NCBI GenBank assembly: GCA_901472405.1
Contig: LR590463.1
Span: forward strand, 434,001-498,000
DNA length: 64,000 nt
Direction: 5' to 3'
Source: Serratia rubidaea
GTDB taxonomy: Bacteria; Pseudomonadota; Gammaproteobacteria; Enterobacterales; Enterobacteriaceae
The notes under the pieces are model-generated. The model searched no databases. It saw only the letters and a program-made list of their open reading frames with translations, and was not told the origin of the DNA. The position numbers and the translations under genes are program-made. Within the stretch, counting starts at the first letter, position 1, and the number at the start of each line of letters is the position of its first letter. This document shows, in pieces, positions 1 to 64,000 of this stretch.

Positions 1-30
1 GCGCCTGGGGACATAGTAGGCCGTAATGCC

Positions 31-1002
31 TTAAAACTCGCGCTGCACCGCCAGGTGCGCCAGTCCTTCCAGTGCGGTGCGGTATTCTGACGGCGGCAGG
101 GCCTCCAGCGCGCTGATGGCCTTGTCGGCTTCTTCTTCCGCCCGCTGGCGGGTATAGGTCAGCGAACCGCACTGTTCCATCGCCGCCAGCACCGGCTCCA
201 GCAGATGGCGGCCGTTGCCCTGTTCAATGGCGCCGCGGATCATGGCCGCCTGCTCCGGGTTGCCGTTATGCATGGCGTGCAGCAGCGGCAGCGTCGGTTT
301 ACCTTCATTCAGGTCATCGCCGGTGTTTTTACCCAGCGTGCTGCCGTCGGCGCTGTAATCCAGCAGATCGTCAATCAGCTGGAACGCGGTGCCGAGATAG
401 CGGCCATAATCCTGCAGCGCCTGTTCCTGCTCCGGCGTGGCGCCGGACAAGATGGCGGAAGATTGCGCAGCGGCTTCAAACAGGCGCGCCGTCTTGCTGT
501 AGATCACCCGCATATAGCTCTCTTCGCTGATATCCGGATCGTTGACGTTCATCAGCTGCAGCACTTCGCCTTCGGCGATCACGTTGACCGCTTCCGACAT
601 CAGCGCCAGCACGCGCAGTGATTCCAGGCTGGTCATCATCTGGAAGGCGCGGGTATAAATGAAATCGCCGACCAGCACGCTGGCGGCATTGCCGAACGCG
701 GCGTTGGCGGTCGCCTTGCCGCGGCGCATATCGGATTCATCAACCACATCGTCATGCAGCAGGGTCGCGGTGTGGATAAACTCAATCAGCGCGGCGATGG
801 TAATGTGCTTGTCGCCTTCCGAATGCAGCGCCCGGGCTGCCAGGACGGCGATCATCGGCCGGATGCGCTTACCGCCACCGCTGATAATGTAATAGCCAAG
901 CTGATTGATGAGCGTGACTTCGGAATTCAACTGTTCGAGAATTGTTGCATTCACTGCCGCCATATCTTGCGCGGTTAACTCAATAATTTGATCTAGGTTC
1001 AT
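31..1002 (-). CDS. ispB: Octaprenyl diphosphate synthase
   Basis: Makes the C40 octaprenyl diphosphate side chain of ubiquinone and menaquinone by condensing isopentenyl diphosphate onto an allylic primer; cytosolic, all-alpha trans-prenyltransferase fold. The 323-residue protein has both Asp-rich metal-binding motifs, DDVVD at residues 84-88 and DDLLD at 211-215, and the GGGKRIRP substrate loop at 42-49. I chose the ATG at 1002 (MNLDQII), which matches the E. coli start; an in-frame ATG at 1053 would add 17 unconserved residues. It is divergent from rplU, as in E. coli, but the sfsB gene that separates them in E. coli is absent. The reading frame is intact. Confidence 0.96.
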   Translation of the reverse strand: MNLDQIIELTAQDMAAVNATILEQLNSEVTLINQLGYYIISGGGKRIRPMIAVLAARALHSEGDKHITIAALIEFIHTATLLHDDVVDESDMRRGKATANAAFGNAASVLVGDFIYTRAFQMMTSLESLRVLALMSEAVNVIAEGEVLQLMNVNDPDISEESYMRVIYSKTARLFEAAAQSSAILSGATPEQEQALQDYGRYLGTAFQLIDDLLDYSADGSTLGKNTGDDLNEGKPTLPLLHAMHNGNPEQAAMIRGAIEQGNGRHLLEPVLAAMEQCGSLTYTRQRAEEEADKAISALEALPPSEYRTALEGLAHLAVQREF

Positions 1003-1170
1003 TGTATTGTTTTCAGCTGTGTTTCTCTTCACCGCGATGAGAACGCTGCTCACATCGGTACATGGCGGTAACTGTGCCTATGATTGTACTTGAAAAACGG
1101 CGTAGATAAACGCCACGAAAGAAACTGTGCTTTTTTTCTTCTTTTTTCTACTTCAGTCGAGATTCTGCTC

Positions 1171-1199
1171 TTGTCATGTGCTGTATTTTTGCGTAGAAT
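1171..1199 (+). promoter_or_regulatory. Sigma70 promoter for rplU-rpmA
   Basis: TTGTCA (1171-1176) and TAGAAT (1194-1199) are separated by 17 bp, and a GC-rich discriminator (CGCGCCC) follows the -10. That discriminator is typical of stringently controlled ribosomal-protein promoters. It sits about 70 bp upstream of rplU. Inferred from consensus only. Confidence 0.55.
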
Positions 1200-1240
1200 T
1201 CGCGCCCTATTGTGAATATTTATAGCGCGCTCTGTACTAA

Positions 1241-1582
<342 letters not shown>

Positions 1583-1587
1583 GTTAG

Positions 1588-1857
<270 letters not shown>

Positions 1858-1884
1858 TTTTTCGAGCCTTAATAAATAGATGTA

Positions 1885-1916
1885 AGCCCTGCAATTCGTT
1901 GCGGGGCTTTTTACAT
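1885..1916 (+). terminator. Rho-independent terminator after rpmA
   Basis: The stem AGCCCTGC pairs with GCGGGGCT (one G-T pair) around an AATTCGTT loop and is followed by TTTTT. It separates rplU-rpmA from the yhbE gene. Confidence 0.8.
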
Positions 1917-1976
1917 TTATAGCCAACCCATTTTACACCTTGGCTATTCGGGAACGACAGCGCGGGCAGATGACGC

Positions 1977-4135
<2,159 letters not shown>

Positions 4136-4149
4136 GCATCGCATCACAA

Positions 4150-4176
4150 GGCCCCGCAGCGCGGGGCTTTTTTTTT
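4150..4176 (+). terminator. Rho-independent terminator after obgE
   Basis: GCCCCGC-AGC-GCGGGGC stem-loop followed by nine T residues. It lies between the convergent obgE and pmrB genes and could serve obgE. Confidence 0.88.
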
Positions 4177-4185
4177 GCCTGTGGG

Positions 4186-5250
4186 TTACGGCTGCAGCGG
4201 GTTGACCGGTAGCCAGCAGCAGGCGTTAAGGCCGCTGGCGTCATGGCGGTTTTCCAGCGCCAGACGTCCCTGGTGCAGTTGGATAATGCGGATGACGATG
4301 TTCAGCCCCAGCCCGCTGCCGCCATAGCGCTGGTCCATTCTTCTGAAGGCCTGGGTCAGCTCGCCGGCCATCTCCGGCTTAATACCCGGCCCCTCATCGA
4401 TGACCTGCAGCTGATGGCCGCCGTTTTGCGCGCCGAGGCGGATGAGGATAGCGCTGCCCGGCGGGCCGTAGCGGTGGGCATTCTCCACCAGATTACGCAG
4501 CAGCAGGCGCAGTAACACCGGATCGCCATGGGTGACGGCCTCGGCCGGCAGTTGCCACGCCAGCCGTTGATTGCGCCGTTGTGCCAGCTCTTCCAGCTCT
4601 TCGCGCAGCGGCGTGATGACGTCCGCCACCCAGTCGAAACGTTGATAGTGGCCACCGGCAAAATTCTGCCCGGCGCGTGACAGCATCAGCAACTGCTCGA
4701 CGGTATGCATCAGCTGGTCGATGCGCGCAATCAGCGGCGTGCTTTCCCGTACTCCCTGTTGCTCCATCAGTTCCAGATGCAGCCGGATACCGGCCAGCGG
4801 GGTACGCAGCTCGTGAGCGGCGTCGGCGGTAAACAGCCGCTCCTGCTGAATGGTGCTATCGAGCCGCGAGAACAGCTGATTGAGCGCGGTGGTGACCGCC
4901 ACCACTTCCCGGCTGTCGTTGCTGACCGGCAGCGGCGACAGATTATCGGCGGAACGTTTCTCCAGCCGGTTTTGCAGCTGGTTAAGCGGGCGGATGATCC
5001 AGCTGATGGCCCAGAACGAAGCGATCAGCGTGACCATCATCATAATCAGCGACGGCGCCAGCAGGGAGGCGATCGCTTCGGCGATTTCGCCGTCGACTTT
5101 TTCGGTACGCACCTGGGCCGACAGGGTTTCATCCACCAGAAAGCCGATCTGTTCCCGGCTTTCATGCCATAGCCACAGCGCGCTGATCAACTGGGTGACC
5201 AGCAGAATCAGCGCCAGCATCAGCAGCAGGCGGCGGCGCATGCTGATCAT
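4186..5250 (-). CDS. pmrB: PmrB/BasS-type sensor histidine kinase
   Basis: Sensor of a two-component pair that, in the PmrAB family, responds to Fe3+/Al3+ and mild acid and controls lipid A modification and polymyxin resistance. The 354-residue protein has two TM segments (about 8-27 and 65-86). The short periplasmic loop between them carries two ExxE motifs (ESRE 30-33, EIAE 55-58), the type of motif that binds Fe3+ in Salmonella PmrB. Then come HAMP, the H-box AAHELRTPL with His146, the N-box NLVENAHRYG, and the G-boxes DEGPGIKPE and GSGLGL. The ATG overlaps the pmrA stop by 4 bp. The family is clear; the exact orthology to PmrB is a sequence judgement. Confidence 0.85.
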   Translation of the reverse strand: MISMRRRLLLMLALILLVTQLISALWLWHESREQIGFLVDETLSAQVRTEKVDGEIAEAIASLLAPSLIMMMVTLIASFWAISWIIRPLNQLQNRLEKRSADNLSPLPVSNDSREVVAVTTALNQLFSRLDSTIQQERLFTADAAHELRTPLAGIRLHLELMEQQGVRESTPLIARIDQLMHTVEQLLMLSRAGQNFAGGHYQRFDWVADVITPLREELEELAQRRNQRLAWQLPAEAVTHGDPVLLRLLLRNLVENAHRYGPPGSAILIRLGAQNGGHQLQVIDEGPGIKPEMAGELTQAFRRMDQRYGGSGLGLNIVIRIIQLHQGRLALENRHDASGLNACCWLPVNPLQP

Positions 5251-5909
5251 GGCAGCGGCTCCAGGCGGTAGCCGATGCCGCGCACCGTGCGGATGCGGTC
5301 TTTGCCCAGCTTGCGGCGCAGATTATGGACGTGTACTTCGAGGGTATTGGAGCCGAGGTCGTCGTTCCAGGCGTATAAATCCTGCTGCAGCAGCTCGCGG
5401 TTGACCGTCTGGCCGGCGCGCATGATCAGCCGCGATAAAATGGCGAACTCCTTCGGCGTAACGTCGACGGGCTGCTGTTGCAGGTAAACCTGCTGGCTGG
5501 AGAGATTGAGCGTTAGATCGTCTTGCTGCAGCAGGTTGTCGCTGTGGCCCTGGTAGCGACGTATCAGCGCCCTGACGCGCGCCTGCAGCTCAACCAGCGC
5601 GAAGGGCTTCACCAGGTAATCATCGGCGCCGGCGTCCAGTCCGTCGACGCGGTCTTCCAATGCGTCGCGGGCGGTGAGAATCAATACCGGCAAATCGATC
5701 TGCCGGCGTCGCCACTGCCGCAGCAGGGCGCCGCCGTCAACGTCGGGCAGGCCGAGATCGAGAATAACCATGCTGTACTGGCTGGTGTCGATCAGCGCAT
5801 TGGCCTGCGCCGCCGTCAGCGCGCAGTCGCAGGCGTAGCCCTCGGCGGCCAGCGCCATGGCCAGCCCCTGTTGCAACAGCTCATCGTCTTCGACAATCAA
5901 TAGCTTCAC
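5247..5909 (-). CDS. pmrA: PmrA/BasR-type OmpR-family response regulator
   Basis: Response regulator of 220 residues. The receiver has the acidic pocket VEDDE at 6-10, phospho-acceptor Asp51 in ILDLGLPDVDG, and the conserved Lys in DDYLVKPFA. A C-terminal OmpR/PhoB winged helix follows, with NTLEVHVHNLRRKLG as recognition helix and IRTVRGIGYRLEP at the end. It closely resembles PmrA of E. coli and Salmonella. It forms a two-gene operon with pmrB. The location between dacB and obgE differs from E. coli, where the pair is linked to eptA. Confidence 0.88.
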   Translation of the reverse strand: MKLLIVEDDELLQQGLAMALAAEGYACDCALTAAQANALIDTSQYSMVILDLGLPDVDGGALLRQWRRRQIDLPVLILTARDALEDRVDGLDAGADDYLVKPFALVELQARVRALIRRYQGHSDNLLQQDDLTLNLSSQQVYLQQQPVDVTPKEFAILSRLIMRAGQTVNRELLQQDLYAWNDDLGSNTLEVHVHNLRRKLGKDRIRTVRGIGYRLEPLP

Positions 5910-5934
5910 GTCGGGGCTCCCATGGGGTGGTTAC

Positions 5935-7367
5935 TCAGTTATTTTGATAAATATCCCGGTATAGCCGGCTTTCGAAACGCACCAGCGGGATCCGGCGCTG
6001 GCGCTGATCTTCCGGCGGTACGGCGTAACCCGACAGATACTGCACAAACGCCATGCGCTGACCGCTGGCGGTGGTGATAAAGCCTGCCAGATTATAGACC
6101 CCCTGCAGCGCGCCGGTTTTCGCCGAGACTTTACCGTCCACGCCGGCCTCATGCAGGCCGCCGCGGTAGCGCAGCGTGCCGTCGTAGCCGGCCAGCGGCA
6201 GCATTGAAATAAAGTCCAATTCGTTGTCATGCTGGGCGATATATTGCAGCGCCTGCATCATGGTCGCCGGCGCCAGCAGGTTATGGCGCGACAGGCCGGA
6301 GCCGTCCACCACGATGCTGTTGCCCAGATCGACCCCGGCTTTCTGGCGCAGCACCTGACGTACCGCGTCGGCGCCGGCGCGCCAGGTGCCCGGCACGCCG
6401 AAGCGTTCGTGGCCGATGGTGCGGAATACGGTATCGGCGATCATATTGTCAGATTTTTTCAGCATCACCTTCAGCAGGTCGTGCAGCGGCGCCGACTGGG
6501 TGCGGGCAATCACCGTGCCGTTCATGCCCGGCTGGGTCTGACGCTTCAGATGGCCGTCAATCTGGATGCCGGCCTGAGTCAGCTCATCTTTCAGAATGGC
6601 GCCGGCATAGCTGGCCCCGTCCTGAATGGCGAACGCCAGCGGCAGCGGATCGCTGCGCTGCGTCAGGCAGCCGGTCAGGGTAAAGCGGTTCAGTTCACCC
6701 GGCACCACGTCCAGCTCGCAGTATTGGGCGTCCGGCGAGCCTTTGGCCAGCGTACGCACCTGGCTGAACATATTGACTGGGTAATAGGAGGCGACGCGGA
6801 TAAAGGCGATATCGCCCGGTTTGGCCGCGCTGTACAGCGATACCGAGAAGCAGTTGCGGTCGACAATCGCCGCCGCCGGCGGGGCGCTGAAGCACTGCGT
6901 CATATCGTTCCACGGCCAGCCGGGCGCCTTGTCATGGCTGGCGAATACCGAAGTATCGACCAGCACGTCGCCGCTGATTTGTCTGACGCCCTGCTTTTTC
7001 AGCTCGGCGACCATATTGCGCAGGTTCTGGCGCTTAAAGGTCGGGTCGCCGCCGAAGCGGGCGATCAGATTGCCGCGCAGCACGCCATCGTCAATCTTGC
7101 CCTGGCTTTCCAGCGTGGTGGTAAAGCGGTAGTCAGGGCCGAGCTGCAGCAGGGCCGCCAGCGCGGTCAACACCTTCTGGGTACTGGCGGGCAGCGCCAT
7201 CTGCTGCGAGTGGTAATCAATCGTCGGCGTGCTGGCGCCGATTTTTTGAACCATCAGGGCAAGGTTGGCTCCATCAGGCAAATATTGTGTGTAATCTTCA
7301 ACCGGGCGGCGTTGGCATTCAAAACAAATGCGCACGCCAATGCACTGACAATTCGTGAAAAACGCAT
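5935..7367 (-). CDS. dacB: D-alanyl-D-alanine carboxypeptidase/endopeptidase PBP4 (one-base deletion near 7305)
   Basis: Periplasmic class C penicillin-binding protein that trims and cleaves peptidoglycan cross-links. A signal peptide (MRFSRIVSALACAFVLNANA) is encoded from the ATG at 7367, but the frame shifts in the C-run near 7302-7308. Restoring one C gives ANAAPVEDYTQYLPDG and 477 residues, as in E. coli. Catalytic motifs are SXXK (STQK, Ser62/Lys65), SDN (KKSDN) and KTG (SAKTGAL). An alternative ATG at 7335 yields a nonsense N-terminus and was rejected. The gene is convergent with nothing; it precedes pmrA with a 25-bp gap. Confidence 0.92.
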
Positions 7368-7546
7368 AATCTCTGGCTAACTGCTGGGTAACGTGCCGTC
7401 ATACTACGGCGCATTCAGGGAAAAAGTAAACGATGACCCTTAAGGAACTCTACGCTAAAATGCGTATCAAAATGCAAAATCGATCCTGACTTGGAAGAAT
7501 TTTCCGGGTTAGGGTTCTTTTGTTTGTCGCCTGGAGGCGGCTGGCG

Positions 7547-7591
7547 ATAGCCATCCGTGTTTTCATACGAATACGTCAGGATGACGGCTAT
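7547..7591 (+). promoter_or_regulatory. Structured leader upstream of greA
   Basis: The 256-bp dacB-greA divergent region ends in a hairpin: ATAGCC plus ATCC pairs with GGAT (three-base bulge) plus GGCTAT, around a 22-nt loop, ending 32 bp before the greA ATG. In E. coli the greA leader yields the small RNA GraL. Whether this leader does so is not shown by the sequence. Confidence 0.35.
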
Positions 7592-7623
7592 TTGAACAGG
7601 AAAGATTTAGAGGTAGTGAAATT

Positions 7624-8101
7624 ATGCAACAGATTCCGATGACCCTGTTTGGCGCAGAGAAATTGCGCGAAGAACTGGAATATTTGAAAAGCGTCCGCCG
7701 TCCGAAAATCATTGCGGACATCGCGGAAGCGCGTGAACACGGCGATCTGAAAGAAAACGCGGAGTACCATGCGGCGCGCGAGCAGCAGGGGTTCTGCGAA
7801 GGACGAATTCAGGAAATTGAAGCCAAGCTGTCGAACGCGCAGGTGATCGACGTCACCAAAATGCCGAATAACGGCCGGGTGATTTTCGGCGCGACGGTAT
7901 CGGTGATGAACCTGGATACCGAAGACGAAGTGACCTACCGCATCGTGGGTGACGACGAGGCCGACTTCAAGAAAAATCTGATTTCGGTAAACTCCCCGAT
8001 GGCGCCGTGGTTTAATCGGTAAAGAACAAGACGACGTGGTGGTGATTAAAACGCCGGGCGGCGATGTGGAATACGAAATCCTGAAGGTGGAATACCTCTG
8101 A
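7624..8101 (+). CDS. greA: Transcript cleavage factor GreA (one-base insertion near 8005)
   Basis: Rescues backtracked RNA polymerase by stimulating cleavage of the 3' RNA end through its secondary channel. The N-terminal coiled coil contains the tip acidic residues in [19 protein letters not shown]. The C-terminal FKBP-like domain is reached only by removing one C from GGCGCCGTGG at 8001-8010; that yields [15 protein letters not shown] and the normal end ILKVEYL, 158 residues in all, as in E. coli. The uncorrected frame would stop at 8022 after PWFNR. The insertion is probably a sequencing artefact. Confidence 0.93.
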
Positions 8102-8147
8102 TCGGCCGCGGTTGTTCAGAAGTTAAGCAGGGTTTTGTAAAGAAAGG

Positions 8148-8172
8148 AAAAAGGCCGCGTGGCGGCCTTTTA
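8148..8172. terminator. Bidirectional terminator between greA and yhbY
   Basis: Perfect stem AAGGCCGC-GTG-GCGGCCTT flanked by A-rich sequence on the left and TTTT on the right. It can therefore end both the greA transcript (+) and the convergent yhbY transcript (-). Confidence 0.8.
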
Positions 8173-8215
8173 TCAGGTGCAGGTGCATGGCACCTTTTCG
8201 TTAAAGTGACGACAC

Positions 8216-8509
8216 TTAACGCGGTAGACTGATCTTGCGCTCTTCAGAAGGGCGGTAAAGAATAAGGGTATTACCGATAATCTGTACGTTGCAGGCTTTT
8301 GTTTCACGCACGATGGCGTCAGCGATCAAAGCTTTGGTTTCGCGATCTTCCGTCGCGATTTTCACTTTGATCAGCTCATGATGCGTCAGCGCCTGCTCAA
8401 TTTCAGCCAGCACCCCTTCGGTGAGACCGTTATTGCCCAGCATCACGACCGGTTTTAACGGATGCGCCAGGCCTTTCAGGTGCTGTTTTTGTTTATTATT
8501 CAGATTCAT
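8216..8509 (-). CDS. yhbY: CRM-domain ribosome assembly factor YhbY
   Basis: 97-residue RNA-binding protein of the CRS1-YhbY (CRM) family, which associates with pre-50S particles. The conserved GxxG loop is in LGNNGLTEGV, and the fold ends ILYRPSEERKISLPR. It is transcribed opposite to the neighbouring rlmE-ftsH genes, as in E. coli. The frame is intact. Confidence 0.95.
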   Translation of the reverse strand: MNLNNKQKQHLKGLAHPLKPVVMLGNNGLTEGVLAEIEQALTHHELIKVKIATEDRETKALIADAIVRETKACNVQIIGNTLILYRPSEERKISLPR

Positions 8510-8650
8510 TGTCTTTTTTGCTTAAGTTGGGATTGAAAACGGTACATTCTACCGCCATCTCATGGGTATCACCAAATCGGTCTTGCACCGTGATGGCAAT
8601 ATGAGCAGCGAACTTGGCATAAGTCTCTTTTTAGGATAGTTGGAAACTCG

Positions 8651-9280
8651 ATGACAGGTAAAAAGCGTTCGGCCAGTTCTAGCCGCTGGCTTCAGGAACA
8701 CTTTAGCGACAAATATGTGCAGCAGGCGCAGAAAAAAGGGCTGCGCTCGCGCGCCTGGTTTAAACTGGATGAAATACAGCAGAGCGACAAGCTGTTTAAA
8801 CCGGGTATGACGGTGGTTGATTTGGGGGCGGCGCCAGGCGGCTGGTCGCAGTATGTCGTTACCCAGATCGGCGGTTCTGGGCGAATTATCGCCTGTGATA
8901 TTTTACCGATGGATCCTATCGTCGGCGTCGATTTCCTCCAGGGAGATTTTCGTGATGAACTGGTGCTGAAGGCGCTGCTGGATCGCGTAGGTGAAAAGAA
9001 GGTTCAGGTGGTCATGTCCGATATGGCCCCGAATATGAGTGGCAACCCGGCGGTCGATATTCCAAGATCGATGTATCTGGTGGAATTAGCACTGGAAATG
9101 TGTCGTGATGTCCTCGCACCAGGCGGAAGTTTCCTGGTGAAGGTGTTCCAGGGAGATGGCTTTGACGAGTACCTACGGGAAATTCGCTCCCTGTTTACGA
9201 AGGTTAAGATTCGTAAGCCAGACGCTTCGCGCGCTCGTTCGCGTGAAGTGTACATTGTAGCGACAGGGCGCAAACTGTAG
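8651..9280 (+). CDS. rlmE: 23S rRNA 2'-O-ribose U2552 methyltransferase
   Basis: Methylates U2552 in the A-loop of 23S rRNA in the 50S particle (RrmJ/FtsJ). The SAM-binding motif is [13 protein letters not shown] at residues 57-69. The catalytic Lys38 lies in AWFKLDEI, the Asp in [10 protein letters not shown] and the second Lys in [10 protein letters not shown]. 209 residues, the E. coli length. It precedes ftsH by about 50 bp, the conserved heat-shock gene pair. The frame is intact. Confidence 0.96.
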
Positions 9281-9327
9281 TACCCTAACGCTGTTTGTTA
9301 ACACAGTTGTAATATGAGGTTAATCCC

Positions 9328-11269
9328 TTGAGTGACATGGCGAAAAACCTAATTCTCTGGCTGGTCATCGCAGTTGTGCTGATGTCCGTATTCCAGAGCT
9401 TTGGGCCAGCGAGTCGAATGGCCGTAGGGTGGATTACTCTACCTTCATGTCCGAACTGACCCAGGATCAGGTTCGCGAAGCGCGAATTAACGGACGTGAG
9501 ATCAACGTTACCAAGAAAGATAGTAACCGATACACGACTTATATCCCCGTCAACGATCCCAAGCTGTTGGATACGTTACTGACGAAGAATGTGAAAGTTG
9601 TCGGTGAACCGCCGGAAGAGCCGAGTTTGCTGGCTTCTATCTTTATTTCATGGTTCCCGATGCTGTTGCTGATCGGGGTCTGGATCTTCTTTATGCGGCA
9701 AATGCAGGGCGGCGGCGGTAAGGGCGCGATGTCCTTCGGCAAGAGCAAGGCCCGTATGCTGACTGAAGATCAGATCAAAACCACCTTTGCCGATGTCGCC
9801 GGCTGCGACGAAGCAAAAGAAGAAGTAAGCGAACTGGTTGAATACCTGCGCGAACCGAGCCGTTTCCAGAAGCTGGGCGGCAAGATTCCGAAAGGCGTGC
9901 TGATGGTTGGCCCGCCGGGTACCGGTAAAACGTTGCTGGCGAAAGCCATCGCCGGCGAGGCGAAAGTGCCGTTCTTTACCATCTCCGGTTCCGACTTCGT
10001 GGAAATGTTTGTCGGCGTGGGCGCGTCCCGCGTACGTGATATGTTCGAGCAGGCGAAAAAAGCCGCACCGTGCATCATCTTTATCGATGAAATCGACGCC
10101 GTCGGCCGCCAGCGTGGCGCCGGTCTGGGCGGCGGTCACGATGAACGTGAGCAGACGCTGAACCAGATGCTGGTTGAGATGGACGGCTTTGAAGGCAACG
10201 AAGGCATCATCGTCATCGCGGCGACCAACCGTCCGGACGTGCTTGACCCTGCGCTGCTGCGTCCGGGCCGTTTCGACCGCCAGGTGGTGGTTGGTCTGGC
10301 CGGATGTGCGTGGTCGTGAGCAGATTCTGAAGGTGCACATGCGCCGCGTCCCGCTGGCGGCGGATATCGACGCCTCCGTGATTGCGCGCGGTACGCCGGG
10401 CTTCTCCGGTGCGGATTCTGGCCAACCTGGTCAACGAAGCGGCGCTGTTTGCCGCCCGCGGCAACAAGCGTGTGGTGTCGATGGTTGAGTTCGAAAAGGC
10501 CAAAGACAAAATCATGATGGGTGCGGAACGTCGCTCCATGGTGATGACCGAAGCGCAGAAAGAGTCGACCGCGTACCACGAAGCCGGCCACGCCATTATC
10601 GGCCGTCTGGTGCCGGAGCACGATCCGGTGCACAAAGTGACGATTATTCCGCGCGGCCGTGCGCTCGGCGTGACCTTCTTCCTGCCTGAAGGCGATGCCA
10701 TCAGCGCCAGCCGTCAGAAGCTGGAGAGCCAAATCTCCACCCTGTACGGCGGTCGTCTGGCGGAAGAGATTATTTACGGTGCAGAGCACGTCTCTACCGG
10801 CGCATCGAACGACATTAAAGTGGCGACCTCCATCGCCCGCAACATGGTGACCCAATGGGGCTTCTCCGAGAAGCTGGGGCCGCTGCTGTACGCGGAAGAA
10901 GAGGGCGAAGTGTTCCTGGGCCGCTCCGTGGCCAAGGCGAAACACATGTCGGACGAAACGGCGCGCATTATCGACCAGGAAGTGAAATCCCTGATCGAAC
11001 GCAACTACGTGCGTGCCCGCACGCTGTTGATGGAAAACATGGACATCCTGCATTCAATGAAAGATGCCCTGATGAAGTATGAAACCATCGACGCGCCGCA
11101 GATTGACGATTTGATGAACCGCAAGGACGTCCGTCCGCCGGCAGGCTGGGACGATCCGAACAAAGGCAACAACTCCGACAACGGCGGCACCCCGAAAGCC
11201 CCGACGCCGGTTGATGAGCCGCGGACGCCGAATCCAGGCAATCCTCTGTCTGAACAGCTCGACAAGTAA
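9328..11269 (+). CDS. ftsH: ATP-dependent zinc metalloprotease FtsH (three apparent indels)
   Basis: Membrane-anchored AAA+ protease that degrades LpxC, sigma-32 and misassembled membrane proteins. N-terminal TM segment ([15 protein letters not shown]), periplasmic domain, second TM ([18 protein letters not shown]), Walker A GPPGTGKT (near 192), Walker [10 protein letters not shown], and the zinc motif HEAGH (near 414-418). GAGG at 9316-9319 is well spaced for a TTG start at 9328 (Met-Ser-Asp-Met-Ala-Lys); the ATG at 9337 gives the shorter form. One C is missing in GGGCCAGCG near 9405, and single bases are extra near 10299 (CTGGCCGG) and 10416 (GATTCTGG). Correction gives 646 residues. Essential, so these are not real lesions. 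Confidence 0.92.
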
Positions 11270-11291
11270 CATCGACTGTGTAATAACATCA

Positions 11292-11317
11292 AACCCCGGC
11301 ATGCCGGGGTTTTTTTT
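11292..11317 (+). terminator. Rho-independent terminator after ftsH
   Basis: AACCCCGGC-AT-GCCGGGGTT stem followed by T-rich sequence (eight T residues in total), about 20 bp beyond the ftsH stop. Confidence 0.88.
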
Positions 11318-11435
11318 CGCCCGTCATCTGCGGCGCGGCCGTATAATCGGCCACCGCCAGGCCGCCGTATCAGACGGCCCGGCCCTTTTGCCCGCCCGGC
11401 AGTGAATCAGCAACAGACAGTAAGGTGGAATCTTC

Positions 11436-12272
11436 ATGCAATTAACCGTGCGCGACATGACTTTCGATCTCTCCCATCCTCGGGTGATGGGTATCCTCAA
11501 CGTGACTCCGGATTCGTTCTCCGACGGAGGACGGCACAATTCGCTGAACGACGCCTTACTGCATGCCCACGCGCTGATTTCCGCCGGCGCCACCATGATC
11601 GACGTTGGCGGCGAGTCAACCCGTCCCGGTGCGGCGGAGGTGAGCGAGGAAGAGGAGATCGAGCGGGTGGTGCCGGTGGTGGAGGCCATCGCCCGGCGTT
11701 TTGAGGTCTTTATTTCCGTCGATACCTCCAAGCCTGGCGTAATCCGCGAGTCGGCCAGCGCCGGCGCGCACCTGATTAACGATGTGCGCTCTCTGCAGGA
11801 GCCTGGCGCGCTGGAGGCGGCGGCGGACAGCGGGCTGCCGGTATGCCTGATGCATATGCAGGGTGAGCCGCGCACCATGCAGCAGGCGCCGCATTATGAC
11901 GATCTGATGGGGGAGGTGAACGCCTTTTTCCAGCAGCATATTGCACGCTGTACTGCGGCGGGCATAGCAAAACAGAAATTGTTACTCGACCCGGGCTTCG
12001 GTTTCGGTAAGAATTTAGCGCATAATTATCAGCTTCTGGCCCGACTGTCGGAATTTCATCATTTCGGCCTGCCGCTGCTGGTCGGCATGTCGCGTAAATC
12101 GATGATTGGACAACTGCTGAACGTACCGCCGGAACAGCGGACGATCGGCAGCGTCGCCTGCGCGGTGATTGCCGCGATGCAGGGCGCGCAGATTGTCAGA
12201 GTGCATGATGTTAAAGAAACCGTCGAGGCGATGCGCGTCGTCGAGGCAACACTTTCAGCTAAGGGACAGTAG
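11436..12272 (+). CDS. folP: Dihydropteroate synthase
   Basis: Condenses p-aminobenzoate with hydroxymethyl-dihydropterin pyrophosphate in folate synthesis; the sulfonamide target. TIM barrel of 278 residues with the signature GILNVTPDSFSDGG (19-32) and the STRPGA phosphate loop near 62-67. The conserved DPGFGFGK and the C-terminal RVHDVKETVEAM are both present. AAGGTGGAA precedes the ATG. It is followed 4 bp later by glmM, as in E. coli. The frame is intact. Confidence 0.96.
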   Translation: MQLTVRDMTFDLSHPRVMGILNVTPDSFSDGGRHNSLNDALLHAHALISAGATMIDVGGESTRPGAAEVSEEEEIERVVPVVEAIARRFEVFISVDTSKPGVIRESASAGAHLINDVRSLQEPGALEAAADSGLPVCLMHMQGEPRTMQQAPHYDDLMGEVNAFFQQHIARCTAAGIAKQKLLLDPGFGFGKNLAHNYQLLARLSEFHHFGLPLLVGMSRKSMIGQLLNVPPEQRTIGSVACAVIAAMQGAQIVRVHDVKETVEAMRVVEATLSAKGQ

Positions 12273-12276
12273 AGAC

Positions 12277-13617
12277 ATGAGCGAGCGTAAATATTTTGGT
12301 ACCGACGGCATTCGTGGGAAGGTCGGCGACAGCCGATTACTCCGGATTTTGTCCTTAAGCTCGGCTGGGCTGCGGTAAAGTGCTGGCGCGCCATGGCTCA
12401 CGCAAAATCATCATCGGCAAGGACACCCGCATCTCCGGCTATATGCTGGAGTCGGCGCTGGAGGCCGGTTTGGCCGCCGCAGGCCTGTCCGCGTCCTTCA
12501 CCGGCCCGATGCCGACGCCGGCAGTCGCCTACCTGACGCGCACCTTCCGCGCCGAGGCCGGCATCGTGATTTCCGCGTCCGCATAACCCGTATTACGACA
12601 ACGGCATCAAGTTCTTCTCCATCGACGGCGCCAAACTGCCGGATCATGTGGAAGAGGCGATTGAAGCAGAGATGGAAAAGCCGCTGACCTGCGTAGAGTC
12701 GGCCGAGCTGGGCAAAGCCAGCCGCATTATCGACGCCGCCGGGCGCTACATCGAATTTTGCAAGGGCACCTTCCCCAGCGAACTGAGCCTGAAGGGCCTG
12801 AAGATCGTCGTTGACTGCGCCAACGGGGCGACGTACCACATCGCGCCGAGCGTTGCTGCGCGAGCTGGGCGCCAAGGTGATCGCCATCGGCTGCGAGCCG
12901 GACGGCATGAACATCAACGAGAAGTGCGGCGCGACCGATGTGCGCCAGCTGCAAGAGGCGCGTACTGGCGGAAAAAGCCCACGTCGGCCTGGCGTTTGAC
13001 GGCGACGGCGACCGGGTGATGATGGTGGATCACCTGGGCAACAAGGTGGACGGCGATCAGATCCTGTACATCATCGCGCGCGAAGGGCTGCGTCAGGGCC
13101 AGCTGCGCGGCGGTGCGGTCGGCACGCTGATGAGCAACATGGGGCTGGAGCTGGCGCTGAAGCAGCTGGGCATTCCGTTTGCCCGCGCCAAAGTCGGCGA
13201 CCGCTACGTGCTGGAAAAAACTGCAGGAGCTGGGCTGGCGCATCGGCGCTGAAAAACTCCGGCCACGTGATCCTGCTGGATAAAACCACCACCGGCGACG
13301 GCATTGTGGCCGGCCTGCAGGTGCTGACCGCCATGGTGCGCAACAGCATGAGTTTGCACGACCTGTGCAGCGGCATGCAGCTGCTGCCGCAGGTGTTGGT
13401 GAACGTGCGTTTTGCCGGCGAGCATAACCCGCTGGAATCGGACGACGTTGTCAGCGTCACCAAAAGCGTGGAGGCCGAACTGAACGGCCGCGGTCGCGTG
13501 CTGCTGCGCAAATCCGGTACGGAACCGCTGATCCGCGTGATGGTGGAAGGCGAAGACGAAAAACAGGTGACCGAGCTGGCGAACCGCATCGCCGACGCGG
13601 TGAAATCTGCAGGTTAA
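12277..13617 (+). CDS. glmM: Phosphoglucosamine mutase (seven apparent indels)
   Basis: Converts glucosamine-6-P to glucosamine-1-P for UDP-GlcNAc synthesis; essential for peptidoglycan and LPS. The pieces [19 protein letters not shown], the active-serine segment ISA(S)[13 protein letters not shown], the metal loop FDGDGDR and the phosphate-binding [12 protein letters not shown] are read in different frames. Apparent deletions lie near 12332 and 12374. Apparent insertions lie near 12580, 12853, 12961, 13217 and 13254. Correcting all seven gives 445 residues, exactly the E. coli length. This is one of the two densest indel clusters in the window; the other is phnP. Confidence 0.9.
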
Positions 13618-13630
13618 AACAGGCGGTTAA

Positions 13631-13653
13631 CGCCCAAACCGTGCGTTTGGGCG
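13631..13653 (+). terminator. Hairpin after glmM
   Basis: Perfect stem CGCCCAAAC-CGTGC-GTTTGGGCG starting 14 bp after the glmM stop. A T-run appears only about 20 bp further on, so it may be a weak terminator or a 3'-end stabiliser. Confidence 0.5.
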
Positions 13654-13854
13654 GGTAAATGGCTGCGGGTTGCTGTTTTTTTTCCGCAATCGCGCCGGTG
13701 GCGGTAAATTGCCCTTGCGCGCTGTGACGCCTTTGGTTAGTATTCACACCCGCTCCAATAGGCGGTTTTACATAACGTCTGCGACTTCTGACTAGAAGCT
13801 TATGGGCGAGAAGCATTTGGCACGCGGTGATGCCGCAAGGATACGGGTACGACT

Positions 13855-14190
13855 ATGTACGAAGCTCTTCTGGTAATTTTCCTGCTGGTTTCGATCGGGC
13901 TTGTTGCTATGATCATGCTGCAGCAAGGTAAAGGCGCTGATATGGGAGCCTCATTCGGAGCAGGTGCATCTGGCACATTGTTCGGTTCGAGTGGTTCCGG
14001 TAACTTCATGACCCGCATGACGGCCGTGCTGGCGACGCTGTTCTTCGTCATCAGCCTGATTCTGGGCAACCTGAGCAGCAACCAGAGCAAAAAAGGCAGC
14101 GAGTGGGAAAACCTCGGTCAGCCGGTGAAAACCGAGCAGACTACCGCGCCGGCGGCACCAGCCAAGCCGAGCAGCGATATCCCGCAGTAA
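13855..14190 (+). CDS. secG: Preprotein translocase subunit SecG
   Basis: Auxiliary subunit of the SecYEG channel that increases translocation efficiency. The 111-residue protein has two TM segments (LLVIFLLVSIGLVAMIML and MTAVLATLFFVISLILG) joined by a Gly/Ser-rich loop (GKGADMGASFGAGASGTLF). A Pro/Ala-rich C-terminal tail follows. Placed between glmM and the leuU tRNA, as in E. coli. The frame is intact. Confidence 0.95.
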   Translation: MYEALLVIFLLVSIGLVAMIMLQQGKGADMGASFGAGASGTLFGSSGSGNFMTRMTAVLATLFFVISLILGNLSSNQSKKGSEWENLGQPVKTEQTTAPAAPAKPSSDIPQ

Positions 14191-14258
14191 GCAGCAAAAA
14201 AGTTTTTAAACGGTGGTTGATGTCAGGCGTCAACGGCCGTAGCAGTAAAAGAATCAGT

Positions 14259-14345
14259 ACCGAGGTGGTGGAATTGGTAGACACGCTACCTTGAGGTGGT
14301 AGTGCCCTAACGGGCTTGTGGGTTCGAGTCCCATCCTCGGTACCA
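14259..14345 (+). tRNA. leuU: tRNA-Leu (anticodon GAG)
   Basis: 87-nt class II tRNA with a complete cloverleaf. The acceptor ACCGAGG pairs with CCTCGGT and the anticodon stem CTACC/GGTAG encloses TTGAGGT (GAG). It has a long variable arm, the T-loop GGTTCGAGTCC, and an encoded CCA end. Position 1 is A pairing with U72. It lies between secG and the initiator tRNA, as leuU does in E. coli. Confidence 0.95.
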
Positions 14346-14405
14346 AATCCCAGAGATAACTTGCAATTTTGCGATTATCAGCGTAGTATTTGCCACGATT
14401 TCGGA

Positions 14406-14482
<77 letters not shown>

Positions 14483-14616
14483 CTTTCCTTTGAAGTGTTT
14501 ATTTTCAAATACACTATTTCGATTGAATCCGCTTTTCTCGAACAACATTTGAAAATGACACTTGTCAGAAAGTTGTACCGAAGCCGCAGCGCGGCAAACA
14601 GGGTCCAGTTGCATAA

Positions 14617-14640
14617 AGCCCGATTTTTCGGGGTTTTTTG
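14617..14640 (+). terminator. Terminator after the initiator tRNA
   Basis: CCCGA-TTTT-TCGGG stem followed by six T residues. First of two tandem terminator-like hairpins between metY and rimP. Confidence 0.6.
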
Positions 14641-14661
14641 TTATTTGGCAACAGAATCACT

Positions 14662-14682
14662 GGGCTATTTAGCCCTTTTTTT
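14662..14682 (+). terminator. Terminator/attenuator in the rimP leader
   Basis: GGGCT-ATTT-AGCCC stem followed by seven T residues, ending 17 bp before the rimP start. It would make expression of rimP-nusA-infB depend on read-through or antitermination. That is plausible because NusA itself is encoded downstream. Confidence 0.65.
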
Positions 14683-14699
14683 ATGTCTTGGGGGTGGGC

Positions 14700-15152
14700 T
14701 TGTCCACGTTAGAGCAAAAATTAACAGAGATGCTGTCGGCACCGGTAGAGGCGTTGGGCTTTGAGCTTGTAGGCATCGAATTTATTCGTGCGCGCCAATC
14801 TACGCTCCGCATCTATATTGATAGTGATGACGGCATCAATGTTGATGATTGTGCTGATGTCAGCCACCAGGTCAGCGCGGTGCTGGACGTTGAAGATCCG
14901 ATCACCGTCGCTTACAACTTGGAAGTCTCCTCTCCTGGCCTTGATCGCCCGATGTTCACCGCAGAACACTACACGCGTTTCCTCGGTGAAGAAGTCAGTA
15001 TGGTGCTGCGCATGGCGGTACAGAACCGTCGCAAATGGCAGGGCATCATCAAGTCCGTCGATGGCGAAATGATCACGGTTACTGTGGATGGGAAAGATGA
15101 AGTGTTCGCGCTGAGCAATATTCAGAAAGCGAATCTGGTACCCCACTTTTAA
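14700..15152 (+). CDS. rimP: Ribosome maturation factor RimP
   Basis: 30S maturation factor that acts with S12 binding. The 150-residue protein begins [12 protein letters not shown] from a TTG start at 14700 with a GGGGTGGG ribosome-binding site. This start matches E. coli better than the upstream in-frame GTG. The conserved SSPGLDRP segment and the SH3-like C-terminal domain ending [14 protein letters not shown] are present. nusA follows after 22 bp. The frame is intact. Confidence 0.95.
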
Positions 15153-15174
15153 AGTTTTGGATGAGGCAACTAGG

Positions 15175-16680
15175 ATGAATAAAGAGATTCTGGCTGTTGT
15201 TGAAGCAGTTTCCAATGAGAAATCCCTTCCGCGTGAGAAGATTTTTGAAGCGTTGGAAACCGCATTAGCCACCGCAACCAAGAAAAAATACGAGCAGGAA
15301 ATCGACGTTCGCGTTAGCATCGATCGCAGAACCGGCGACTTCGACACCTTCCGCCGTTGGGTTGCCGTAGACGAAGTGACCCAGCCAACGCGTGAAATCA
15401 CGCTGGAAGCCGCGCAGTTTGAAGACCCGAGCATCGAGCTGGGCGGTTTTATCGAAGATCAGATCGAATCCGTGACCTTCGACCGCATCACCACCCAAAC
15501 CGCGAAGCAGGTTATCGTCCAGAAGGTGCGTGAAGCCGAGCGTGCGATGGTGGTCGACGCATTCCGCGGCCACGAAGGCGAAATCATCACCGGCGTGGTG
15601 AAAAAAGTAAACCGCGACAACATCTCCCTGGATATCAAAGCCTCCGACGGCAGCGGCACCAGTGCGGAAGCCGTGATCCTGCGTGAAGACATGCTGCCGC
15701 GTGAGAACTTCCGTCCGGGCGACCGCATCCGCGGCGTACTGTATGCGGTGCGTCCTGAAGCGCGCGGCGCGCAGCTGTTCGTCAGCCGTTCCCGTCCGGA
15801 AATGCTGATTGAGCTGTTCCGCATCGAAGTGCCGGAAATCGGCGAAGAAGTGCTCGAAATTAAAGCGGCGGCCCGCGATCCGGGTTCCCGTGCGAAAATT
15901 GCCGTGAAAACCAACGACAAGCGCATCGACCCGGTCGGCGCCTGCGTGGGGATGCGCGGTGCTCGCGTTCAGGCCGTATCGAGCGAACTGGGCGGCGAGC
16001 GTATTGATATTGTGCTGTGGGACGACAATCCTGCGCAGTTCGTGATCAACGCCATGGCGCCGGCAGACGTCGCCTCTATCGTGGTGGACGAAGACAAGCA
16101 CACTATGGATATTGCCGTTGAAGCCAGCAATCTGGCACAGGCGATCGGCCGTAACGGCCAAAACGTGCGTTTGGCTTCTCAGCTCAGCGGCTGGGAACTG
16201 AACGTGATGACGGCGGACGATCTGCAGGCCAAACACCAGGCCGAAGCTCATGCCGCCATTGATACCTTCACCAAGTATCTTGATATCGACGAAGAGTTCG
16301 CCACCGTACTGGTCGAAGAAGGCTTCTCAACGCTTGAAGAGTTGGCGTATGTGCCAATCAATGAGCTGCTGGAAATCGACGGTCTGGATGAAGATACGGT
16401 TGAAGCGTTGCGCGATCGCGCCAAAGCTGCATTGACCACGCTGGCACTGGCTCAGGAAGAAAGCCTGGGTGACCAGAAGCCTGCTGAAGACCTGCTCAAC
16501 CTGCCAGGGCTTGAGCGCAGCATGGCCTTTAAACTGGCCGCGCGTGGGGTTTGTACGCTGGAAGATCTTGCCGAGCAGGGTGTTGACGATCTGGCTGATA
16601 TTGAAGGGCTTGACGATGAGCAAGCCGGCGAGCTGATCATGGCCGCCCGTAATATCTGTTGGTTTGGCGACAACGCGTAA
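15175..16680 (+). CDS. nusA: Transcription termination/antitermination factor NusA
   Basis: RNA polymerase-binding factor that modulates pausing, termination and rRNA/lambda antitermination. The 501 residues contain the N-terminal RNAP-binding domain, S1 domain ([20 protein letters not shown]), KH1 and KH2 (with [16 protein letters not shown]) and two C-terminal acidic repeats ([20 protein letters not shown] and [20 protein letters not shown]). ATG at 15175 with a TAGG site. Part of rimP-nusA-infB. The frame is intact. Confidence 0.97.
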
Positions 16681-16703
16681 TAACTGTAGCAGGAAGGAAC
16701 AGC

Positions 16704-19390
16704 ATGACGACAGATGTAACCGTAAAATCGCTGGCAGCAGAGATTCAGACTCCGGTTGATCGCCTGGTACAGCAGTTTGCTGATGCAGGGATCAACAAGT
16801 CTGAAACCGACTCTGTTACCCAGCAAGAGAAAGAAACCTTATTGGCGCACCTGAACCGTGAGCACGGCAGCGCGCGGGTAAACTGACGCTGCAGCGTAAA
16901 ACGCGCAGCACCTTGAATATCCCGAGCACCGGCGGTAAGAGTAAATCGGTGCAAATTGAGGTCCGCAAGAAACGCACTTATGTAAATCGCGATACGCAAG
17001 AAGCTCAACAGGCGGAAGCGGCAGAGCAGGCACAGCGTGAAGCGGAAGAGCAGGCACGGCGCGAAGCGGAAGAACTCGCCAAACGCGAAGCAGAAGCGAA
17101 GCGCGCAGCCGAAGAGCAAGCCAAACGTGAGGCCGCAGAAATTGCTAAGCGTGATGCAGCGGAAAAAGAAAAAGTGACCAATCAACAAACCGACGAAATG
17201 ACCAAGCCAGCTCAGGCTGAAAAAGCGCGCCGCGAAGCCGAAGCCGCAGAACTGAAGCGTAAAGCTGAAGAAGAAGTGCGCCGCAAGGTGGAAGAAGAAG
17301 CCAAGCGCGTTGCTGAAGAAGCGCGCCGCATGGCGGAAGAAAACGGCGAGAAGTGGGCAGCCGCTGAAAAAACCTCCGAGTCTGAGACTGCTGACTACCA
17401 CGTAACCACCTCCCAGCACGCGCGTGCCGCGGAAGATGAGAACGACGCCAAGGTTGAAGGCGATCGCCGCAGCCGCAGCCGCGGCGGCAAATCCGCCAAG
17501 CAGAAGAAAGGCAGCAAGCTGTCCGAATCCAAAGCGGATCGCGAAGAAGCGCGCGCCGTTACCCGTGGTGGTAAGGGCCGTCGTAAGCCAAGCACCCTGC
17601 AGCAGGGCTTCAACAAGCCGGCTCAGGTGGTTAACCGCGACGTAGTGATCGGCGAAACCATCACCGTGGCCGAACTGGCCAACAAGATGGCGGTGAAAGG
17701 CTCTCAGGTTATCAAAACCATGATGAAGCTGGGCGCGATGGCGACCATCAACCAGGTTATCGATCAGGAAACCGCACAGCTGGTTGCCGAAGAGATGGGC
17801 CACAAAGTTATCCTGCGTCGTGAGAACGAGCTGGAAGAAGCGCTGATGAGCGATCGCGACACCGGTGCAGCTGCTGCTGAACCGCGTGCGCCGGTCGTGA
17901 CCATCATGGGCCACGTTGACCACGGTAAAACCTCTCTGCTGGACTACATCCGTTCCACCAAGGTGGCATCGGGCGAAGCGGGCGGCATTACCCAGCACAT
18001 CGGTGCTTACCACGTTGAAACCGATAACGGCATGATCACCTTCCTGGATACCCCGGGCCACGCTGCGTTTACCTCCATGCGTGCCCGCGGTGCTCAGGCG
18101 ACCGATATCGTGGTTCTGGTGGTGGCGGCGGACGACGGCGTGATGCCGCAGACCATCGAGGCTATCCAGCACGCGAAAGCGGCCAAGGTGCCACTGGTGG
18201 TGGCGGTCAACAAGATTGACAAGCCGGAAGCCGATCCTGAGCGCGTGAAGAACGAACTGTCCCAGTACGGCGTCATGCCGGAAGAGTGGGGCGGTGAAGC
18301 GCAGTTCGTCCACGTATCTGCGAAAGCGGGCACCGGCATCGATGAGCTGCTGGACGCTATCCTGCTGCAGGCTGAAGTTCTTGAACTGAAAGCGGTGCGC
18401 ACCGGTATGGCGAGCGGCGTGGTCATCGAATCCTTCCTGGATAAAGGCCGCGGTCCGGTAGCGACCGTGCTGGTACAGGAAGGTACGCTGAATAAAGGCG
18501 ATATCGTCCTGTGTGGCTTCGAATACGGCCGCGTGCGTGCGATGCGCGACGAGCTGGGTCGTGAAGTGACCTCAGCCGGCCCATCCATCCCGGTGGAAAT
18601 TCTGGGTCTGTCCAGCGTTCCGGCGGCGGGTGATGAAGCGACCGTGGTGCGTGACGAGAAGAAAGCGCGTGAAGTGGCGCTGTACCGTCAGGGCAAATTC
18701 CGCGAAGTCAAACTGGCGCGTCAGCAGAAATCCAAACTGGAAAACATGTTCTCCAACATGACCGACGGTGAGGTTTCCGAGCTGAACATCGTGCTGAAGT
18801 CCGACGTACAGGGCTCTTGCGAAGCGATCAGCGATGCGTTGATGAAGCTGTCCACCGACGAAGTGAAGGTGAAGATTGTCGGCTCCGGCGTAGGTGGCAT
18901 CACCGAAACCGACGCGACGCTGGCTGCGGCATCCAACGCCATCATCCTGGGCTTCAACGTGCGTGCCGACGCTTCTGCGCGCCGCGTGATCGAAGCAGAA
19001 AGCCTGGATCTGCGTTACTACTCCGTCATCTATAGCCTGATTGACGAAGTGAAGCAGGCGATGAGCGGCATGCTGGCACCTGAGTACAAACAGCAGATTA
19101 TCGGCCTGGCCGAAGTGCGTGACGTGTTCAAATCACCGAAATTTGGCGCTATCGCCGGCTGTATGGTTACCGAAGGCAACATCAAGCGTCACAACCCAAT
19201 CCGCGTCCTGCGCGACAACGTGGTTATCTATGAAGGTGAGCTGGAATCCCTGCGTCGCTTCAAAGATGACGTTAACGAAGTCCGTAACGGCATGGAATGT
19301 GGTATCGGCGTGAAGAACTACAACGACGTGCGCGTTGGCGACATGATCGAAGTCTTCGAAATCATCGAGATCCAGCGCACCATCGATTAA
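16704..19390 (+). CDS. infB: Translation initiation factor IF-2 (one-base deletion near 16874)
   Basis: GTPase that recruits fMet-tRNA to the 30S subunit and promotes subunit joining. N-terminal IF2-N domain, then a long charged Ala/Glu/Arg/Lys-rich linker, a second IF2-N domain, the G domain with GHVDHGKT and DTPGH, and C-terminal domains II-IV ending IIEIQRTID. The frame shifts in GCGCGCGGGT at 16870-16878. Adding one C gives [18 protein letters not shown] and an 895-residue protein. In E. coli infB has internal starts giving shorter isoforms; in-frame starts in the linker may allow the same here. Confidence 0.94.
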
Positions 19391-19417
19391 CGGTTGCACA
19401 TCTGCTTAATCTGTTCT

Positions 19418-19437
19418 GGGGGGCCTTTGTGCCCCCC
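19418..19437 (+). other. Stable hairpin between infB and rbfA
   Basis: GGGGGGC-CTTTGT-GCCCCCC perfect stem in the 68-bp infB-rbfA gap, with no proper T-run after it. More likely an mRNA-stabilising or processing element, or a partial terminator. Confidence 0.45.
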
Positions 19438-19458
19438 GATTTGTCTGGAGAAAATAAC

Positions 19459-19869
19459 ATGGCAAAAGAATTCAGCCGCGGCCAGCGCGTCGCGCAAGAG
19501 ATGCAGAAAGAGATTGCGATCATTCTGCAGCGTGAAATCAAAGATCCGCGCGTAGGCATGGCGACCGTTTCCGGCGTTGAAATTTCCCGCGACCTGGCGT
19601 ACGCCAAAGTTTACGTTACCTTCCTCAACGTGCTGACGGAAAACCACGATCCCGATCTGGTGAACAAGGGCGTTAAGGCGTTGCAGGACGCGTCCGGCTA
19701 TATCCGCACGCTGCTGGGCAAGGCGATGCGCCTGCGCGTGGTGCCGGAGCTGACCTTCGCGTACGACAACTCGCTGGTTGAAGGCATGCGTATGTCCAAC
19801 CTGGTGAGCAACGTGGTGAAAAATGATGCCGAGCGTCGCTCCGCATCAGGCGATGACGAGGAGGCTTAA
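19459..19869 (+). CDS. rbfA: Ribosome-binding factor A
   Basis: Cold-shock 30S maturation factor that acts on the 5' end of 16S rRNA. 136 residues with a type II KH-like fold, starting [20 protein letters not shown] and containing VYVTFLNVL. It has a good TGGAG ribosome-binding site. The stop codon overlaps the truB start (TAATG), so the two are translationally coupled. The frame is intact. Confidence 0.96.
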
Positions 19870-20814
19870 TGAGTCGCCCTCGTCGCCGCGGCCGCGATAT
19901 CCACGGCGTGCTGTTGCTGGACAAGCCGCAGGGCCTGTCCTCCAACGACGCGCTGCAAAAAAGTAAAGCGTTGCTATAACGCCAACCGTGCGGGCCATAC
20001 CGGCGCGCTCGACCCGCTGGCGACCGGCATGCTGCCGATCTGCCTGGGGGAAGCCACCAAGTTTTCCCAGTTCCTGCTGGATTCCGACAAGCGCTATCGG
20101 GTGATTGCCCGCCTGGGGCAGCGTACCGACACCTCGGACGCGGACGGTCAGATCGTGCAGGAACGCCCGGTGAATATCACCCAACAGCAGCTTGATGCAG
20201 CGCTGGAGACCTTCCGCGGCGATATCCAGCAGGTGCCGTCGATGTACTCCGCGCTGAAGTATCAGGGTAAAAAACTGTACGAATATGCGCGTCAGGGCAT
20301 TGAAGTGCCGCGCGAAGCGCGCAGCATTACGGTCTACGAGCTGAAGTTTATCCGCTGGGAAGGTGATGAGCTGGAGCTGGAAGTTCACTGCTCCAAAGGC
20401 ACCTATATCCGCACCATTACCGACGACCTGGGCGAACTGCTGGGCTGCGGCGCGCACGTGATTTATCTGCGCCGTCTGCAGGTGGCGAAGTACCCGATCG
20501 AACGGATGGTGACGCTGGAGCAGCTGAACGCGCTGCTGGAGCAGGCGCAGGCCGAAGGCATAGCGCCGGGCGAGCTGCTCGATCCGCTGCTGATGCCGAT
20601 GGACAGCCCGTGCGCCGACTTCCCGGAAGTGAACCTGCTGCCGGCGGTGGCCGGCTACGTCAAGCAGGGCCAGCCGGTGCAGGCCGCCGGCGCGCCGGAC
20701 TCCGGCATGGTGCGCATCACCGAAGGCGACGCGCATAAGTTTATCGGCGTCGGCGAGATTGCCGACGACGGTCGTGTGGCGCCTAAGCGTCTGGTTGTCG
20801 AGCATTTCGACTGA
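19869..20814 (+). CDS. truB: tRNA pseudouridine-55 synthase (one-base insertion near 19960)
   Basis: Makes pseudouridine 55 in the T-loop of tRNAs. Catalytic Asp48 lies in [13 protein letters not shown], and the PUA domain is at the C-terminus ([19 protein letters not shown]). The A-run in CTGCAAAAAAGTAAAG has one A too many. Removing it joins SSNDALQ to [13 protein letters not shown] and gives 314 residues, the E. coli length. The ATG overlaps the rbfA stop by one base. Confidence 0.93.
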
Positions 20815-20834
20815 TCGGCGAAAAACGCCTCATC

Positions 20835-20863
20835 TTGCGATCGTTCTGCGCTAAGAGTAGAAT
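20835..20863 (+). promoter_or_regulatory. Promoter upstream of rpsO
   Basis: TTGCGA (20835-20840) and TAGAAT (20858-20863) with a 17-bp spacer, about 110 bp upstream of rpsO. It would give a leader long enough to hold the S15 autoregulatory structure known in E. coli. Confidence 0.55.
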
Positions 20864-20970
20864 GACGCAGCTTGGGCCATGACTCTCGCTTGAGGGGCAT
20901 GGCTCAATTATCGGGCTGCTGAATTAGAGATCGGCGCCTGCATTTTTTATCTATAATTTGGAGTATTACA

Positions 20971-21240
20971 ATGTCTCTAAGTGTTGAAGCTAAAGCTAAA
21001 ATCGTAGCTGATTTCGGTCGTGGTACTAACGACAGCGGTTCTACCGAAGTTCAGGTTGCCCTGCTGACCGCGCAGATTAACCATCTGCAAGGCCACTTCT
21101 CCGAGCACAAAAAAGATCACCACAGCCGTCGTGGTCTGCTGCGTATGGTTTCTCAGCGTCGTAAGCTGCTGGACTACCTGAAGCGTAAAGATGTAGCACG
21201 TTACACCAGCCTGATCGAGCGTCTGGGCCTGCGTCGCTAA
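20971..21240 (+). CDS. rpsO: 30S ribosomal protein S15
   Basis: Binds 16S rRNA helices 20-22 and nucleates the platform of the small subunit; it represses its own translation in E. coli. The 89-residue product contains [20 protein letters not shown], the [12 protein letters not shown] core and the end [17 protein letters not shown] site precedes the ATG. The conserved pnp gene follows. Confidence 0.98.
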
Positions 21241-21258
21241 TCGAACCAGTTTCAGTGG

Positions 21259-21285
21259 AAAGGGGCCTATTTTGGCCCCTTTCTT
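21259..21285 (+). terminator. Terminator between rpsO and pnp
   Basis: AAAGGGGCC-TATTTT-GGCCCCTTT stem followed by CTT. In E. coli the equivalent rpsO terminator is leaky and lets transcription run into pnp. Confidence 0.75.
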
Positions 21286-21346
21286 CTAGGAAGCATAAGT
21301 AAATCAGGTTAATGTACTAACGAGGATCTTCCGTTACAGAGGTTCG

Positions 21347-21402
21347 CGCGGCTAATGAGAGACTTTATTCCGCCAGGTGAATAAGGGTTGTCATTAGTCG
21401 CG
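21347..21402 (+). promoter_or_regulatory. RNase III-type hairpin in the pnp leader
   Basis: CGCGGCTAATGA (21347-21358) pairs with TCATTAGTCGCG (21391-21402) with a single G-U pair. An inner stem CTTTATTC/GAATAAGG extends it. The position, about 80 nt before the pnp start, matches the E. coli leader hairpin. There RNase III cleavage followed by PNPase action autoregulates pnp mRNA. Confidence 0.75.
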
Positions 21403-21482
21403 AGGATGTAGTGAGAAGGTCAGTGATTCACTGGCGCGCCGAGCCGTCGAGGTGATTGCGCGCCACATCTAAGGATAAAATT

Positions 21483-23604
21483 TTGCTGACACCGACTATT
21501 CGCAAATTCCAGTATGGCCAGCATACCGTCACCATCGAGACCGGTATGATGGCGCGTCAGGCGACGGCCGCCGTCATGGTAAGCATGGACGACACCGCCG
21601 TATTCGTTACCGTCGTGGGCCAGAAAAAAGCCAAACCAGGCCAGAGCTTCTTCCCGCTGACCGTTAACTATCAGGAGCGTACCTACGCCGCCGGTCGTAT
21701 CCCGGGCAGCTTCTTCCGTCGTGAAGGCCGTCCGAGCGAAGGCGAAACCCTGACTTCCCGTCTGATTGACCGTCCAATCCGCCCACTGTTCCCGGACCAC
21801 TTCCTGAACGAAGTGCAGGTGATCGCGACCGTGGTTTCCGTTAACCCGCAGGTTAACCCGGATATCGTGGCGATGATCGGCGCCTCCGCCGCGCTGAGCC
21901 TGTCCGGCATTCCGTTCAACGGCCCAATCGGCGCGGCGCGCGTGGGTTATGTCAATGACCAGTACGTGCTGAACCCGACCGTTGACGAGCTGAAAGAGAG
22001 CCGTCTGGACCTGGTGGTTGCCGGTACCGCCGGCGCAGTGCTGATGGTTGAATCTGAAGCCGAAGTGCTGAGCGAAGATCAGATGCTGGGCGCCGTGGTG
22101 TTCGGCCACGAGCAGCAGCAGGTGGTTATCGACAACATCAACTCACTGGTTGCCGAAGTGGGCAAACCTAAGTGGGACTGGCAGCCGACTCCGGTTAACG
22201 AAGCGCTGCAGGCGCGCGTAGCCGAGCTGGCGCAGAGCCGTCTGGGCGATGCTTACCAGATCACTGAGAAGCAGGATCGTTACGCACAGGTTGACGCCAT
22301 CAAAGAAGACGTCACCGCCGCGCTGCTGGAGCAGGACGAGACGCTGGACGCCGCAGATATCCAGGACGCGCTGAGCGATCTGGAGAAAAACGTGGTGCGT
22401 AGCCGCGTACTGCGTGGCGAGCCGCGTATCGACGGCCGTGAAAAAGACATGATCCGTGGTCTGGACGTGCGCACCGGCGTACTGCCGCGTACCCACGGCT
22501 CCGCGCTGTTCACCCGTGGCGAAACGCAGGCGCTGGTTACCGCCACCCTGGGCACCGCACGCGACGCGCAGAACCTGGATGAGCTGATGGGCGAAAAGAC
22601 CGACAGCTTCCTGTTCCACTACAACTTCCCTCCGTACTCCGTGGGCGAAACCGGCATGGTCGGTTCACCGAAGCGTCGTGAAATTGGTCACGGTCGCCTG
22701 GCGAAACGCGGCGTATTGGCTATGATGCCTAAACCGGAAGATTTCCCGTACACCGTTCGCGTGGTGTCCGAGATCACTGAATCCAACGGTTCTTCTTCCA
22801 TGGCTTCCGTCTGTGGCGCCTCTCTGGCGCTGATGGACGCAGGCGTGCCGATCAAGGCAGCGGTTGCGGGCATCGCCATGGGTCTGGTAAAAGAAGACGA
22901 CAACTTTGTGGTACTGTCAGACATTCTGGGTGACGAAGACCACCTGGGCGACATGGACTTCAAAGTGGGCCGGTAGCCGTGACGGTATCACCGCGCTGCA
23001 GATGGATATTAAAATTGAAGGCATCACCCGCGAAATCATGCAGGTGGCTCTGAACCAGGCCAAGGGTGCGCGTCTGCACATTCTGGGCGTTATGGAACAG
23101 GCGATCAGCACGCCGCGCGGCGATATCTCTCAGTTCGCACCGCGTATCCATACCATGAAGATCAATCCGGACAAGATTAAGGATGTGATCGGTAAAGGCG
23201 GCTCCGTGATCCGTGCGCTGACCGAAGAGACTGGCACTACCATTGAAATCGAAGATGATGGTACAGTGAAAATCGCAGCGACCGACGGTGAGAAAGCGAA
23301 ATACGCCATTCGTCGTATTGAAGAGATCACCGCTGAGATCGAAGTTGGCCGTATCTACCAGGGTAAAGTAACCCGTATCGTTGACTTCGGCGCCTTCGTG
23401 GCCATCGGCGGCGGTAAAGAAGGTCTGGTGCACATTTCTCAGATCGCTGACAAGCGCGTTGAGAAAGTGACCGACTATCTGCAGATGGGCCAGGAAGTGC
23501 CGGTTAAGGTGCTGGAAGTTGATCGCCAGGGCCGCGTGCGCCTGAGCATCAAGGAAGCCACTGCCTCTGAAGAGGCGGCTCCTGCTGCGCCTGAAGCAGA
23601 ATAA
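21483..23604 (+). CDS. pnp: Polynucleotide phosphorylase (one-base insertion near 22967)
   Basis: 3'-to-5' phosphorolytic exoribonuclease and degradosome component. I chose the TTG at 21483 ([16 protein letters not shown]), preceded by AAGGA at seven-base spacing, over the upstream ATG at 21456. Two RNase PH domains come first, then KH ([17 protein letters not shown]) and S1 ([18 protein letters not shown]). The frame breaks in AAAGTGGGCCGG. Removing one G gives [17 protein letters not shown] and 706 residues. The leader hairpin suggests the usual autoregulation. Confidence 0.94.
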
Positions 23605-23620
23605 CTGTAACACAGTTTTG

Positions 23621-23649
23621 ACAGTTCCCCGCCGCAGGGCGGGGGCTGT
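23621..23649 (+). other. Strong hairpin between pnp and nlpI
   Basis: ACAG-CCCCGCC-GCAG-GGCGGGG-CTGT imperfect long stem without a T-run. Probably protects the 3' end of pnp mRNA or separates it from nlpI. Confidence 0.45.
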
Positions 23650-23731
23650 CCGTATACGCGCGGGTAGGATATCCGCGTTTTAGCAAGCGGAGGACAGGAC
23701 GTTATCCAATGTTTGTCTGCGGGAGTGGGAA

Positions 23732-24617
23732 ATGAAGCTTTTCTTACGCTGGTGTTACGTTGCGACAGCGCTCATGCTGGCAGGATGCAGCAACAATGAT
23801 TGGCGTAAAGACGAAGTTTTTGGCGATCCCGTTGCAGCCAACGCTGCAGCAGGAAGTGATCCTGGCGCGCATGGAACAAATTCTTGCCAGCCGGGCACTG
23901 ACGGACGATGAACGCGCACAGCTTTTATATGAGCGCGGTGTGCTGTATGATAGCCTCGGGCTACGTGCACTGGCGCGCAATGATTTTTCACAAGCGCTGG
24001 CGATACGTCCTGATATGCCGGAAGTTTTCAACTACCTGGGCATTTACTTAACGCAGGCAGGCAATTTTGATGCTGCCTATGAAGCGTTTGATTCTGTACT
24101 AGAGCTTGATCCAACTTACAATTACGCGCGTTTAAACCGGGGCATCGCACTGTACTATGGCGGCCGCTTCCCGTTGGCGCAGGATGATCTGCAGGCGTTT
24201 TATCAAGACGACCCAAACGATCCCTTCCGTTCGTTATGGCTGTACCTGGTGGAAAGAGAAATCGATCCCAAGATGGCCGTCAGCGCGCTCCAGCAGCGTT
24301 ATGACAAAGCGGACAGAGGGCAATGGGGATGGAATATTGTCGAATTCTACCTGGGCGATATCAGCGAAAACACGCTGATGGAACGCCTCAAGGCAGATGC
24401 AACGGATAACACTTCGCTCGCTGAGCATCTCAGTGAAACTGACTTCTATTTGGGTAAACACTACCTGAGTCTGGGGGACAAGAACTCCGCTTCGGCGTTG
24501 TTCAAACTGACGGTCGCTAACAACGTTCATAACTTTGTTGAGCACCGCTATGCATTGTTGGAATTGGCGCTTTTGGGCCAAGAACAAGACGACCTATCGG
24601 AATCGGACCAGCAATAG
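23732..24617 (+). CDS. nlpI: Lipoprotein NlpI (one-base insertion near 23819)
   Basis: Outer-membrane TPR lipoprotein that acts as adaptor for Prc and peptidoglycan endopeptidases such as MepS. The signal [19 protein letters not shown] has its lipobox LAGC at 16-19 (Cys19). The T-run in GAAGTTTTTGGCG has one T too many. Correction gives [18 protein letters not shown] and 294 residues, the E. coli length. TPR repeats include [20 protein letters not shown] and [20 protein letters not shown]. It sits between pnp and deaD, as in E. coli. Confidence 0.94.
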
Positions 24618-24735
24618 CTGACGAACACTTATATCAGCCGGATAGACCATGGCGTTTTGCCATCGCTATCGCCTTAACGGGTGAGGGCTTTTTTGTTCGT
24701 TTTATAATCTAATTTGAGCCGGTTCACACTTTTCA

Positions 24736-24816
24736 ATGAAAATGACTGAAAATTTTCGCGATGAGTTATGTAGACTGGCAGCCATTATTAATGAGGCACG
24801 TGTACATGACTGTTGA
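24736..24816 (+). CDS. yrbN: Small protein YrbN, 26 codons, overlapping deaD
   Basis: Short ORF encoding 26 residues, starting [20 protein letters not shown] and ending ARVHDC. It closely resembles the E. coli small protein YrbN as I recall it. The stop at 24814-24816 lies inside deaD, so the two overlap by 11 bp in different frames. This suggests translational coupling to deaD. Function unknown. Below the usual ORF size cut-off and easily missed. Confidence 0.85.
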
Positions 24817-26661
24817 GCTTGAAACCTCTTTTGCTGACCTGGGGCTGTCTGCTCCGATCATTTCTGCTCTGAACGACCTGGGCTATGTTAAGCCATCACC
24901 TATTCAGGCTGAGTGTATTCCTCACCTGTTGAACGGCCGCGATGTGCTGGGTATGGCACAAACCGGCAGCGGCAAGACTGCGGCGTTCTCGCTGCCGCTG
25001 CTGCACAATATCGACGCTTCCCTGAAGGCGCCACAAATCCTGGTGCTGGCGCCAACCCGCGAACTGGCGGTGCAGGTTGCCGAAGCGATGACCGATTTCT
25101 CCAAACATATGAACGGCGTGAACGTTGTGGCCCTGTATGGCGGCCAGCGTTACGACGTACAGCTGCGCGCCCTGCGTCAAGGCCCGCAAATCGTGGTGGG
25201 TACGCCAGGCCGTCTGCTGGACCACCTGAAACGCGGCACCCTGAACCTCTCCAACCTGAGCGGTCTGGTGCTGGATGAAGCCGACGAAATGCTGCGCATG
25301 GGCTTTATCGAAGACGTTGAAACCATCATGGCGGAAATCCCGGCTGAACATCAGACCGCGCTGTTCTCCGCCACCATGCCGGAAGCGATTCGCCGCATCA
25401 CCCGCCGCTTTATGAAAGAGCCGCAGGAAGTGCGCATTCAGTCCAGCATCAACACCCGTCCGGACATCAGCCAGAGCTACTGGACGGCGTACGGCATGCG
25501 TAAAAACGAAGCGCTGGTGCGTTTCCTGGAAGCGGAAGACTTTGATGCGGCGATTATCTTCGTGCGCACCAAAAACGCCACGCTGGAAGTGGCGGAAGCG
25601 CTGGAGCGTAACGGCTACAGCAGCGCGCGCTGAACGGCGACATGAACCAGGCGCTGCGTGAGCAGACCCTGGAGCGCCTGAAAGACGGCCGCCTGGATAT
25701 TCTGATCGCCACCGACGTGGCGGCGCGTGGTCTGGACGTTGAGCGTATCAGCCTGGTGGTTAACTACGATATCCCGATGGACGCAGAATCTTACGTTCAC
25801 CGTATCGGTCGTACCGGCCGCGCCGGTCGCGCCGGTCGCGCGCTGCTGTTCGTGGAAAACCGCGAACGCCGCCTGCTGCGCAACATCGAGCGCACCATGA
25901 AGCTGACCATTCCGGAAGTAGAACTGCCGAACGCAGAACTGCTGGGCAAACGCCGTCTGGAAAAATTCGCCGCTAAAGTTCAGCAGCAGCTGGAAAGCAG
26001 CGATCTGGATATGTACCGTGCACTGCTGGCTAAACTGCAGCCGGAAGAAGAGCTGGACATGGAAACGCTGGCCGCCGCGCTGCTGAAAATGGCGCAGGGC
26101 GAACGCCCGCTGATCCTGCCGCCGGATCCGGTCTTCAAGCCGCGTAAACCACGTGAGTTCAACGATCGTGACGACCGCCGCGGCGACCGTCGTGACGGCG
26201 ACCGTCCGCGTCGTGAACGTCGTGACGTTGGTGAAATGCAGCTGTACCGCATTGAAGTGGGCCGTGATGACGGTGTTGAAGTGCGTCATATCGTGGGCGC
26301 TATCGCCAACGAAGGCGACATCAGCAGCCGTTACATCGGTAACATCAAGCTGTTTGGCTCCCACTCCACCATCGAGCTGCCAAAAGGCATGCCGGGCGAG
26401 ATCCTGAATCACTTCACTCGCACCCGCATTCTGAACAAGCCGATGAACATGCAGCTGCTGGGCGATGCACAGCCGCACGAGCGCCGCGAACGTCGCGACG
26501 GCGGCAACCGTCGTCCGTTCAACGGTGAGCGCCGTGAAGGCGGCCCACGTCGTTCTTTCGGTGAACGTCGTGAAGGCGGCAACGCAGCCGGCAACGGCGA
26601 GCGTCGTGGCGGCAACGCCAGCCGCGAGCGCGCACCACGTCGTCGTTTCGGCGATGCATAA
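24806..26661 (+). CDS. deaD: Cold-shock DEAD-box RNA helicase (one-base deletion near 25626)
   Basis: ATP-dependent RNA helicase for ribosome assembly and mRNA unwinding at low temperature (CsdA). Q-motif ([15 protein letters not shown]), Walker [13 protein letters not shown] box [11 protein letters not shown], and [14 protein letters not shown]. After these come the DbpA-like RNA-binding domain and an Arg/Gly-rich tail ([20 protein letters not shown]). The ATG at 24806 lies inside yrbN. The frame breaks in AGCGCGCGCTG; adding one G gives [16 protein letters not shown] and 618 residues. Confidence 0.95.
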
Positions 26662-26685
26662 GTAAGGATTAGCCAATCCATGACC

Positions 26686-26712
26686 AAACCAGCCTGCGGG
26701 CTGGTTTTTTTA
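26686..26712 (+). terminator. Rho-independent terminator after deaD
   Basis: AAACCAGCC-TGC-GGGCTGGTTT stem ending in a run of seven T residues. Confidence 0.88.
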
Positions 26713-26792
26713 TGCCTGCAATCTGCCTTTCCGCGCCGGATGGCGTATCATTTACAAGGTTTTTCTTAATGATTTAACGGACAGGGGATGCC

Positions 26793-28004
26793 GTGAACTG
26801 GCAACAATTTAAAACTGACTATCTAGTGCGTTTCTGGGCGCCGCTGCCGGCGGTGATCGCCGCCGGTCTGCTGGCCACTTATTACTTTGGCCTGACCGGT
26901 ACCTTCTGGGCGGTCACCGGGGAATTTACCCGCTGGGGCGGCCACGTTCTGCAATGGCTGGGGCTGCATCCCGAACAGTGGGCGTATTTCAAAGTGATTG
27001 GCCTGGAAGGCACGCCGCTGACGCGCATCGACGGCCGGATGATTATCGGCATGTTCGCCGGCTGCATTGCCGCCGCGCTGTGGGCCAACAACATCAAGCT
27101 GCGCCGGCCGCAGCACCGCATTCGCATTGTGCAGGCGCTGCTGGGCGGCATTATCGCCGGTTTCGGCGCGCGCCTGGCGATGGGCTGCAACCTGGCGGCA
27201 TTTTTTACCGGTATTCCGCAGTTTTCGCTGCACGCCTGGCTGTTTGCGCTGGCGACCGCCGTCGGCTCTTACTTTGGCGCCAAATTTACCCTGCTGCCGC
27301 TGTTCCGCGTGCCGGTAAAACTGCAGAAAGTGCAGGCCGCCGCGCCGCTGACCCAGCTGCCGCAGCAGGCGCGCCGCCGTTTCCGTCTGGGGATGGTTAT
27401 CTTCCTGTTGATGACGGCCTGGTCGCTGTGGACGCTGTTTGATGCGCCGAAGCTGGGCATCGCCATGCTGTTCGGCATCGCCTTCGGCCTGCTGATCGAA
27501 CGGGCGCAGATTTGCTTCACCTCGGCGTTTCGCGATCTGTGGATCACCGGCCGTACCCATATGGCGCGGGCGATTATTTTAGGCATGGCGGTCAGCGCCA
27601 TCGGCATCTTCAGCTATGTGCAGCTGGGCGTGGCGCCCAAAATCATGTGGGCCGGGCCGAACGCGCTGATTGGCGGCCTGCTGTTCGGCTTCGGCATCGT
27701 GCTGGCCGGCGGCTGCGAGACCGGCTGGATGTACCGCGCGGTGGAAGGGCAGGTGCACTACTGGTGGGTCGGGCTGGGCAATATCATCGGCGCGACGCTG
27801 CTGGCCTACTACTGGGATGCGCTGGCGCCGTCGCTGGCCACCGACTATGACAAGGTCAACCTGCTGGAGGTATTCGGTCCGACGGGCGGGCTGCTGGTGA
27901 CTTACCTGCTGTTGGCGTTGGCGTTGGTCGCCATGCTGTGGTGGGAGAAACGCTTTTTCCGCGCCAAGGCGCGGGCAGAACAGGTTAGTGCGAGGAGTAT
28001 GTGA
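26793..28004 (+). CDS. yedE: YedE-family (YeeE/YedE) sulfur-compound transporter
   Basis: Polytopic inner-membrane protein of 403 residues from the DUF395 family; relatives such as TsuA import thiosulfate. The three family cysteines are visible in LAMGCNLAAFFTG, ERAQICFTSAFRD and AGGCETGWMYRAVEG, flanked by glycine-rich re-entrant segments. It overlaps yedF, forming the conserved yedEF pair. E. coli has this pair elsewhere on the chromosome; here it occupies the place of mtr after deaD. The exact substrate is unknown. Confidence 0.88.
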   Translation: MNWQQFKTDYLVRFWAPLPAVIAAGLLATYYFGLTGTFWAVTGEFTRWGGHVLQWLGLHPEQWAYFKVIGLEGTPLTRIDGRMIIGMFAGCIAAALWANNIKLRRPQHRIRIVQALLGGIIAGFGARLAMGCNLAAFFTGIPQFSLHAWLFALATAVGSYFGAKFTLLPLFRVPVKLQKVQAAAPLTQLPQQARRRFRLGMVIFLLMTAWSLWTLFDAPKLGIAMLFGIAFGLLIERAQICFTSAFRDLWITGRTHMARAIILGMAVSAIGIFSYVQLGVAPKIMWAGPNALIGGLLFGFGIVLAGGCETGWMYRAVEGQVHYWWVGLGNIIGATLLAYYWDALAPSLATDYDKVNLLEVFGPTGGLLVTYLLLALALVAMLWWEKRFFRAKARAEQVSARSM

Positions 28005-28243
28005 TGATGCAACAAACGATAGTGCCGGATTACCGTCTGGATATGCTGGGTGAGCCGTGCCCGTACCCGGCGGTGGCGACGCTGGAAGCGATGCCACAGC
28101 TGAAAGCCGGCGAAATCCTGGAGGTGATCAGCGATTGCCCGCAGTCGATCAATAACATCCCGCTCGATGCGCGCAACCACGGCTACACGGTGCTGGATAT
28201 CCAGCAGGACGGGCCGACCATCCGCTACCTGATCCAGCGTTAA
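28004..28243 (+). CDS. yedF: TusA-like sulfurtransferase YedF
   Basis: 79-residue protein of the TusA/SirA fold with the CPxP active-site motif in LGEPCPYPAVATLEAM. It closely matches E. coli YedF (VPDYRLDM, NNIPLDARNHGYTVLDIQQ). Possible starts are GTG 28001, ATG 28004 and ATG 28007. GAGGAG at 27992-27997 best fits the ATGs, and I give the first. It probably passes sulfur delivered by YedE; the partner is not known. Confidence 0.9.
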   Translation: MMQQTIVPDYRLDMLGEPCPYPAVATLEAMPQLKAGEILEVISDCPQSINNIPLDARNHGYTVLDIQQDGPTIRYLIQR

Positions 28244-28265
28244 CCGCGCGGGCCTGTGCCCGCCG

Positions 28266-29132
28266 TTACTCCGCGCCGCCGGTCAGCAGTTGCAGGCGGC
28301 GCTCGCTCTGCTCATCCGCCGGTATATACACCAGCATCCGGTCGCCGTTGCGCGGCGCCGACCACCAGTTATTCTGCCGCAGACTCATTTCCCCGACCTG
28401 CGGGTGGAGGAAGCGTTTGACGTTGTTATCGATGCTGCGTACCTCATGCCGCTCCCACAGCGCGCGAAAATCCTCCGAGACCGACAGATAGCGGGCTAGC
28501 TGCTGCTCCCAGACCGGATCGCCCAGATGTTCCGCCATCTGCGCGCGGAACAGCGCCACCATTTTCGGCATGATATCGTCCCAGTCCAGCTGGCTGGCGC
28601 GCCACTGCTCGTGGGTGAACGCCAGATAGATACAGTTACGATCCTCCGGCGGCAGCGTAGCCAGATCGACGCCCATCAGCAGACAGTAGGCGCGGTTAAA
28701 GCCGAGAATATCAAAACGTGCGTTAGAGATGATCGCCGGCAGCGGATCGAGCTGATCCAGCAGCCGCTGCCCGTAGGGCGACAGCTTTTCACAGCCGTCG
28801 TGGCGGGCGCCGGCCGGCAGACTTTGCCCCGCCAGTCTGAACAGGTGGTGGGTTTCCGCCTCGTTGCACTGCAGCGCGTGGGCGATGGCGCTCAGCGTTT
28901 TCGCCGAGGCCTGGATCGCCCGGCCCTGTTCCAGCCAGGTGTACCAGGTAATGCCGACGTCGGCCAGCTGCGCCACTTCCTCCCGGCGCAGGCCGGGCGT
29001 GCGGCGCTGGCGCATACGCGGCAGGCCCAGCCGGTTCGGGTCCAGGCTTTCGCGGCGCGCGCGCAAAAAGGCGCCCAGCTGCTTGCGGTTATCTGCCTGT
29101 CCGGCGTCGAACGGGGATATGGTTTCAGACAT
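28266..29132 (-). CDS. XRE-family regulator with MmyB-like ligand-binding domain
   Basis: 288-residue transcriptional regulator. The N-terminal helix-turn-helix (RKQLGAFLRARRESL, GLRREEVAQLADVGITWYTWLEQG) is followed by the MmyB-type C-terminal domain (ILGFNRAYCLLMGVDL, ... NNVKRFLHPQVGEMSL). Such proteins bind small or fatty-acid-like ligands through the C-terminal domain. It is divergent from an MFS exporter, with a 121-bp shared region, and probably regulates it. The ligand is unknown. The frame is intact. Confidence 0.85.
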   Translation of the reverse strand: MSETISPFDAGQADNRKQLGAFLRARRESLDPNRLGLPRMRQRRTPGLRREEVAQLADVGITWYTWLEQGRAIQASAKTLSAIAHALQCNEAETHHLFRLAGQSLPAGARHDGCEKLSPYGQRLLDQLDPLPAIISNARFDILGFNRAYCLLMGVDLATLPPEDRNCIYLAFTHEQWRASQLDWDDIMPKMVALFRAQMAEHLGDPVWEQQLARYLSVSEDFRALWERHEVRSIDNNVKRFLHPQVGEMSLRQNNWWSAPRNGDRMLVYIPADEQSERRLQLLTGGAE

Positions 29133-29157
29133 AAATAGTTTCCCTGCGCAATAAGAC

Positions 29158-29205
29158 CGGTAGTTTTTATACCATGATAATCAAGAACTGGTACCCGTTT
29201 AATTT
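29158..29205. promoter_or_regulatory. Candidate operator in the XRE-MFS divergent region
   Basis: Two short palindromes lie close together: GGTA-GTTTTTA-TACC and the ACTGGTACCCGT segment containing GGTACC. Both share GGTA/TACC half-sites. Their position between divergent regulator and exporter makes them operator candidates. Weak evidence, pattern only. Confidence 0.35.
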
Positions 29206-29253
29206 AATGGTGATGCTAGTCACATTCCTGGTTTGATACAAGGGTAGGACACG

Positions 29254-30696
29254 ATGAGCACACCATCATCCGCGGCCGGTCTGGGCCGTGCGGGATTGAT
29301 AATTTTATTGGCGGGGCAGCTGTTGCCGATGATCGACTTTTCCATCGTCAACGTCGGGCTGGACGCGATGGCGCAGTCGCTGCACGCCAGTCCGACGCAG
29401 CTGGAGCTGATCGTCGCGGTTTACGGCGTGGCGTTTGCCGTTTGTCTGGCGATGGGCAGCCGCATGGGGGATAACCTGGGGCGCAGACGTCTGTTTTTAT
29501 GGGGCGTGCGGCTGTTCGCCGTGGCCTCGCTGATGTGCGGCCTGGCGAACTCGGTCTGGCTGCTGCTGGTGGCGCGTACGCTGCAGGGCGTCGGCGCGGC
29601 GATGATTGTGCCGCAGATTATGGCGACCATTCACGTTTGCCTGCGCGGACGCGAGCACGCCCGGGCGATGGCCCTGTACGGCGGCATCGGCGGGCTGGCG
29701 TTTATCATCGGCCAGGTGCTGGGCGGGTTGCTGATTTCACTGAATATCGCCGGCTACGGCTGGCGCAGCGTCTTTTTGATCAATATTCCGCTGTGCGCGC
29801 TGGTGCTGGCCTGCGCCCATCGCTGGGTGCCGGACACGCGCGCGGAGCGGCCGGTCAGTATCGACTGGCCCGGCACTTTACTGCTGGCGCTGACCATCGT
29901 CTGCCTGCTGTTTCCGCTGGCGCTGGGGCCGGTGTGGCACTGGCCGTGGCCGTGTCTGGCGTTGCTGGCGCTTAGCGGGCCGCTGTTGCTGCAGCTGTGG
30001 CGCGTGGAGCTGCGGCAGGAACGGCGCAATAACTTCCCGCTGCTGCCGCCGGCGCTGCTGCGGCTGGCGAGCGTCAGATTCGGGCTGACCATCGCTATTT
30101 TGTTTTTCTCCTGCTGGAGCGGCTTTATGTTTGTGATGGCGCTGACGCTGCAGGCGGGCGCGCAGCTGAACGCCTTCCAGTCGGGCAATGCGTTTATTGC
30201 GCTCGGGGTGGCCTATTTTATCTCCTCACTGCTGAGCAGCACGGTGATCGAGCATATCGGCAAGGTGCGCGCGCTGCTGCTTGGCTGCCTGATCCAGATC
30301 GGCGGGCTGTTGGCGCTGATGCTGACCATGCTGCTGGTGTGGCCGCAGCCGGGCATTCTCAATTTGATCCCGGCGACGCTGCTGATTGGCGCCGGTCAGG
30401 CGCTGATCGTCAGCGGCTTCTTCCGTATTGGTCTGGCGGACGTGCCGGTCGAGCATGCCGGTTCCGGCAGCGCCCTGCTGGCGACGGTGCAACAGACGTC
30501 GCTGGGGCTGGGGCCGATTCTGTTGGGGACGGTGCTGGTGCAGGTGCTGCACGTGTCGCCGGGCGACTACCTGCATGCTTTGCTGGCGGCATTGGCGCTG
30601 GAACTGCTGCTGATGTTGGCGCTGCTGCTGCGCACCGGGCTGGCGTTGCGCGCCGATCGGCGGTTGGCGGCGGCCGGGCAGCCTTCACGCAGCTGA
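29254..30696 (+). CDS. MFS transporter, DHA2 (14-TM) drug:H+ antiporter family
   Basis: 480-residue inner-membrane exporter. TM1 carries LPMIDFSIVNVGLDAM, the DHA2 motif D1 region. Motif A is in GSRMGDNLGRRRLFLWG and motif C-like GGIGGLAFIIGQVLGG is in TM5. About 14 hydrophobic segments suit DHA2. An outer-membrane or HlyD-type partner is not adjacent. Paired divergently with the XRE regulator, which suggests inducible efflux of a toxic compound. The substrate cannot be deduced. The frame is intact. Confidence 0.88.
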   Translation: MSTPSSAAGLGRAGLIILLAGQLLPMIDFSIVNVGLDAMAQSLHASPTQLELIVAVYGVAFAVCLAMGSRMGDNLGRRRLFLWGVRLFAVASLMCGLANSVWLLLVARTLQGVGAAMIVPQIMATIHVCLRGREHARAMALYGGIGGLAFIIGQVLGGLLISLNIAGYGWRSVFLINIPLCALVLACAHRWVPDTRAERPVSIDWPGTLLLALTIVCLLFPLALGPVWHWPWPCLALLALSGPLLLQLWRVELRQERRNNFPLLPPALLRLASVRFGLTIAILFFSCWSGFMFVMALTLQAGAQLNAFQSGNAFIALGVAYFISSLLSSTVIEHIGKVRALLLGCLIQIGGLLALMLTMLLVWPQPGILNLIPATLLIGAGQALIVSGFFRIGLADVPVEHAGSGSALLATVQQTSLGLGPILLGTVLVQVLHVSPGDYLHALLAALALELLLMLALLLRTGLALRADRRLAAAGQPSRS

Positions 30697-30701
30697 AACA
30701 A

Positions 30702-30726
30702 GGGCGGGGGAAGGACTCCCCCGCCC
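30702..30726. terminator. Hairpin between the convergent MFS and yhbW genes
   Basis: GGGCGGGGG-AAGGACT-CCCCCGCCC perfect nine-pair stem just after the MFS stop. No T-run follows, so the termination function is inferred from position. Confidence 0.5.
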
Positions 30727-30740
30727 GCGGCGCGCGGCGT

Positions 30741-31753
30741 TTAGCCGCGCGTTAACCCATCCTTCACCTGCGCGACGATCTCAAACGAACGCAGCCGCGC
30801 CTGATGGTCAAAGATCTGGCCGTTAACCATGATTTCATCGGCCTCGGTTTCCTGCAGCAGCGCCTGCAGCCCTTCGCGCACGCTATTTTCATCACCGACG
30901 ATCGACATCCGCAGCGCCTGTTCGACGCCATACTGCTCGCCGGCGCTCCACAGCGCGTGAATATTGTCTACCGGCGGCGGCAGCGGCCCCGGTTCGCCGC
31001 GGCGCAGGTTGATAAACTGCTGCTGCATGGAGCTGAACAGGAAGCGCGCATCGCGCTCGCTGTCGGCGGCAATCACGTTGACGCACACCATCGCATGCGG
31101 CTGCGGCCAGCGTTCGGAAGGCTGATAGTTTTCCCGGTACAGTCTCAGCGCCTGGAACAGCATATCCGGCGCGAAGTGGGAGGCGAAGGCGAACGGCAGG
31201 CCCAACTTGGCGGCCAGCTGCGCGCTGTACAGGCTGGAGCCCAGCAGCCAAATCGGCACGTGCAGCCCTTGCCCCGGCACCGCCTGTACCGGCTGTCCGG
31301 GCTGCGTCTCGGCAAAGTAGTGCTGCAGCTCCTGCACGTCGCGCGGGAAGTTATCCACCTCGCTGGACAGGTGGCGGCGCAGCGCCATCATGGTGCGCTG
31401 GTCGGTGCCGGGCGCGCGGCCCAGCCCCAGATCGATACGGCCGGGGTACAGCGACTCCAGCGTGCCGAACTGTTCGGCGATCACCAGCGGGCATGGTTGG
31501 GCAGCATCACGCCGCCAGAGCCCAGGCGAATAGTGTCGGTGCCGGCGGCCAGATAGCCGAGCAGCACCGAGGTCGCCGCGCTGCCGATACCGGTCATATT
31601 GTGATGTTCCGCCAACCAATAGCGTTGGAACCCCCACTTTTCAGCATGTTGTGCTAAATCTAAAGAGCAGTGAAACGCGTCGCGCGCCTTTGCTCCCTGA
31701 GGAATGGGGGAGAGATCCAGTACCGAAAGCGGGACCGATGCGTGTTGTGTCAT
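30741..31753 (-). CDS. yhbW: Luciferase-like (LLM) flavin monooxygenase YhbW (one-base deletion near 31490)
   Basis: Bacterial-luciferase-fold protein of 337 residues similar to E. coli YhbW. Conserved pieces are [40 protein letters not shown] and [17 protein letters not shown]. The substrate is unknown. The start [16 protein letters not shown] at 31753 is the E. coli-like one. The frame breaks in CCAGCGGGCATGG; adding one base gives [11 protein letters not shown]. It keeps the E. coli linkage to the ubiUV region, but four kilobases of insertion now lie between. Confidence 0.9.
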
Positions 31754-31852
31754 ATCATTCGTCCATTGTTGCAAGTTTCATCGCTTAAAGGGCGAGTGCA
31801 GGGATCTGCAATTTCACGTTAAAAGCATAATGCAAATTGCGGTTATAAAAGA

Positions 31853-31875
31853 GGATATACGTGCTTGTGATATCC
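31853..31875. promoter_or_regulatory. Inverted repeat upstream of the HlyD operon
   Basis: GGATAT-N11-ATATCC in an AT-rich 210-bp region between divergent yhbW and the HlyD gene. Possible regulator binding site; nothing else is recognisable there. Confidence 0.3.
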
Positions 31876-31963
31876 TTGTCGCAAATACGGCCTTTTGGGA
31901 GAGACCGACATTGTATGGACCGTCATATTTTCGCCAGCCGCTTACGCTCAGGGAGCTTGATGC

Positions 31964-32935
31964 ATGAATAAAAAGACCTTATTTACCCTGCTGCTGGTGG
32001 TGATCGCCATTGCGATGGCGGTATTGTTCCGCTCGCATAATCAGGATCTGTTGCTGCAGGGCGAAGTGGACGCGCCGGAAGTGATCGTGGCGTCAAAAGC
32101 CAAGGGACGGGTGGTGGAACGCCTGATTGAACGCGGCGATGACGTCAAGGCCGGCCAGGTGATGATTAAACTGGACAGCCCGGAGCTGCTGGCCCAGCTG
32201 CGTTCGGCGCAGGCGACGCGCGATGAGGCCAAGGCGCAGCTCGATCAGTCGCTGCACGGCACGCGCGAAGAGAACATCCGCAGCCTGCGCGCCAGCCTGG
32301 CGCAGGCGCAGGCCGAACTGCGCAACGCACAGCATGATTACGACCGCAACCGCAGCGTGGCGGCCAAAGGCTATATCTCCAAGTCCGAGCTGGACAGCTC
32401 GCGCCGTTCGCGCGATACCGCCTATCAACAGGTGCAGGACGCGAAGGCCAAGCTGGATGAAGGCATCAACGGCGACCGTATTGAGCTGCGTCAGCAATAC
32501 GCCGCGGCGCTGCGCGCAGCGGAAGAGAACCTGCTGGAAGTGCAGGCGCAGGCCGACGACCTGCAGGTGAAAGCGCCGGTGGACGGGGAAGTGGGGCCGA
32601 TTCCGGCCGAGGTCGGCGAACTGCTGAACGCCTCCAGCCCGCTGGTGACGCTGATCCGCCTGCCGGACGCCTACTTTGTGTTTAACCTGCGGGAAGATAT
32701 TCTGGCGAATATACGCAAGGGCGATAAGGTGAAGCTGCGCGTACCGGCGCTGAAGGATAAGCTCATCGATGCCGAAGTGCGTTATATCGCGCCGCTGGGG
32801 GATTACGCCACCAAACGCGCCACGCGCGCCACCGGCGACTTCGACCTGAAAACCTTTGAAGTACGCCTGTACCCGGCTCAGCCGATTGAAGGCCTGCGCC
32901 CAGGGATGAGCAGCTTATGGCAATGGAAAGAGTAA
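31964..32935 (+). CDS. HlyD-family periplasmic adaptor (membrane fusion protein)
   Basis: 323-residue membrane-fusion protein. N-terminal anchor helix (TLFTLLLVVIAIAMAVLF), lipoyl half-motif (GEVDAPEVIVASKAKGRVVE, ERGDDVKAGQVMIKLDS), a long alpha-hairpin (about 70-180) rich in Ala/Gln/Glu, then the second lipoyl half (DDLQVKAPVDGEVG) and beta-barrel. GGGAG lies eight bases before the ATG. It overlaps the first permease gene by 19 bp. Resembles E. coli YhiI in context, but an RbbA-like ATPase is missing. Confidence 0.88.
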   Translation: MNKKTLFTLLLVVIAIAMAVLFRSHNQDLLLQGEVDAPEVIVASKAKGRVVERLIERGDDVKAGQVMIKLDSPELLAQLRSAQATRDEAKAQLDQSLHGTREENIRSLRASLAQAQAELRNAQHDYDRNRSVAAKGYISKSELDSSRRSRDTAYQQVQDAKAKLDEGINGDRIELRQQYAAALRAAEENLLEVQAQADDLQVKAPVDGEVGPIPAEVGELLNASSPLVTLIRLPDAYFVFNLREDILANIRKGDKVKLRVPALKDKLIDAEVRYIAPLGDYATKRATRATGDFDLKTFEVRLYPAQPIEGLRPGMSSLWQWKE

Positions 32936-34071
32936 GGGCCGGATGGCGCTGCTTCAGCCACGCGTTTAACCGGGAGTGCCGGGTTGCCTTTCGCAGCCCG
33001 GTGATCCACTGGCTGGGCTGGCTGTTTCCGCTGATGCTGTTCGGCCTGATCAGCAGCAACTTCTCGGAGGGCACGCTGCTGAACCTGCCGGTTTCGGTGG
33101 TGGATAACGATCACAGCCCGCTGTCGAAATCGCTGATCCGCAAACTGGACGCAGGCTCCCATGCTCACGTCGAGGCCCATGACGGCGGGCTGAGCGAGTC
33201 GCTGCGCCGGCTGCGCAGCGCGCAGGACTATGCGCTGCTGTATGTGCCGCCGGATCTGGAGGCGAACGCCCTGGCGGGCAAGCAGCCGAGCATCGTGCTG
33301 TATTACAACGCTCTGTTCTACGGCGCCGGGCTCTATTCCACCCAGGATTTCAGCGGCCTGATGACGGAAACCAACGCCAGTTACCGCTCGATTATCGCCG
33401 CCAGCATGGGGAAAACGCTGCCGCAGCTGGCGGACGTGACGCTTAACTACGGCAGCCTGTTTAACGCCAGCGGCAGCTATATCTATTATCAGCAGTTCGC
33501 CGCGACCATTCACCTGCTGCAGCTGTTTGTCGTCACCTGCATGATCTATGTGATGGCGCGTAGCAAGTCGCTGCTGAGCGCGCGGCCGTTCAGCCTGGCG
33601 CTGCTGGGCAAGCTGGCGCCGTATACCATCTGCTTTACCACCCTGCTGATGATTGAGATTGCCGCGCTGGTGGGGATTTTCGACGCGCGCGTCAGCGGCA
33701 ACCCGCTGTTTATGCTGCTGATCGGCTTTTTCTACGTGGCGGCGGCACAGAGTATCGGCCTGCTGCTGTTTACCTTTACCGGCAGCGCGATCACCGCCTA
33801 CAGCCTGATCGGTATTCTGGTCAGTATTGCGATGACCTACTCCGGCATGGCGGTGCCGGAGCTGTCGATGCCGCTGCCGGCGCGGATTATTTCCAATATT
33901 GAGCCGCTGACCCATGCGCTGTACGCGATGTTTGACGTCTTCCTGCGCCAGGTGCCGGCGCGGGCGATTTTCGGCGTGTGCGCGCTGCTGCTGGTTTATC
34001 CGCTGGTGACCGCGTTTTTGGTGCGCAACCGGCTGCTGAAGCGGCTGGCTAAGGACGGAGGAGCGCAATGA
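32917..34071 (+). CDS. ABC-2 type permease, first of two
   Basis: 384-residue ABC-2 membrane protein. One N-terminal TM (VIHWLGWLFPLMLFGLISS), a large extracytoplasmic domain (LPVSVVDNDHSPLSKSLIRK motif typical of YhhJ/YbhR relatives), and about five C-terminal TMs. ATG at 32917 or 32923, both inside the HlyD gene. The stop overlaps the next gene (ATGA). No ATP-binding domain or separate ATPase gene is present in the operon. Confidence 0.88.
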   Translation: MAMERVRAGWRCFSHAFNRECRVAFRSPVIHWLGWLFPLMLFGLISSNFSEGTLLNLPVSVVDNDHSPLSKSLIRKLDAGSHAHVEAHDGGLSESLRRLRSAQDYALLYVPPDLEANALAGKQPSIVLYYNALFYGAGLYSTQDFSGLMTETNASYRSIIAASMGKTLPQLADVTLNYGSLFNASGSYIYYQQFAATIHLLQLFVVTCMIYVMARSKSLLSARPFSLALLGKLAPYTICFTTLLMIEIAALVGIFDARVSGNPLFMLLIGFFYVAAAQSIGLLLFTFTGSAITAYSLIGILVSIAMTYSGMAVPELSMPLPARIISNIEPLTHALYAMFDVFLRQVPARAIFGVCALLLVYPLVTAFLVRNRLLKRLAKDGGAQ

Positions 34072-35207
34072 AGAGCTACTGGCAAACCTTTAGCCGGGTG
34101 CTGATCGGCATGCTGGAGCGGCCGATGTGGCTGATGCTGATCCTGTCGCTGTGTGTAATGAGCCTGGTGTACGCCAACCGTTCGGTGTGGGATCTGCCGG
34201 TGGGGGTGATCGACCAGGATCACAGCAGCGCCAGCCGTGAGCTGATCCGCCAACTGGACGCCACCTCAAAAGTCGCCATCAAAACCTACGACAGCCTGGA
34301 GCAGGCCCAGCGCGATCTGGGCTGGCGCGAGCTGTTTGCGGTGATCATTATGCCGGTGAATCTGGAGAAGAAGATCCTGCACGGCGAGAACATTGTGGTG
34401 CCGGTGTACGGCGACGCCACCAACCGGCTGGCAAACGGCCAGATCCAGCAGGACGTGGTGACCGCCTATCAGCAGCTGCTGAGTCAGTACAATACCTCGC
34501 TGCTGCTGCGCAGCGGCTTTAGCGAACGGCAGGCGCAGATTATCCTGACGCCGATTCAGGGGCAGACGCTGGACGTGTTTAACCCCGGCATCAGCTTCGC
34601 GGCAATCGTGTTCCCCGGCCTGCTGGTCATGCTGCTGCAGCACTCGCTGCTGATCGCCAGCGTACGCGTCAGCATTGCGCTGAAAAGTGCACCGAGCGGC
34701 AAACCGTCGATCCCGGTGTACCTCGGCGGCCTGTCGGCGCTGCTGCCGATCTGGCTGTTTTTGTCCATCGTGCTGTTTGTGCTGTGGCCGTGGGTGTTGG
34801 GCTACCGGCAGACGGCGAACATTGCGGAGGTGCTGCTGCTGACCTTCCCGTTCCTGTTGGCGGTGCTGGGGTTAGGGAAGCTGGTGACCGAGTGCCTGCG
34901 CAGCGTGGAGATGATTTACCTGACGCTGGCGTTTATCACCACGCCGATTTTCTACCTTTCCGGCACCATCTGGCCGCTGCAGGCGATGCCGGGCTGGGTG
35001 CGCGCCATTTCATACTGCATTCCTTCCACCTGGGCCACCAAAGCGATCGCCGGGGTGAACCAGATGGGGATGTCGCTGAATGAAGTGGGGAACGACGTGC
35101 TGATGTTGCTGCTGCTTGGCGCGGTGTATACCGTGATCGGTATCGGAGTGGGGCTGGCGCATAACAGTGTGGCGCTGCGCAGTCTGTTCCGGAAACGGCG
35201 GGCGTAG
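34068..35207 (+). CDS. ABC-2 type permease, second of two
   Basis: 379 residues, same architecture as its neighbour: N-terminal TM (MWLMLILSLCVMSLVYAN), periplasmic domain with LPVGVIDQDHSSASRELIRQ, and C-terminal TMs including FNPGISFAAIVFPGLLVMLL and FITTPIFYLSGTIWP. Resembles YhhJ/YbhS-type drug-export permeases. The two probably form a heterodimer. It overlaps the upstream permease by 4 bp. The energy source is unclear because no ATPase gene accompanies them. Confidence 0.88.
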   Translation: MKSYWQTFSRVLIGMLERPMWLMLILSLCVMSLVYANRSVWDLPVGVIDQDHSSASRELIRQLDATSKVAIKTYDSLEQAQRDLGWRELFAVIIMPVNLEKKILHGENIVVPVYGDATNRLANGQIQQDVVTAYQQLLSQYNTSLLLRSGFSERQAQIILTPIQGQTLDVFNPGISFAAIVFPGLLVMLLQHSLLIASVRVSIALKSAPSGKPSIPVYLGGLSALLPIWLFLSIVLFVLWPWVLGYRQTANIAEVLLLTFPFLLAVLGLGKLVTECLRSVEMIYLTLAFITTPIFYLSGTIWPLQAMPGWVRAISYCIPSTWATKAIAGVNQMGMSLNEVGNDVLMLLLLGAVYTVIGIGVGLAHNSVALRSLFRKRRA

Positions 35208-35289
35208 TGTTGCGGGATAAAGCCTGTTCGGTAAGGTGCGGCAGAAGGTGAGTGATGATCTGCTTGGTACAGCGGCTATTCTGATGGCG

Positions 35290-35404
35290 AAGTGAAAATA
35301 AATTAATTGTTTTTCAATTGGTTATATTTTTCAGATTATCGTGAAAAGTCGGTGGCTTTTTTAAGTGGTAAAAAATCAATATAATTCAATTGGATATATT
35401 TAGT
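35290..35404 (+). promoter_or_regulatory. AT-rich CRISPR leader
   Basis: Strongly AT-rich stretch in a GC-rich region, immediately before the first repeat. It contains a TATAAT at 35380-35385, 20 bp upstream of repeat 1. The degenerate repeat at the opposite end supports this side as the leader and + strand transcription. Confidence 0.65.
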
Positions 35405-35860
35405 GTGTTCCCCGCGCGAGCGGGGATAAACCGGTCGTACCCGGATTATCATCTGCAACAAAAAAGTGTTCCCCGCGCGAGCGGGGATAAACCGGCCGTA
35501 ACAATAGCCGGAGGACAACGAAATCTGTGTTCCCCGCGCGAGCGGGGATAAACCGTCACCGGTACTCACATCTTAATCTAAGGACCAGTGTTCCCCGCGC
35601 GAGCGGGGATAAACCAGCCAGCGCAGTATCGCCGCCATAATAGAAATCGTGTTCCCCGCGCGAGCGGGGATAAACCGGGTGTATTTCAGGCCTGGCGCGC
35701 CTGCGAAGAGTGTTCCCCGCGCGAGCGGGGATAAACCGCAGGTCCCTGTGATGGGTGAAGACGGTCTGCAGTGTTCCCCGCGCGAGCGGGGATAAACCGG
35801 ACATGATTACCGCTGCGTTTATCCAGCAGTAGTGTTCCCCGTGTGAACGGGGATTAACCA
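35405..35860 (+). CRISPR. Type I-E-like CRISPR array, eight repeats, seven spacers
   Basis: 29-bp repeats start at 35405, 35466, 35527, 35588, 35649, 35710, 35771 and 35832, with a strict 61-bp period and seven 32-bp spacers. The repeat begins GTGTTCCCCGCGCGAGCGGG and ends GATAAACCG, close to the E. coli type I-E repeat. Repeat 4 ends in A instead of G. The last repeat is degenerate (GTGTGAACGGGGATTAACCA), marking the leader-distal end. No cas gene is present in the window. The array ends 4 bp before the ubiV stop codon. Spacer targets cannot be identified by eye. Confidence 0.97.
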
Positions 35861-35864
35861 GCAG

Positions 35865-36743
35865 TTACCGCACCAGTTCCAGCCCGGCGACGCGCCGCCA
35901 GTAACCGTTGCAGTCGCTGTCGTTGGTCAGCGCCAGCGGCTGCCCGGCATTTTCGTTGGCGCGGAACTGCTCGAGCATCGCCAGCGTTTCCATGCCCTGC
36001 GGCGACAGCCGCACGATATCGACCAGCTCCTGCATACCGCTTAGCTCATTACCCAGGTTGTAGCAGTAGCCGCTCATCGTCTGGATGCCGTTGAGCACGA
36101 ATACCTGCTGGTTTTCCTGTGAGCGCATGGCGCGCCCCTGCGGGTATTTGATGCAGCAGGTTTCGCACTCATCCTTGCCGCGGTTTTCCGAGCGTGCGGT
36201 AAAGCAGCGGGCGGAGTAGGCCAGCGGCAGGTGGCCGTAGCCCAGCACCTCTACCTCAAAGCCGCGGCGGAAGCCCAGCTCGGCGCACTGCTCCAGCACC
36301 TTGCCCAGCCAGTCGCGGGACAGTTCCACCGGCATGCACCAGCGCGTCATGCCCTGCTTGTGCAGCAGCCGCAGGGTATAGGCGTTGTAGCAGTTCAGTG
36401 CGTGACCGGCGACGAACGGCAGGCCGCGCTCCGCCGCCATATTCACCGTACCGAGATCGTTAGCCTCTATCAGAAACTCGCCGTTTTCCACGTAGCGTTT
36501 CAGCTCGTTTAATTCGGAAGGCGCCTGCAGCAATGCCAGAGTGGAGAGCACTACCTGCTTGCCGGACTGCGCCACCGCTTTAGCCAGCGCCAGCCAGTCG
36601 CCGACCTTCATCTCACGCCGCTTGGTGCAGACGCTTTCACCGAGATAAATAATATCGGCGCTGCTGTGCATCGCCTGCTGGTAAAAGCTCTCGGTCTCGG
36701 TTTTCGGCCAGTAGTAGAGCACTGGCCCCAATGCGTATTTCAT
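35865..36743 (-). CDS. ubiV: O2-independent ubiquinone hydroxylation protein UbiV
   Basis: U32-family 4Fe-4S protein that with UbiU hydroxylates the ubiquinone ring under anaerobiosis (E. coli YhbV). 292 residues from ATG 36743 (MKYALGPVLYYWPKTETESF). Candidate cluster ligands are the Cys in GESVCTKRREM and three in CFTARSENRGKDECETCCIK. The upstream ATG at 36764 adds unconserved residues overlapping ubiU and was rejected. It follows ubiU by 11 bp. Its 3' end abuts the CRISPR array. Confidence 0.94.
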   Translation of the reverse strand: MKYALGPVLYYWPKTETESFYQQAMHSSADIIYLGESVCTKRREMKVGDWLALAKAVAQSGKQVVLSTLALLQAPSELNELKRYVENGEFLIEANDLGTVNMAAERGLPFVAGHALNCYNAYTLRLLHKQGMTRWCMPVELSRDWLGKVLEQCAELGFRRGFEVEVLGYGHLPLAYSARCFTARSENRGKDECETCCIKYPQGRAMRSQENQQVFVLNGIQTMSGYCYNLGNELSGMQELVDIVRLSPQGMETLAMLEQFRANENAGQPLALTNDSDCNGYWRRVAGLELVR

Positions 36744-36754
36744 GCAGCCTCCTG

Positions 36755-37750
36755 CTATTGCCATTTACGGTGATAGGCGCCGAGCGTGGTTTGAGTGCCT
36801 TCAGACATGGCGCCGAGCGCCGTCATCCAGCCGGCGTCGGGCTGGTAGCCAGCGGGGTCGGCGATGCAGCGGTCGATCGCCTGGCGCCAGACGCGCGCCA
36901 CCTGGCTGACGTAGGCCGGGCTGCGCTGGCGCCCCTCAATTTTTACCGAAGCGATATTGGCGGCCAGCAGCTCCGGCAGCAGCGCCAGCGTGTTCAGGCT
37001 GGTGGGTTCTTCCAGCGCGTGGTAGCGCACGTCGTCAACCAGATAGCGCCCTTTGCACAGCGTCGGGTAACCGGCGTTTTCGCCTTCCTGATAGCGGTCA
37101 ATCAGCACGTCGTTGAGGCGTGATTCCATGCCCTGCGGCGTCTGCTGCCAGCGGACAAAGCGCGCCGGCGAACAGGCGCCGACGGTATTGGGGGACTCGC
37201 CGGTCAGGTAAGAAGAGAGATAGCAGCGGCCTTCCGCCATGATGCACAGGCTGCCGAAGGCGAACACCTCCAGCGGCACCGGGCTGGTGCGCGCCAGTTG
37301 TTTCACCTGATGCATCGACAGCACGCGCGGCAGCACCACGCGGTGCACGGCAAAGTGGCGCTGATAGAAGCGAATCGCCTCCTCATTGGTGGCGGAGGCC
37401 TGCACCGAGACGTGGCGCTCAATATGCGGATAGCGCTCGGCGGCGTACTCCAGCATCGCCAGATCCGCCAGAATCAGCGCGTCGGCGCCCAGCTGCGCCG
37501 CCATATCCACCGCGCGCTGCCAGCGGGCGTAGCCGTCGGGGTGGGCGAAGGTGTTGATGGCGATATGCAGCTTACGACCGTGACGGTGAACATACTCCAC
37601 CGCTTCCTGCAGTTTTTTTTCGCTGAAGTTGAGCCCGGCGAAGTGGCGCGCGTTGGTGTCGTCCTTCAGACCGATATACACGGCGTCGGCGCCGTTATCG
37701 ACCGCGGCCTTCAGCGCCGGTAAATTCCCGGCGGGACAAAGCAGCTCCAT
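36755..37750 (-). CDS. ubiU: O2-independent ubiquinone hydroxylation protein UbiU
   Basis: Partner of UbiV (E. coli YhbU), 331 residues, U32 peptidase-like fold. Starts MELLCPAGNLPALKAAVDNG. Cluster cysteines are probably those in GSLCIMAEGRCYLSSYLTGE, NTVGACSPARF and PTLCKGRYLV. First gene of ubiUV, divergent from ubiT across about 250 bp. In E. coli these genes are FNR-activated; a TTGAT half-site is visible in the shared region but no clear full FNR box. Confidence 0.95.
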   Translation of the reverse strand: MELLCPAGNLPALKAAVDNGADAVYIGLKDDTNARHFAGLNFSEKKLQEAVEYVHRHGRKLHIAINTFAHPDGYARWQRAVDMAAQLGADALILADLAMLEYAAERYPHIERHVSVQASATNEEAIRFYQRHFAVHRVVLPRVLSMHQVKQLARTSPVPLEVFAFGSLCIMAEGRCYLSSYLTGESPNTVGACSPARFVRWQQTPQGMESRLNDVLIDRYQEGENAGYPTLCKGRYLVDDVRYHALEEPTSLNTLALLPELLAANIASVKIEGRQRSPAYVSQVARVWRQAIDRCIADPAGYQPDAGWMTALGAMSEGTQTTLGAYHRKWQ

Positions 37751-38001
37751 ACTGTGATCCTGGTCCAGCGACGAGGCGCTGTGACGGTTGTCGCCGCGGG
37801 CAATACGGCCGCAGCGATGTTTAACGGGGGAACAATTTTAGTGAAGTCATACGCAACAGATTTTGATTTGGGGCAGTTTCTGGCGTATTGATAAACAGCG
37901 GGGCGTTAGCCGCAATCGCATGATTTGTTGATATAGACCGCGGAAGCCCGGCCGCAATATGGCAAAATAGCGCTAACTGAGTAATGAAGGAGTGGATGAC
38001 C

Positions 38002-38523
38002 GTGTTGGAAAAACTACGATCGCGCATTGTGCGCCAGGGGCCGTCGCTGCTGCGCGTGCCGCTCAAACTCACCCCTTTCGCCCTGCAGCGTCAACTGCTG
38101 GAGCAGGTGTTGGGTTGGCAGTTCCGTCAGGCGCTCGCGGATGGCGATCTGGAATTTCTTGAATCACGGTGGCTGAAGATCGAAGTGCGGGATCTGGCGC
38201 TACAATGGTTTATGACGGTAGAAAACGATCGGCTGGTGGTTCGCCAGCATGCACAAGCCGACGTCAGCTTCAGCGGCGACGCCAACGATCTGATCCTGAT
38301 CGCGGCGCGCAAGCAGGATCCTGACACGCTGTTTTTCCAGCGTCGGCTACAGATTGAAGGGGATACCGAATTGGGCCTGTATGTAAAAAATCTGATGGAT
38401 GCGATTGAACTGGAAGCCATGCCGGCGCCGCTGCGTATTGGGTTACTGCAGTTGGCGGAATTTGTTGAAGCAGGTTTACAAGAGGGCGCAGAACCGTCTT
38501 CCCAAGTGGTGGCGCCATGCTGA
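38002..38523 (+). CDS. ubiT: SCP2-domain ubiquinone accessory factor UbiT
   Basis: Lipid-binding SCP2 protein needed for anaerobic ubiquinone synthesis (E. coli YhbT). 173 residues. I chose the GTG at 38002 (VLEKLRSRIVRQGPSLL), which aligns with the E. coli start and is nine bases after AGGAG. ATGs at 37984 and 37996 are upstream of or too close to that site. Core QWFMTVENDRLVVRQHAQAD and DTLFFQRRLQIEGDTELGLY are conserved. It overlaps yhbS by 7 bp. Confidence 0.93.
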   Translation: MLEKLRSRIVRQGPSLLRVPLKLTPFALQRQLLEQVLGWQFRQALADGDLEFLESRWLKIEVRDLALQWFMTVENDRLVVRQHAQADVSFSGDANDLILIAARKQDPDTLFFQRRLQIEGDTELGLYVKNLMDAIELEAMPAPLRIGLLQLAEFVEAGLQEGAEPSSQVVAPC

Positions 38524-39020
38524 TTCGCGTCGAGATTCCGGTAGACGCCGCAGGCATCGACGCTCTGCTGCGCCGCGCCTTCGGGCGTGATGATGAAGCC
38601 GACCTGGTGCGCCAACTGCGTGAAGACGGCCAGCTGACGCTGGGCGTGGTCGCCACCGATGACGAAGGCGGCGTGGTGGGCTATGCCGCCTTCAGCCCGG
38701 TTGACGTCGCCGGGGAGGACCGCCAGTGGGTCGGTCTGGCGCCGTTGGCGGTGGAAGAGAGCCTGCGCCGTCAGGGGCTGGGGGAGAAGCTGGTTTACGA
38801 AGGGCTGGATGCGCTAAACGAGTTCAGCTACGCCGCGGTGGTGGTGCTGGGCGAGCCGGAGTACTACGCGCGCTTTGGCTTTAAGCCGGCGGCGGAGTAC
38901 GGGCTGAGCTGCCGCTGGCCGGGCTGTGAGCAGGCGTTTCAGGTCTACCCGCTGGCGCCGGACGCGCTGGACGGCGTCAGCGGCACCGTGGACTACGCCG
39001 CGCCGTTTAACCGTTTTTAA
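38517..39020 (+). CDS. yhbS: GNAT-family N-acetyltransferase YhbS
   Basis: 167-residue acetyltransferase. The acetyl-CoA-binding motif A is in [21 protein letters not shown], followed by [18 protein letters not shown], the typical YhbS segment. The physiological acceptor is not known from sequence. The start overlaps the ubiT end. Its 3' end overlaps the convergent yhbQ by 14 bp. The frame is intact. Confidence 0.93.
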
Positions 39021-39300
39021 CCAGCAGATAATCCAAAGACAGAGGCGGGTGTGACACCAGCCTCTCTTTTTGCGTTTTACTCAGCTGCTTGACGCGGTAT
39101 TCCAGCCGCAGCGCCAGCGAACGGTCGCCGACCGCGCAGTGAAAGGCCAACTGCAGCTCGCCTTTGCCGCGCAGCGCCTTGGCGCCTTTACCCGCCTGAT
39201 GCTGAGCCAGCCGCCGCAGCACGTCGGTGGTGATGCCGGTATACAGCATGCCGCTTGGCAGGCGCAGCATATACAGATGCCAGGTGGTGCTTTCCGCCAT
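39007..39300 (-). CDS. yhbQ: GIY-YIG nuclease-family protein YhbQ
   Basis: 97-residue single-domain GIY-YIG protein (UPF0213). The motif appears as [20 protein letters not shown] followed by [14 protein letters not shown], with the catalytic Arg region and the Glu in [19 protein letters not shown]. Related proteins have nuclease activity on branched DNA in vitro. Convergent with and slightly overlapping yhbS. Confidence 0.93.
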
Positions 39301-39572
39301 TCATTCTTACCTTTGAGCGAGTCATCATCGCGCGGGTTCGCCCCGGGCGGTATATGGCGCCCAGTATCCCCGTTTCGTCTTTTCCTGTCTAACCGGACGA
39401 TTGTACCGGTAAAAATATATGCAGCCTTTAATTGTTAACGACGAGAAGGTTTTAGTAAAAGTAAGAGGCCTGGTAATAGCGAAATAACTAATGAATTTCA
39501 GTAGGGGATATCGGTAGCAGAACTTTTTAGTGATTTCTTTAAATCGAAAGAAATAGGGTTTTGGGGAGTAGT
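39301..39572. other. Intergenic region between yhbQ and the small membrane protein gene
   Basis: 272 bp, AT-richer than the surroundings in its right half. No ORF, tRNA, repeat or clear terminator was recognised in it. Confidence 0.5.
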
Positions 39573-39788
39573 ATGAAAAGGGTCCTCGCTATTATCGTTG
39601 GGGCAGTGATGGGCATTGTGCTTATATGGTTGGCGTATCCTTATATTTCAGATTGGCTGGTGGGACCGGTTCATGGTGAAGACCAAATGTCCGCGAACTT
39701 TGTTCTGCTGCTTGCCGGGCTGGGGATAGGGTGCGTCGTTGGTGGTCTGGCCGGCGGCCTGGCCTATTCCCGTTTGACTAAGGGATAG
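39573..39788 (+). CDS. Small two-TM membrane protein, unknown function
   Basis: 71-residue protein I do not recognise. TM1 is AIIVGAVMGIVLIWLAYPYI and TM2 is FVLLLAGLGIGCVVGGLAGG, joined by a short acidic loop (VGPVHGEDQMSA) and ending in RLTKG. GGGGAG lies four bases before the chosen ATG; an upstream in-frame start at 39561 has no such site. It is flanked by AT-rich sequence and not part of the E. coli gene order, so it may be an acquired or lineage-specific gene. Confidence 0.65.
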   Translation: MKRVLAIIVGAVMGIVLIWLAYPYISDWLVGPVHGEDQMSANFVLLLAGLGIGCVVGGLAGGLAYSRLTKG

Positions 39789-39902
39789 CACCATAAACAA
39801 TGCGTTAAGTATTCAGTAGACTTATATTCATTCACTGCCGCACGGGCAGCCTGGACACAATCCGGTGGTAAGATGCTGTTAACAGCCTAAAGGAGAACCC
39901 CG

Positions 39903-40343
39903 GTGGAACAGAGCGAACAACAGCAGCATATCATCCGCTTCCTCAGTAAACAGCACGTGCTGACGCTCTGCGCCGGCAACGGTCTGGACATGTGGTGCGC
40001 CAACTGTTTCTACGTGTTTGACGCCGAGCGCATGGCGCTGTGGCTGATGACCGAACCGCACACCCGCCACGGCCAGCTGATGCAGCAGCATGCCGAAGTG
40101 GTCGGCACCATTGCGCCAAAGCCCAAAAGCATCGCGCTGATTAAGGGCGTCCAGTACCGCGCGACGGCGCGCATCCTCAGCGGGGAAGAAGAGCAGCAGG
40201 CACGCGCCCGCTATTGCAGGCGTTTTCCGGTGGCGAAAGCGATGCCGGCCACACTGTGGCTGCTGAGCCTGCAGGAGGTGAAAATGACCGACAACGCGCT
40301 GGGCTTCGGTAAAAAAATGTACTGGCAGCGCGAAAATTCCTAA
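39903..40343 (+). CDS. yhbP: YhbP family protein, FMN-binding split-barrel fold
   Basis: 146-residue UPF0306 protein resembling pyridoxamine-phosphate oxidases. Contains [21 protein letters not shown] and the basic segment [18 protein letters not shown]. The activity is unknown. An AAGGAGA site precedes the start at 39903. It keeps the E. coli neighbourhood (yhbQ, yhbP) with a small membrane gene in between. The frame is intact. Confidence 0.9.
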
Positions 40344-40361
40344 CGTCGGGCAGCGCCCAGG

Positions 40362-40604
40362 CTAACGGCGTTTGCGCTCCGGAATGACCGGCATAATGCT
40401 GAAGTGCGCCATATCCGCCGGGGAAATTTTAAAATGTGCGGGGTATTTGGCCGGGTCGGTAATAAAATCCGGTTCGCTGCTGCGCCAGGTGAAGAAGCAG
40501 GTTGCACAGTGGAACACCGTCCAGGCATCTTTTACCGGCGAGTGGCACAGCACCTCCGGCCCGGCGGATTCACAGCGCGGGCACGCGGCGGGCAGCTTAT
40601 TCAT
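40362..40604 (-). CDS. Non-oxidative hydroxyarylic acid decarboxylase, small subunit D
   Basis: 80-residue zinc-ribbon-like subunit (VdcD/YclD family). Starts MNKLPAACPRCESAGPEVLC with CPRC and a second pair HCATCFFTW, then DPAKYPAHFKISPADMAHF. Required with subunit C for reversible decarboxylation of 4-hydroxybenzoate or vanillate in relatives. The ATG overlaps the subunit C stop (ATGA). I rejected a long ORF running through subunit C into D, which is created by indels. Confidence 0.85.
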   Translation of the reverse strand: MNKLPAACPRCESAGPEVLCHSPVKDAWTVFHCATCFFTWRSSEPDFITDPAKYPAHFKISPADMAHFSIMPVIPERKRR

Positions 40605-42051
40605 TTCTCCTCCTCCTGTTCCTGAGCGGTTTGCGCGGCCTGAATCAGGACCTGCAGTTTCTCCACCCAGGCCTCGGTGGTGATAGGGTCGTCCAGCCCC
40701 TGCTCGAAGCGGCCGTGCGTTTCCGGCGCTTTGGGCGTGGTGGCGTCGATAATCACTTTGCCGGTAATGCCGCCGGTTGCGACGCCGGATCCAGCGCAGC
40801 ACCGACAGCCCGGGCACGGTAATCAGATCAAAGTCGGGGTTGAACTTGGTGGCGATAGCCCACATCACCTGCGGCAGATTAAACGGGTCCACTGTCTCAT
40901 CAACCACGATCACCAGCTTGGCATAGCCGAGGCCGTGCGGGGTGGTCAGCACGCGCATCCCGACGCCTTTGGCAAAACCGCCGAAGCGGGTGCGGGTAGA
41001 AACAATCACCACCAGCCCGTGGGTATACAGCGCGTTGACCGCCACCACCTCAGGGAAGGCCTGCTTGAGCTGCACGTACAGCGGGGCGCAGGTGTTGATG
41101 CCGATCAGGTAGTCAACCTCCGTCCACGGCATGCCGAGGTACAGATGTTCGAAGATCGGCCGGCTTCGGCAGGAGATGCGGGTGATCTCCACCACCGGCA
41201 TCAGGCGGCCGCCGGAATAGTGGCCGGTAAACTCCCCGAACGGTCCTTCGGCCTCGCGCACCCGCGACAGGATGCGTCCTTCCAGCATCACCTCCGAGCT
41301 CCACGGCAGGTCGAGACCGCTGTACTCGCTGTAGACGACGGGATAGGGCGCGCCGTTCAGCGCGGCAGCCATGGCATATTCCGACTGATCGTAGAGGATC
41401 GGCATCGCGCCGGCGGTGGTGAGCATGGGATCGTTGCCGATGGCAATGGCGATCGGCAGATCGACACCCAGCTCCTCGGCGCGCTGCAGGTGAATGGCGA
41501 TATCATGCGCCGGCACCGGCTGAATGCCCAGCCGGGCAGGGCCTTTGACTTCGAGGCGATAAATGCCGACGTTCTGACTGGGCCGATTGTCGGCCAGCGA
41601 CGGATCGCGCGAGATCACGCAGGCTTTATCGATATAAAAGCCGCCGTCGCCGTGGTTGAGGCGAAACAGCGGCAAAATATCGAACAGGCTGACCGCCTGA
41701 TCGACCACTATCTCCTGCCAGGGGGGCGCTGTCGAGCTGCTCGACTTCGCCGGGATAGTTTTGGTAACGGCGTACAAACTCGAAGAACTGACTTTTTAAC
41801 GGGGTGTTTTTCGGCAGATCCATGGCGATCGCCAGATTGGGCCAGGAGCCGTGCACGTTCATCGCGATGCGCGCGGTGTGATAGCCGTACACGTTTTCAA
41901 ACAGCAATGCCGGTGAGTCGTCGCCCAGTCTGCTGGCGGCGCAGGCCGCGGCGGCAAGATCCGGTTCGGGACGAACCTGTTCGGTCACGCGCAGTAGTTG
42001 CTGCTGGGCTTCCAGCGCGGCCAGGTAGCTACGTAAGTCGGCATACGGCAT
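40601..42051 (-). CDS. Non-oxidative hydroxyarylic acid decarboxylase, UbiD-type subunit C (three apparent indels)
   Basis: UbiD-family decarboxylase of about 483 residues using prenylated FMN, related to VdcC/YclC. Starts MPYADLRSYLAALEAQQQLL. Conserved pieces are AIGNDPMLTTAGAMPI, EVDYLIGINTCAPLYVQLKQ and MWAIATKFNPDFDLITVPGL. One C is extra in the run at 41721-41726, and single bases are missing near 40795 and 40770. Correction gives LSVLPLDPASQPAGITGKVI and the C-terminus EQEEK before the overlapping subunit D. The flavin prenyltransferase partner (VdcB/Pad1) is not encoded next to it. Confidence 0.87.
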
Positions 42052-42197
42052 GACAACTCCTCGGTTTACGTCGCGTGGCGACGTTAGGGGCGGAACCTGA
42101 TTGAGTATAGAAGAGCGGCGTATTTGGGCGAGCAGGGCGCGCCGCGGGTTAATCTCTTATACTGAAAGAGTCATAAACGGCCAGCATGGGAGGCATC

Positions 42198-42839
42198 ATG
42201 GCACGGGTATTGATAACGGGCGCGACCGGGCTGGTGGGCGGTGAGCTGCTGCGCCTGCTGCTGGCGGACCGACGGGTGACGGCGATTACCGCCCCCAGCC
42301 GCCGGCCGCTGCCGCCGGATGACAAACTGACGAACCCGGTGGGCGACGATCTGTTCGCCCTGCTGACGGAGCTGGATCAGCCGGTGGACGCGGTGTTCTG
42401 CTGCCTTGGCACCACGCGGCAGCAGGCCGGCAGCGACGGCAATTTTCACTACGTCGACTATACGCTGGTGGTGGAAAGCGCGCTGACCGGTCGCCGGCTC
42501 GGCGCGCAGCACTGCCTGGCGGTGAGCGCGATGGGGGCCGACCCGCAATCCACCTTCCTGTACAACCGCATCAAAGGTGAGATGGAGCAGGCGCTGCGCG
42601 AGCAGGGCTGGCAGCGTCTGACGCTGGTGCGGCCGTCGATGCTGGTGGGGGATCGCGCCGAGCCGCGCCTGTTGGAACGCGTGGCCCAGCCGCTGTTTAA
42701 GATGCTGCCCGGCAGGTGGAAATCGGTCGCCGCCCGCGATGTGGCGCAGGCGATGCTGGAACAGGCGTTCAGCCCCGGCGACGGCGTTCGGGTGCTGGAG
42801 TCGGACCGGCTGCAGCAGCGGGAGCCTCTGGCGCACTGA
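42198..42839 (+). CDS. NAD(P)-binding Rossmann-fold (atypical SDR) protein
   Basis: 213-residue protein with the nucleotide motif VLITGATGLVGGELLRLLL and VFCCLGTTRQQAGSDG, like the HTATIP2/YwnB-type atypical SDRs. The active-site YNRIKGEMEQAL (YxxxK) follows SAMGADP. Substrate unknown. I chose the ATG at 42198 after GGGAGG; an ATG at 42186 adds four residues. Its last 71 bp overlap the convergent phnP end. Divergent from the decarboxylase genes across 146 bp. The frame is intact. Confidence 0.82.
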   Translation: MARVLITGATGLVGGELLRLLLADRRVTAITAPSRRPLPPDDKLTNPVGDDLFALLTELDQPVDAVFCCLGTTRQQAGSDGNFHYVDYTLVVESALTGRRLGAQHCLAVSAMGADPQSTFLYNRIKGEMEQALREQGWQRLTLVRPSMLVGDRAEPRLLERVAQPLFKMLPGRWKSVAARDVAQAMLEQAFSPGDGVRVLESDRLQQREPLAH

Positions 42840-43583
42840 GATCGATGCGCAGGCCGTCGTACGCTAGTTCCACGCCCGGCGGCAGCGGATGGTCCAGCAG
42901 CCAGGCGTCGAGCCGGTGGCTGATATGCGTCAGCAGGGTGCGCGGCGGCCGCAGATGCTGCTGAATCTCCAGCGCGCGGGTGAGGTCGTTATGGTTGCGC
43001 GGCGCCTGCGGCTGCGGCGGCAGGCTGCAGTCCAGCACCAGCAGATCCAGGCGGACGCCCTCCAGAAAGCGCTGGTCTCCGCCGGCAGGCCGACGGTGTC
43101 GGTCAGGTAGGCCAGCGCGCCGTCGGCGCTCTGGATCAGGTAGCCGTGGGTGATTTTAGAGTGGTTCAGCGGCAGCGGAGTGATGCGCAGCCCGCCCAGT
43201 GTCACGCTGACAAACGGCGTCAGCGGCGGCTGAAAGTCCAGAATGCCGGGGGTGTTTGAACAGGTCGTCGCAGCCCTGTTCATCGGCCGGGCCGTACACC
43301 GGAATGGAATTTCCGCACCCCCCAGCGCAAATGAAATAGCCCCTGAACGTGATCCATGTGGTAATGTGTCAGTAAAAAACGCTGAATTTGCCCCGCCGAA
43401 AACCGCCTCTCCAATGACGTCAATCCCGCATCAATTAACGTAGTTTCCCCTGAAAATACAGCATGGCGCTGCATGCGCGCCGACGAAAGGCCGGTTCGTT
43501 CCGCGCCCGCCGGCAGATGGCGCATTCGCAGCGAACGCCGGCACCTGCTGGGCGCCGCCGGTGCCGAGAAAGGTCAGTTGCAT
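42769..43583 (-). CDS. phnP: Phosphoribosyl 1,2-cyclic phosphodiesterase PhnP (five apparent indels)
   Basis: Metallo-beta-lactamase-fold enzyme that opens the 1,2-cyclic ribose phosphate formed by C-P lyase. Starts [17 protein letters not shown]. The metal motif is [19 protein letters not shown], and [30 protein letters not shown] and [13 protein letters not shown] follow. Apparent deletions near 43531, 43449 and 43066 and insertions near 43320 and 43249 must be corrected; the result is about 271 residues. E. coli PhnP is 252; the extra C-terminal tail ([21 protein letters not shown]) overlaps the convergent gene and is uncertain. Last gene of the phn operon. Confidence 0.85.
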
Positions 43584-44133
43584 GGGTTCTCCTCGCGCCG
43601 CAGCGCCGTCAGCAGTTGCAGCAGCGCCGCCAGCGTGTCGCTCAGCGCACCGTTATTATCCAGTCGCAGGCAGTCGGAAGGCACGCTGTAGGCCGCCGCG
43701 CGCGCCAGCCGCTGCTCAATCTGCCCGCTGTCTTCGCGCCCGCGCTGTTCCAGACGCCGGCGCAGCACCGCCGGCTCGACCTGCAGGCACAGCGGCAGCA
43801 GCTGCGCGCCGTAGCGCTGGCGGGCGTAGGGCAGATAGGCGCGCGAGCCGTTGACCACCACGTCGATCCCCTGCAGCAGCCACAGATCGACCTCGATCCC
43901 CAGCGCGTAGCGGGTGTGGTGCGCCTGCCAGTCCAGCGCGAACAGGCCGTTGGCGCGTCGGCGCAGAAACTCACGCTCGCTCAGCGCCACGTGGTTCTCA
44001 CAGCCGGCCTGCGCCGGGCGGGTGATATAGCGGTGCGCCACCAGCGGTGCGGCGTCCGCCGCATTGCGCAGCGCGCCAGCAGGCTGTCCTTGCCGGCGCC
44101 GGAGGCGCCCATCAGATAGATAAGCTGCGCCAT
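43574..44133 (-). CDS. phnN: Ribose 1,5-bisphosphate phosphokinase PhnN (one-base deletion near 44071)
   Basis: Converts ribose 1,5-bisphosphate to PRPP, the last step of C-P lyase product recycling. Starts MAQLIYLMGASGAGKDSLLA (P-loop GASGAGKDS) at 44133. The frame breaks in GCGCAGCGCGCC; adding one G gives LLARLRNAADAAPLVAHRYI and 186 residues. A guanylate-kinase-like body (HRYITRPAQAGCENHVALSE) follows. The ATG overlaps the phnM stop by one base, and the 3' end overlaps phnP. Confidence 0.9.
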
Positions 44134-45269
44134 CAGAACACCTGCCGTCCCTGACGCCACACCTGCTGCACGTAAACGTGTTCGCCGTGCGCGCGCGCCA
44201 GCACCAGATCGCCGCGCAGCCCCTCGGCAATCGCGCCGCGATCGGTTAACCCCAATGCCCGCGCCGGGTTGCGGGTGACCATCGCCACCGACTGCGGCAG
44301 GTCATAACCGTTGCGCGCGTCGGCGGCCAGGCGGAACGCCGCGTCAAGCAGGCTGGCGGGGTAGTAGTCGGAGGAGAGGATATCCAGCGTCCCGATGGCC
44401 GCCAGCTGGTGCGCCGCCACGTTGCCGGAGTGCGAGCCGCCGCGCACGATGTTCGGCGCGCCCATCAGCACCTGCAGCCCCTGCCGGTGTGAGGCGCGGG
44501 CCGCCTCCTCGGTGGTGGGGAACTCGGCGATCGCGCTGCCCAGCGCGCAGGACTCGGCGACGTGGGCGGCGGTGGCATCATCGTGGCTGGCAAGTGCGAT
44601 GCCCCGCTCGCGGCAGCGGGCGGCGATGGCCTGACGGTTCGGCGTCGCCCAGCGGGCAGACAGCGCGACCTGCTGCTGCTCATACTCGTCCATCGCGGCG
44701 TCGCTCAGGTTATATTTGCCCTGATGGTATTCACGGTATTTGGCGCGCGAGACGAACTGGCGCTGACCCGGCGAGTGATCCATCAGCGACACCAGCGATA
44801 CGCCCGGCTTATCCATCAGCTGCTCAAACAGCGGCAGCGTGCCGGCGTTGGGCAGCTCGCAGCGCAGGTGCAGCCGGTGTTCGGCGCGGTTCAGCCCGGC
44901 GCGCTGGCTGTGGATCACCGCGTCAATCATCTTTTGCAGGTTCTCCAGCCGGTGGCCGCCGTCGCGCACGTCGCCAATCGCCACCGCGTCCAGCACAGTG
45001 GTGATGCCGCAGGCCACCATCAGCGCGTCGTGGCTGCTCATGGCCGAATGGGCCGGCCAGTCCACCTTGGGGCGCGGCATAAAGAATTTATCCAGATTAT
45101 CGGTATGCAGCTCGATCAGCCCCGGCAGCAGCCAGCCGCCTTCGCCGTCCAGCGCCTGCGGCAGGCGGCTGTTGCCGTCGGCGAAGCTGCGGATCACGCC
45201 GTCCGCCACCTCCAGCGAGCCGTGCACCACCTGGTCTTCCAGCACCAGCCGTACGTTATTAATAATCAT
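44133..45269 (-). CDS. phnM: Alpha-D-ribose 1-methylphosphonate 5-triphosphate diphosphatase PhnM
   Basis: Amidohydrolase-fold enzyme that removes pyrophosphate from the ribose-triphosphate intermediate. 378 residues starting [17 protein letters not shown]. Metal-site motifs are LLPGLIELHTDNLDKF, RLHLRCELPN and ALASHDDATAAHVAES. ATG at 45269 overlaps the phnL stop (TGATG); a GTG one codon upstream is the alternative. The frame is intact, in contrast to its neighbours. Confidence 0.94.
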   Translation of the reverse strand: MIINNVRLVLEDQVVHGSLEVADGVIRSFADGNSRLPQALDGEGGWLLPGLIELHTDNLDKFFMPRPKVDWPAHSAMSSHDALMVACGITTVLDAVAIGDVRDGGHRLENLQKMIDAVIHSQRAGLNRAEHRLHLRCELPNAGTLPLFEQLMDKPGVSLVSLMDHSPGQRQFVSRAKYREYHQGKYNLSDAAMDEYEQQQVALSARWATPNRQAIAARCRERGIALASHDDATAAHVAESCALGSAIAEFPTTEEAARASHRQGLQVLMGAPNIVRGGSHSGNVAAHQLAAIGTLDILSSDYYPASLLDAAFRLAADARNGYDLPQSVAMVTRNPARALGLTDRGAIAEGLRGDLVLARAHGEHVYVQQVWRQGRQVF

Positions 45270-45972
45270 CACGGCGTCTCCAGCGTCTGCGGCGCCTGCA
45301 TAATATGCAGCCGGTCGGCGACCTGCGCGCGCACCTGGTCGTCATGAAAAATGCCGACGATGGCCGCGCCGCGCTGACGCGCCTGTTCAACCAGCGCCAC
45401 CACCGCCGCGCTGTTGCGCGCGTCCAGCGAGGCGGTCGGCTCATCCAGCAGCAGGATCGGGTAGTCAACGATAAAGCCGCGGGCGATATTAACCCGCTGC
45501 TGTTCGCCGCCGGAGAAGGTGGACGGCGCCAGCCCCCACAGCCGTTGCGGCACGTTCAGCCGGCTGAGCAGCGCGCTGGCGCGCTCGCGGCACTCGTCAT
45601 GCGCCACGCCCAGCTCCAGCAGCGGCTGCATCACCACCTCCAGCGCGCTGATGCGCGGGATCACCCGCAGAAACTGGCTGACCCAGCCGAGCGTCCGGCG
45701 GCGCACCGCCAGGATCTGCCGCGCTTCCGCCTGCGCCATATCGATCCACTCGCCTGATGCTCCAGCCAGATATGGCCGCTGTCCGGCAGGTAGTTGGCGT
45801 ACAGCGAGCGCAGCAGGGTGGATTTGCCGCTGCCGGAGTGGCCGTGCAGCACCACGCATTCGCCGGCGCTGACCGTCAGGCTGGCGTCGTGCAGCACCGG
45901 CAGTCGCGTACCGTGCTGCTGGTGCAGCACAAAGGTCTTGCTCAGATGTTCGACGCGAATTTTGATCGTCAT
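45269..45972 (-). CDS. phnL: C-P lyase complex ABC-type subunit PhnL (one-base deletion near 45753)
   Basis: ABC-type ATPase associated with the C-P lyase core. Starts [20 protein letters not shown]. Walker [11 protein letters not shown], signature [16 protein letters not shown], Walker [13 protein letters not shown]. The frame breaks in CTCGCCTGATGC; adding one base gives [19 protein letters not shown] and about 234 residues. It lies between phnK and phnM in the usual order. Confidence 0.9.
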
Positions 45973-45987
45973 AGATTCCCCATTCAG

Positions 45988-46775
45988 TTACGACAGCACG
46001 GAAGACACCAGCAGTTGGGTATAGGATGGTGCGGGTCGTCCAGCACCCGGTCGGTCAGGCCGCTTTCCATCACTTCCCCCTGTTTCATCACCAGCAGCCG
46101 GTGCGCCAGCAGGCGCGCGACCCCCAGATCGTGGGTGACGATCACCGCCGCCAGCCGCATCTCCACCACCAGCGTGCGCAGCAGATCCAGCAGCCGCGCC
46201 TGCACCGACACGTCCAGCCCGCCGGTCGGCTCATCCATAAACACCAGCTTGGGATGGGTGACCAGATTGCGGGCGATCTGCAGCCGCTGCTGCATGCCGC
46301 CGGAAAAGGTGGTGGGCAGATCGTCAAGGCGCGACAGCGGGATCTCGACGTCCTCCAGCCACTGGCCGGCCTGACGGCGGATCTCGCCGTAGTGGCGCTG
46401 GCCGACGGCCATCAGCCGTTCGCCGATATTGCCGCCGGCGGACACCTGCGGCCGCAGCCCGTCCAGCGGGTGCTGGTGCACCACGCCCCACTCGGTGCGC
46501 AGCAGGCGGCGGCGCGCGCTCTCCGCCATGGCGTACAGATCCTGCTGCTGCCCGGCCTGCGGGCGGTAGAGAATGCGTCCCTGCTGCGGCGGCAGGCGCG
46601 CCGAGACGCTTTTCAGCAGGGTGGTTTTGCCGGAGCCGGATTCGCCGACGATGCCCAGCACCTCGCCGGGGTAGAGATCAAAGGAGACGTTGCTGAAGCC
46701 TTTGCCCGGCGCGTACAGATGGGTCAGGCGCTCGACCGACAGCAGCGGAGCCTCGTGTAACGGTGTGGTGCTCAT
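45988..46775 (-). CDS. phnK: C-P lyase complex ABC-type subunit PhnK (one-base deletion near 46022)
   Basis: ABC-type ATPase that binds the PhnGHIJ core through PhnJ. Walker [10 protein letters not shown], signature [16 protein letters not shown], Walker [13 protein letters not shown]. Near the end the frame shifts in GGGTATAGGATG; restoring one base gives [17 protein letters not shown] and a stop at 45988, 262 residues. Starts [20 protein letters not shown] and overlaps the phnJ stop by 4 bp. Confidence 0.92.
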
Positions 46776-47632
46776 GAGTGCGGTGTCTCCGTGGGTGACG
46801 CCAGCCGCTGCTGGCAGTAGTCGGTATCTGAGCAGACGAACATGCGGTTGCCCTGGTCATCGAGCACCACTTCGTCCAGATAGCTGCTGCGGGAGCCGCA
46901 CAGCGCGCAGGGCTGCTCCCACTGCTGGACGCTGAACGGGTGATCGTCAAAGTCCAGGCTGACGACCCGGGTGTACGGCGGCAGGGCGTAGATGCGCTTC
47001 TCCCGACCGGCGCCGAACAGCTGCAGCGCCGGCATCATATGCATCTTCGGGTTGTCGAATTTCGGGATCGGCGACGGGTCCATCACGTAGCGATCGTTGA
47101 CCTTCACCGGGTAGGCGTAGGTGGTGGCGATATGGCCGTAGCGGGCGATATCCTCGTACAGCTTCACCTGCATCACGCCGTACTCCTCCAGCGCGTGCAT
47201 CTTGCGCGTTTCGGTTTCGCGCGGTTCGATAAAGCGCAGCGGCTCCGGGATCGGCACCTGATAGATCAGGATCTGGTCTTCCCGCAGCGGCGTTTCCGGG
47301 ATGCGGTGGCGGGTCTGGATCAGCGTCGCCTCGCGGGTGCGCTCGGTGGTGGCGACGCCGGCAACGCGGCGGAAGAAGCGGCGAATCGAGACCGCGTTGG
47401 TGGTATCGTCCGCGCCCTGGTCGATCACTTTCAGCACGTCGGCGTCGCCGATGACGCTGGCGGTCAGCTGGATGCCGCCGGTGCCCCAGCCGTAGGGCAT
47501 CGGCATCTCGCGGCCGCCGAACGGCACCTGATAGCCGGGGATCGCCACGCCCTTCAGGATGGCGCGGCGGATCATGCGTTTGGTCTGCTCATCCAGATAG
47601 CCGGGGTTATAGCCGCTCAGAACGTCACTCAT
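46772..47632 (-). CDS. phnJ: C-P lyase catalytic subunit PhnJ (radical SAM)
   Basis: Cleaves the carbon-phosphorus bond of ribose 1-methylphosphonate 5-phosphate, using a 4Fe-4S cluster and SAM. 286 residues from ATG 47632 (MSDVLSGYNPGYLDEQTKRM). The cysteines are C242 and C245 (CALC) with C267 and C273 (CSDTDYC), matching the E. coli set 241/244/266/272 shifted by one. The frame is intact. It overlaps phnI by 8 bp and phnK by 4 bp. Confidence 0.96.
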   Translation of the reverse strand: MSDVLSGYNPGYLDEQTKRMIRRAILKGVAIPGYQVPFGGREMPMPYGWGTGGIQLTASVIGDADVLKVIDQGADDTTNAVSIRRFFRRVAGVATTERTREATLIQTRHRIPETPLREDQILIYQVPIPEPLRFIEPRETETRKMHALEEYGVMQVKLYEDIARYGHIATTYAYPVKVNDRYVMDPSPIPKFDNPKMHMMPALQLFGAGREKRIYALPPYTRVVSLDFDDHPFSVQQWEQPCALCGSRSSYLDEVVLDDQGNRMFVCSDTDYCQQRLASPTETPHS

Positions 47633-48712
47633 GGGGCGTCTCCTGTGCTGATTCGCGGCGCTGCCGCAGGCGCTGCAGCAGTTCCAGTTCCGCCTGGAAG
47701 TCCACATAGTGCGGCAGTTTAAGGTGGGAAACGAAGCCGGCGGCCTCGACGTTATCGGCGTGGGACAGCACGAACTCTTCATCCTGCGCCGGGCTGTCGC
47801 CGTCTTCCGCGTACTCGTCTTTCTGCAGGGCGCGATCCACCAGCGCCATCGCCATCGCTTTGCGCTCGGCGCGGCCGAACACCAGGCCGTAGCCGCGGGT
47901 AAAGTGCGGCGGCTGCGTTTCCGGGGCGACAAAGCCGTTCACCATCTCGCATTCGGTCAGCAGGATTTCGCCGATATCGATGGCGAAGCCCAGCTCCTCC
48001 GGCACGATCTCCACCGTGACGCAGCCGCTGCGGATCTCGCCGGCGAACGGTGGTTGCGGCCGTAGCCGCGCTGGGTGGAGTAGCCGAGCGCCAGCAGAAA
48101 GCCTTCATCGCCGCGCACCAGTTGCTGCAGACGCGCCGAGCGCGGGCAGGGGTAGACCGGCGGCGTGCGGGTGATATCCGCCGGCGTGCTGCCGTCGTCC
48201 TGTTCCGCCTGCGCCAGCTGCTGCCGGCTCAGCAGGCTGAACACGTGCGGGCAGGGTTCTTCCGGCGCGGCGTCGGCGCTCTGCGGCGCGGCATCGGGCG
48301 CGTCGCCGTTTGCCAGCAGCGTAAAGTCCAGCAGTCGGTGGTGTAGTCATAGGTCGGGCCGAGCAGCTGGCCGCCGGGTAAATCCTTATAAATCGCCGAG
48401 ATGCGGCGTTCCAGCCGCATTTGCTCAGTGAGTAACGGCTCACTGACGGCCAGGCGCGGCAGCGTGGTGCGGTAGGCGCGCAGCAGGAAAATCGCCTCCA
48501 CCAGATCGCCGCTGGCCTGCTTAATCGCCAGCGCCGCCAGTTCGCGGTCGTACACGCCGCCTTCTGTCATAACCCGGTCCACCGCCAACCCGAGCTGCTG
48601 CTCCAGCTGTGCGGCCGTCAGCGCCGGCAGCGTCGGGTCGCCGCGGCGCAGCTGCTCCTGCAGCCGGTGCGCGGCCTCAATGCTTTTTCGCCCCTTTTAC
48701 GGCTACGTACAT
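47625..48712 (-). CDS. phnI: C-P lyase core subunit PhnI (four apparent deletions)
   Basis: Nucleosidase/transferase subunit that attaches phosphonate to the ribose of a nucleoside triphosphate, together with PhnG, H and L. Fragments MYVAVKG, VDRVMTEGGVYDRELAALAI, HVFSLLSRQQLAQAEQDDGS and VEIVPEELGFAIDIGEILLT lie in different frames. Single bases are missing twice near 48685-48695 and once each near 48340 and 48050. Correction gives 363 residues (E. coli 354). The ATG at 48712 overlaps the phnH stop. Confidence 0.9.
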
Positions 48713-49291
48713 CAGCATTCCTCCAGATGAGTGGTGCGCGGATGGCCAGCAGCGTGTCGCCGCAGGTCAGAATCACGTCCAGCCCGAGCGGGAAGGGCTG
48801 CGGCCGCGCCAGCAGATAGCGGCGCAGCGCCTCCGGCAACGGCGGCGCGATGGTGCGGCTATGGGCAATGCCGGGGCCGCTCAGCCGCAGCGGCGCGCCG
48901 CTCTGCAGATCGGTGAGCTGGACGATCAGCGTTGCGCCTTGCTCCGGCGCCAGCTCATCGCCGTGCGGCAGTGCCTGCAAATCCGCCGGCTGCAGGCGGT
49001 GGTCGGTCACGGCGAATACCGCGTCCGCCGCCGAGGAGGCCTGCGGCGCGCCGGTATGGAAACGAAGGTTAGTCAGCACCTGCTCACTGCTCAGCGCCGG
49101 GCCGAGCAGGAGCGGCGTTTCGCCGTCGGCCAGCGTCAGCAGGGTGGCGGTGGTGGCGGCATCGAGCGGCGGCCACTGCGGCGCGTCCGTCAGCCGCACC
49201 GTGACGCCGGCTCGCTCAGCGCTTTCAGGATCAGGCGGAACGTCTGCTGCGCCTGCGCCACCGGGCTGGCGAAACCATTCAGTAAGCTCAT
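48712..49291 (-). CDS. phnH: C-P lyase core subunit PhnH (two apparent deletions)
   Basis: Subunit of the PhnGHIJ core complex. Starts MSLLNGFASPVAQAQQTFRL at 49291. Apparent single-base losses near 49207 and 48738. Correction gives ALSEPGVTVRLTDAPQWPPL and a C-terminus ending RRTTHLEEC, 193 residues (E. coli 194). Its stop overlaps the phnI start in TGATG, so the pair is translationally coupled. Confidence 0.9.
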
Positions 49292-49293
49292 GA

Positions 49294-49737
49294 CTACTCT
49301 CCCCGCACCAGCGTAAAGAAATCGACCCGGCTGGCGGCCACCTCGCGGGCGCGCTGCAGGCGTCGCTCCTGCTGCGCCGCCGCCAGCGGGGCGATCAGCC
49401 GTTGCTGCAGCTGTTCATGGTGCGCCGGTTGCTGCAGCAGGGCGTCCGCCAGCGCGCACAGTTCGGCATGCGCCTTGTCGCGCCCGGCGACGTAGCTGTA
49501 GCCGTGGCCGCCGTCTGCCAGCTCCACCACCGCGCGGGTGACGGTCATATCGCCCAGCACAAAGCGGCGGCCGGTGGCGCCCATGCGCCCCAGCAGCTGC
49601 GTCAGGCCGATCTCCGGCGCGCGCAGCAGCCGGTACTCGGGGTTCAGGTTCAGCGCCTGCCAGTGGCTGCGCAACTGGGCCGGCTGGCTGTGCGCCAGCA
49701 CCGACATCCAGCGTTGTCGTGATGTGGGAGAAGACAT
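49294..49737 (-). CDS. phnG: C-P lyase core subunit PhnG
   Basis: 147-residue subunit of the PhnGHIJ core. Contains RAPEIGLTQLLGRMGATGRR and LGDMTVTRAVVELADGGHGY, conserved in the family. The start directly follows the phnF stop with no gap. phnH starts two bases after its stop. The frame is intact. Confidence 0.93.
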   Translation of the reverse strand: MSSPTSRQRWMSVLAHSQPAQLRSHWQALNLNPEYRLLRAPEIGLTQLLGRMGATGRRFVLGDMTVTRAVVELADGGHGYSYVAGRDKAHAELCALADALLQQPAHHEQLQQRLIAPLAAAQQERRLQRAREVAASRVDFFTLVRGE

Positions 49738-50466
49738 TCAGTGCTCCATGGTCAGTTCGATCATATCGGCGCGCGCCAGGCTGACGGAGTATTCCGCCAG
49801 CCGGTCGCTGCCGCTGCAGACGTTGAGGGTGCGCACGCACAGCAGCGGCGCATCGGCGGCCAGCTCCAGCAGCTGCTGCTCTTTCGCCTGCGCACGGCGG
49901 GCGCTGATGCGCGTCTGACGACGGCTGAGCGACTGGCGGATATGCTGTTCAATAAATTCATGCAGCGACCCCTGGCGGAACGACTGCAGGGCCGGCCACC
50001 AGTCGAGGTCGGGCAGGTAGTGGTCGATCACGCTCATCGGCACGCCGTTTACCCGGCGCAGGGTGCGCAGGTGAATCACCTGTTGCCCCTCCTCGCCGCC
50101 CAGCGCGCTGGCGATGTGGCCGTTGCACGGCCGCAATACCGCGAGTAAGCACTCACTGGTGGGGTGGTTGCCCTGCTCCAGCAGGTTCTGGGTAAAGCGG
50201 GTTTTGGCGTGCAGCGGGTAGTCGTAAGGGCGCATCAGCACCAAAATGCCGACGCCGTGGCGGCGCTGCAGCCAGCCGCGCTCTACCAGCTGATCCACCG
50301 CCCGGCGCAGCGTGTGGCGGTTGACCTGATAATGGTCCGCCAGCTGCTGCTCCGAAGGCAGGTAGTCGCCGCCGCGGTAGCGGCTGCGCAGCTCCTCTTC
50401 CAGCTGCGCCGCGATCTGCTGGTAGCGGGTGGGGTAACTGGTAGGATGTCTAGATATCTGCGTCAT
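49738..50466 (-). CDS. phnF: GntR/HutC-family regulator PhnF
   Basis: 242-residue transcriptional regulator. The N-terminal winged helix (LPSEQQLADHYQVNRHTLRR ... LVERGWLQRRHGVGILV) is followed by a UTRA ligand-binding domain ending AEYSVSLARADMIELTMEH. First gene of phnFGHIJKLMNP. It probably represses or tunes the operon. It is divergent from a COG0701 permease gene across about 207 bp containing a Pho-box candidate. Confidence 0.92.
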   Translation of the reverse strand: MTQISRHPTSYPTRYQQIAAQLEEELRSRYRGGDYLPSEQQLADHYQVNRHTLRRAVDQLVERGWLQRRHGVGILVLMRPYDYPLHAKTRFTQNLLEQGNHPTSECLLAVLRPCNGHIASALGGEEGQQVIHLRTLRRVNGVPMSVIDHYLPDLDWWPALQSFRQGSLHEFIEQHIRQSLSRRQTRISARRAQAKEQQLLELAADAPLLCVRTLNVCSGSDRLAEYSVSLARADMIELTMEH

Positions 50467-50556
50467 AGTGAATACCTCCGTGAGCCGGCCGCCGCTAACC
50501 GCGCCGGTGCGGCGCTCGGGGGCGGTCGGTGATGGGGCTTATCCTGCCGGGTGCAG

Positions 50557-50574
50557 ATGACGCTGAGGTGACGG
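50557..50574 (-). promoter_or_regulatory. Candidate Pho box upstream of phnF
   Basis: On the minus strand CCGTCACCTCAGCGTCAT matches 12 of 18 positions of the Pho-box consensus (CTGTCATAWAWCTGTCAY). The two GTCA cores have the required 11-bp period. About 90 bp upstream of phnF. It fits the known PhoB control of phn operons, but a profile search was not done. Confidence 0.5.
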
Positions 50575-50673
50575 CAACGTGGCGAACAGATGAACTATTT
50601 TCGACAGCCGGGTGCGCGCGGCGCGCTATCGCGCTAAGCTAGCGCCATTGTCTGATTCTTGCTGGTCACTCTC

Positions 50674-51733
50674 ATGTCTCAACCTTTACCTGCCTCTGGC
50701 GGCCAGGCGCGTTCATGGCCGCTGTGGAAGCCCGTGCTGTTTTTACTGGTGGTCGCCGTCGGCCTGTATTACGTCAAATGGCAGCCTTATTACGGCAAGG
50801 CGTTTGTCGCGGCGGAAAATCACTCCATCGGCGGTTCGATCCTGGCCGATGGCGCGCTTAACCCGTGGATGGCGGCGTGGCAGTACGCGCTGACCTACTT
50901 TACGGCGGTGTGGAAAGCGGCGCTGCTGGGGGTGCTGGTTGGCTCGCTGGTGCAGGTACTGATCCGCGCGACTGGCTGGCGCGCACGCTGGGGCATCAGC
51001 GCTTTTCCGGCACGCTGCTGGGGTCGCTGATTGCGCTGCCGGGCATGATGTGCACCTGCTGCGCGGCGCCGGTGGCGGCCGGTTTGCGCCGCCAGTCGGT
51101 ATCCAGCGGCGCGGCGTTGGCGTTTTGGCTCAGCAACCCGGTGCTGAATCCGGCCACGCTGATTTTTATGGGCTTTGTGCTGGGCTGGCAGTTTGCCGCC
51201 ATCCGTCTGGTGGCCGGCGCCGTTATGGTGCTGGGCGTGGCCTGGCTGGTGCAGCGCCTGACGGTGAACGACGCGCCGCCGGTCAGTAGCGATGCGGCGA
51301 CGGCGCTGCCGGCGTGCGAGAGCGCATCTCAGCCGTTCCTGCGCCGCTGGCTGGCGGCGCTGTGGACGCTGTTCTGGTCAACCATCCCGGTCTATATTCT
51401 GGCGGTGCTGCTGCTAGGGGCGGCGCGGGTCTGGCTGTTCCCGCACGCCGAGGGCGTGGTGGATAACGGCCTGCTGTGGATTATCGGCCTGGCGCTGGCC
51501 GGCTGCCTGTTTGTGATCCCCACCGCGGCGGAAATCCCGATTGTGCAGGCGATGATGCTGGCGGGCATGGGCCCGGCCCGGCGCTGGCGCTGCTGATGAC
51601 GCTGCCGGCGGTCAGCCTGCCGTCGCTGCTGATGTTGAAGAAAGCCTTCTCCGCCAAGGCGCTGTGTCTGACTGCGGCGCTGGTGGCGCTGTGCGGCATC
51701 CTGACCGGCATAGTCGGGATGTGGCTGATATAA
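50674..51733 (+). CDS. COG0701-type permease, ArsP/YraQ-like (two apparent deletions)
   Basis: Multi-TM protein of 353 residues from the DUF318 permease family, some members of which export organoarsenicals. Starts MSQPLPASGGQARSWPLWKP. The notable motif is LPGMMCTCCAAPVAAGLRRQ (Cys-rich), followed by FWLSNPVLNPATLIFMGFVL and CLFVIPTAAEIPIVQAMMLA. One base is missing near 50968 (giving LIRRDWLARTLGHQRFSG) and one near 51575 (giving GMGPGPALALLMTLPAVSLP). The substrate is unknown. Confidence 0.82.
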
Positions 51734-51837
51734 TTTGGTTGAAAAATAGTCTTAAACCGATTCTGTCGTTATCACCTCTGTGCTAACGTTTAAGCCGTTG
51801 TTGCGTGGGATGTGGCAGCATGAAGAGGAAGGAGCGT

Positions 51838-52053
51838 ATGCAGTTTCTCATTGAAAATGACGCCAGCTTGTTGGCGCAGATGGCGGACGAGCAGCACAGC
51901 GCCGACGAGCATGAAGCCTGGCTGAAACAGAAGGTGGATGACGCCTTTGCCCGCCTGCATGAAGAGCAGGCGGTCTACCTGGATGAATCGCAGGCCACGG
52001 AGCGGATGAACGATTTTAAAGCCAAAGTAAGGGCAAAATACCCGGCTGAATAA
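51838..52053 (+). CDS. Antitoxin of a RelE/ParE-type toxin-antitoxin pair
   Basis: 71-residue acidic protein starting MQFLIENDASLLAQMADEQH, with a long helix (HEAWLKQKVDDAFARLHEEQ) and a charged tail (ATERMNDFKAKVRAKYPAE). The tail resembles toxin-binding tails of RelB/StbD-like antitoxins. ATGs at 51838 and 51820 are possible; AAGGAG precedes the former closely. It ends 12 bp before the toxin gene. The assignment rests mainly on pairing. Confidence 0.7.
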   Translation: MQFLIENDASLLAQMADEQHSADEHEAWLKQKVDDAFARLHEEQAVYLDESQATERMNDFKAKVRAKYPAE

Positions 52054-52065
52054 CCAAGGATTGTT

Positions 52066-52341
52066 ATGCGCATCGAATGGGACGACGTTGCGTTGCAGGA
52101 CAGGGAACGTCTGTTTGAATTTCTCTATCCCGTTAATCCGCGGGCGGCGGAGCAGGCGGACGCTGAACTGGAAAAAGCCGTGGCGCGTTTAATCGATAAC
52201 CCGCGGCTTGGCAAAGTCTGGTATCAGCAGGCGCGTAAGCTGCTGATCGATAAGGCGTCGCTGCTGGTGGTCTACCTGATCGATGGTGAAGCGATAAAGA
52301 TTTTAGCCGTGGCCCATCAGCGCGAGAAATTCCCGAATTAA
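52066..52341 (+). CDS. RelE/ParE-family toxin
   Basis: 91-residue basic protein with the family pattern: IEWDDVALQDRERLFEFL at the start, AVARLIDNPRLGKVW in the middle, ARKLLIDKASLLVVYLIDGE and IKILAVAHQREKFPN at the end. ParE-type members poison gyrase and RelE types cleave mRNA; which applies is not decidable by eye. It forms a two-gene unit with the preceding antitoxin and is convergent with nrdG (4 bp gap). Confidence 0.8.
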   Translation: MRIEWDDVALQDRERLFEFLYPVNPRAAEQADAELEKAVARLIDNPRLGKVWYQQARKLLIDKASLLVVYLIDGEAIKILAVAHQREKFPN

Positions 52342-52345
52342 CCCC

Positions 52346-52810
52346 TCAGCGCAGCTTATGCACCACCTGATTGCTGCTGCCGCGCCAAATCAGCGCCGGA
52401 TCGCGCAGTTCCTGCTCGAACTTACCGTCAATCAGCACGTTGATCAGCGCTGCCACCTGCTGCTGCGCCGCGTCCAGCTCCGCCAGCCGGTAGCCGGTCC
52501 ACAGCCAGATATCCTTGCCGGGACATTCGGCGCGCACCCGCTGCACCAGCCGTAACACCTCCGCCACGTTGGCCGGGTGCAGCGGATCGCCGCCGGACAG
52601 CGACAGCCCCTGGCGCGCGATGCGCGGGTCGTTGAGGTCGGCGATAATCTTATCCGCCAGCGCCGCGGTGAACGGCCGGCCGGAATCGGGCCGCCAGGTG
52701 CCCTGGTTGTAGCAGCCGCGGCACTGGTGCACGCAGCCGGCGACAAACAGCGTACAGCGGGTGCCGGGGCCGTTGACCACATCGACGGGATAATACTGGT
52801 GATAATTCAT
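52346..52810 (-). CDS. nrdG: Anaerobic ribonucleotide reductase activating protein NrdG
   Basis: Radical-SAM activase that generates the glycyl radical on NrdD. 154 residues with the CX3CX2C cluster motif CVHQCRGC (C26, C30, C33). The SAM-binding SLSGGDPLHPANV and YRLAELDAAQQQV segments follow. It lies 24 bp after nrdD as a two-gene operon. The frame is intact. Confidence 0.96.
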   Translation of the reverse strand: MNYHQYYPVDVVNGPGTRCTLFVAGCVHQCRGCYNQGTWRPDSGRPFTAALADKIIADLNDPRIARQGLSLSGGDPLHPANVAEVLRLVQRVRAECPGKDIWLWTGYRLAELDAAQQQVAALINVLIDGKFEQELRDPALIWRGSSNQVVHKLR

Positions 52811-52834
52811 CGCTGCACTCTCCGTAACCGGCCG

Positions 52835-54973
52835 TCAGCCCAACTGCCCGTTATCCAGGTGTTTCACCCGGCGTTTCACCTCTTCCTGCTTACCGGCGTT
52901 GAACGGCCGCGCATCCGGGCTGCCGAGATAGCCGCAGACGCGGCGGGTGACCGACACCTTGGCGGCGTCGTGATTGCCGCATTTCGGGCAGGTAAACCCT
53001 TTGCTGGTGCAGGAGAACTCGCCGGTGTAGCCGCACGCGTAGCATTCGTCGATCGGCGTATTGGTGCCGTAATAGGGCACGCGGCTGTAGCTGTAGTCCC
53101 ACACGTCTTCCAGCGCCTTCAGGTTATGCTGCAGGTTGGGGTATTCGCCGTAACAGATAAAGCCGCCGTTGGCTAACGGCGGGTAGGGCGCCTCGAAGTC
53201 CAGCTTGTCGTACGGATTGACCTTTTTCTCAACGTCGAGGTGGAAGCTGTTGGTGTAGTAGCCTTTGTCGGTCACCCCCGCCACCACGCCGAAATCGGCG
53301 GTGTCCAGCCGGCAGAAACGGTCGCACAGGTTCTCGCTCGGCGTGCTGTACAGGCTGAAGCCGTAGCCGGTTTCTTCTTTCCAGCTGTCGGTGGCGGCGC
53401 GCAGGTGCTCGACGATGGCGATGGCCTTGGCGCGCAGCGCCCGATCGTCGTACAGGTGGCCGGCGTTGCCGAACAGCGCGTTGATGGTTTCATGGACGCC
53501 GATATAGCCGAGGGAGATCGACGCGCGGCCGTTCTTGAAGATCTCGGCGATATCATCGTCGGCGTTCAGCCGCACGCCGCAGGCCCCTTCCATATACAGA
53601 ATCGGCGCCACGCGCGCCTTGATGCCCTGCAGGCGCGCGATGCGCGTCATCAGCGCCTTCTTCGCCAGCAGCAGGCGGCGGTCCAGCAGCTGCCAGAAGC
53701 GCTCCTCATTGCCCTGCGACTCCAGCGCGATGCGCGGCAGGTTCAGGCTGATCACGCCGAGGTTATTGCGGCCGTCGTGCACCGGCTTACCGTTTTCCTG
53801 ATACTCGCCGAGGAAGCTGCGGCAGCCCATCGGCGTTTTAAACGAGCCGGTCACCTGCACCACCTGATCGTAATTGAGGATATCGGGGTACATGCGTTTG
53901 CTGGCGCACTCCAGCGCCAGCTGTTTGATGTCGTAGTTCGGTTCGCCGTAGCGGTGGTTGAGGCCATCGCGGATGGCGAACACCAGCTTCGGAAACACCG
54001 CCGTTTTACGGTTTTTACCCAGTCCGGCGATGCGGTTTTTCAGGATCGACTGCTGGATCAGCCGCGACTGCCAGCTGGTGCCGAGGCCGAAGCCGAAGGT
54101 GACGAACGGCGTCTGGCCGTTGGCGGTATGCAGCGTATTGACCTCATACTCCAGCGACTGGAAGGCGTCGTAGCACTCTTTTTCGGTGCGCGCCATGGCG
54201 TAGCCCGCCGCGTCCGGGATCTGCCACTCTTCCGCCACCTGGCGGTGCTTGTTGAAGCTGGCGCTGACGTACGGCGCCAGAATCTCATCGATGCGGTTGA
54301 TAGTGGTGCCGCCGTAGATATGGCTGGCGACCTGCGCGATGATCTGCGCGGTGACCGCGGTGGCGGTGGAGATCGATTTCGGCGTTTCGATCTCGGCGTT
54401 GCCCATTTTAAAGCCGTTGGTCAGCATGCCCTGCAGGTCGATCAGCATGCAGTTGAACATCGGGAAGAACGGCGCGTAGTCCAGATCGTGATAGTGAATT
54501 TCGCCGCGTTCGTGGGCCAGCACCACGTCGCGCGGCAGGATGTGCTGCTTGGCATAGTGCTTGGCGACGATGCCGGCCAGCAGATCGCGCTGGGTGGGGA
54601 TGACCTTGCTGTCTTTGTTGGCGTTTTCATTCAGCAGCGCGGCGTTGCTCTGTTCGACCAGGCCGCGGATCTCCTGGTTCAGCCGGCCGCGCAGTTCGCG
54701 GGCGACGTCGCGGTCGTGGCGGTATTCGATATAGGCGCGCGCCAGCTGCTTGTATTCACCGGCCATCAGCCGGTTTTCCACCGCCTGCTGAATATCATGG
54801 ATATCCAGCCGCGGCTGACGGGACATCTGTTGAGCGACTTCACGGGCGACGGCGGCGCAATACTCACTGTCGTTCACCTCGGCGGCGCGGGCGGCGCGTT
54901 CGATGGCCTGTTTGATGCGTGCTTCGTCAAAGGGAACCTGACAGCCGTCCCGTTTAATCACTACTGGTTTCAC
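52835..54973 (-). CDS. nrdD: Anaerobic ribonucleoside-triphosphate reductase
   Basis: Class III reductase that makes dNTPs without oxygen. 712 residues. N-terminal ATP-cone (VIKRDGCQVPFDEARIKQAI), ten-stranded barrel, C-terminal zinc site (CYACGYTGEF ... CPKCGNHD), and the glycyl-radical loop RRVCGYLGSP with Gly681, the same number as in E. coli. The frame is intact across 2.1 kb. The upstream region carries NrdR and DnaA boxes. Confidence 0.97.
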   Translation of the reverse strand: MKPVVIKRDGCQVPFDEARIKQAIERAARAAEVNDSEYCAAVAREVAQQMSRQPRLDIHDIQQAVENRLMAGEYKQLARAYIEYRHDRDVARELRGRLNQEIRGLVEQSNAALLNENANKDSKVIPTQRDLLAGIVAKHYAKQHILPRDVVLAHERGEIHYHDLDYAPFFPMFNCMLIDLQGMLTNGFKMGNAEIETPKSISTATAVTAQIIAQVASHIYGGTTINRIDEILAPYVSASFNKHRQVAEEWQIPDAAGYAMARTEKECYDAFQSLEYEVNTLHTANGQTPFVTFGFGLGTSWQSRLIQQSILKNRIAGLGKNRKTAVFPKLVFAIRDGLNHRYGEPNYDIKQLALECASKRMYPDILNYDQVVQVTGSFKTPMGCRSFLGEYQENGKPVHDGRNNLGVISLNLPRIALESQGNEERFWQLLDRRLLLAKKALMTRIARLQGIKARVAPILYMEGACGVRLNADDDIAEIFKNGRASISLGYIGVHETINALFGNAGHLYDDRALRAKAIAIVEHLRAATDSWKEETGYGFSLYSTPSENLCDRFCRLDTADFGVVAGVTDKGYYTNSFHLDVEKKVNPYDKLDFEAPYPPLANGGFICYGEYPNLQHNLKALEDVWDYSYSRVPYYGTNTPIDECYACGYTGEFSCTSKGFTCPKCGNHDAAKVSVTRRVCGYLGSPDARPFNAGKQEEVKRRVKHLDNGQLG

Positions 54974-55018
54974 GTCGTTCTCCTTGTTCCGCGCTCGGGA
55001 ACAGATAGCCGTTTCAGC

Positions 55019-55083
55019 TTATCCACAGGGCAATGCCGCAGCGCGTCTGGGCTGCGGGGCGGTGTGGATGATTTTGTGGATAA
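55019..55083. promoter_or_regulatory. DnaA boxes upstream of nrdD
   Basis: Two perfect 9-mers, TTATCCACA at 55019-55027 and its reverse TGTGGATAA at 55075-55083. A near match, TGTGGATGA, is at 55063-55071. DnaA regulates nrdAB in E. coli, so a similar link to anaerobic dNTP supply is a reasonable inference. Not an origin: no replication genes or AT-rich unwinding region nearby. Confidence 0.6.
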
Positions 55084-55130
55084 CTACTACATATAGATAT
55101 TAGTGCTTGTGAATGCACTATATATGGGTG
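55084..55130 (-). promoter_or_regulatory. Paired NrdR boxes upstream of nrdD
   Basis: CTACATATAG (55087-55096) and CTATATATGG (55118-55127) each match the NrdR core CWATATATWG with one mismatch. They are 31 bp apart, the three-helical-turn spacing seen for NrdR pairs. This fits the known NrdR repression of nrd operons. Confidence 0.75.
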
Positions 55131-55261
55131 CTGGCGGGGTTTTCTTGATGCAGAACAAAGAAAGCCGACGGCGGGGCGATCGCTGTACAGATCGCCATCG
55201 CGCCGGCGGGAAACGGGCCGTCTGGCCGGGATATTGGTTTACGCAGGCGGGGGCGGAAGCA

Positions 55262-56927
55262 TCACGCCTCCAGCAGCCACCACACCGCTTCGAACGGCCG
55301 CAGGGTCAGCGGCTGCGGCTGCGGCGGCGCATCGCCGTAGTTGCCGATCGCCACGCGCCACAGGTCAGACGCCTCAACGCCGGCCGCGTCCCACGCCAGC
55401 GGCTGGGCGCTCAGGTTGGCCGCCACCAGCAGCCGCTGGCCGTTCCAGCTGCGCTGATAGCACCACAGCGCCGGATGCGTCGGCGCCAGATCCTGATAGT
55501 CGCCGTGGGTCAGCAGCGGGTACTGTTTACGCAGGGCGATCAGGTGGCGATAGGTGTAAAACACCGACTCCTGGTCGGCCAGCGCTGCCTCGACGTTGAC
55601 CTGGCGGTAGTTGCCGGCGCAGGGGATCCATGGCGTACCGCTGCTGAAGCCGGCGTTGGGTTCGGCACTCCACTGCATCGGCGTGCGGCCGTTATCGCGC
55701 GACTTGCTGGCCAGAATCGCCAGCAGCTCGGCGTCGCTGCGCCCCGCGGCGCGCAGTTCGGCGTACATGTTCAGGCTTTCAACGTCGCGGTATTGTTCGA
55801 TACTGTCAAAGCCCGGGTTGGTCATGCCGATCTCTTCGCCCTGATAGATATAGGGCGTGCCCTGCATGCCGTGCAGCACCATCGCCAGCATCTTCGCCGC
55901 CGGTACGCGCAGCGCATGGTCATCACCGAAGCGCGAGACGATGCGCGGCTGGTCGTGGTTGCACCAGAACAGCGCGTTCCAGGCGTGGTTGTGCATGCCC
56001 TGCTGCCAGTGGCGGAAAATCTGCTTCAGCGCCACGTAGTCCGGCGCCGCCAGCGTCCATTTCTCGCCGTTGGCGTAATCGACCTTCAGATGGTGGAAAT
56101 TAAAGGTCATTGACAGCTCTTCGCCGCCGTTGGCCGCATATTGCCGGCAGTGCTCCAGGCTGGTGGACGACATTTCGGCCGACCGTCATCAGGCCGCGCG
56201 GCCGGAACACCTCGCGGCTCATTTCCTGCAGAAACTCATGAATGCGCGGGCCGTCGGTGTAGAAGCGCCGGCCGTCGCCGTGCGCGTCGTCCGGGAACTC
56301 CTGCTGCTTGGACACCAGGTTAATTACGTCCAGCCGCAGGCCGTCGACGCCTTTATCCGCCCAGAACTGACAGATTTTTTTCAGCTCCTCGCGCACCGGC
56401 GGGTGCTCCCAGTTCAGGTCGGCCTGCTCGGTGGCGAACAGGTGCAGGTAATACTGGCCGCTGTCGGCGTGCCACTGCCAGGCCGAACCGCCGAACTTGG
56501 AGCGCCAGTTGTTCGGCGGCGTTCCTTCGGCACCGTCGCGCCAGATATAGAACTGGCGCAGCGGGCTGTGGCGATCCTGCGCCGCCGGAACCACGGATGC
56601 TCGGTCGACGTATGGTTGAACACCATATCCATCACGATGCGGATATCGCGCCGGTGCGCGGCCGCCACCAGCTGCTCAAAGGTCTCCATGCTGCCGTAGG
56701 CAGGGTCGATGGCGCAGTAGTCGGCGACGTCATAGCCGTTATCCACCTGCGGGGAGAGGTAGACCGGCGTCAGCCAGATGGCGTCCACGCCCAGCGCCTG
56801 CAGATAGTCCAGCCGCTGAATGACGCCGGCCAGATCGCCGTAGCCGTTGCCGCTGCTGTCCTGAAAGCTCTTCGGGGTAAATTTGGTAGATGACGCCGTT
56901 TTGCCACCAGGGGATGGGGTTGCTCAT
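55262..56927 (-). CDS. treC: Trehalose-6-phosphate hydrolase (three apparent indels)
   Basis: GH13 enzyme that splits trehalose 6-phosphate to glucose and glucose 6-phosphate. Starts MSNPIPWWQNGVIYQIYP. The catalytic nucleophile is in DGLRLDVINLVSK, the acid/base Glu in GLMTVGEMSS after correction, and the third Asp region in NHDQPRIVSRFGDD. Apparent insertions near 56872 and 56180 and a deletion near 56588. Correction gives 554 residues (E. coli 551). Second gene of treBC. Confidence 0.9.
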
Positions 56928-56953
56928 AAAGAATACCTTTTGACTGTGACAGC

Positions 56954-56973
56954 GGGCCAGGCGCGCCTGGCCC
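56954..56973. repeat. Perfect 20-bp palindrome in the treB-treC gap
   Basis: GGGCCAGGCGCGCCTGGCCC, fully self-complementary, in the 69-bp gap between treB and treC. As RNA it forms a strong hairpin that may set the relative stability of treB and treC transcripts. It also contains an AscI-like GGCGCGCC core. Confidence 0.7.
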
Positions 56974-56996
56974 CTACATTCATCATAAATGACGCG

Positions 56997-58410
56997 CTAT
57001 ACCGGCAGTTCGCCGCGGCGCGCCTTGCGCCGGTACACCAGCATGGTCAGCACCAGCGGCACCACCACGGCCACCAGCATCGCCAGCGCGAACACCAGCC
57101 AGAACTGCGGTTTGATCGACAAGATACCCGGCAGGCCGCCGACGCCGATGCCGTTGGCCATCACCCCGGCCAGGCCGCAGATCAGGCCGGCGCAGGCGGA
57201 GCCGATCATCGCGCACAGCATCGGGAAGCGTATTTCAGGTTGATGCCGTACATCGCCGGCTCGGTGACGCCGAGGTAGGCGGAAATCGCCGCCGGCACCG
57301 AAATCTCGCGCTCATTGGCCTTGCGGCTGACGATAATGATCGCCAGCACCGCCGAGGCCTGCGCAATGTTGGACAGGGCGATAATCGGCCAGACCGGCGT
57401 GCCGCCCATGCTCTGCACCATCTGCATATCGATCGCCAGCGTGGTCTGGTGGACGCCGGTGATCACCAGCGGCGCATACAGGAAGCCGAACAGCGCGGCG
57501 CCGATCGGCGCGAAGCTGCCGGTCATCACCGCCTTGACCGCCCAGGCGACGCCGTCGCCGATCATGCGCCGAACGGCCCGATCAGGGTATGGGCCAGGAA
57601 GGTGGCCAGCAGCAGCGACAGCACCGGCACCACCACCAGATAGAGGTAATCCGGCACCCACTTTTTCAGCCGGGTTTCAATCCAGCCGAGCGCCATCCCG
57701 GCGAGGATCGACGGGATCACCTGCGCCTGATAGCCGACCTTCTCCACGGTAAACCAGCCGAAGTTCCACAGCTCAGGCGCCTGCTGGCCGAGCAGATAGG
57801 AGTTCATCAGCTGCGGCGACACCAGCGTTACGCCGAGCACGATGCCCAGCACCGGCGTGCCGCCCATTTTTTTCACCGTCGACCAGCAGATGGCGACCGG
57901 CAGGAACATAAAGATCGCCTCGCCCAGCAGCCACAGGAAGTCATAGGCGGTTTTCCAGCCGGCGCTGGACTGCGCCAGCGTCTGGCCGTCGGACAGCGGA
58001 ATATCGCCGATCACGTTGCGGAAGCCGAGGATCAGACCGCCGCTGATCAGCGCCGGCAGCAGCGGGAAGAAGATCTCGGCGAAGTGGGAGATGGCGCGCT
58101 CGGACCAGGTCATATTCTGGCGCGCGGCGGTTTTAGCCTGCTCTTTGTCCGCCTCGTTGACGCCGGCGCTGGCGATCAGCGCCTGATAGTAATCACCGAC
58201 CTCCGGGCCGATCACCACCTGGAACTGCCCGGCGTTGGTGAAGCAGCCTTTCACCATGGGTAAGGTTTCGATCTCTTTCGGGCTGGCCTTGGCCGGGTCG
58301 TTAAGCACGAAGCGCAGCCGGGTAATGCAGTGGCTGACGGTGGCGATATTCTCGCGGCCGCCGACCAGCGCAATCAGGCGATCGATATCCTGCTGTTTTA
58401 CTTTGCTCAT
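56997..58410 (-). CDS. treB: Trehalose-specific PTS enzyme IIBC (two apparent deletions)
   Basis: Phosphotransferase permease importing trehalose as trehalose 6-phosphate. N-terminal EIIB with phospho-accepting Cys28 in ATVSHCITRLRFVLND, then a multi-TM EIIC. No EIIA domain, so phosphate must come from Crr. Single bases missing near 57569 (giving LIGPFGRMIGDGVAWA) and 57228 (giving INLKYRFPMLCAMIG). Correction gives 471 residues (E. coli 473). Confidence 0.93.
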
Positions 58411-58544
58411 TATGAATACCTTTCTATGGGTATATCTGGCGTTGTTATGCGTATGCCGCGCCGGCGAGCGGGGCCTGCACGGCACGCAGAGGTAAGTAGG
58501 GTGAAGCCGATCAAAGCTTAGTCATTTCGCCGCGGTTAGAAAAT

Positions 58545-58556
58545 GGGAACGTTCCC
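58545..58556. promoter_or_regulatory. TreR operator candidate upstream of treB
   Basis: Perfect palindrome GGGAACGTTCCC in the treR-treB gap, 135 bp before the treB start. It has the central CG of LacI-family operators and fits a TreR site. Only one copy seen. Confidence 0.7.
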
Positions 58557-58634
58557 GTAACCGGATGAAGATCACAAAATAGCGGCACAGAGCGGGGTGA
58601 GCGTCGTGCTGACGATCCGGCGCGGCAGGCGCGG

Positions 58635-59582
58635 TTAAGAGAGTTTGCTCGGCACTACGATGCGGCGGATCGGCGCGTCGCCGCTGAGCTGGGCCAGCAG
58701 CTGCTGCGCCGCCTGCACGCCGGCGCTGCCGTAGCCGAATTCCACCGACAGGGTGTCCGGGAACAGGAAGCTGAGCAGCGGGGTATTGCCGATGGCGCAC
58801 ACCTGGATATCGGCGATCTGCTGCTGCTGCAGATATTTGATGGCGCCCAGGGCGATGCTGTCAGAGGCGCAGATCAGCGCGCGGGTCTGCGGGGCGATCG
58901 CCTCCGCCGCCAGCTGGAAGCCGCTTTGGTAGCTGAGTTCCCCCAGCGCCGCGTGCGGGGTCAGGCCGTGGCGTTGGCAGGCGTCCAGATAGGCCTGGTA
59001 GCGGCGCGCGCCGGTGGTGGCGTCCGACTGTTGGACGCCGAGGTAGCTGATATGGCGGTGCCCCTGCTGGCGCAGCCGATCCATCAGCAGATTCACCGCG
59101 CCGGCGTCATCGTAGCAGACCGAAGAGAAGCCCTGATACTCGCGCACCATCACCACCATTTTCTCCTGCCACGGCTGCAGCATCTCGGCCTCAAGGCCGG
59201 TAAAGCCGAACAGGATCACCCGTCGACGTTACGCTGCGCCAGCACGTGCAGATGCTCCTGCACCAGCCGGCTGTCGAACTGGCTCTCCATCACGATCGGG
59301 TCGTAGCCGTGCTGGTACAGCAGCGGCAGCATGGTGCGCACCGCCTGATTCTCCGACGGCGAGTCCAGCCGCGACACCAGGATGCCGACCACCTTGTCGC
59401 TCTGGCCGCGCATGGCGCGCGCGGATTTGGACGGGGTGAAGCCCTGCTGACGGATCACCGCCTCCACCCGTTCGCGGGTTTGCTGGCTCACGCTGCCTTC
59501 GTTGTTCAGCACGCGTGAAACGGTGGATTTTCCTACCCCGCTGAGGCGGGCGATGTCCTTAATGGGTCAGCCGGTTTTGCAT
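58635..59582 (-). CDS. treR: Trehalose operon repressor TreR (two apparent indels)
   Basis: LacI-family repressor; in E. coli it responds to trehalose 6-phosphate. N-terminal helix-turn-helix after correction: MQNRLTIKDIARLSGVGKST and VSRVLNNEGSVSQQTRERVE. The ligand-binding domain ends FGYGSAGVQAAQQLLAQLSG. One C is extra near 59558, where the raw frame stops after MQNRLTH, and one G is missing near 59220 (NVDGVILFGF). Corrected length 315 residues. Upstream of and co-oriented with treBC. Confidence 0.9.
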
Positions 59583-59879
59583 GATCTGTTTATCGTTAGG
59601 GTTGAGAGGCGTGAGCGCCGATGAACGTGTGCTTTCCCGGCAATGTGCCGCTGCCGCAGGCGCATGGCAAGAATAAAAATAGAGTAACGCATTTTAGCGT
59701 CGGGATCTTGCCGACAACCCGGCGCCTCCGCCACCCCGGCCGCGTTATCTGTGATCAACCCCGCTTTTTCGCCGTCGGGGCTGGACAGCCGCACTGCGTT
59801 TACCCTTATGCTCGGGCTTTCTGCCGTTTTTTTGTCGTACTTAATCCATAAGATTTTGCAGTCCTCTGAGGAATTTCTG

Positions 59880-62269
59880 ATGCATAAACCGCTTCGTTAT
59901 ACGTTGCTTGCGACGTCATTACTCTGCCCCCTGGGCGCGCTGGCGCAGTCGGCGGGCAAGCTGCCGCTGATGCCGTGGCCGCAGCAGGTGGAGATCGCCC
60001 AGCCGCAGGGCAAACTGGTGCTGACGCCCCGCATCAGTCTGCAGGTGGAGGGCGATAATCTGGGGGACGCGCCGGCGCGCTGGCGTCAGCGTCTTGAACT
60101 GCAGACCGGCTGGACGCTGGCGCCGGGGGCGACGCAGCAGGCCAGCACGATTACGGTGAAGATCCAGCGCCAGGTCTCGGCGCAGCCGCTGCCGGACAGC
60201 GATGAAAGTTACCGGCTGTCGGTGACGCCACAGGGGGTGACGCTGAACGCCGCCACCCGCTTCGGCGCGCTGCGCGGCATGGAAACCCTGCTGCAGCTGG
60301 TGCAGACCGACGGACACAACACCTTCCTGCCGCTGGTCAGCATCCATGATAAACCGCGCTTTGCCTGGCGCGGGTGCTGCTGGATTCGGCGCGCCATTTC
60401 CTGCCGGTCAGCGATATTTTGCGCCAGCTGGACGGCATGGCGGCGGCCAAGCTGAACGTCTTCCACTGGCATCTGACCGACGATCAGGGCTGGCGCTTCG
60501 CCTCCGCGCGCTATCCCAAGCTGCAGCAGCTGGCCAGCGACGGCCAGTTCTATACCCGCGAACAGATGCAGCAGGTGGTGGCCTACGCCGCGGCGCGCGG
60601 CATCCGCGTGGTGCCGGAGGTCGATCTGCCGGGCCACGCCTCCAGCATTGCAGTGGCCTACCCGGAGTTGATCAGCGCGCCGGGGCCGTACCAGATGGAG
60701 CGCGAGTGGGGCGTGCATGCGCCGACGCTGGATCCCGGCAACGAGCAGGTTTATCAGTTTATTGACGCGATCGTCGGCGAGCTGACGACGATCTTCCCCG
60801 ATCCTTACCTGCATATCGGCGGCGACGAGGTCGATCCCAGCCAGTGGCAGCAGTCGAAAACGCTGCAGGCGCTGATGCGCGAGCATCAGCTGGCGGACGC
60901 CCATGCGCTGCAGGCCTGGTTTAACCAGCGGCTGGAAAAGATCCTCGAACGCCATCAGCGGCGCATGGTGGGTTGGGACGAGATCTACCATCCGGCGCTG
61001 CCGCGCACCATCCTGATCCAGTCCTGGCAGGGGCCGGACTCGCTGGGGGCCAGCGCGCAGGACGGCTATCAGGGCATTCTGTCCACCGGCTTCTATCTCG
61101 ATCAGCCGCAGAGCACCGCCTACCACTATCGCAATGAAGTGCTGCCGCAGCCGCTCGGGGTTGAGACCCAGGTCGCGGCCGGCGAGCAGGCGCAAAGCTG
61201 GCGTTTTGAGATCCCGCGGCTGAAGGGCAGCGCGGTGGCGGGCAGCTTTACTCTGATTAAGGGCCGGCAGGGCTGGCGCGGCTTTATCGACTTCGATGGC
61301 AAAACCCGCCGCGCGCTGCACGATATTGTCTGGCGTACGCCGCAGCAGGTGAGCTTCCGGCTGGATACCTGGATGGGCGACACCCGCCCGGTCGTCACCC
61401 TGCAGGGGGACAAGCTCAGCGGCTATACGCTGCTGGGCAATGTGCGTTACCCCACCAGCGGCAGCCGGCTGGATGCGGCGCCGGAGGGCAAAATGCCGGT
61501 GGTGCCGGACGCCAAACAGCAGGCCAATATCCTCGGCGGTGAGGCGGCGCTGTGGGCGGAGAACGTACGCGCGCCGCTGCTGGATCTGAAGCTGTGGCCG
61601 CGCGCCTTCGCAGTGGCGGAGCGGCTGTGGTCGGCGCAGGACGTTACCGATGAGAACAACATGTACCGCCGTCTGGCGGCGGTGGACGCCTGGTCGGTGG
61701 TATCCGTCGGTCTGCAGCAGCATGCGGAAACCGCGCGGGAGTTCACCCGCCTGGCCAACAGCGTCGAGATTATGCCGCTGCAGACGCTGGCCGAAGCGCT
61801 GGAGCCGGCGCAGTATTACACGCGTCAGCATCTCAAGTTCCGGGCGGGCAACTACCATCAGTTTGAGCCGCTGAACCGGCTGGTGGACGCGCTGCCGCCG
61901 GAGAGCCGGGCGGTGCGCGAGATGCATCAGCAGGTGGAGGCGCTGCTGCGCGACCGCGATAACCGCGTGGCCGCCGAGGCGCTGCGCAGCCGCCTGCTGC
62001 GCTGGCAGCAGAATGCGGCGCCGGTGAAGCGGCTGATTGGCGGCAACGTGCTGATGAAAGACCTGGCGCCGGTGGCGCAGGACGTCAACGCGCTGGCGGA
62101 ACTGGGGCTGACGCTGCTGGATCGCTGGCGGCAGGGCAAGCCGCTCGGCAAGCGTGAGGCGGAGCAGATCCAGCAGCAGCTGGACGCGGCGGCGCAGGTG
62201 CGCGATGAGCTGACCATCGCCGCAGTGTATCCGCTGGAAACCCTGCTGCGCGGCCTGACGGTGCGCTGA
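59880..62269 (+). CDS. GH20 beta-N-acetylhexosaminidase (one-base deletion near 60372)
   Basis: Secreted or periplasmic enzyme that releases N-acetylhexosamine from chitin oligomers or glycans. Signal peptide MHKPLRYTLLATSLLCPLGA, GH20b domain, then the GH20 barrel with the catalytic pair Asp316-Glu317 in LHIGGDEVDP, and HWHLTDDQGWRF. An extra beta-rich insertion (about 430-520, IDFDGKTRRALHDIVWRTPQ) interrupts the barrel. GAGGA precedes the ATG. Adding one G near 60372 gives FAWRGVLLDSARHFLP and 796 residues. Chitin use fits Serratia. Confidence 0.88.
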
Positions 62270-62277
62270 GCAACCGG

Positions 62278-62303
62278 GCGGGCCGTCTCCGGCCCGCCGT
62301 TTG
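62278..62303. terminator. Hairpin between convergent GH20 and NRPS-like genes
   Basis: GGCGGGCCG-TCTC-CGGCCCGCC perfect nine-pair stem in the 35-bp gap; a short TTT follows on the + strand. Probably ends both transcripts. Confidence 0.6.
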
Positions 62304-62304
62304 C

Positions 62305-64000
62305 CTATGCCGTCAGCGAGACCGGCGCCTTGCCGGTGAGCCGGTACAGATAATTTTCCAGCTCCTGGCGGGTAAAGCGCGGCTCCTCAATGCCGCTGCC
62401 GGCCAGAAAGCGCTTCACGTTGCTGCAGTCCCACTGGTAGGTATCCTGATACAGCTGCACCGCCGCCTGGCCGTGCGACATGTTGTCGCGGAACAGGCTG
62501 AGCAGCGGGTACAGCGGCGCGTTTTCATCATGCTGCCACTGCGCCAGCCAGTCGTGGTAAGGCATCTGGCGGAAGCGGTAGCCGAAATAGTCCTCCAGCC
62601 GCCGGAAGAACTGCTGCAGCGTCAGGTTGTTGCTGTCCTCGTGGATCAGATTGAACTTCAGCCCCAGCGCCTGCGGGTTACCGCTGATATGCGCAATGGC
62701 GCGCGTCATATAATCCACCGTGGTCAGGCCTTCGCGCAGATCGCGCAGGTCGGGCACCGTACCGTTGCTCAGGCAGGTTTTCACCAGCCGCCCCCACCAC
62801 TGGTAGTCGGCGCTGACGCCGCTCCGGCTGTGGCTGGTGGCGTACCCCAGCCGGAAGGTCATCAGCGGCAGCCCCTGCAGCGCCGCCAGATCGGCGATTT
62901 TTTCCATTACCCATTTGCTGCGCACGTAGCCAAGATCGCTGAGCACCGCCGGCAGGTTCTGGTCGATGTCGTCGCTTTCCAGCATCACCCGTTTACCGGT
63001 GTGCAGATGCCCCCAGCTGTAAACGGAGATGGTGGACAGCAGCATCAGCGGCTTGGTGCGCAGGTGGGCGGCGAAGCGGATAACTTCGTTCAGGCCCTGC
63101 ACGTTGTCGCGCTTCATGTAGGAGTAGGGCTGGATAAAGTTCACCGCGCTGGCGGAGTGGTAAATGATGTCCACCTGTCGGCACAGTTGTTGATACTGCT
63201 CATCGGGCAGCGCGAAGCGGGGTTCCGCCAGATTACCGGGCACGACATACACCCGGCTGCGCTGTTCGGCGCTCAGGGCGATATGGTGTTTTTGCAGCAC
63301 CGCATCCAGGCGTTGGCCTGCCTGTTCGGCGCTGTCGCCGCGCACCAGGCAGTAAATATCCGCCTGACGCGTGGCGAGCAGGTCCGCCAGCAGATGCGAG
63401 CCGACAAAGCCGCTGGCGCCGGTCAGCAGAATGGCGCGTGGCTGCGTCAGCTGCTGCGGTTCAAAGTGCGGGTTGATCTGTACGTCCGGCGGCAATTTTG
63501 CATCTTCCTGTAGCGCGCGCACCGGCTCGCTGTCCAGCTCCGGCTGCGCCTGCCCGCTGCGTTGCGCCAGCTCGCGGGTCAGCGCGGCGACGGTGGGGAA
63601 TTCGTAAATATCGCGCACGTAGGTTTTCACCCCGAGCCGCTGGCCGATGGCCTCCGCCAGCCGGGCCGCCAGCAGCGAATGGCCGCCGATATCGAAGAAA
63701 TTATCATCGGCGCCGATCGCGTTCAGCGCCAACAGCTCACGCCAGACGGCGGCGACCTGTTCCTGCGCGGCGTCCGGCAGCGCATTGCCCGCCGTGGTGC
63801 GGCTGGCGGCATAGTGCGCCAGCAGCGCCGCCTTGTCGGTTTTGCCGTTGGCGTTCAGCGGCAAACGCGGCAGCAGCAGGTAATCGGCCGGCAGAAAGTA
63901 AGACGGTAGTGTCTTTTTTAGGCGTGCTTTGACGGCGTCGAGCAGGTCAGGCTGCGCAGCGTCGGCCACCAGGCAGGCGACGATCTTTTTATCGGCGGCC
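62305..64000 (-). CDS. NRPS-like protein with C-terminal carrier and thioester reductase domains (5' end outside window)
   Basis: C-terminal part of a nonribosomal-peptide-synthetase-like protein; the gene runs off the right edge, with the frame open to 64000. In order: end of an adenylation domain (SYFLPADYLLLPRLPLNANG with the GK motif in NANGKTDKAAL), carrier domain with the phosphopantetheine Ser in FFDIGGHSLLAARLAEAIG, and a thioester reductase with NAD(P) motif LLTGASGFVGSHLLADLL, LLSTISVYSWG and YVRSK. No thioesterase: the product is released as an aldehyde or alcohol. Resembles A-T-R enzymes of the Lys2/carboxylic-acid-reductase type, but upstream domains are unseen. An internal GTG at 63969 is not the true start. 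Confidence 0.9.
   Translation of the reverse strand, partial: AADKKIVACLVADAAQPDLLDAVKARLKKTLPSYFLPADYLLLPRLPLNANGKTDKAALLAHYAASRTTAGNALPDAAQEQVAAVWRELLALNAIGADDNFFDIGGHSLLAARLAEAIGQRLGVKTYVRDIYEFPTVAALTRELAQRSGQAQPELDSEPVRALQEDAKLPPDVQINPHFEPQQLTQPRAILLTGASGFVGSHLLADLLATRQADIYCLVRGDSAEQAGQRLDAVLQKHHIALSAEQRSRVYVVPGNLAEPRFALPDEQYQQLCRQVDIIYHSASAVNFIQPYSYMKRDNVQGLNEVIRFAAHLRTKPLMLLSTISVYSWGHLHTGKRVMLESDDIDQNLPAVLSDLGYVRSKWVMEKIADLAALQGLPLMTFRLGYATSHSRSGVSADYQWWGRLVKTCLSNGTVPDLRDLREGLTTVDYMTRAIAHISGNPQALGLKFNLIHEDSNNLTLQQFFRRLEDYFGYRFRQMPYHDWLAQWQHDENAPLYPLLSLFRDNMSHGQAAVQLYQDTYQWDCSNVKRFLAGSGIEEPRFTRQELENYLYRLTGKAPVSLTA

Follow-up and report, generated by a model that had tools for sequence, protein, structure and literature searches.

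The window, a 64,000-nucleotide stretch of Serratia rubidaea DNA (contig LR590463.1, positions 434,001 to 498,000), carries a type I-E CRISPR array for which the assembly holds no matching Cascade or Cas6e. We consider it highly probable (about 0.9) that a complete type I-E locus formerly occupied the gap between an exporter operon and ubiV, lost its cas genes by deletion, and left this array stranded. A published survey of Serratia (Scrascia et al. 2023, PMC9981886) appears to contain already the array, the region in which it lies, and the mismatch between its type and the resident cas subtype, and as a discovery this ordinary stranded I-E array therefore carries little weight. To what that survey reports, the present analysis adds that the same gap is occupied by a complete locus in S. 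inhibens S40, that an exporter-side leader survives, and that two spacers plausibly point to P1-like phage-plasmids and to a prophage head gene.

Array, leader, and flanking genes

Eight 29-nt repeats and seven 32-nt spacers follow one another with a strict 61-nt period (Table 1), as a sequence-only reading of the window had stated. Six of the first seven repeats are identical and the fourth deviates at its last base. The 28-nt repeat core (≤3 mismatches) occurs seven times in the 5.0-Mb genome, always inside the array, and a backwards-read control gave 0 matches, which excludes a chance array. Repeat length and partial palindromy, unique spacers, and period all fall within the type I-E pattern (repeats of 28 to 29 nt, spacers of 32 to 33 nt, period of 61 nt), and the AT-rich leader is homologous to that of a complete I-E locus (see below). 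The repeat is the exact reverse complement of one I-E consensus in Table 2 of the survey (PMC9981886).

The direction of the repeats, the AT-rich upstream stretch, and the degenerate last repeat place the leader on the exporter side; the well-defined leader, near-identical repeats, and degenerate terminal repeat of the sequence-only reading were all borne out. A promoter scan, for which 0.6 sites were expected, gave one, located on the opposite strand. A loose IHF-type motif gave two one-mismatch matches (35297 and 35312), which lie far from the first repeat and were given no weight. The plasmid records that matched leader plus array, all 32 at 60 to 80% identity, look like repeat-to-repeat matches to other arrays and were set aside.

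The array does lie between an exporter operon and ubiV. The adaptor ORF (31964 to 32935) passes only the general model for RND adaptors and stays below the MdtN cut-off (102 bits versus 376), and the permeases match RbbA/DrrB-type models below cut-off. A PhnP fragment (42930 to 43283; 82.5 bits, cut-off 272) is found on the other side, and the MdtN-like adaptor and the PhnP fragment flank the array, one on each side, as the published context name mdtN-phnP says. In the same region, a VdcC/UbiD-type decarboxylase gene (40362 to 42051) is divided into two ORFs, the downstream one also carrying a VdcD part, and the phnP gene is left as a fragment (region 42842 to 43560). Together with the 91% completeness score of the genome, these two genes hint at frameshift errors in the assembly.

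Table 1. Features of the array and its neighborhood, in window coordinates
Feature	Position	Strand	Basis
Exporter operon: periplasmic adaptor (HlyD/MdtN-like) and two ABC-2-type permeases	31964..35207	+	ORFs, family models
AT-rich leader, portion adjoining first repeat	35295..35404	+	78% A+T; leader alignments
Type I-E-type CRISPR array, 8 × 29-nt repeats, 7 × 32-nt spacers	35405..35860	+	Repeat period; repeat consensus in Table 2 of PMC9981886
Spacer 1, newest by position	35434..35465	+	Putative target in darB-like gene of plasmids
Spacer 7, oldest by position	35800..35831	+	Putative target in phage major head protein gene
Degenerate terminal repeat	35832..35860	+	5 differences from consensus; ends 4 nt before ubiV ORF
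ubiV	35865..36764	-	NCBIfam NF047965 UbiV, 368.6 bits > cut-off 275

The site in the published survey

For S. rubidaea FDAARGOS_926 (NZ_CP065640.1) and NCTC12971 (LR590463.1), the survey reports an “alien” I-E array of eight repeats in context A (mdtN-phnP), together with I-C cas genes and a 15-repeat I-C array, and with two further “alien” arrays of type I-F, which have six and three repeats (Scrascia et al. 2023, PMC9981886). All four repeat counts equal ours, and comparison with the published description, which covers the same eight repeats, seven spacers, and I-C and I-F companions, revealed no difference. The window array also fits what the survey calls alien, as its repeats are I-E and the cas genes found are I-C.

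The array had been placed in a core locus of conserved housekeeping DNA. That description needs correction, as mdtN-phnP is a known CRISPR-cas site in Serratia (PMC9981886, section 3.4; the survey does not name ubiV) and S. inhibens S40 holds a whole I-E system in the gap. According to Table A2 of the survey, eight genomes, two of S. plymuthica and six of S. marcescens, carry in context A an I-E cas set, designated either plain or “unique locus 1”, and four genomes of S. marcescens and one of a Serratia sp. carry I-E arrays there without any cas set; a pattern of systems gained, lost, and stranded at this site is therefore known. The content of the region often changes, since in S. inhibens PRI-2c it is I-F1 that occupies context A (PMC9981886). 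For S. rubidaea, the Table 1 passage and part 1 of Table A2 list I-E arrays but no I-E cas set. The survey names two ways in which alien arrays may originate, as what is left of older systems or through horizontal transfer, without choosing between them.

cas genes and other arrays in the genome

The genome searched (G000, of which the window is part) comprises 5.0 Mb in one contig and was scored 91% complete. The I-E families searched genome-wide were Cse1, Cas6e, and Cas1, and the Cse1, Cas6e, and Cas6f/Csy4 searches each matched in one or two named control genomes. Neither Cse1 (Cas8e) nor Cas6e was found in the whole genome by family search (E ≤ 0.001), nor was Cas6f/Csy4, and the single Cas1 present, a Cas1c, belongs to a separate I-C locus, which leaves the Cas1e-Cas2e pair of a functional I-E system without its Cas1e. 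Accordingly, the assembly offers the I-E array neither a matching Cascade nor a Cas6e. No cas genes had been seen nearby by sequence alone, and this held: eight S. inhibens I-E Cas proteins found no I-E cas gene or fragment in the window by tblastn (best E = 0.13). The repeat core (≤3 mismatches) revealed no second array of this type elsewhere in the genome, the other arrays being I-C and I-F.

The sequence-only reading had offered two alternatives, Cas proteins acting in trans or lost. The well-kept leader and repeats would suit an active array on which I-E Cas proteins, supplied from genes at another place in the cell, act in trans. Against this reading stand the absence of Cse1, Cas6e, and a second Cas1 from a one-contig genome (E ≤ 0.001; 91% complete, with any unassembled plasmid outside the search) and of any further array with the I-E repeat. 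Action in trans is refuted for the assembly searched (E ≤ 0.001) and is very improbable for the cell; of the two alternatives, it is loss that fits. The array had also been called recently active, which is upheld for the past of the lineage only, through a recognizable leader and a leader-end spacer identical at 29 of 32 positions to present plasmids; nothing shows present activity.

The recognition of CRISPR repeats is subtype specific, which argues against use of the I-E array by the resident type I-C machinery. That machinery is present (Cas5c, Cas8c, Cas7c, Cas4, Cas1c, and two Cas3c pieces), but its own array of 15 repeats has a different 32-nt repeat and a 65- to 67-nt spacing, and its cas3 consists of two ORFs; we regard such use as highly unlikely. 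The cas3 of this I-C locus (L010:1-2137; G000 3.3365 to 3.3386 Mb) is broken or misassembled, since its two overlapping ORFs match successive parts of Cas3c models. Two I-F-type arrays, also reported in the survey (PMC9981886), lack Cas6f in this genome as well: one of six repeats at 2.01 Mb (C1:2009264-2009591) and one of three repeats at 2.83 Mb (2830454-2830602).

The same site in relatives

Loci were compared around UbiV as the query, with 80 named loci of 404 kept, up to 6 kb of flank per side, and repeats accepted with ≤6 substitutions. Three of the 80 have repeat-like copies beside ubiV: L024 of S. inhibens, L023 of S. marcescens 106R, and L015 of S. quinivorans, where the two copies found are isolated and poor.

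In S. inhibens S40 (L024, L127) the gap between ubiV and the exporter is filled by a complete I-E operon between two arrays, with 47 repeats on the ubiV side and 11 on the exporter side. All eight genes (Cas2e, Cas1e, Cas6e, Cas5e, Cas7e, Cas11e, Cas8e, and Cas3e) were assigned by PADLOC models. The window and S. inhibens S40 share the gap, the array orientation, and a homologous exporter-side leader, and their main repeats are one or two bases apart, but the window has one array without cas genes in place of two arrays and eight cas genes, and no spacer is common to both (best 21/32). Compared with their counterparts next to the S. inhibens locus, the adaptor and the last permease of the window show 86% identity. 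Aligned with the exporter-side leader of S. inhibens, the window leader shows 69/94 identities and a score of 54, against 27 for the best of 100 shuffles; aligned with the cas2-side leader it scores only 25, against a shuffle best of 22. The surviving piece therefore looks like the exporter-side leader with its array.

A second genome of the genus (G001) has, at the same site, a homologous leader (159/197 identical between exporter stop and first repeat) and the 28-nt core of the window in two of its repeats. It differs in having only three repeats and two different spacers, and family searches found neither Cse1 nor Cas6e in it. A Cas1f gene (L129:3411-4304) lies about 4 kb from this I-E remnant, so that a second CRISPR type is present in the neighborhood.

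Shrunken remains are also present at the site in S. marcescens 106R, with 2 + 1 repeats and no Cse1 by family search. Its two relics of I-E repeats are about 7.8 kb apart (L128:4056-11876). Within this interval, the place of the cas operon in S. inhibens, none of the I-E Cas proteins of S. inhibens found a match (E ≤ 0.001), and none of the five ORFs tried from it matches a PADLOC model.

Across 22 genomes (those of chosen loci plus G001), Cse1 was found in four, S. inhibens, S. oryzae, Serratia sp. Ag1, and Enterobacillus tribolii, of which only S. inhibens has it by ubiV within the flanks examined. The repeat core (≤3 mismatches) is present in 11 of the 22, as a single copy in seven.

Spacers and their putative targets

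AAG is the type of protospacer-adjacent motif expected for type I-E, and two of the seven spacers (1 and 7) have plausible targets beside it in mobile elements. Spacer 1 matches at 29 of 32 positions a darB-like methylase/helicase gene of Salmonella pCFSAN058588 and Enterobacter kobei pSG.H2a_2, with AAG directly upstream in both (best E, 4e-4); to judge from the darB-like gene, these plasmids would be P1-like. They are the two examined among 549 plasmid records matched at E ≤ 1, and reversed spacer 1 had no match in plasmids. Among phages, 17 records were matched, the matches listed being mostly in darB of P1-like phages; identity is 26/32 in P1 and 27/32 in Cronobacter phage JK004, both with AGG.

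Spacer 7 matches three viral contigs at 30 of 32 positions; the upstream motif is AAG in L137 and AAA in the two others, and the putative target gene in L137 is a major head protein (PHROGs). It also matches 3 of 5426 E. coli genomes (best E, 1e-3), in each case in a gene annotated as phage capsid protein; the one match examined is 28/32 with AAG. The reversed core of spacer 7 gave 0 matches in viral contigs, and spacer 7 itself had none in phage records. Its plasmid matches, 19 nt only and in ParB-family genes in seven of the eight listed, were not counted.

For the remaining five (spacers 2 to 6), phage records and viral contigs, the collections covered, yielded no convincing target. Most of their matches in phage records (E 0.08 to 0.9) are short, and most lie in phages whose hosts are unrelated, apart from one Klebsiella phage (spacer 6); none was counted. 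The core 20-mers of spacers 1 to 6 had no exact match in viral contigs.

Orphan arrays that act against cas genes have been described in E. coli for type I-F, and an anti-cas or self-regulating decoy, with spacers directed at cas or chromosomal genes, would be a precedented role for the window array. However, no spacer exceeded 22/32 against the I-C locus of the same genome or against the I-E regions taken from S. inhibens, Enterobacillus, S. oryzae, and Serratia sp. Ag1, and leader plus array matched only itself in its own genome (E ≤ 0.001, a weak test for single 32-nt matches). We consider such a role extremely improbable.

Origin of the array

We propose the following. A complete type I-E CRISPR-Cas locus would once have sat between the exporter operon and ubiV, and the living system would have taken up 32-nt pieces of phage and phage-plasmid DNA beside AAG, of which spacers 1 and 7 may be traceable examples. 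Comparison with S. inhibens suggests that everything from cas3 through the ubiV-side array was then deleted, cas operon included, and that the exporter-side leader and a short array were left behind. Because no Cas6e and no Cascade were found in the genome, a transcript of the array, should there be one, would now not be processed into crRNAs or put to use, and the array would gain no further spacers; it would be in passive decay. If the ancestor resembled S. inhibens, its two arrays may have recombined and so caused the deletion; the leader fits this idea, which stays a guess because the terminal repeats are too degenerate to show from which array the end derives.

Horizontal transfer is among the options given in the survey, and by that route the array would have come alone, unaccompanied by cas genes. 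Such an arrival would accord with the lack of Cse1 in both genomes of the genus examined (G000 and G001) and with the S. rubidaea tables, which contain I-E arrays but no I-E cas set (PMC9981886). It is nevertheless very unlikely, as gap and orientation are those of the complete S. inhibens locus, the leader is homologous, and the flanking gene order is kept. Deletion of the cas genes is favored over such transfer, a choice left open in the survey, because of the occupied gap in S. inhibens S40, the exporter-side leader, and the two spacer targets.

The shrunken remains at the site in G001 (leader and three repeats) and S. marcescens 106R count in favor of a remnant. Counted against it are the lack of any cas fragment in the window, the restriction of repeats by ubiV, within the flanks examined, to S. 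inhibens among the four Cse1-bearing genomes of the 22, the absence of Cse1 from both G000 and G001 and of an I-E cas set from the S. rubidaea listings of PMC9981886, the five of seven spacers without a convincing target, and the frequent change of content at the site. As to relatives that share the site, S. inhibens S40 has the complete I-E operon, and G001 and S. marcescens 106R are without Cse1.

It is conceivable, if very improbable, that leader and repeats are good enough to serve as a dormant memory bank usable by incoming I-E Cas proteins. Were this so, I-E Cas proteins arriving on a mobile element would process the array at once and protect against P1-like phage-plasmids.

In 60 genomes chosen by kinship, the genome studied included, Cse1 was present in 6, and DNA matching leader plus repeat was present in 13 (E ≤ 0.001), in some of them weakly. 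Two genomes of the same family (G033 and G038) gave 36 and 53 leader-repeat matches with neither Cse1 nor Cas6e and are apparently further genomes with many stranded I-E repeats.
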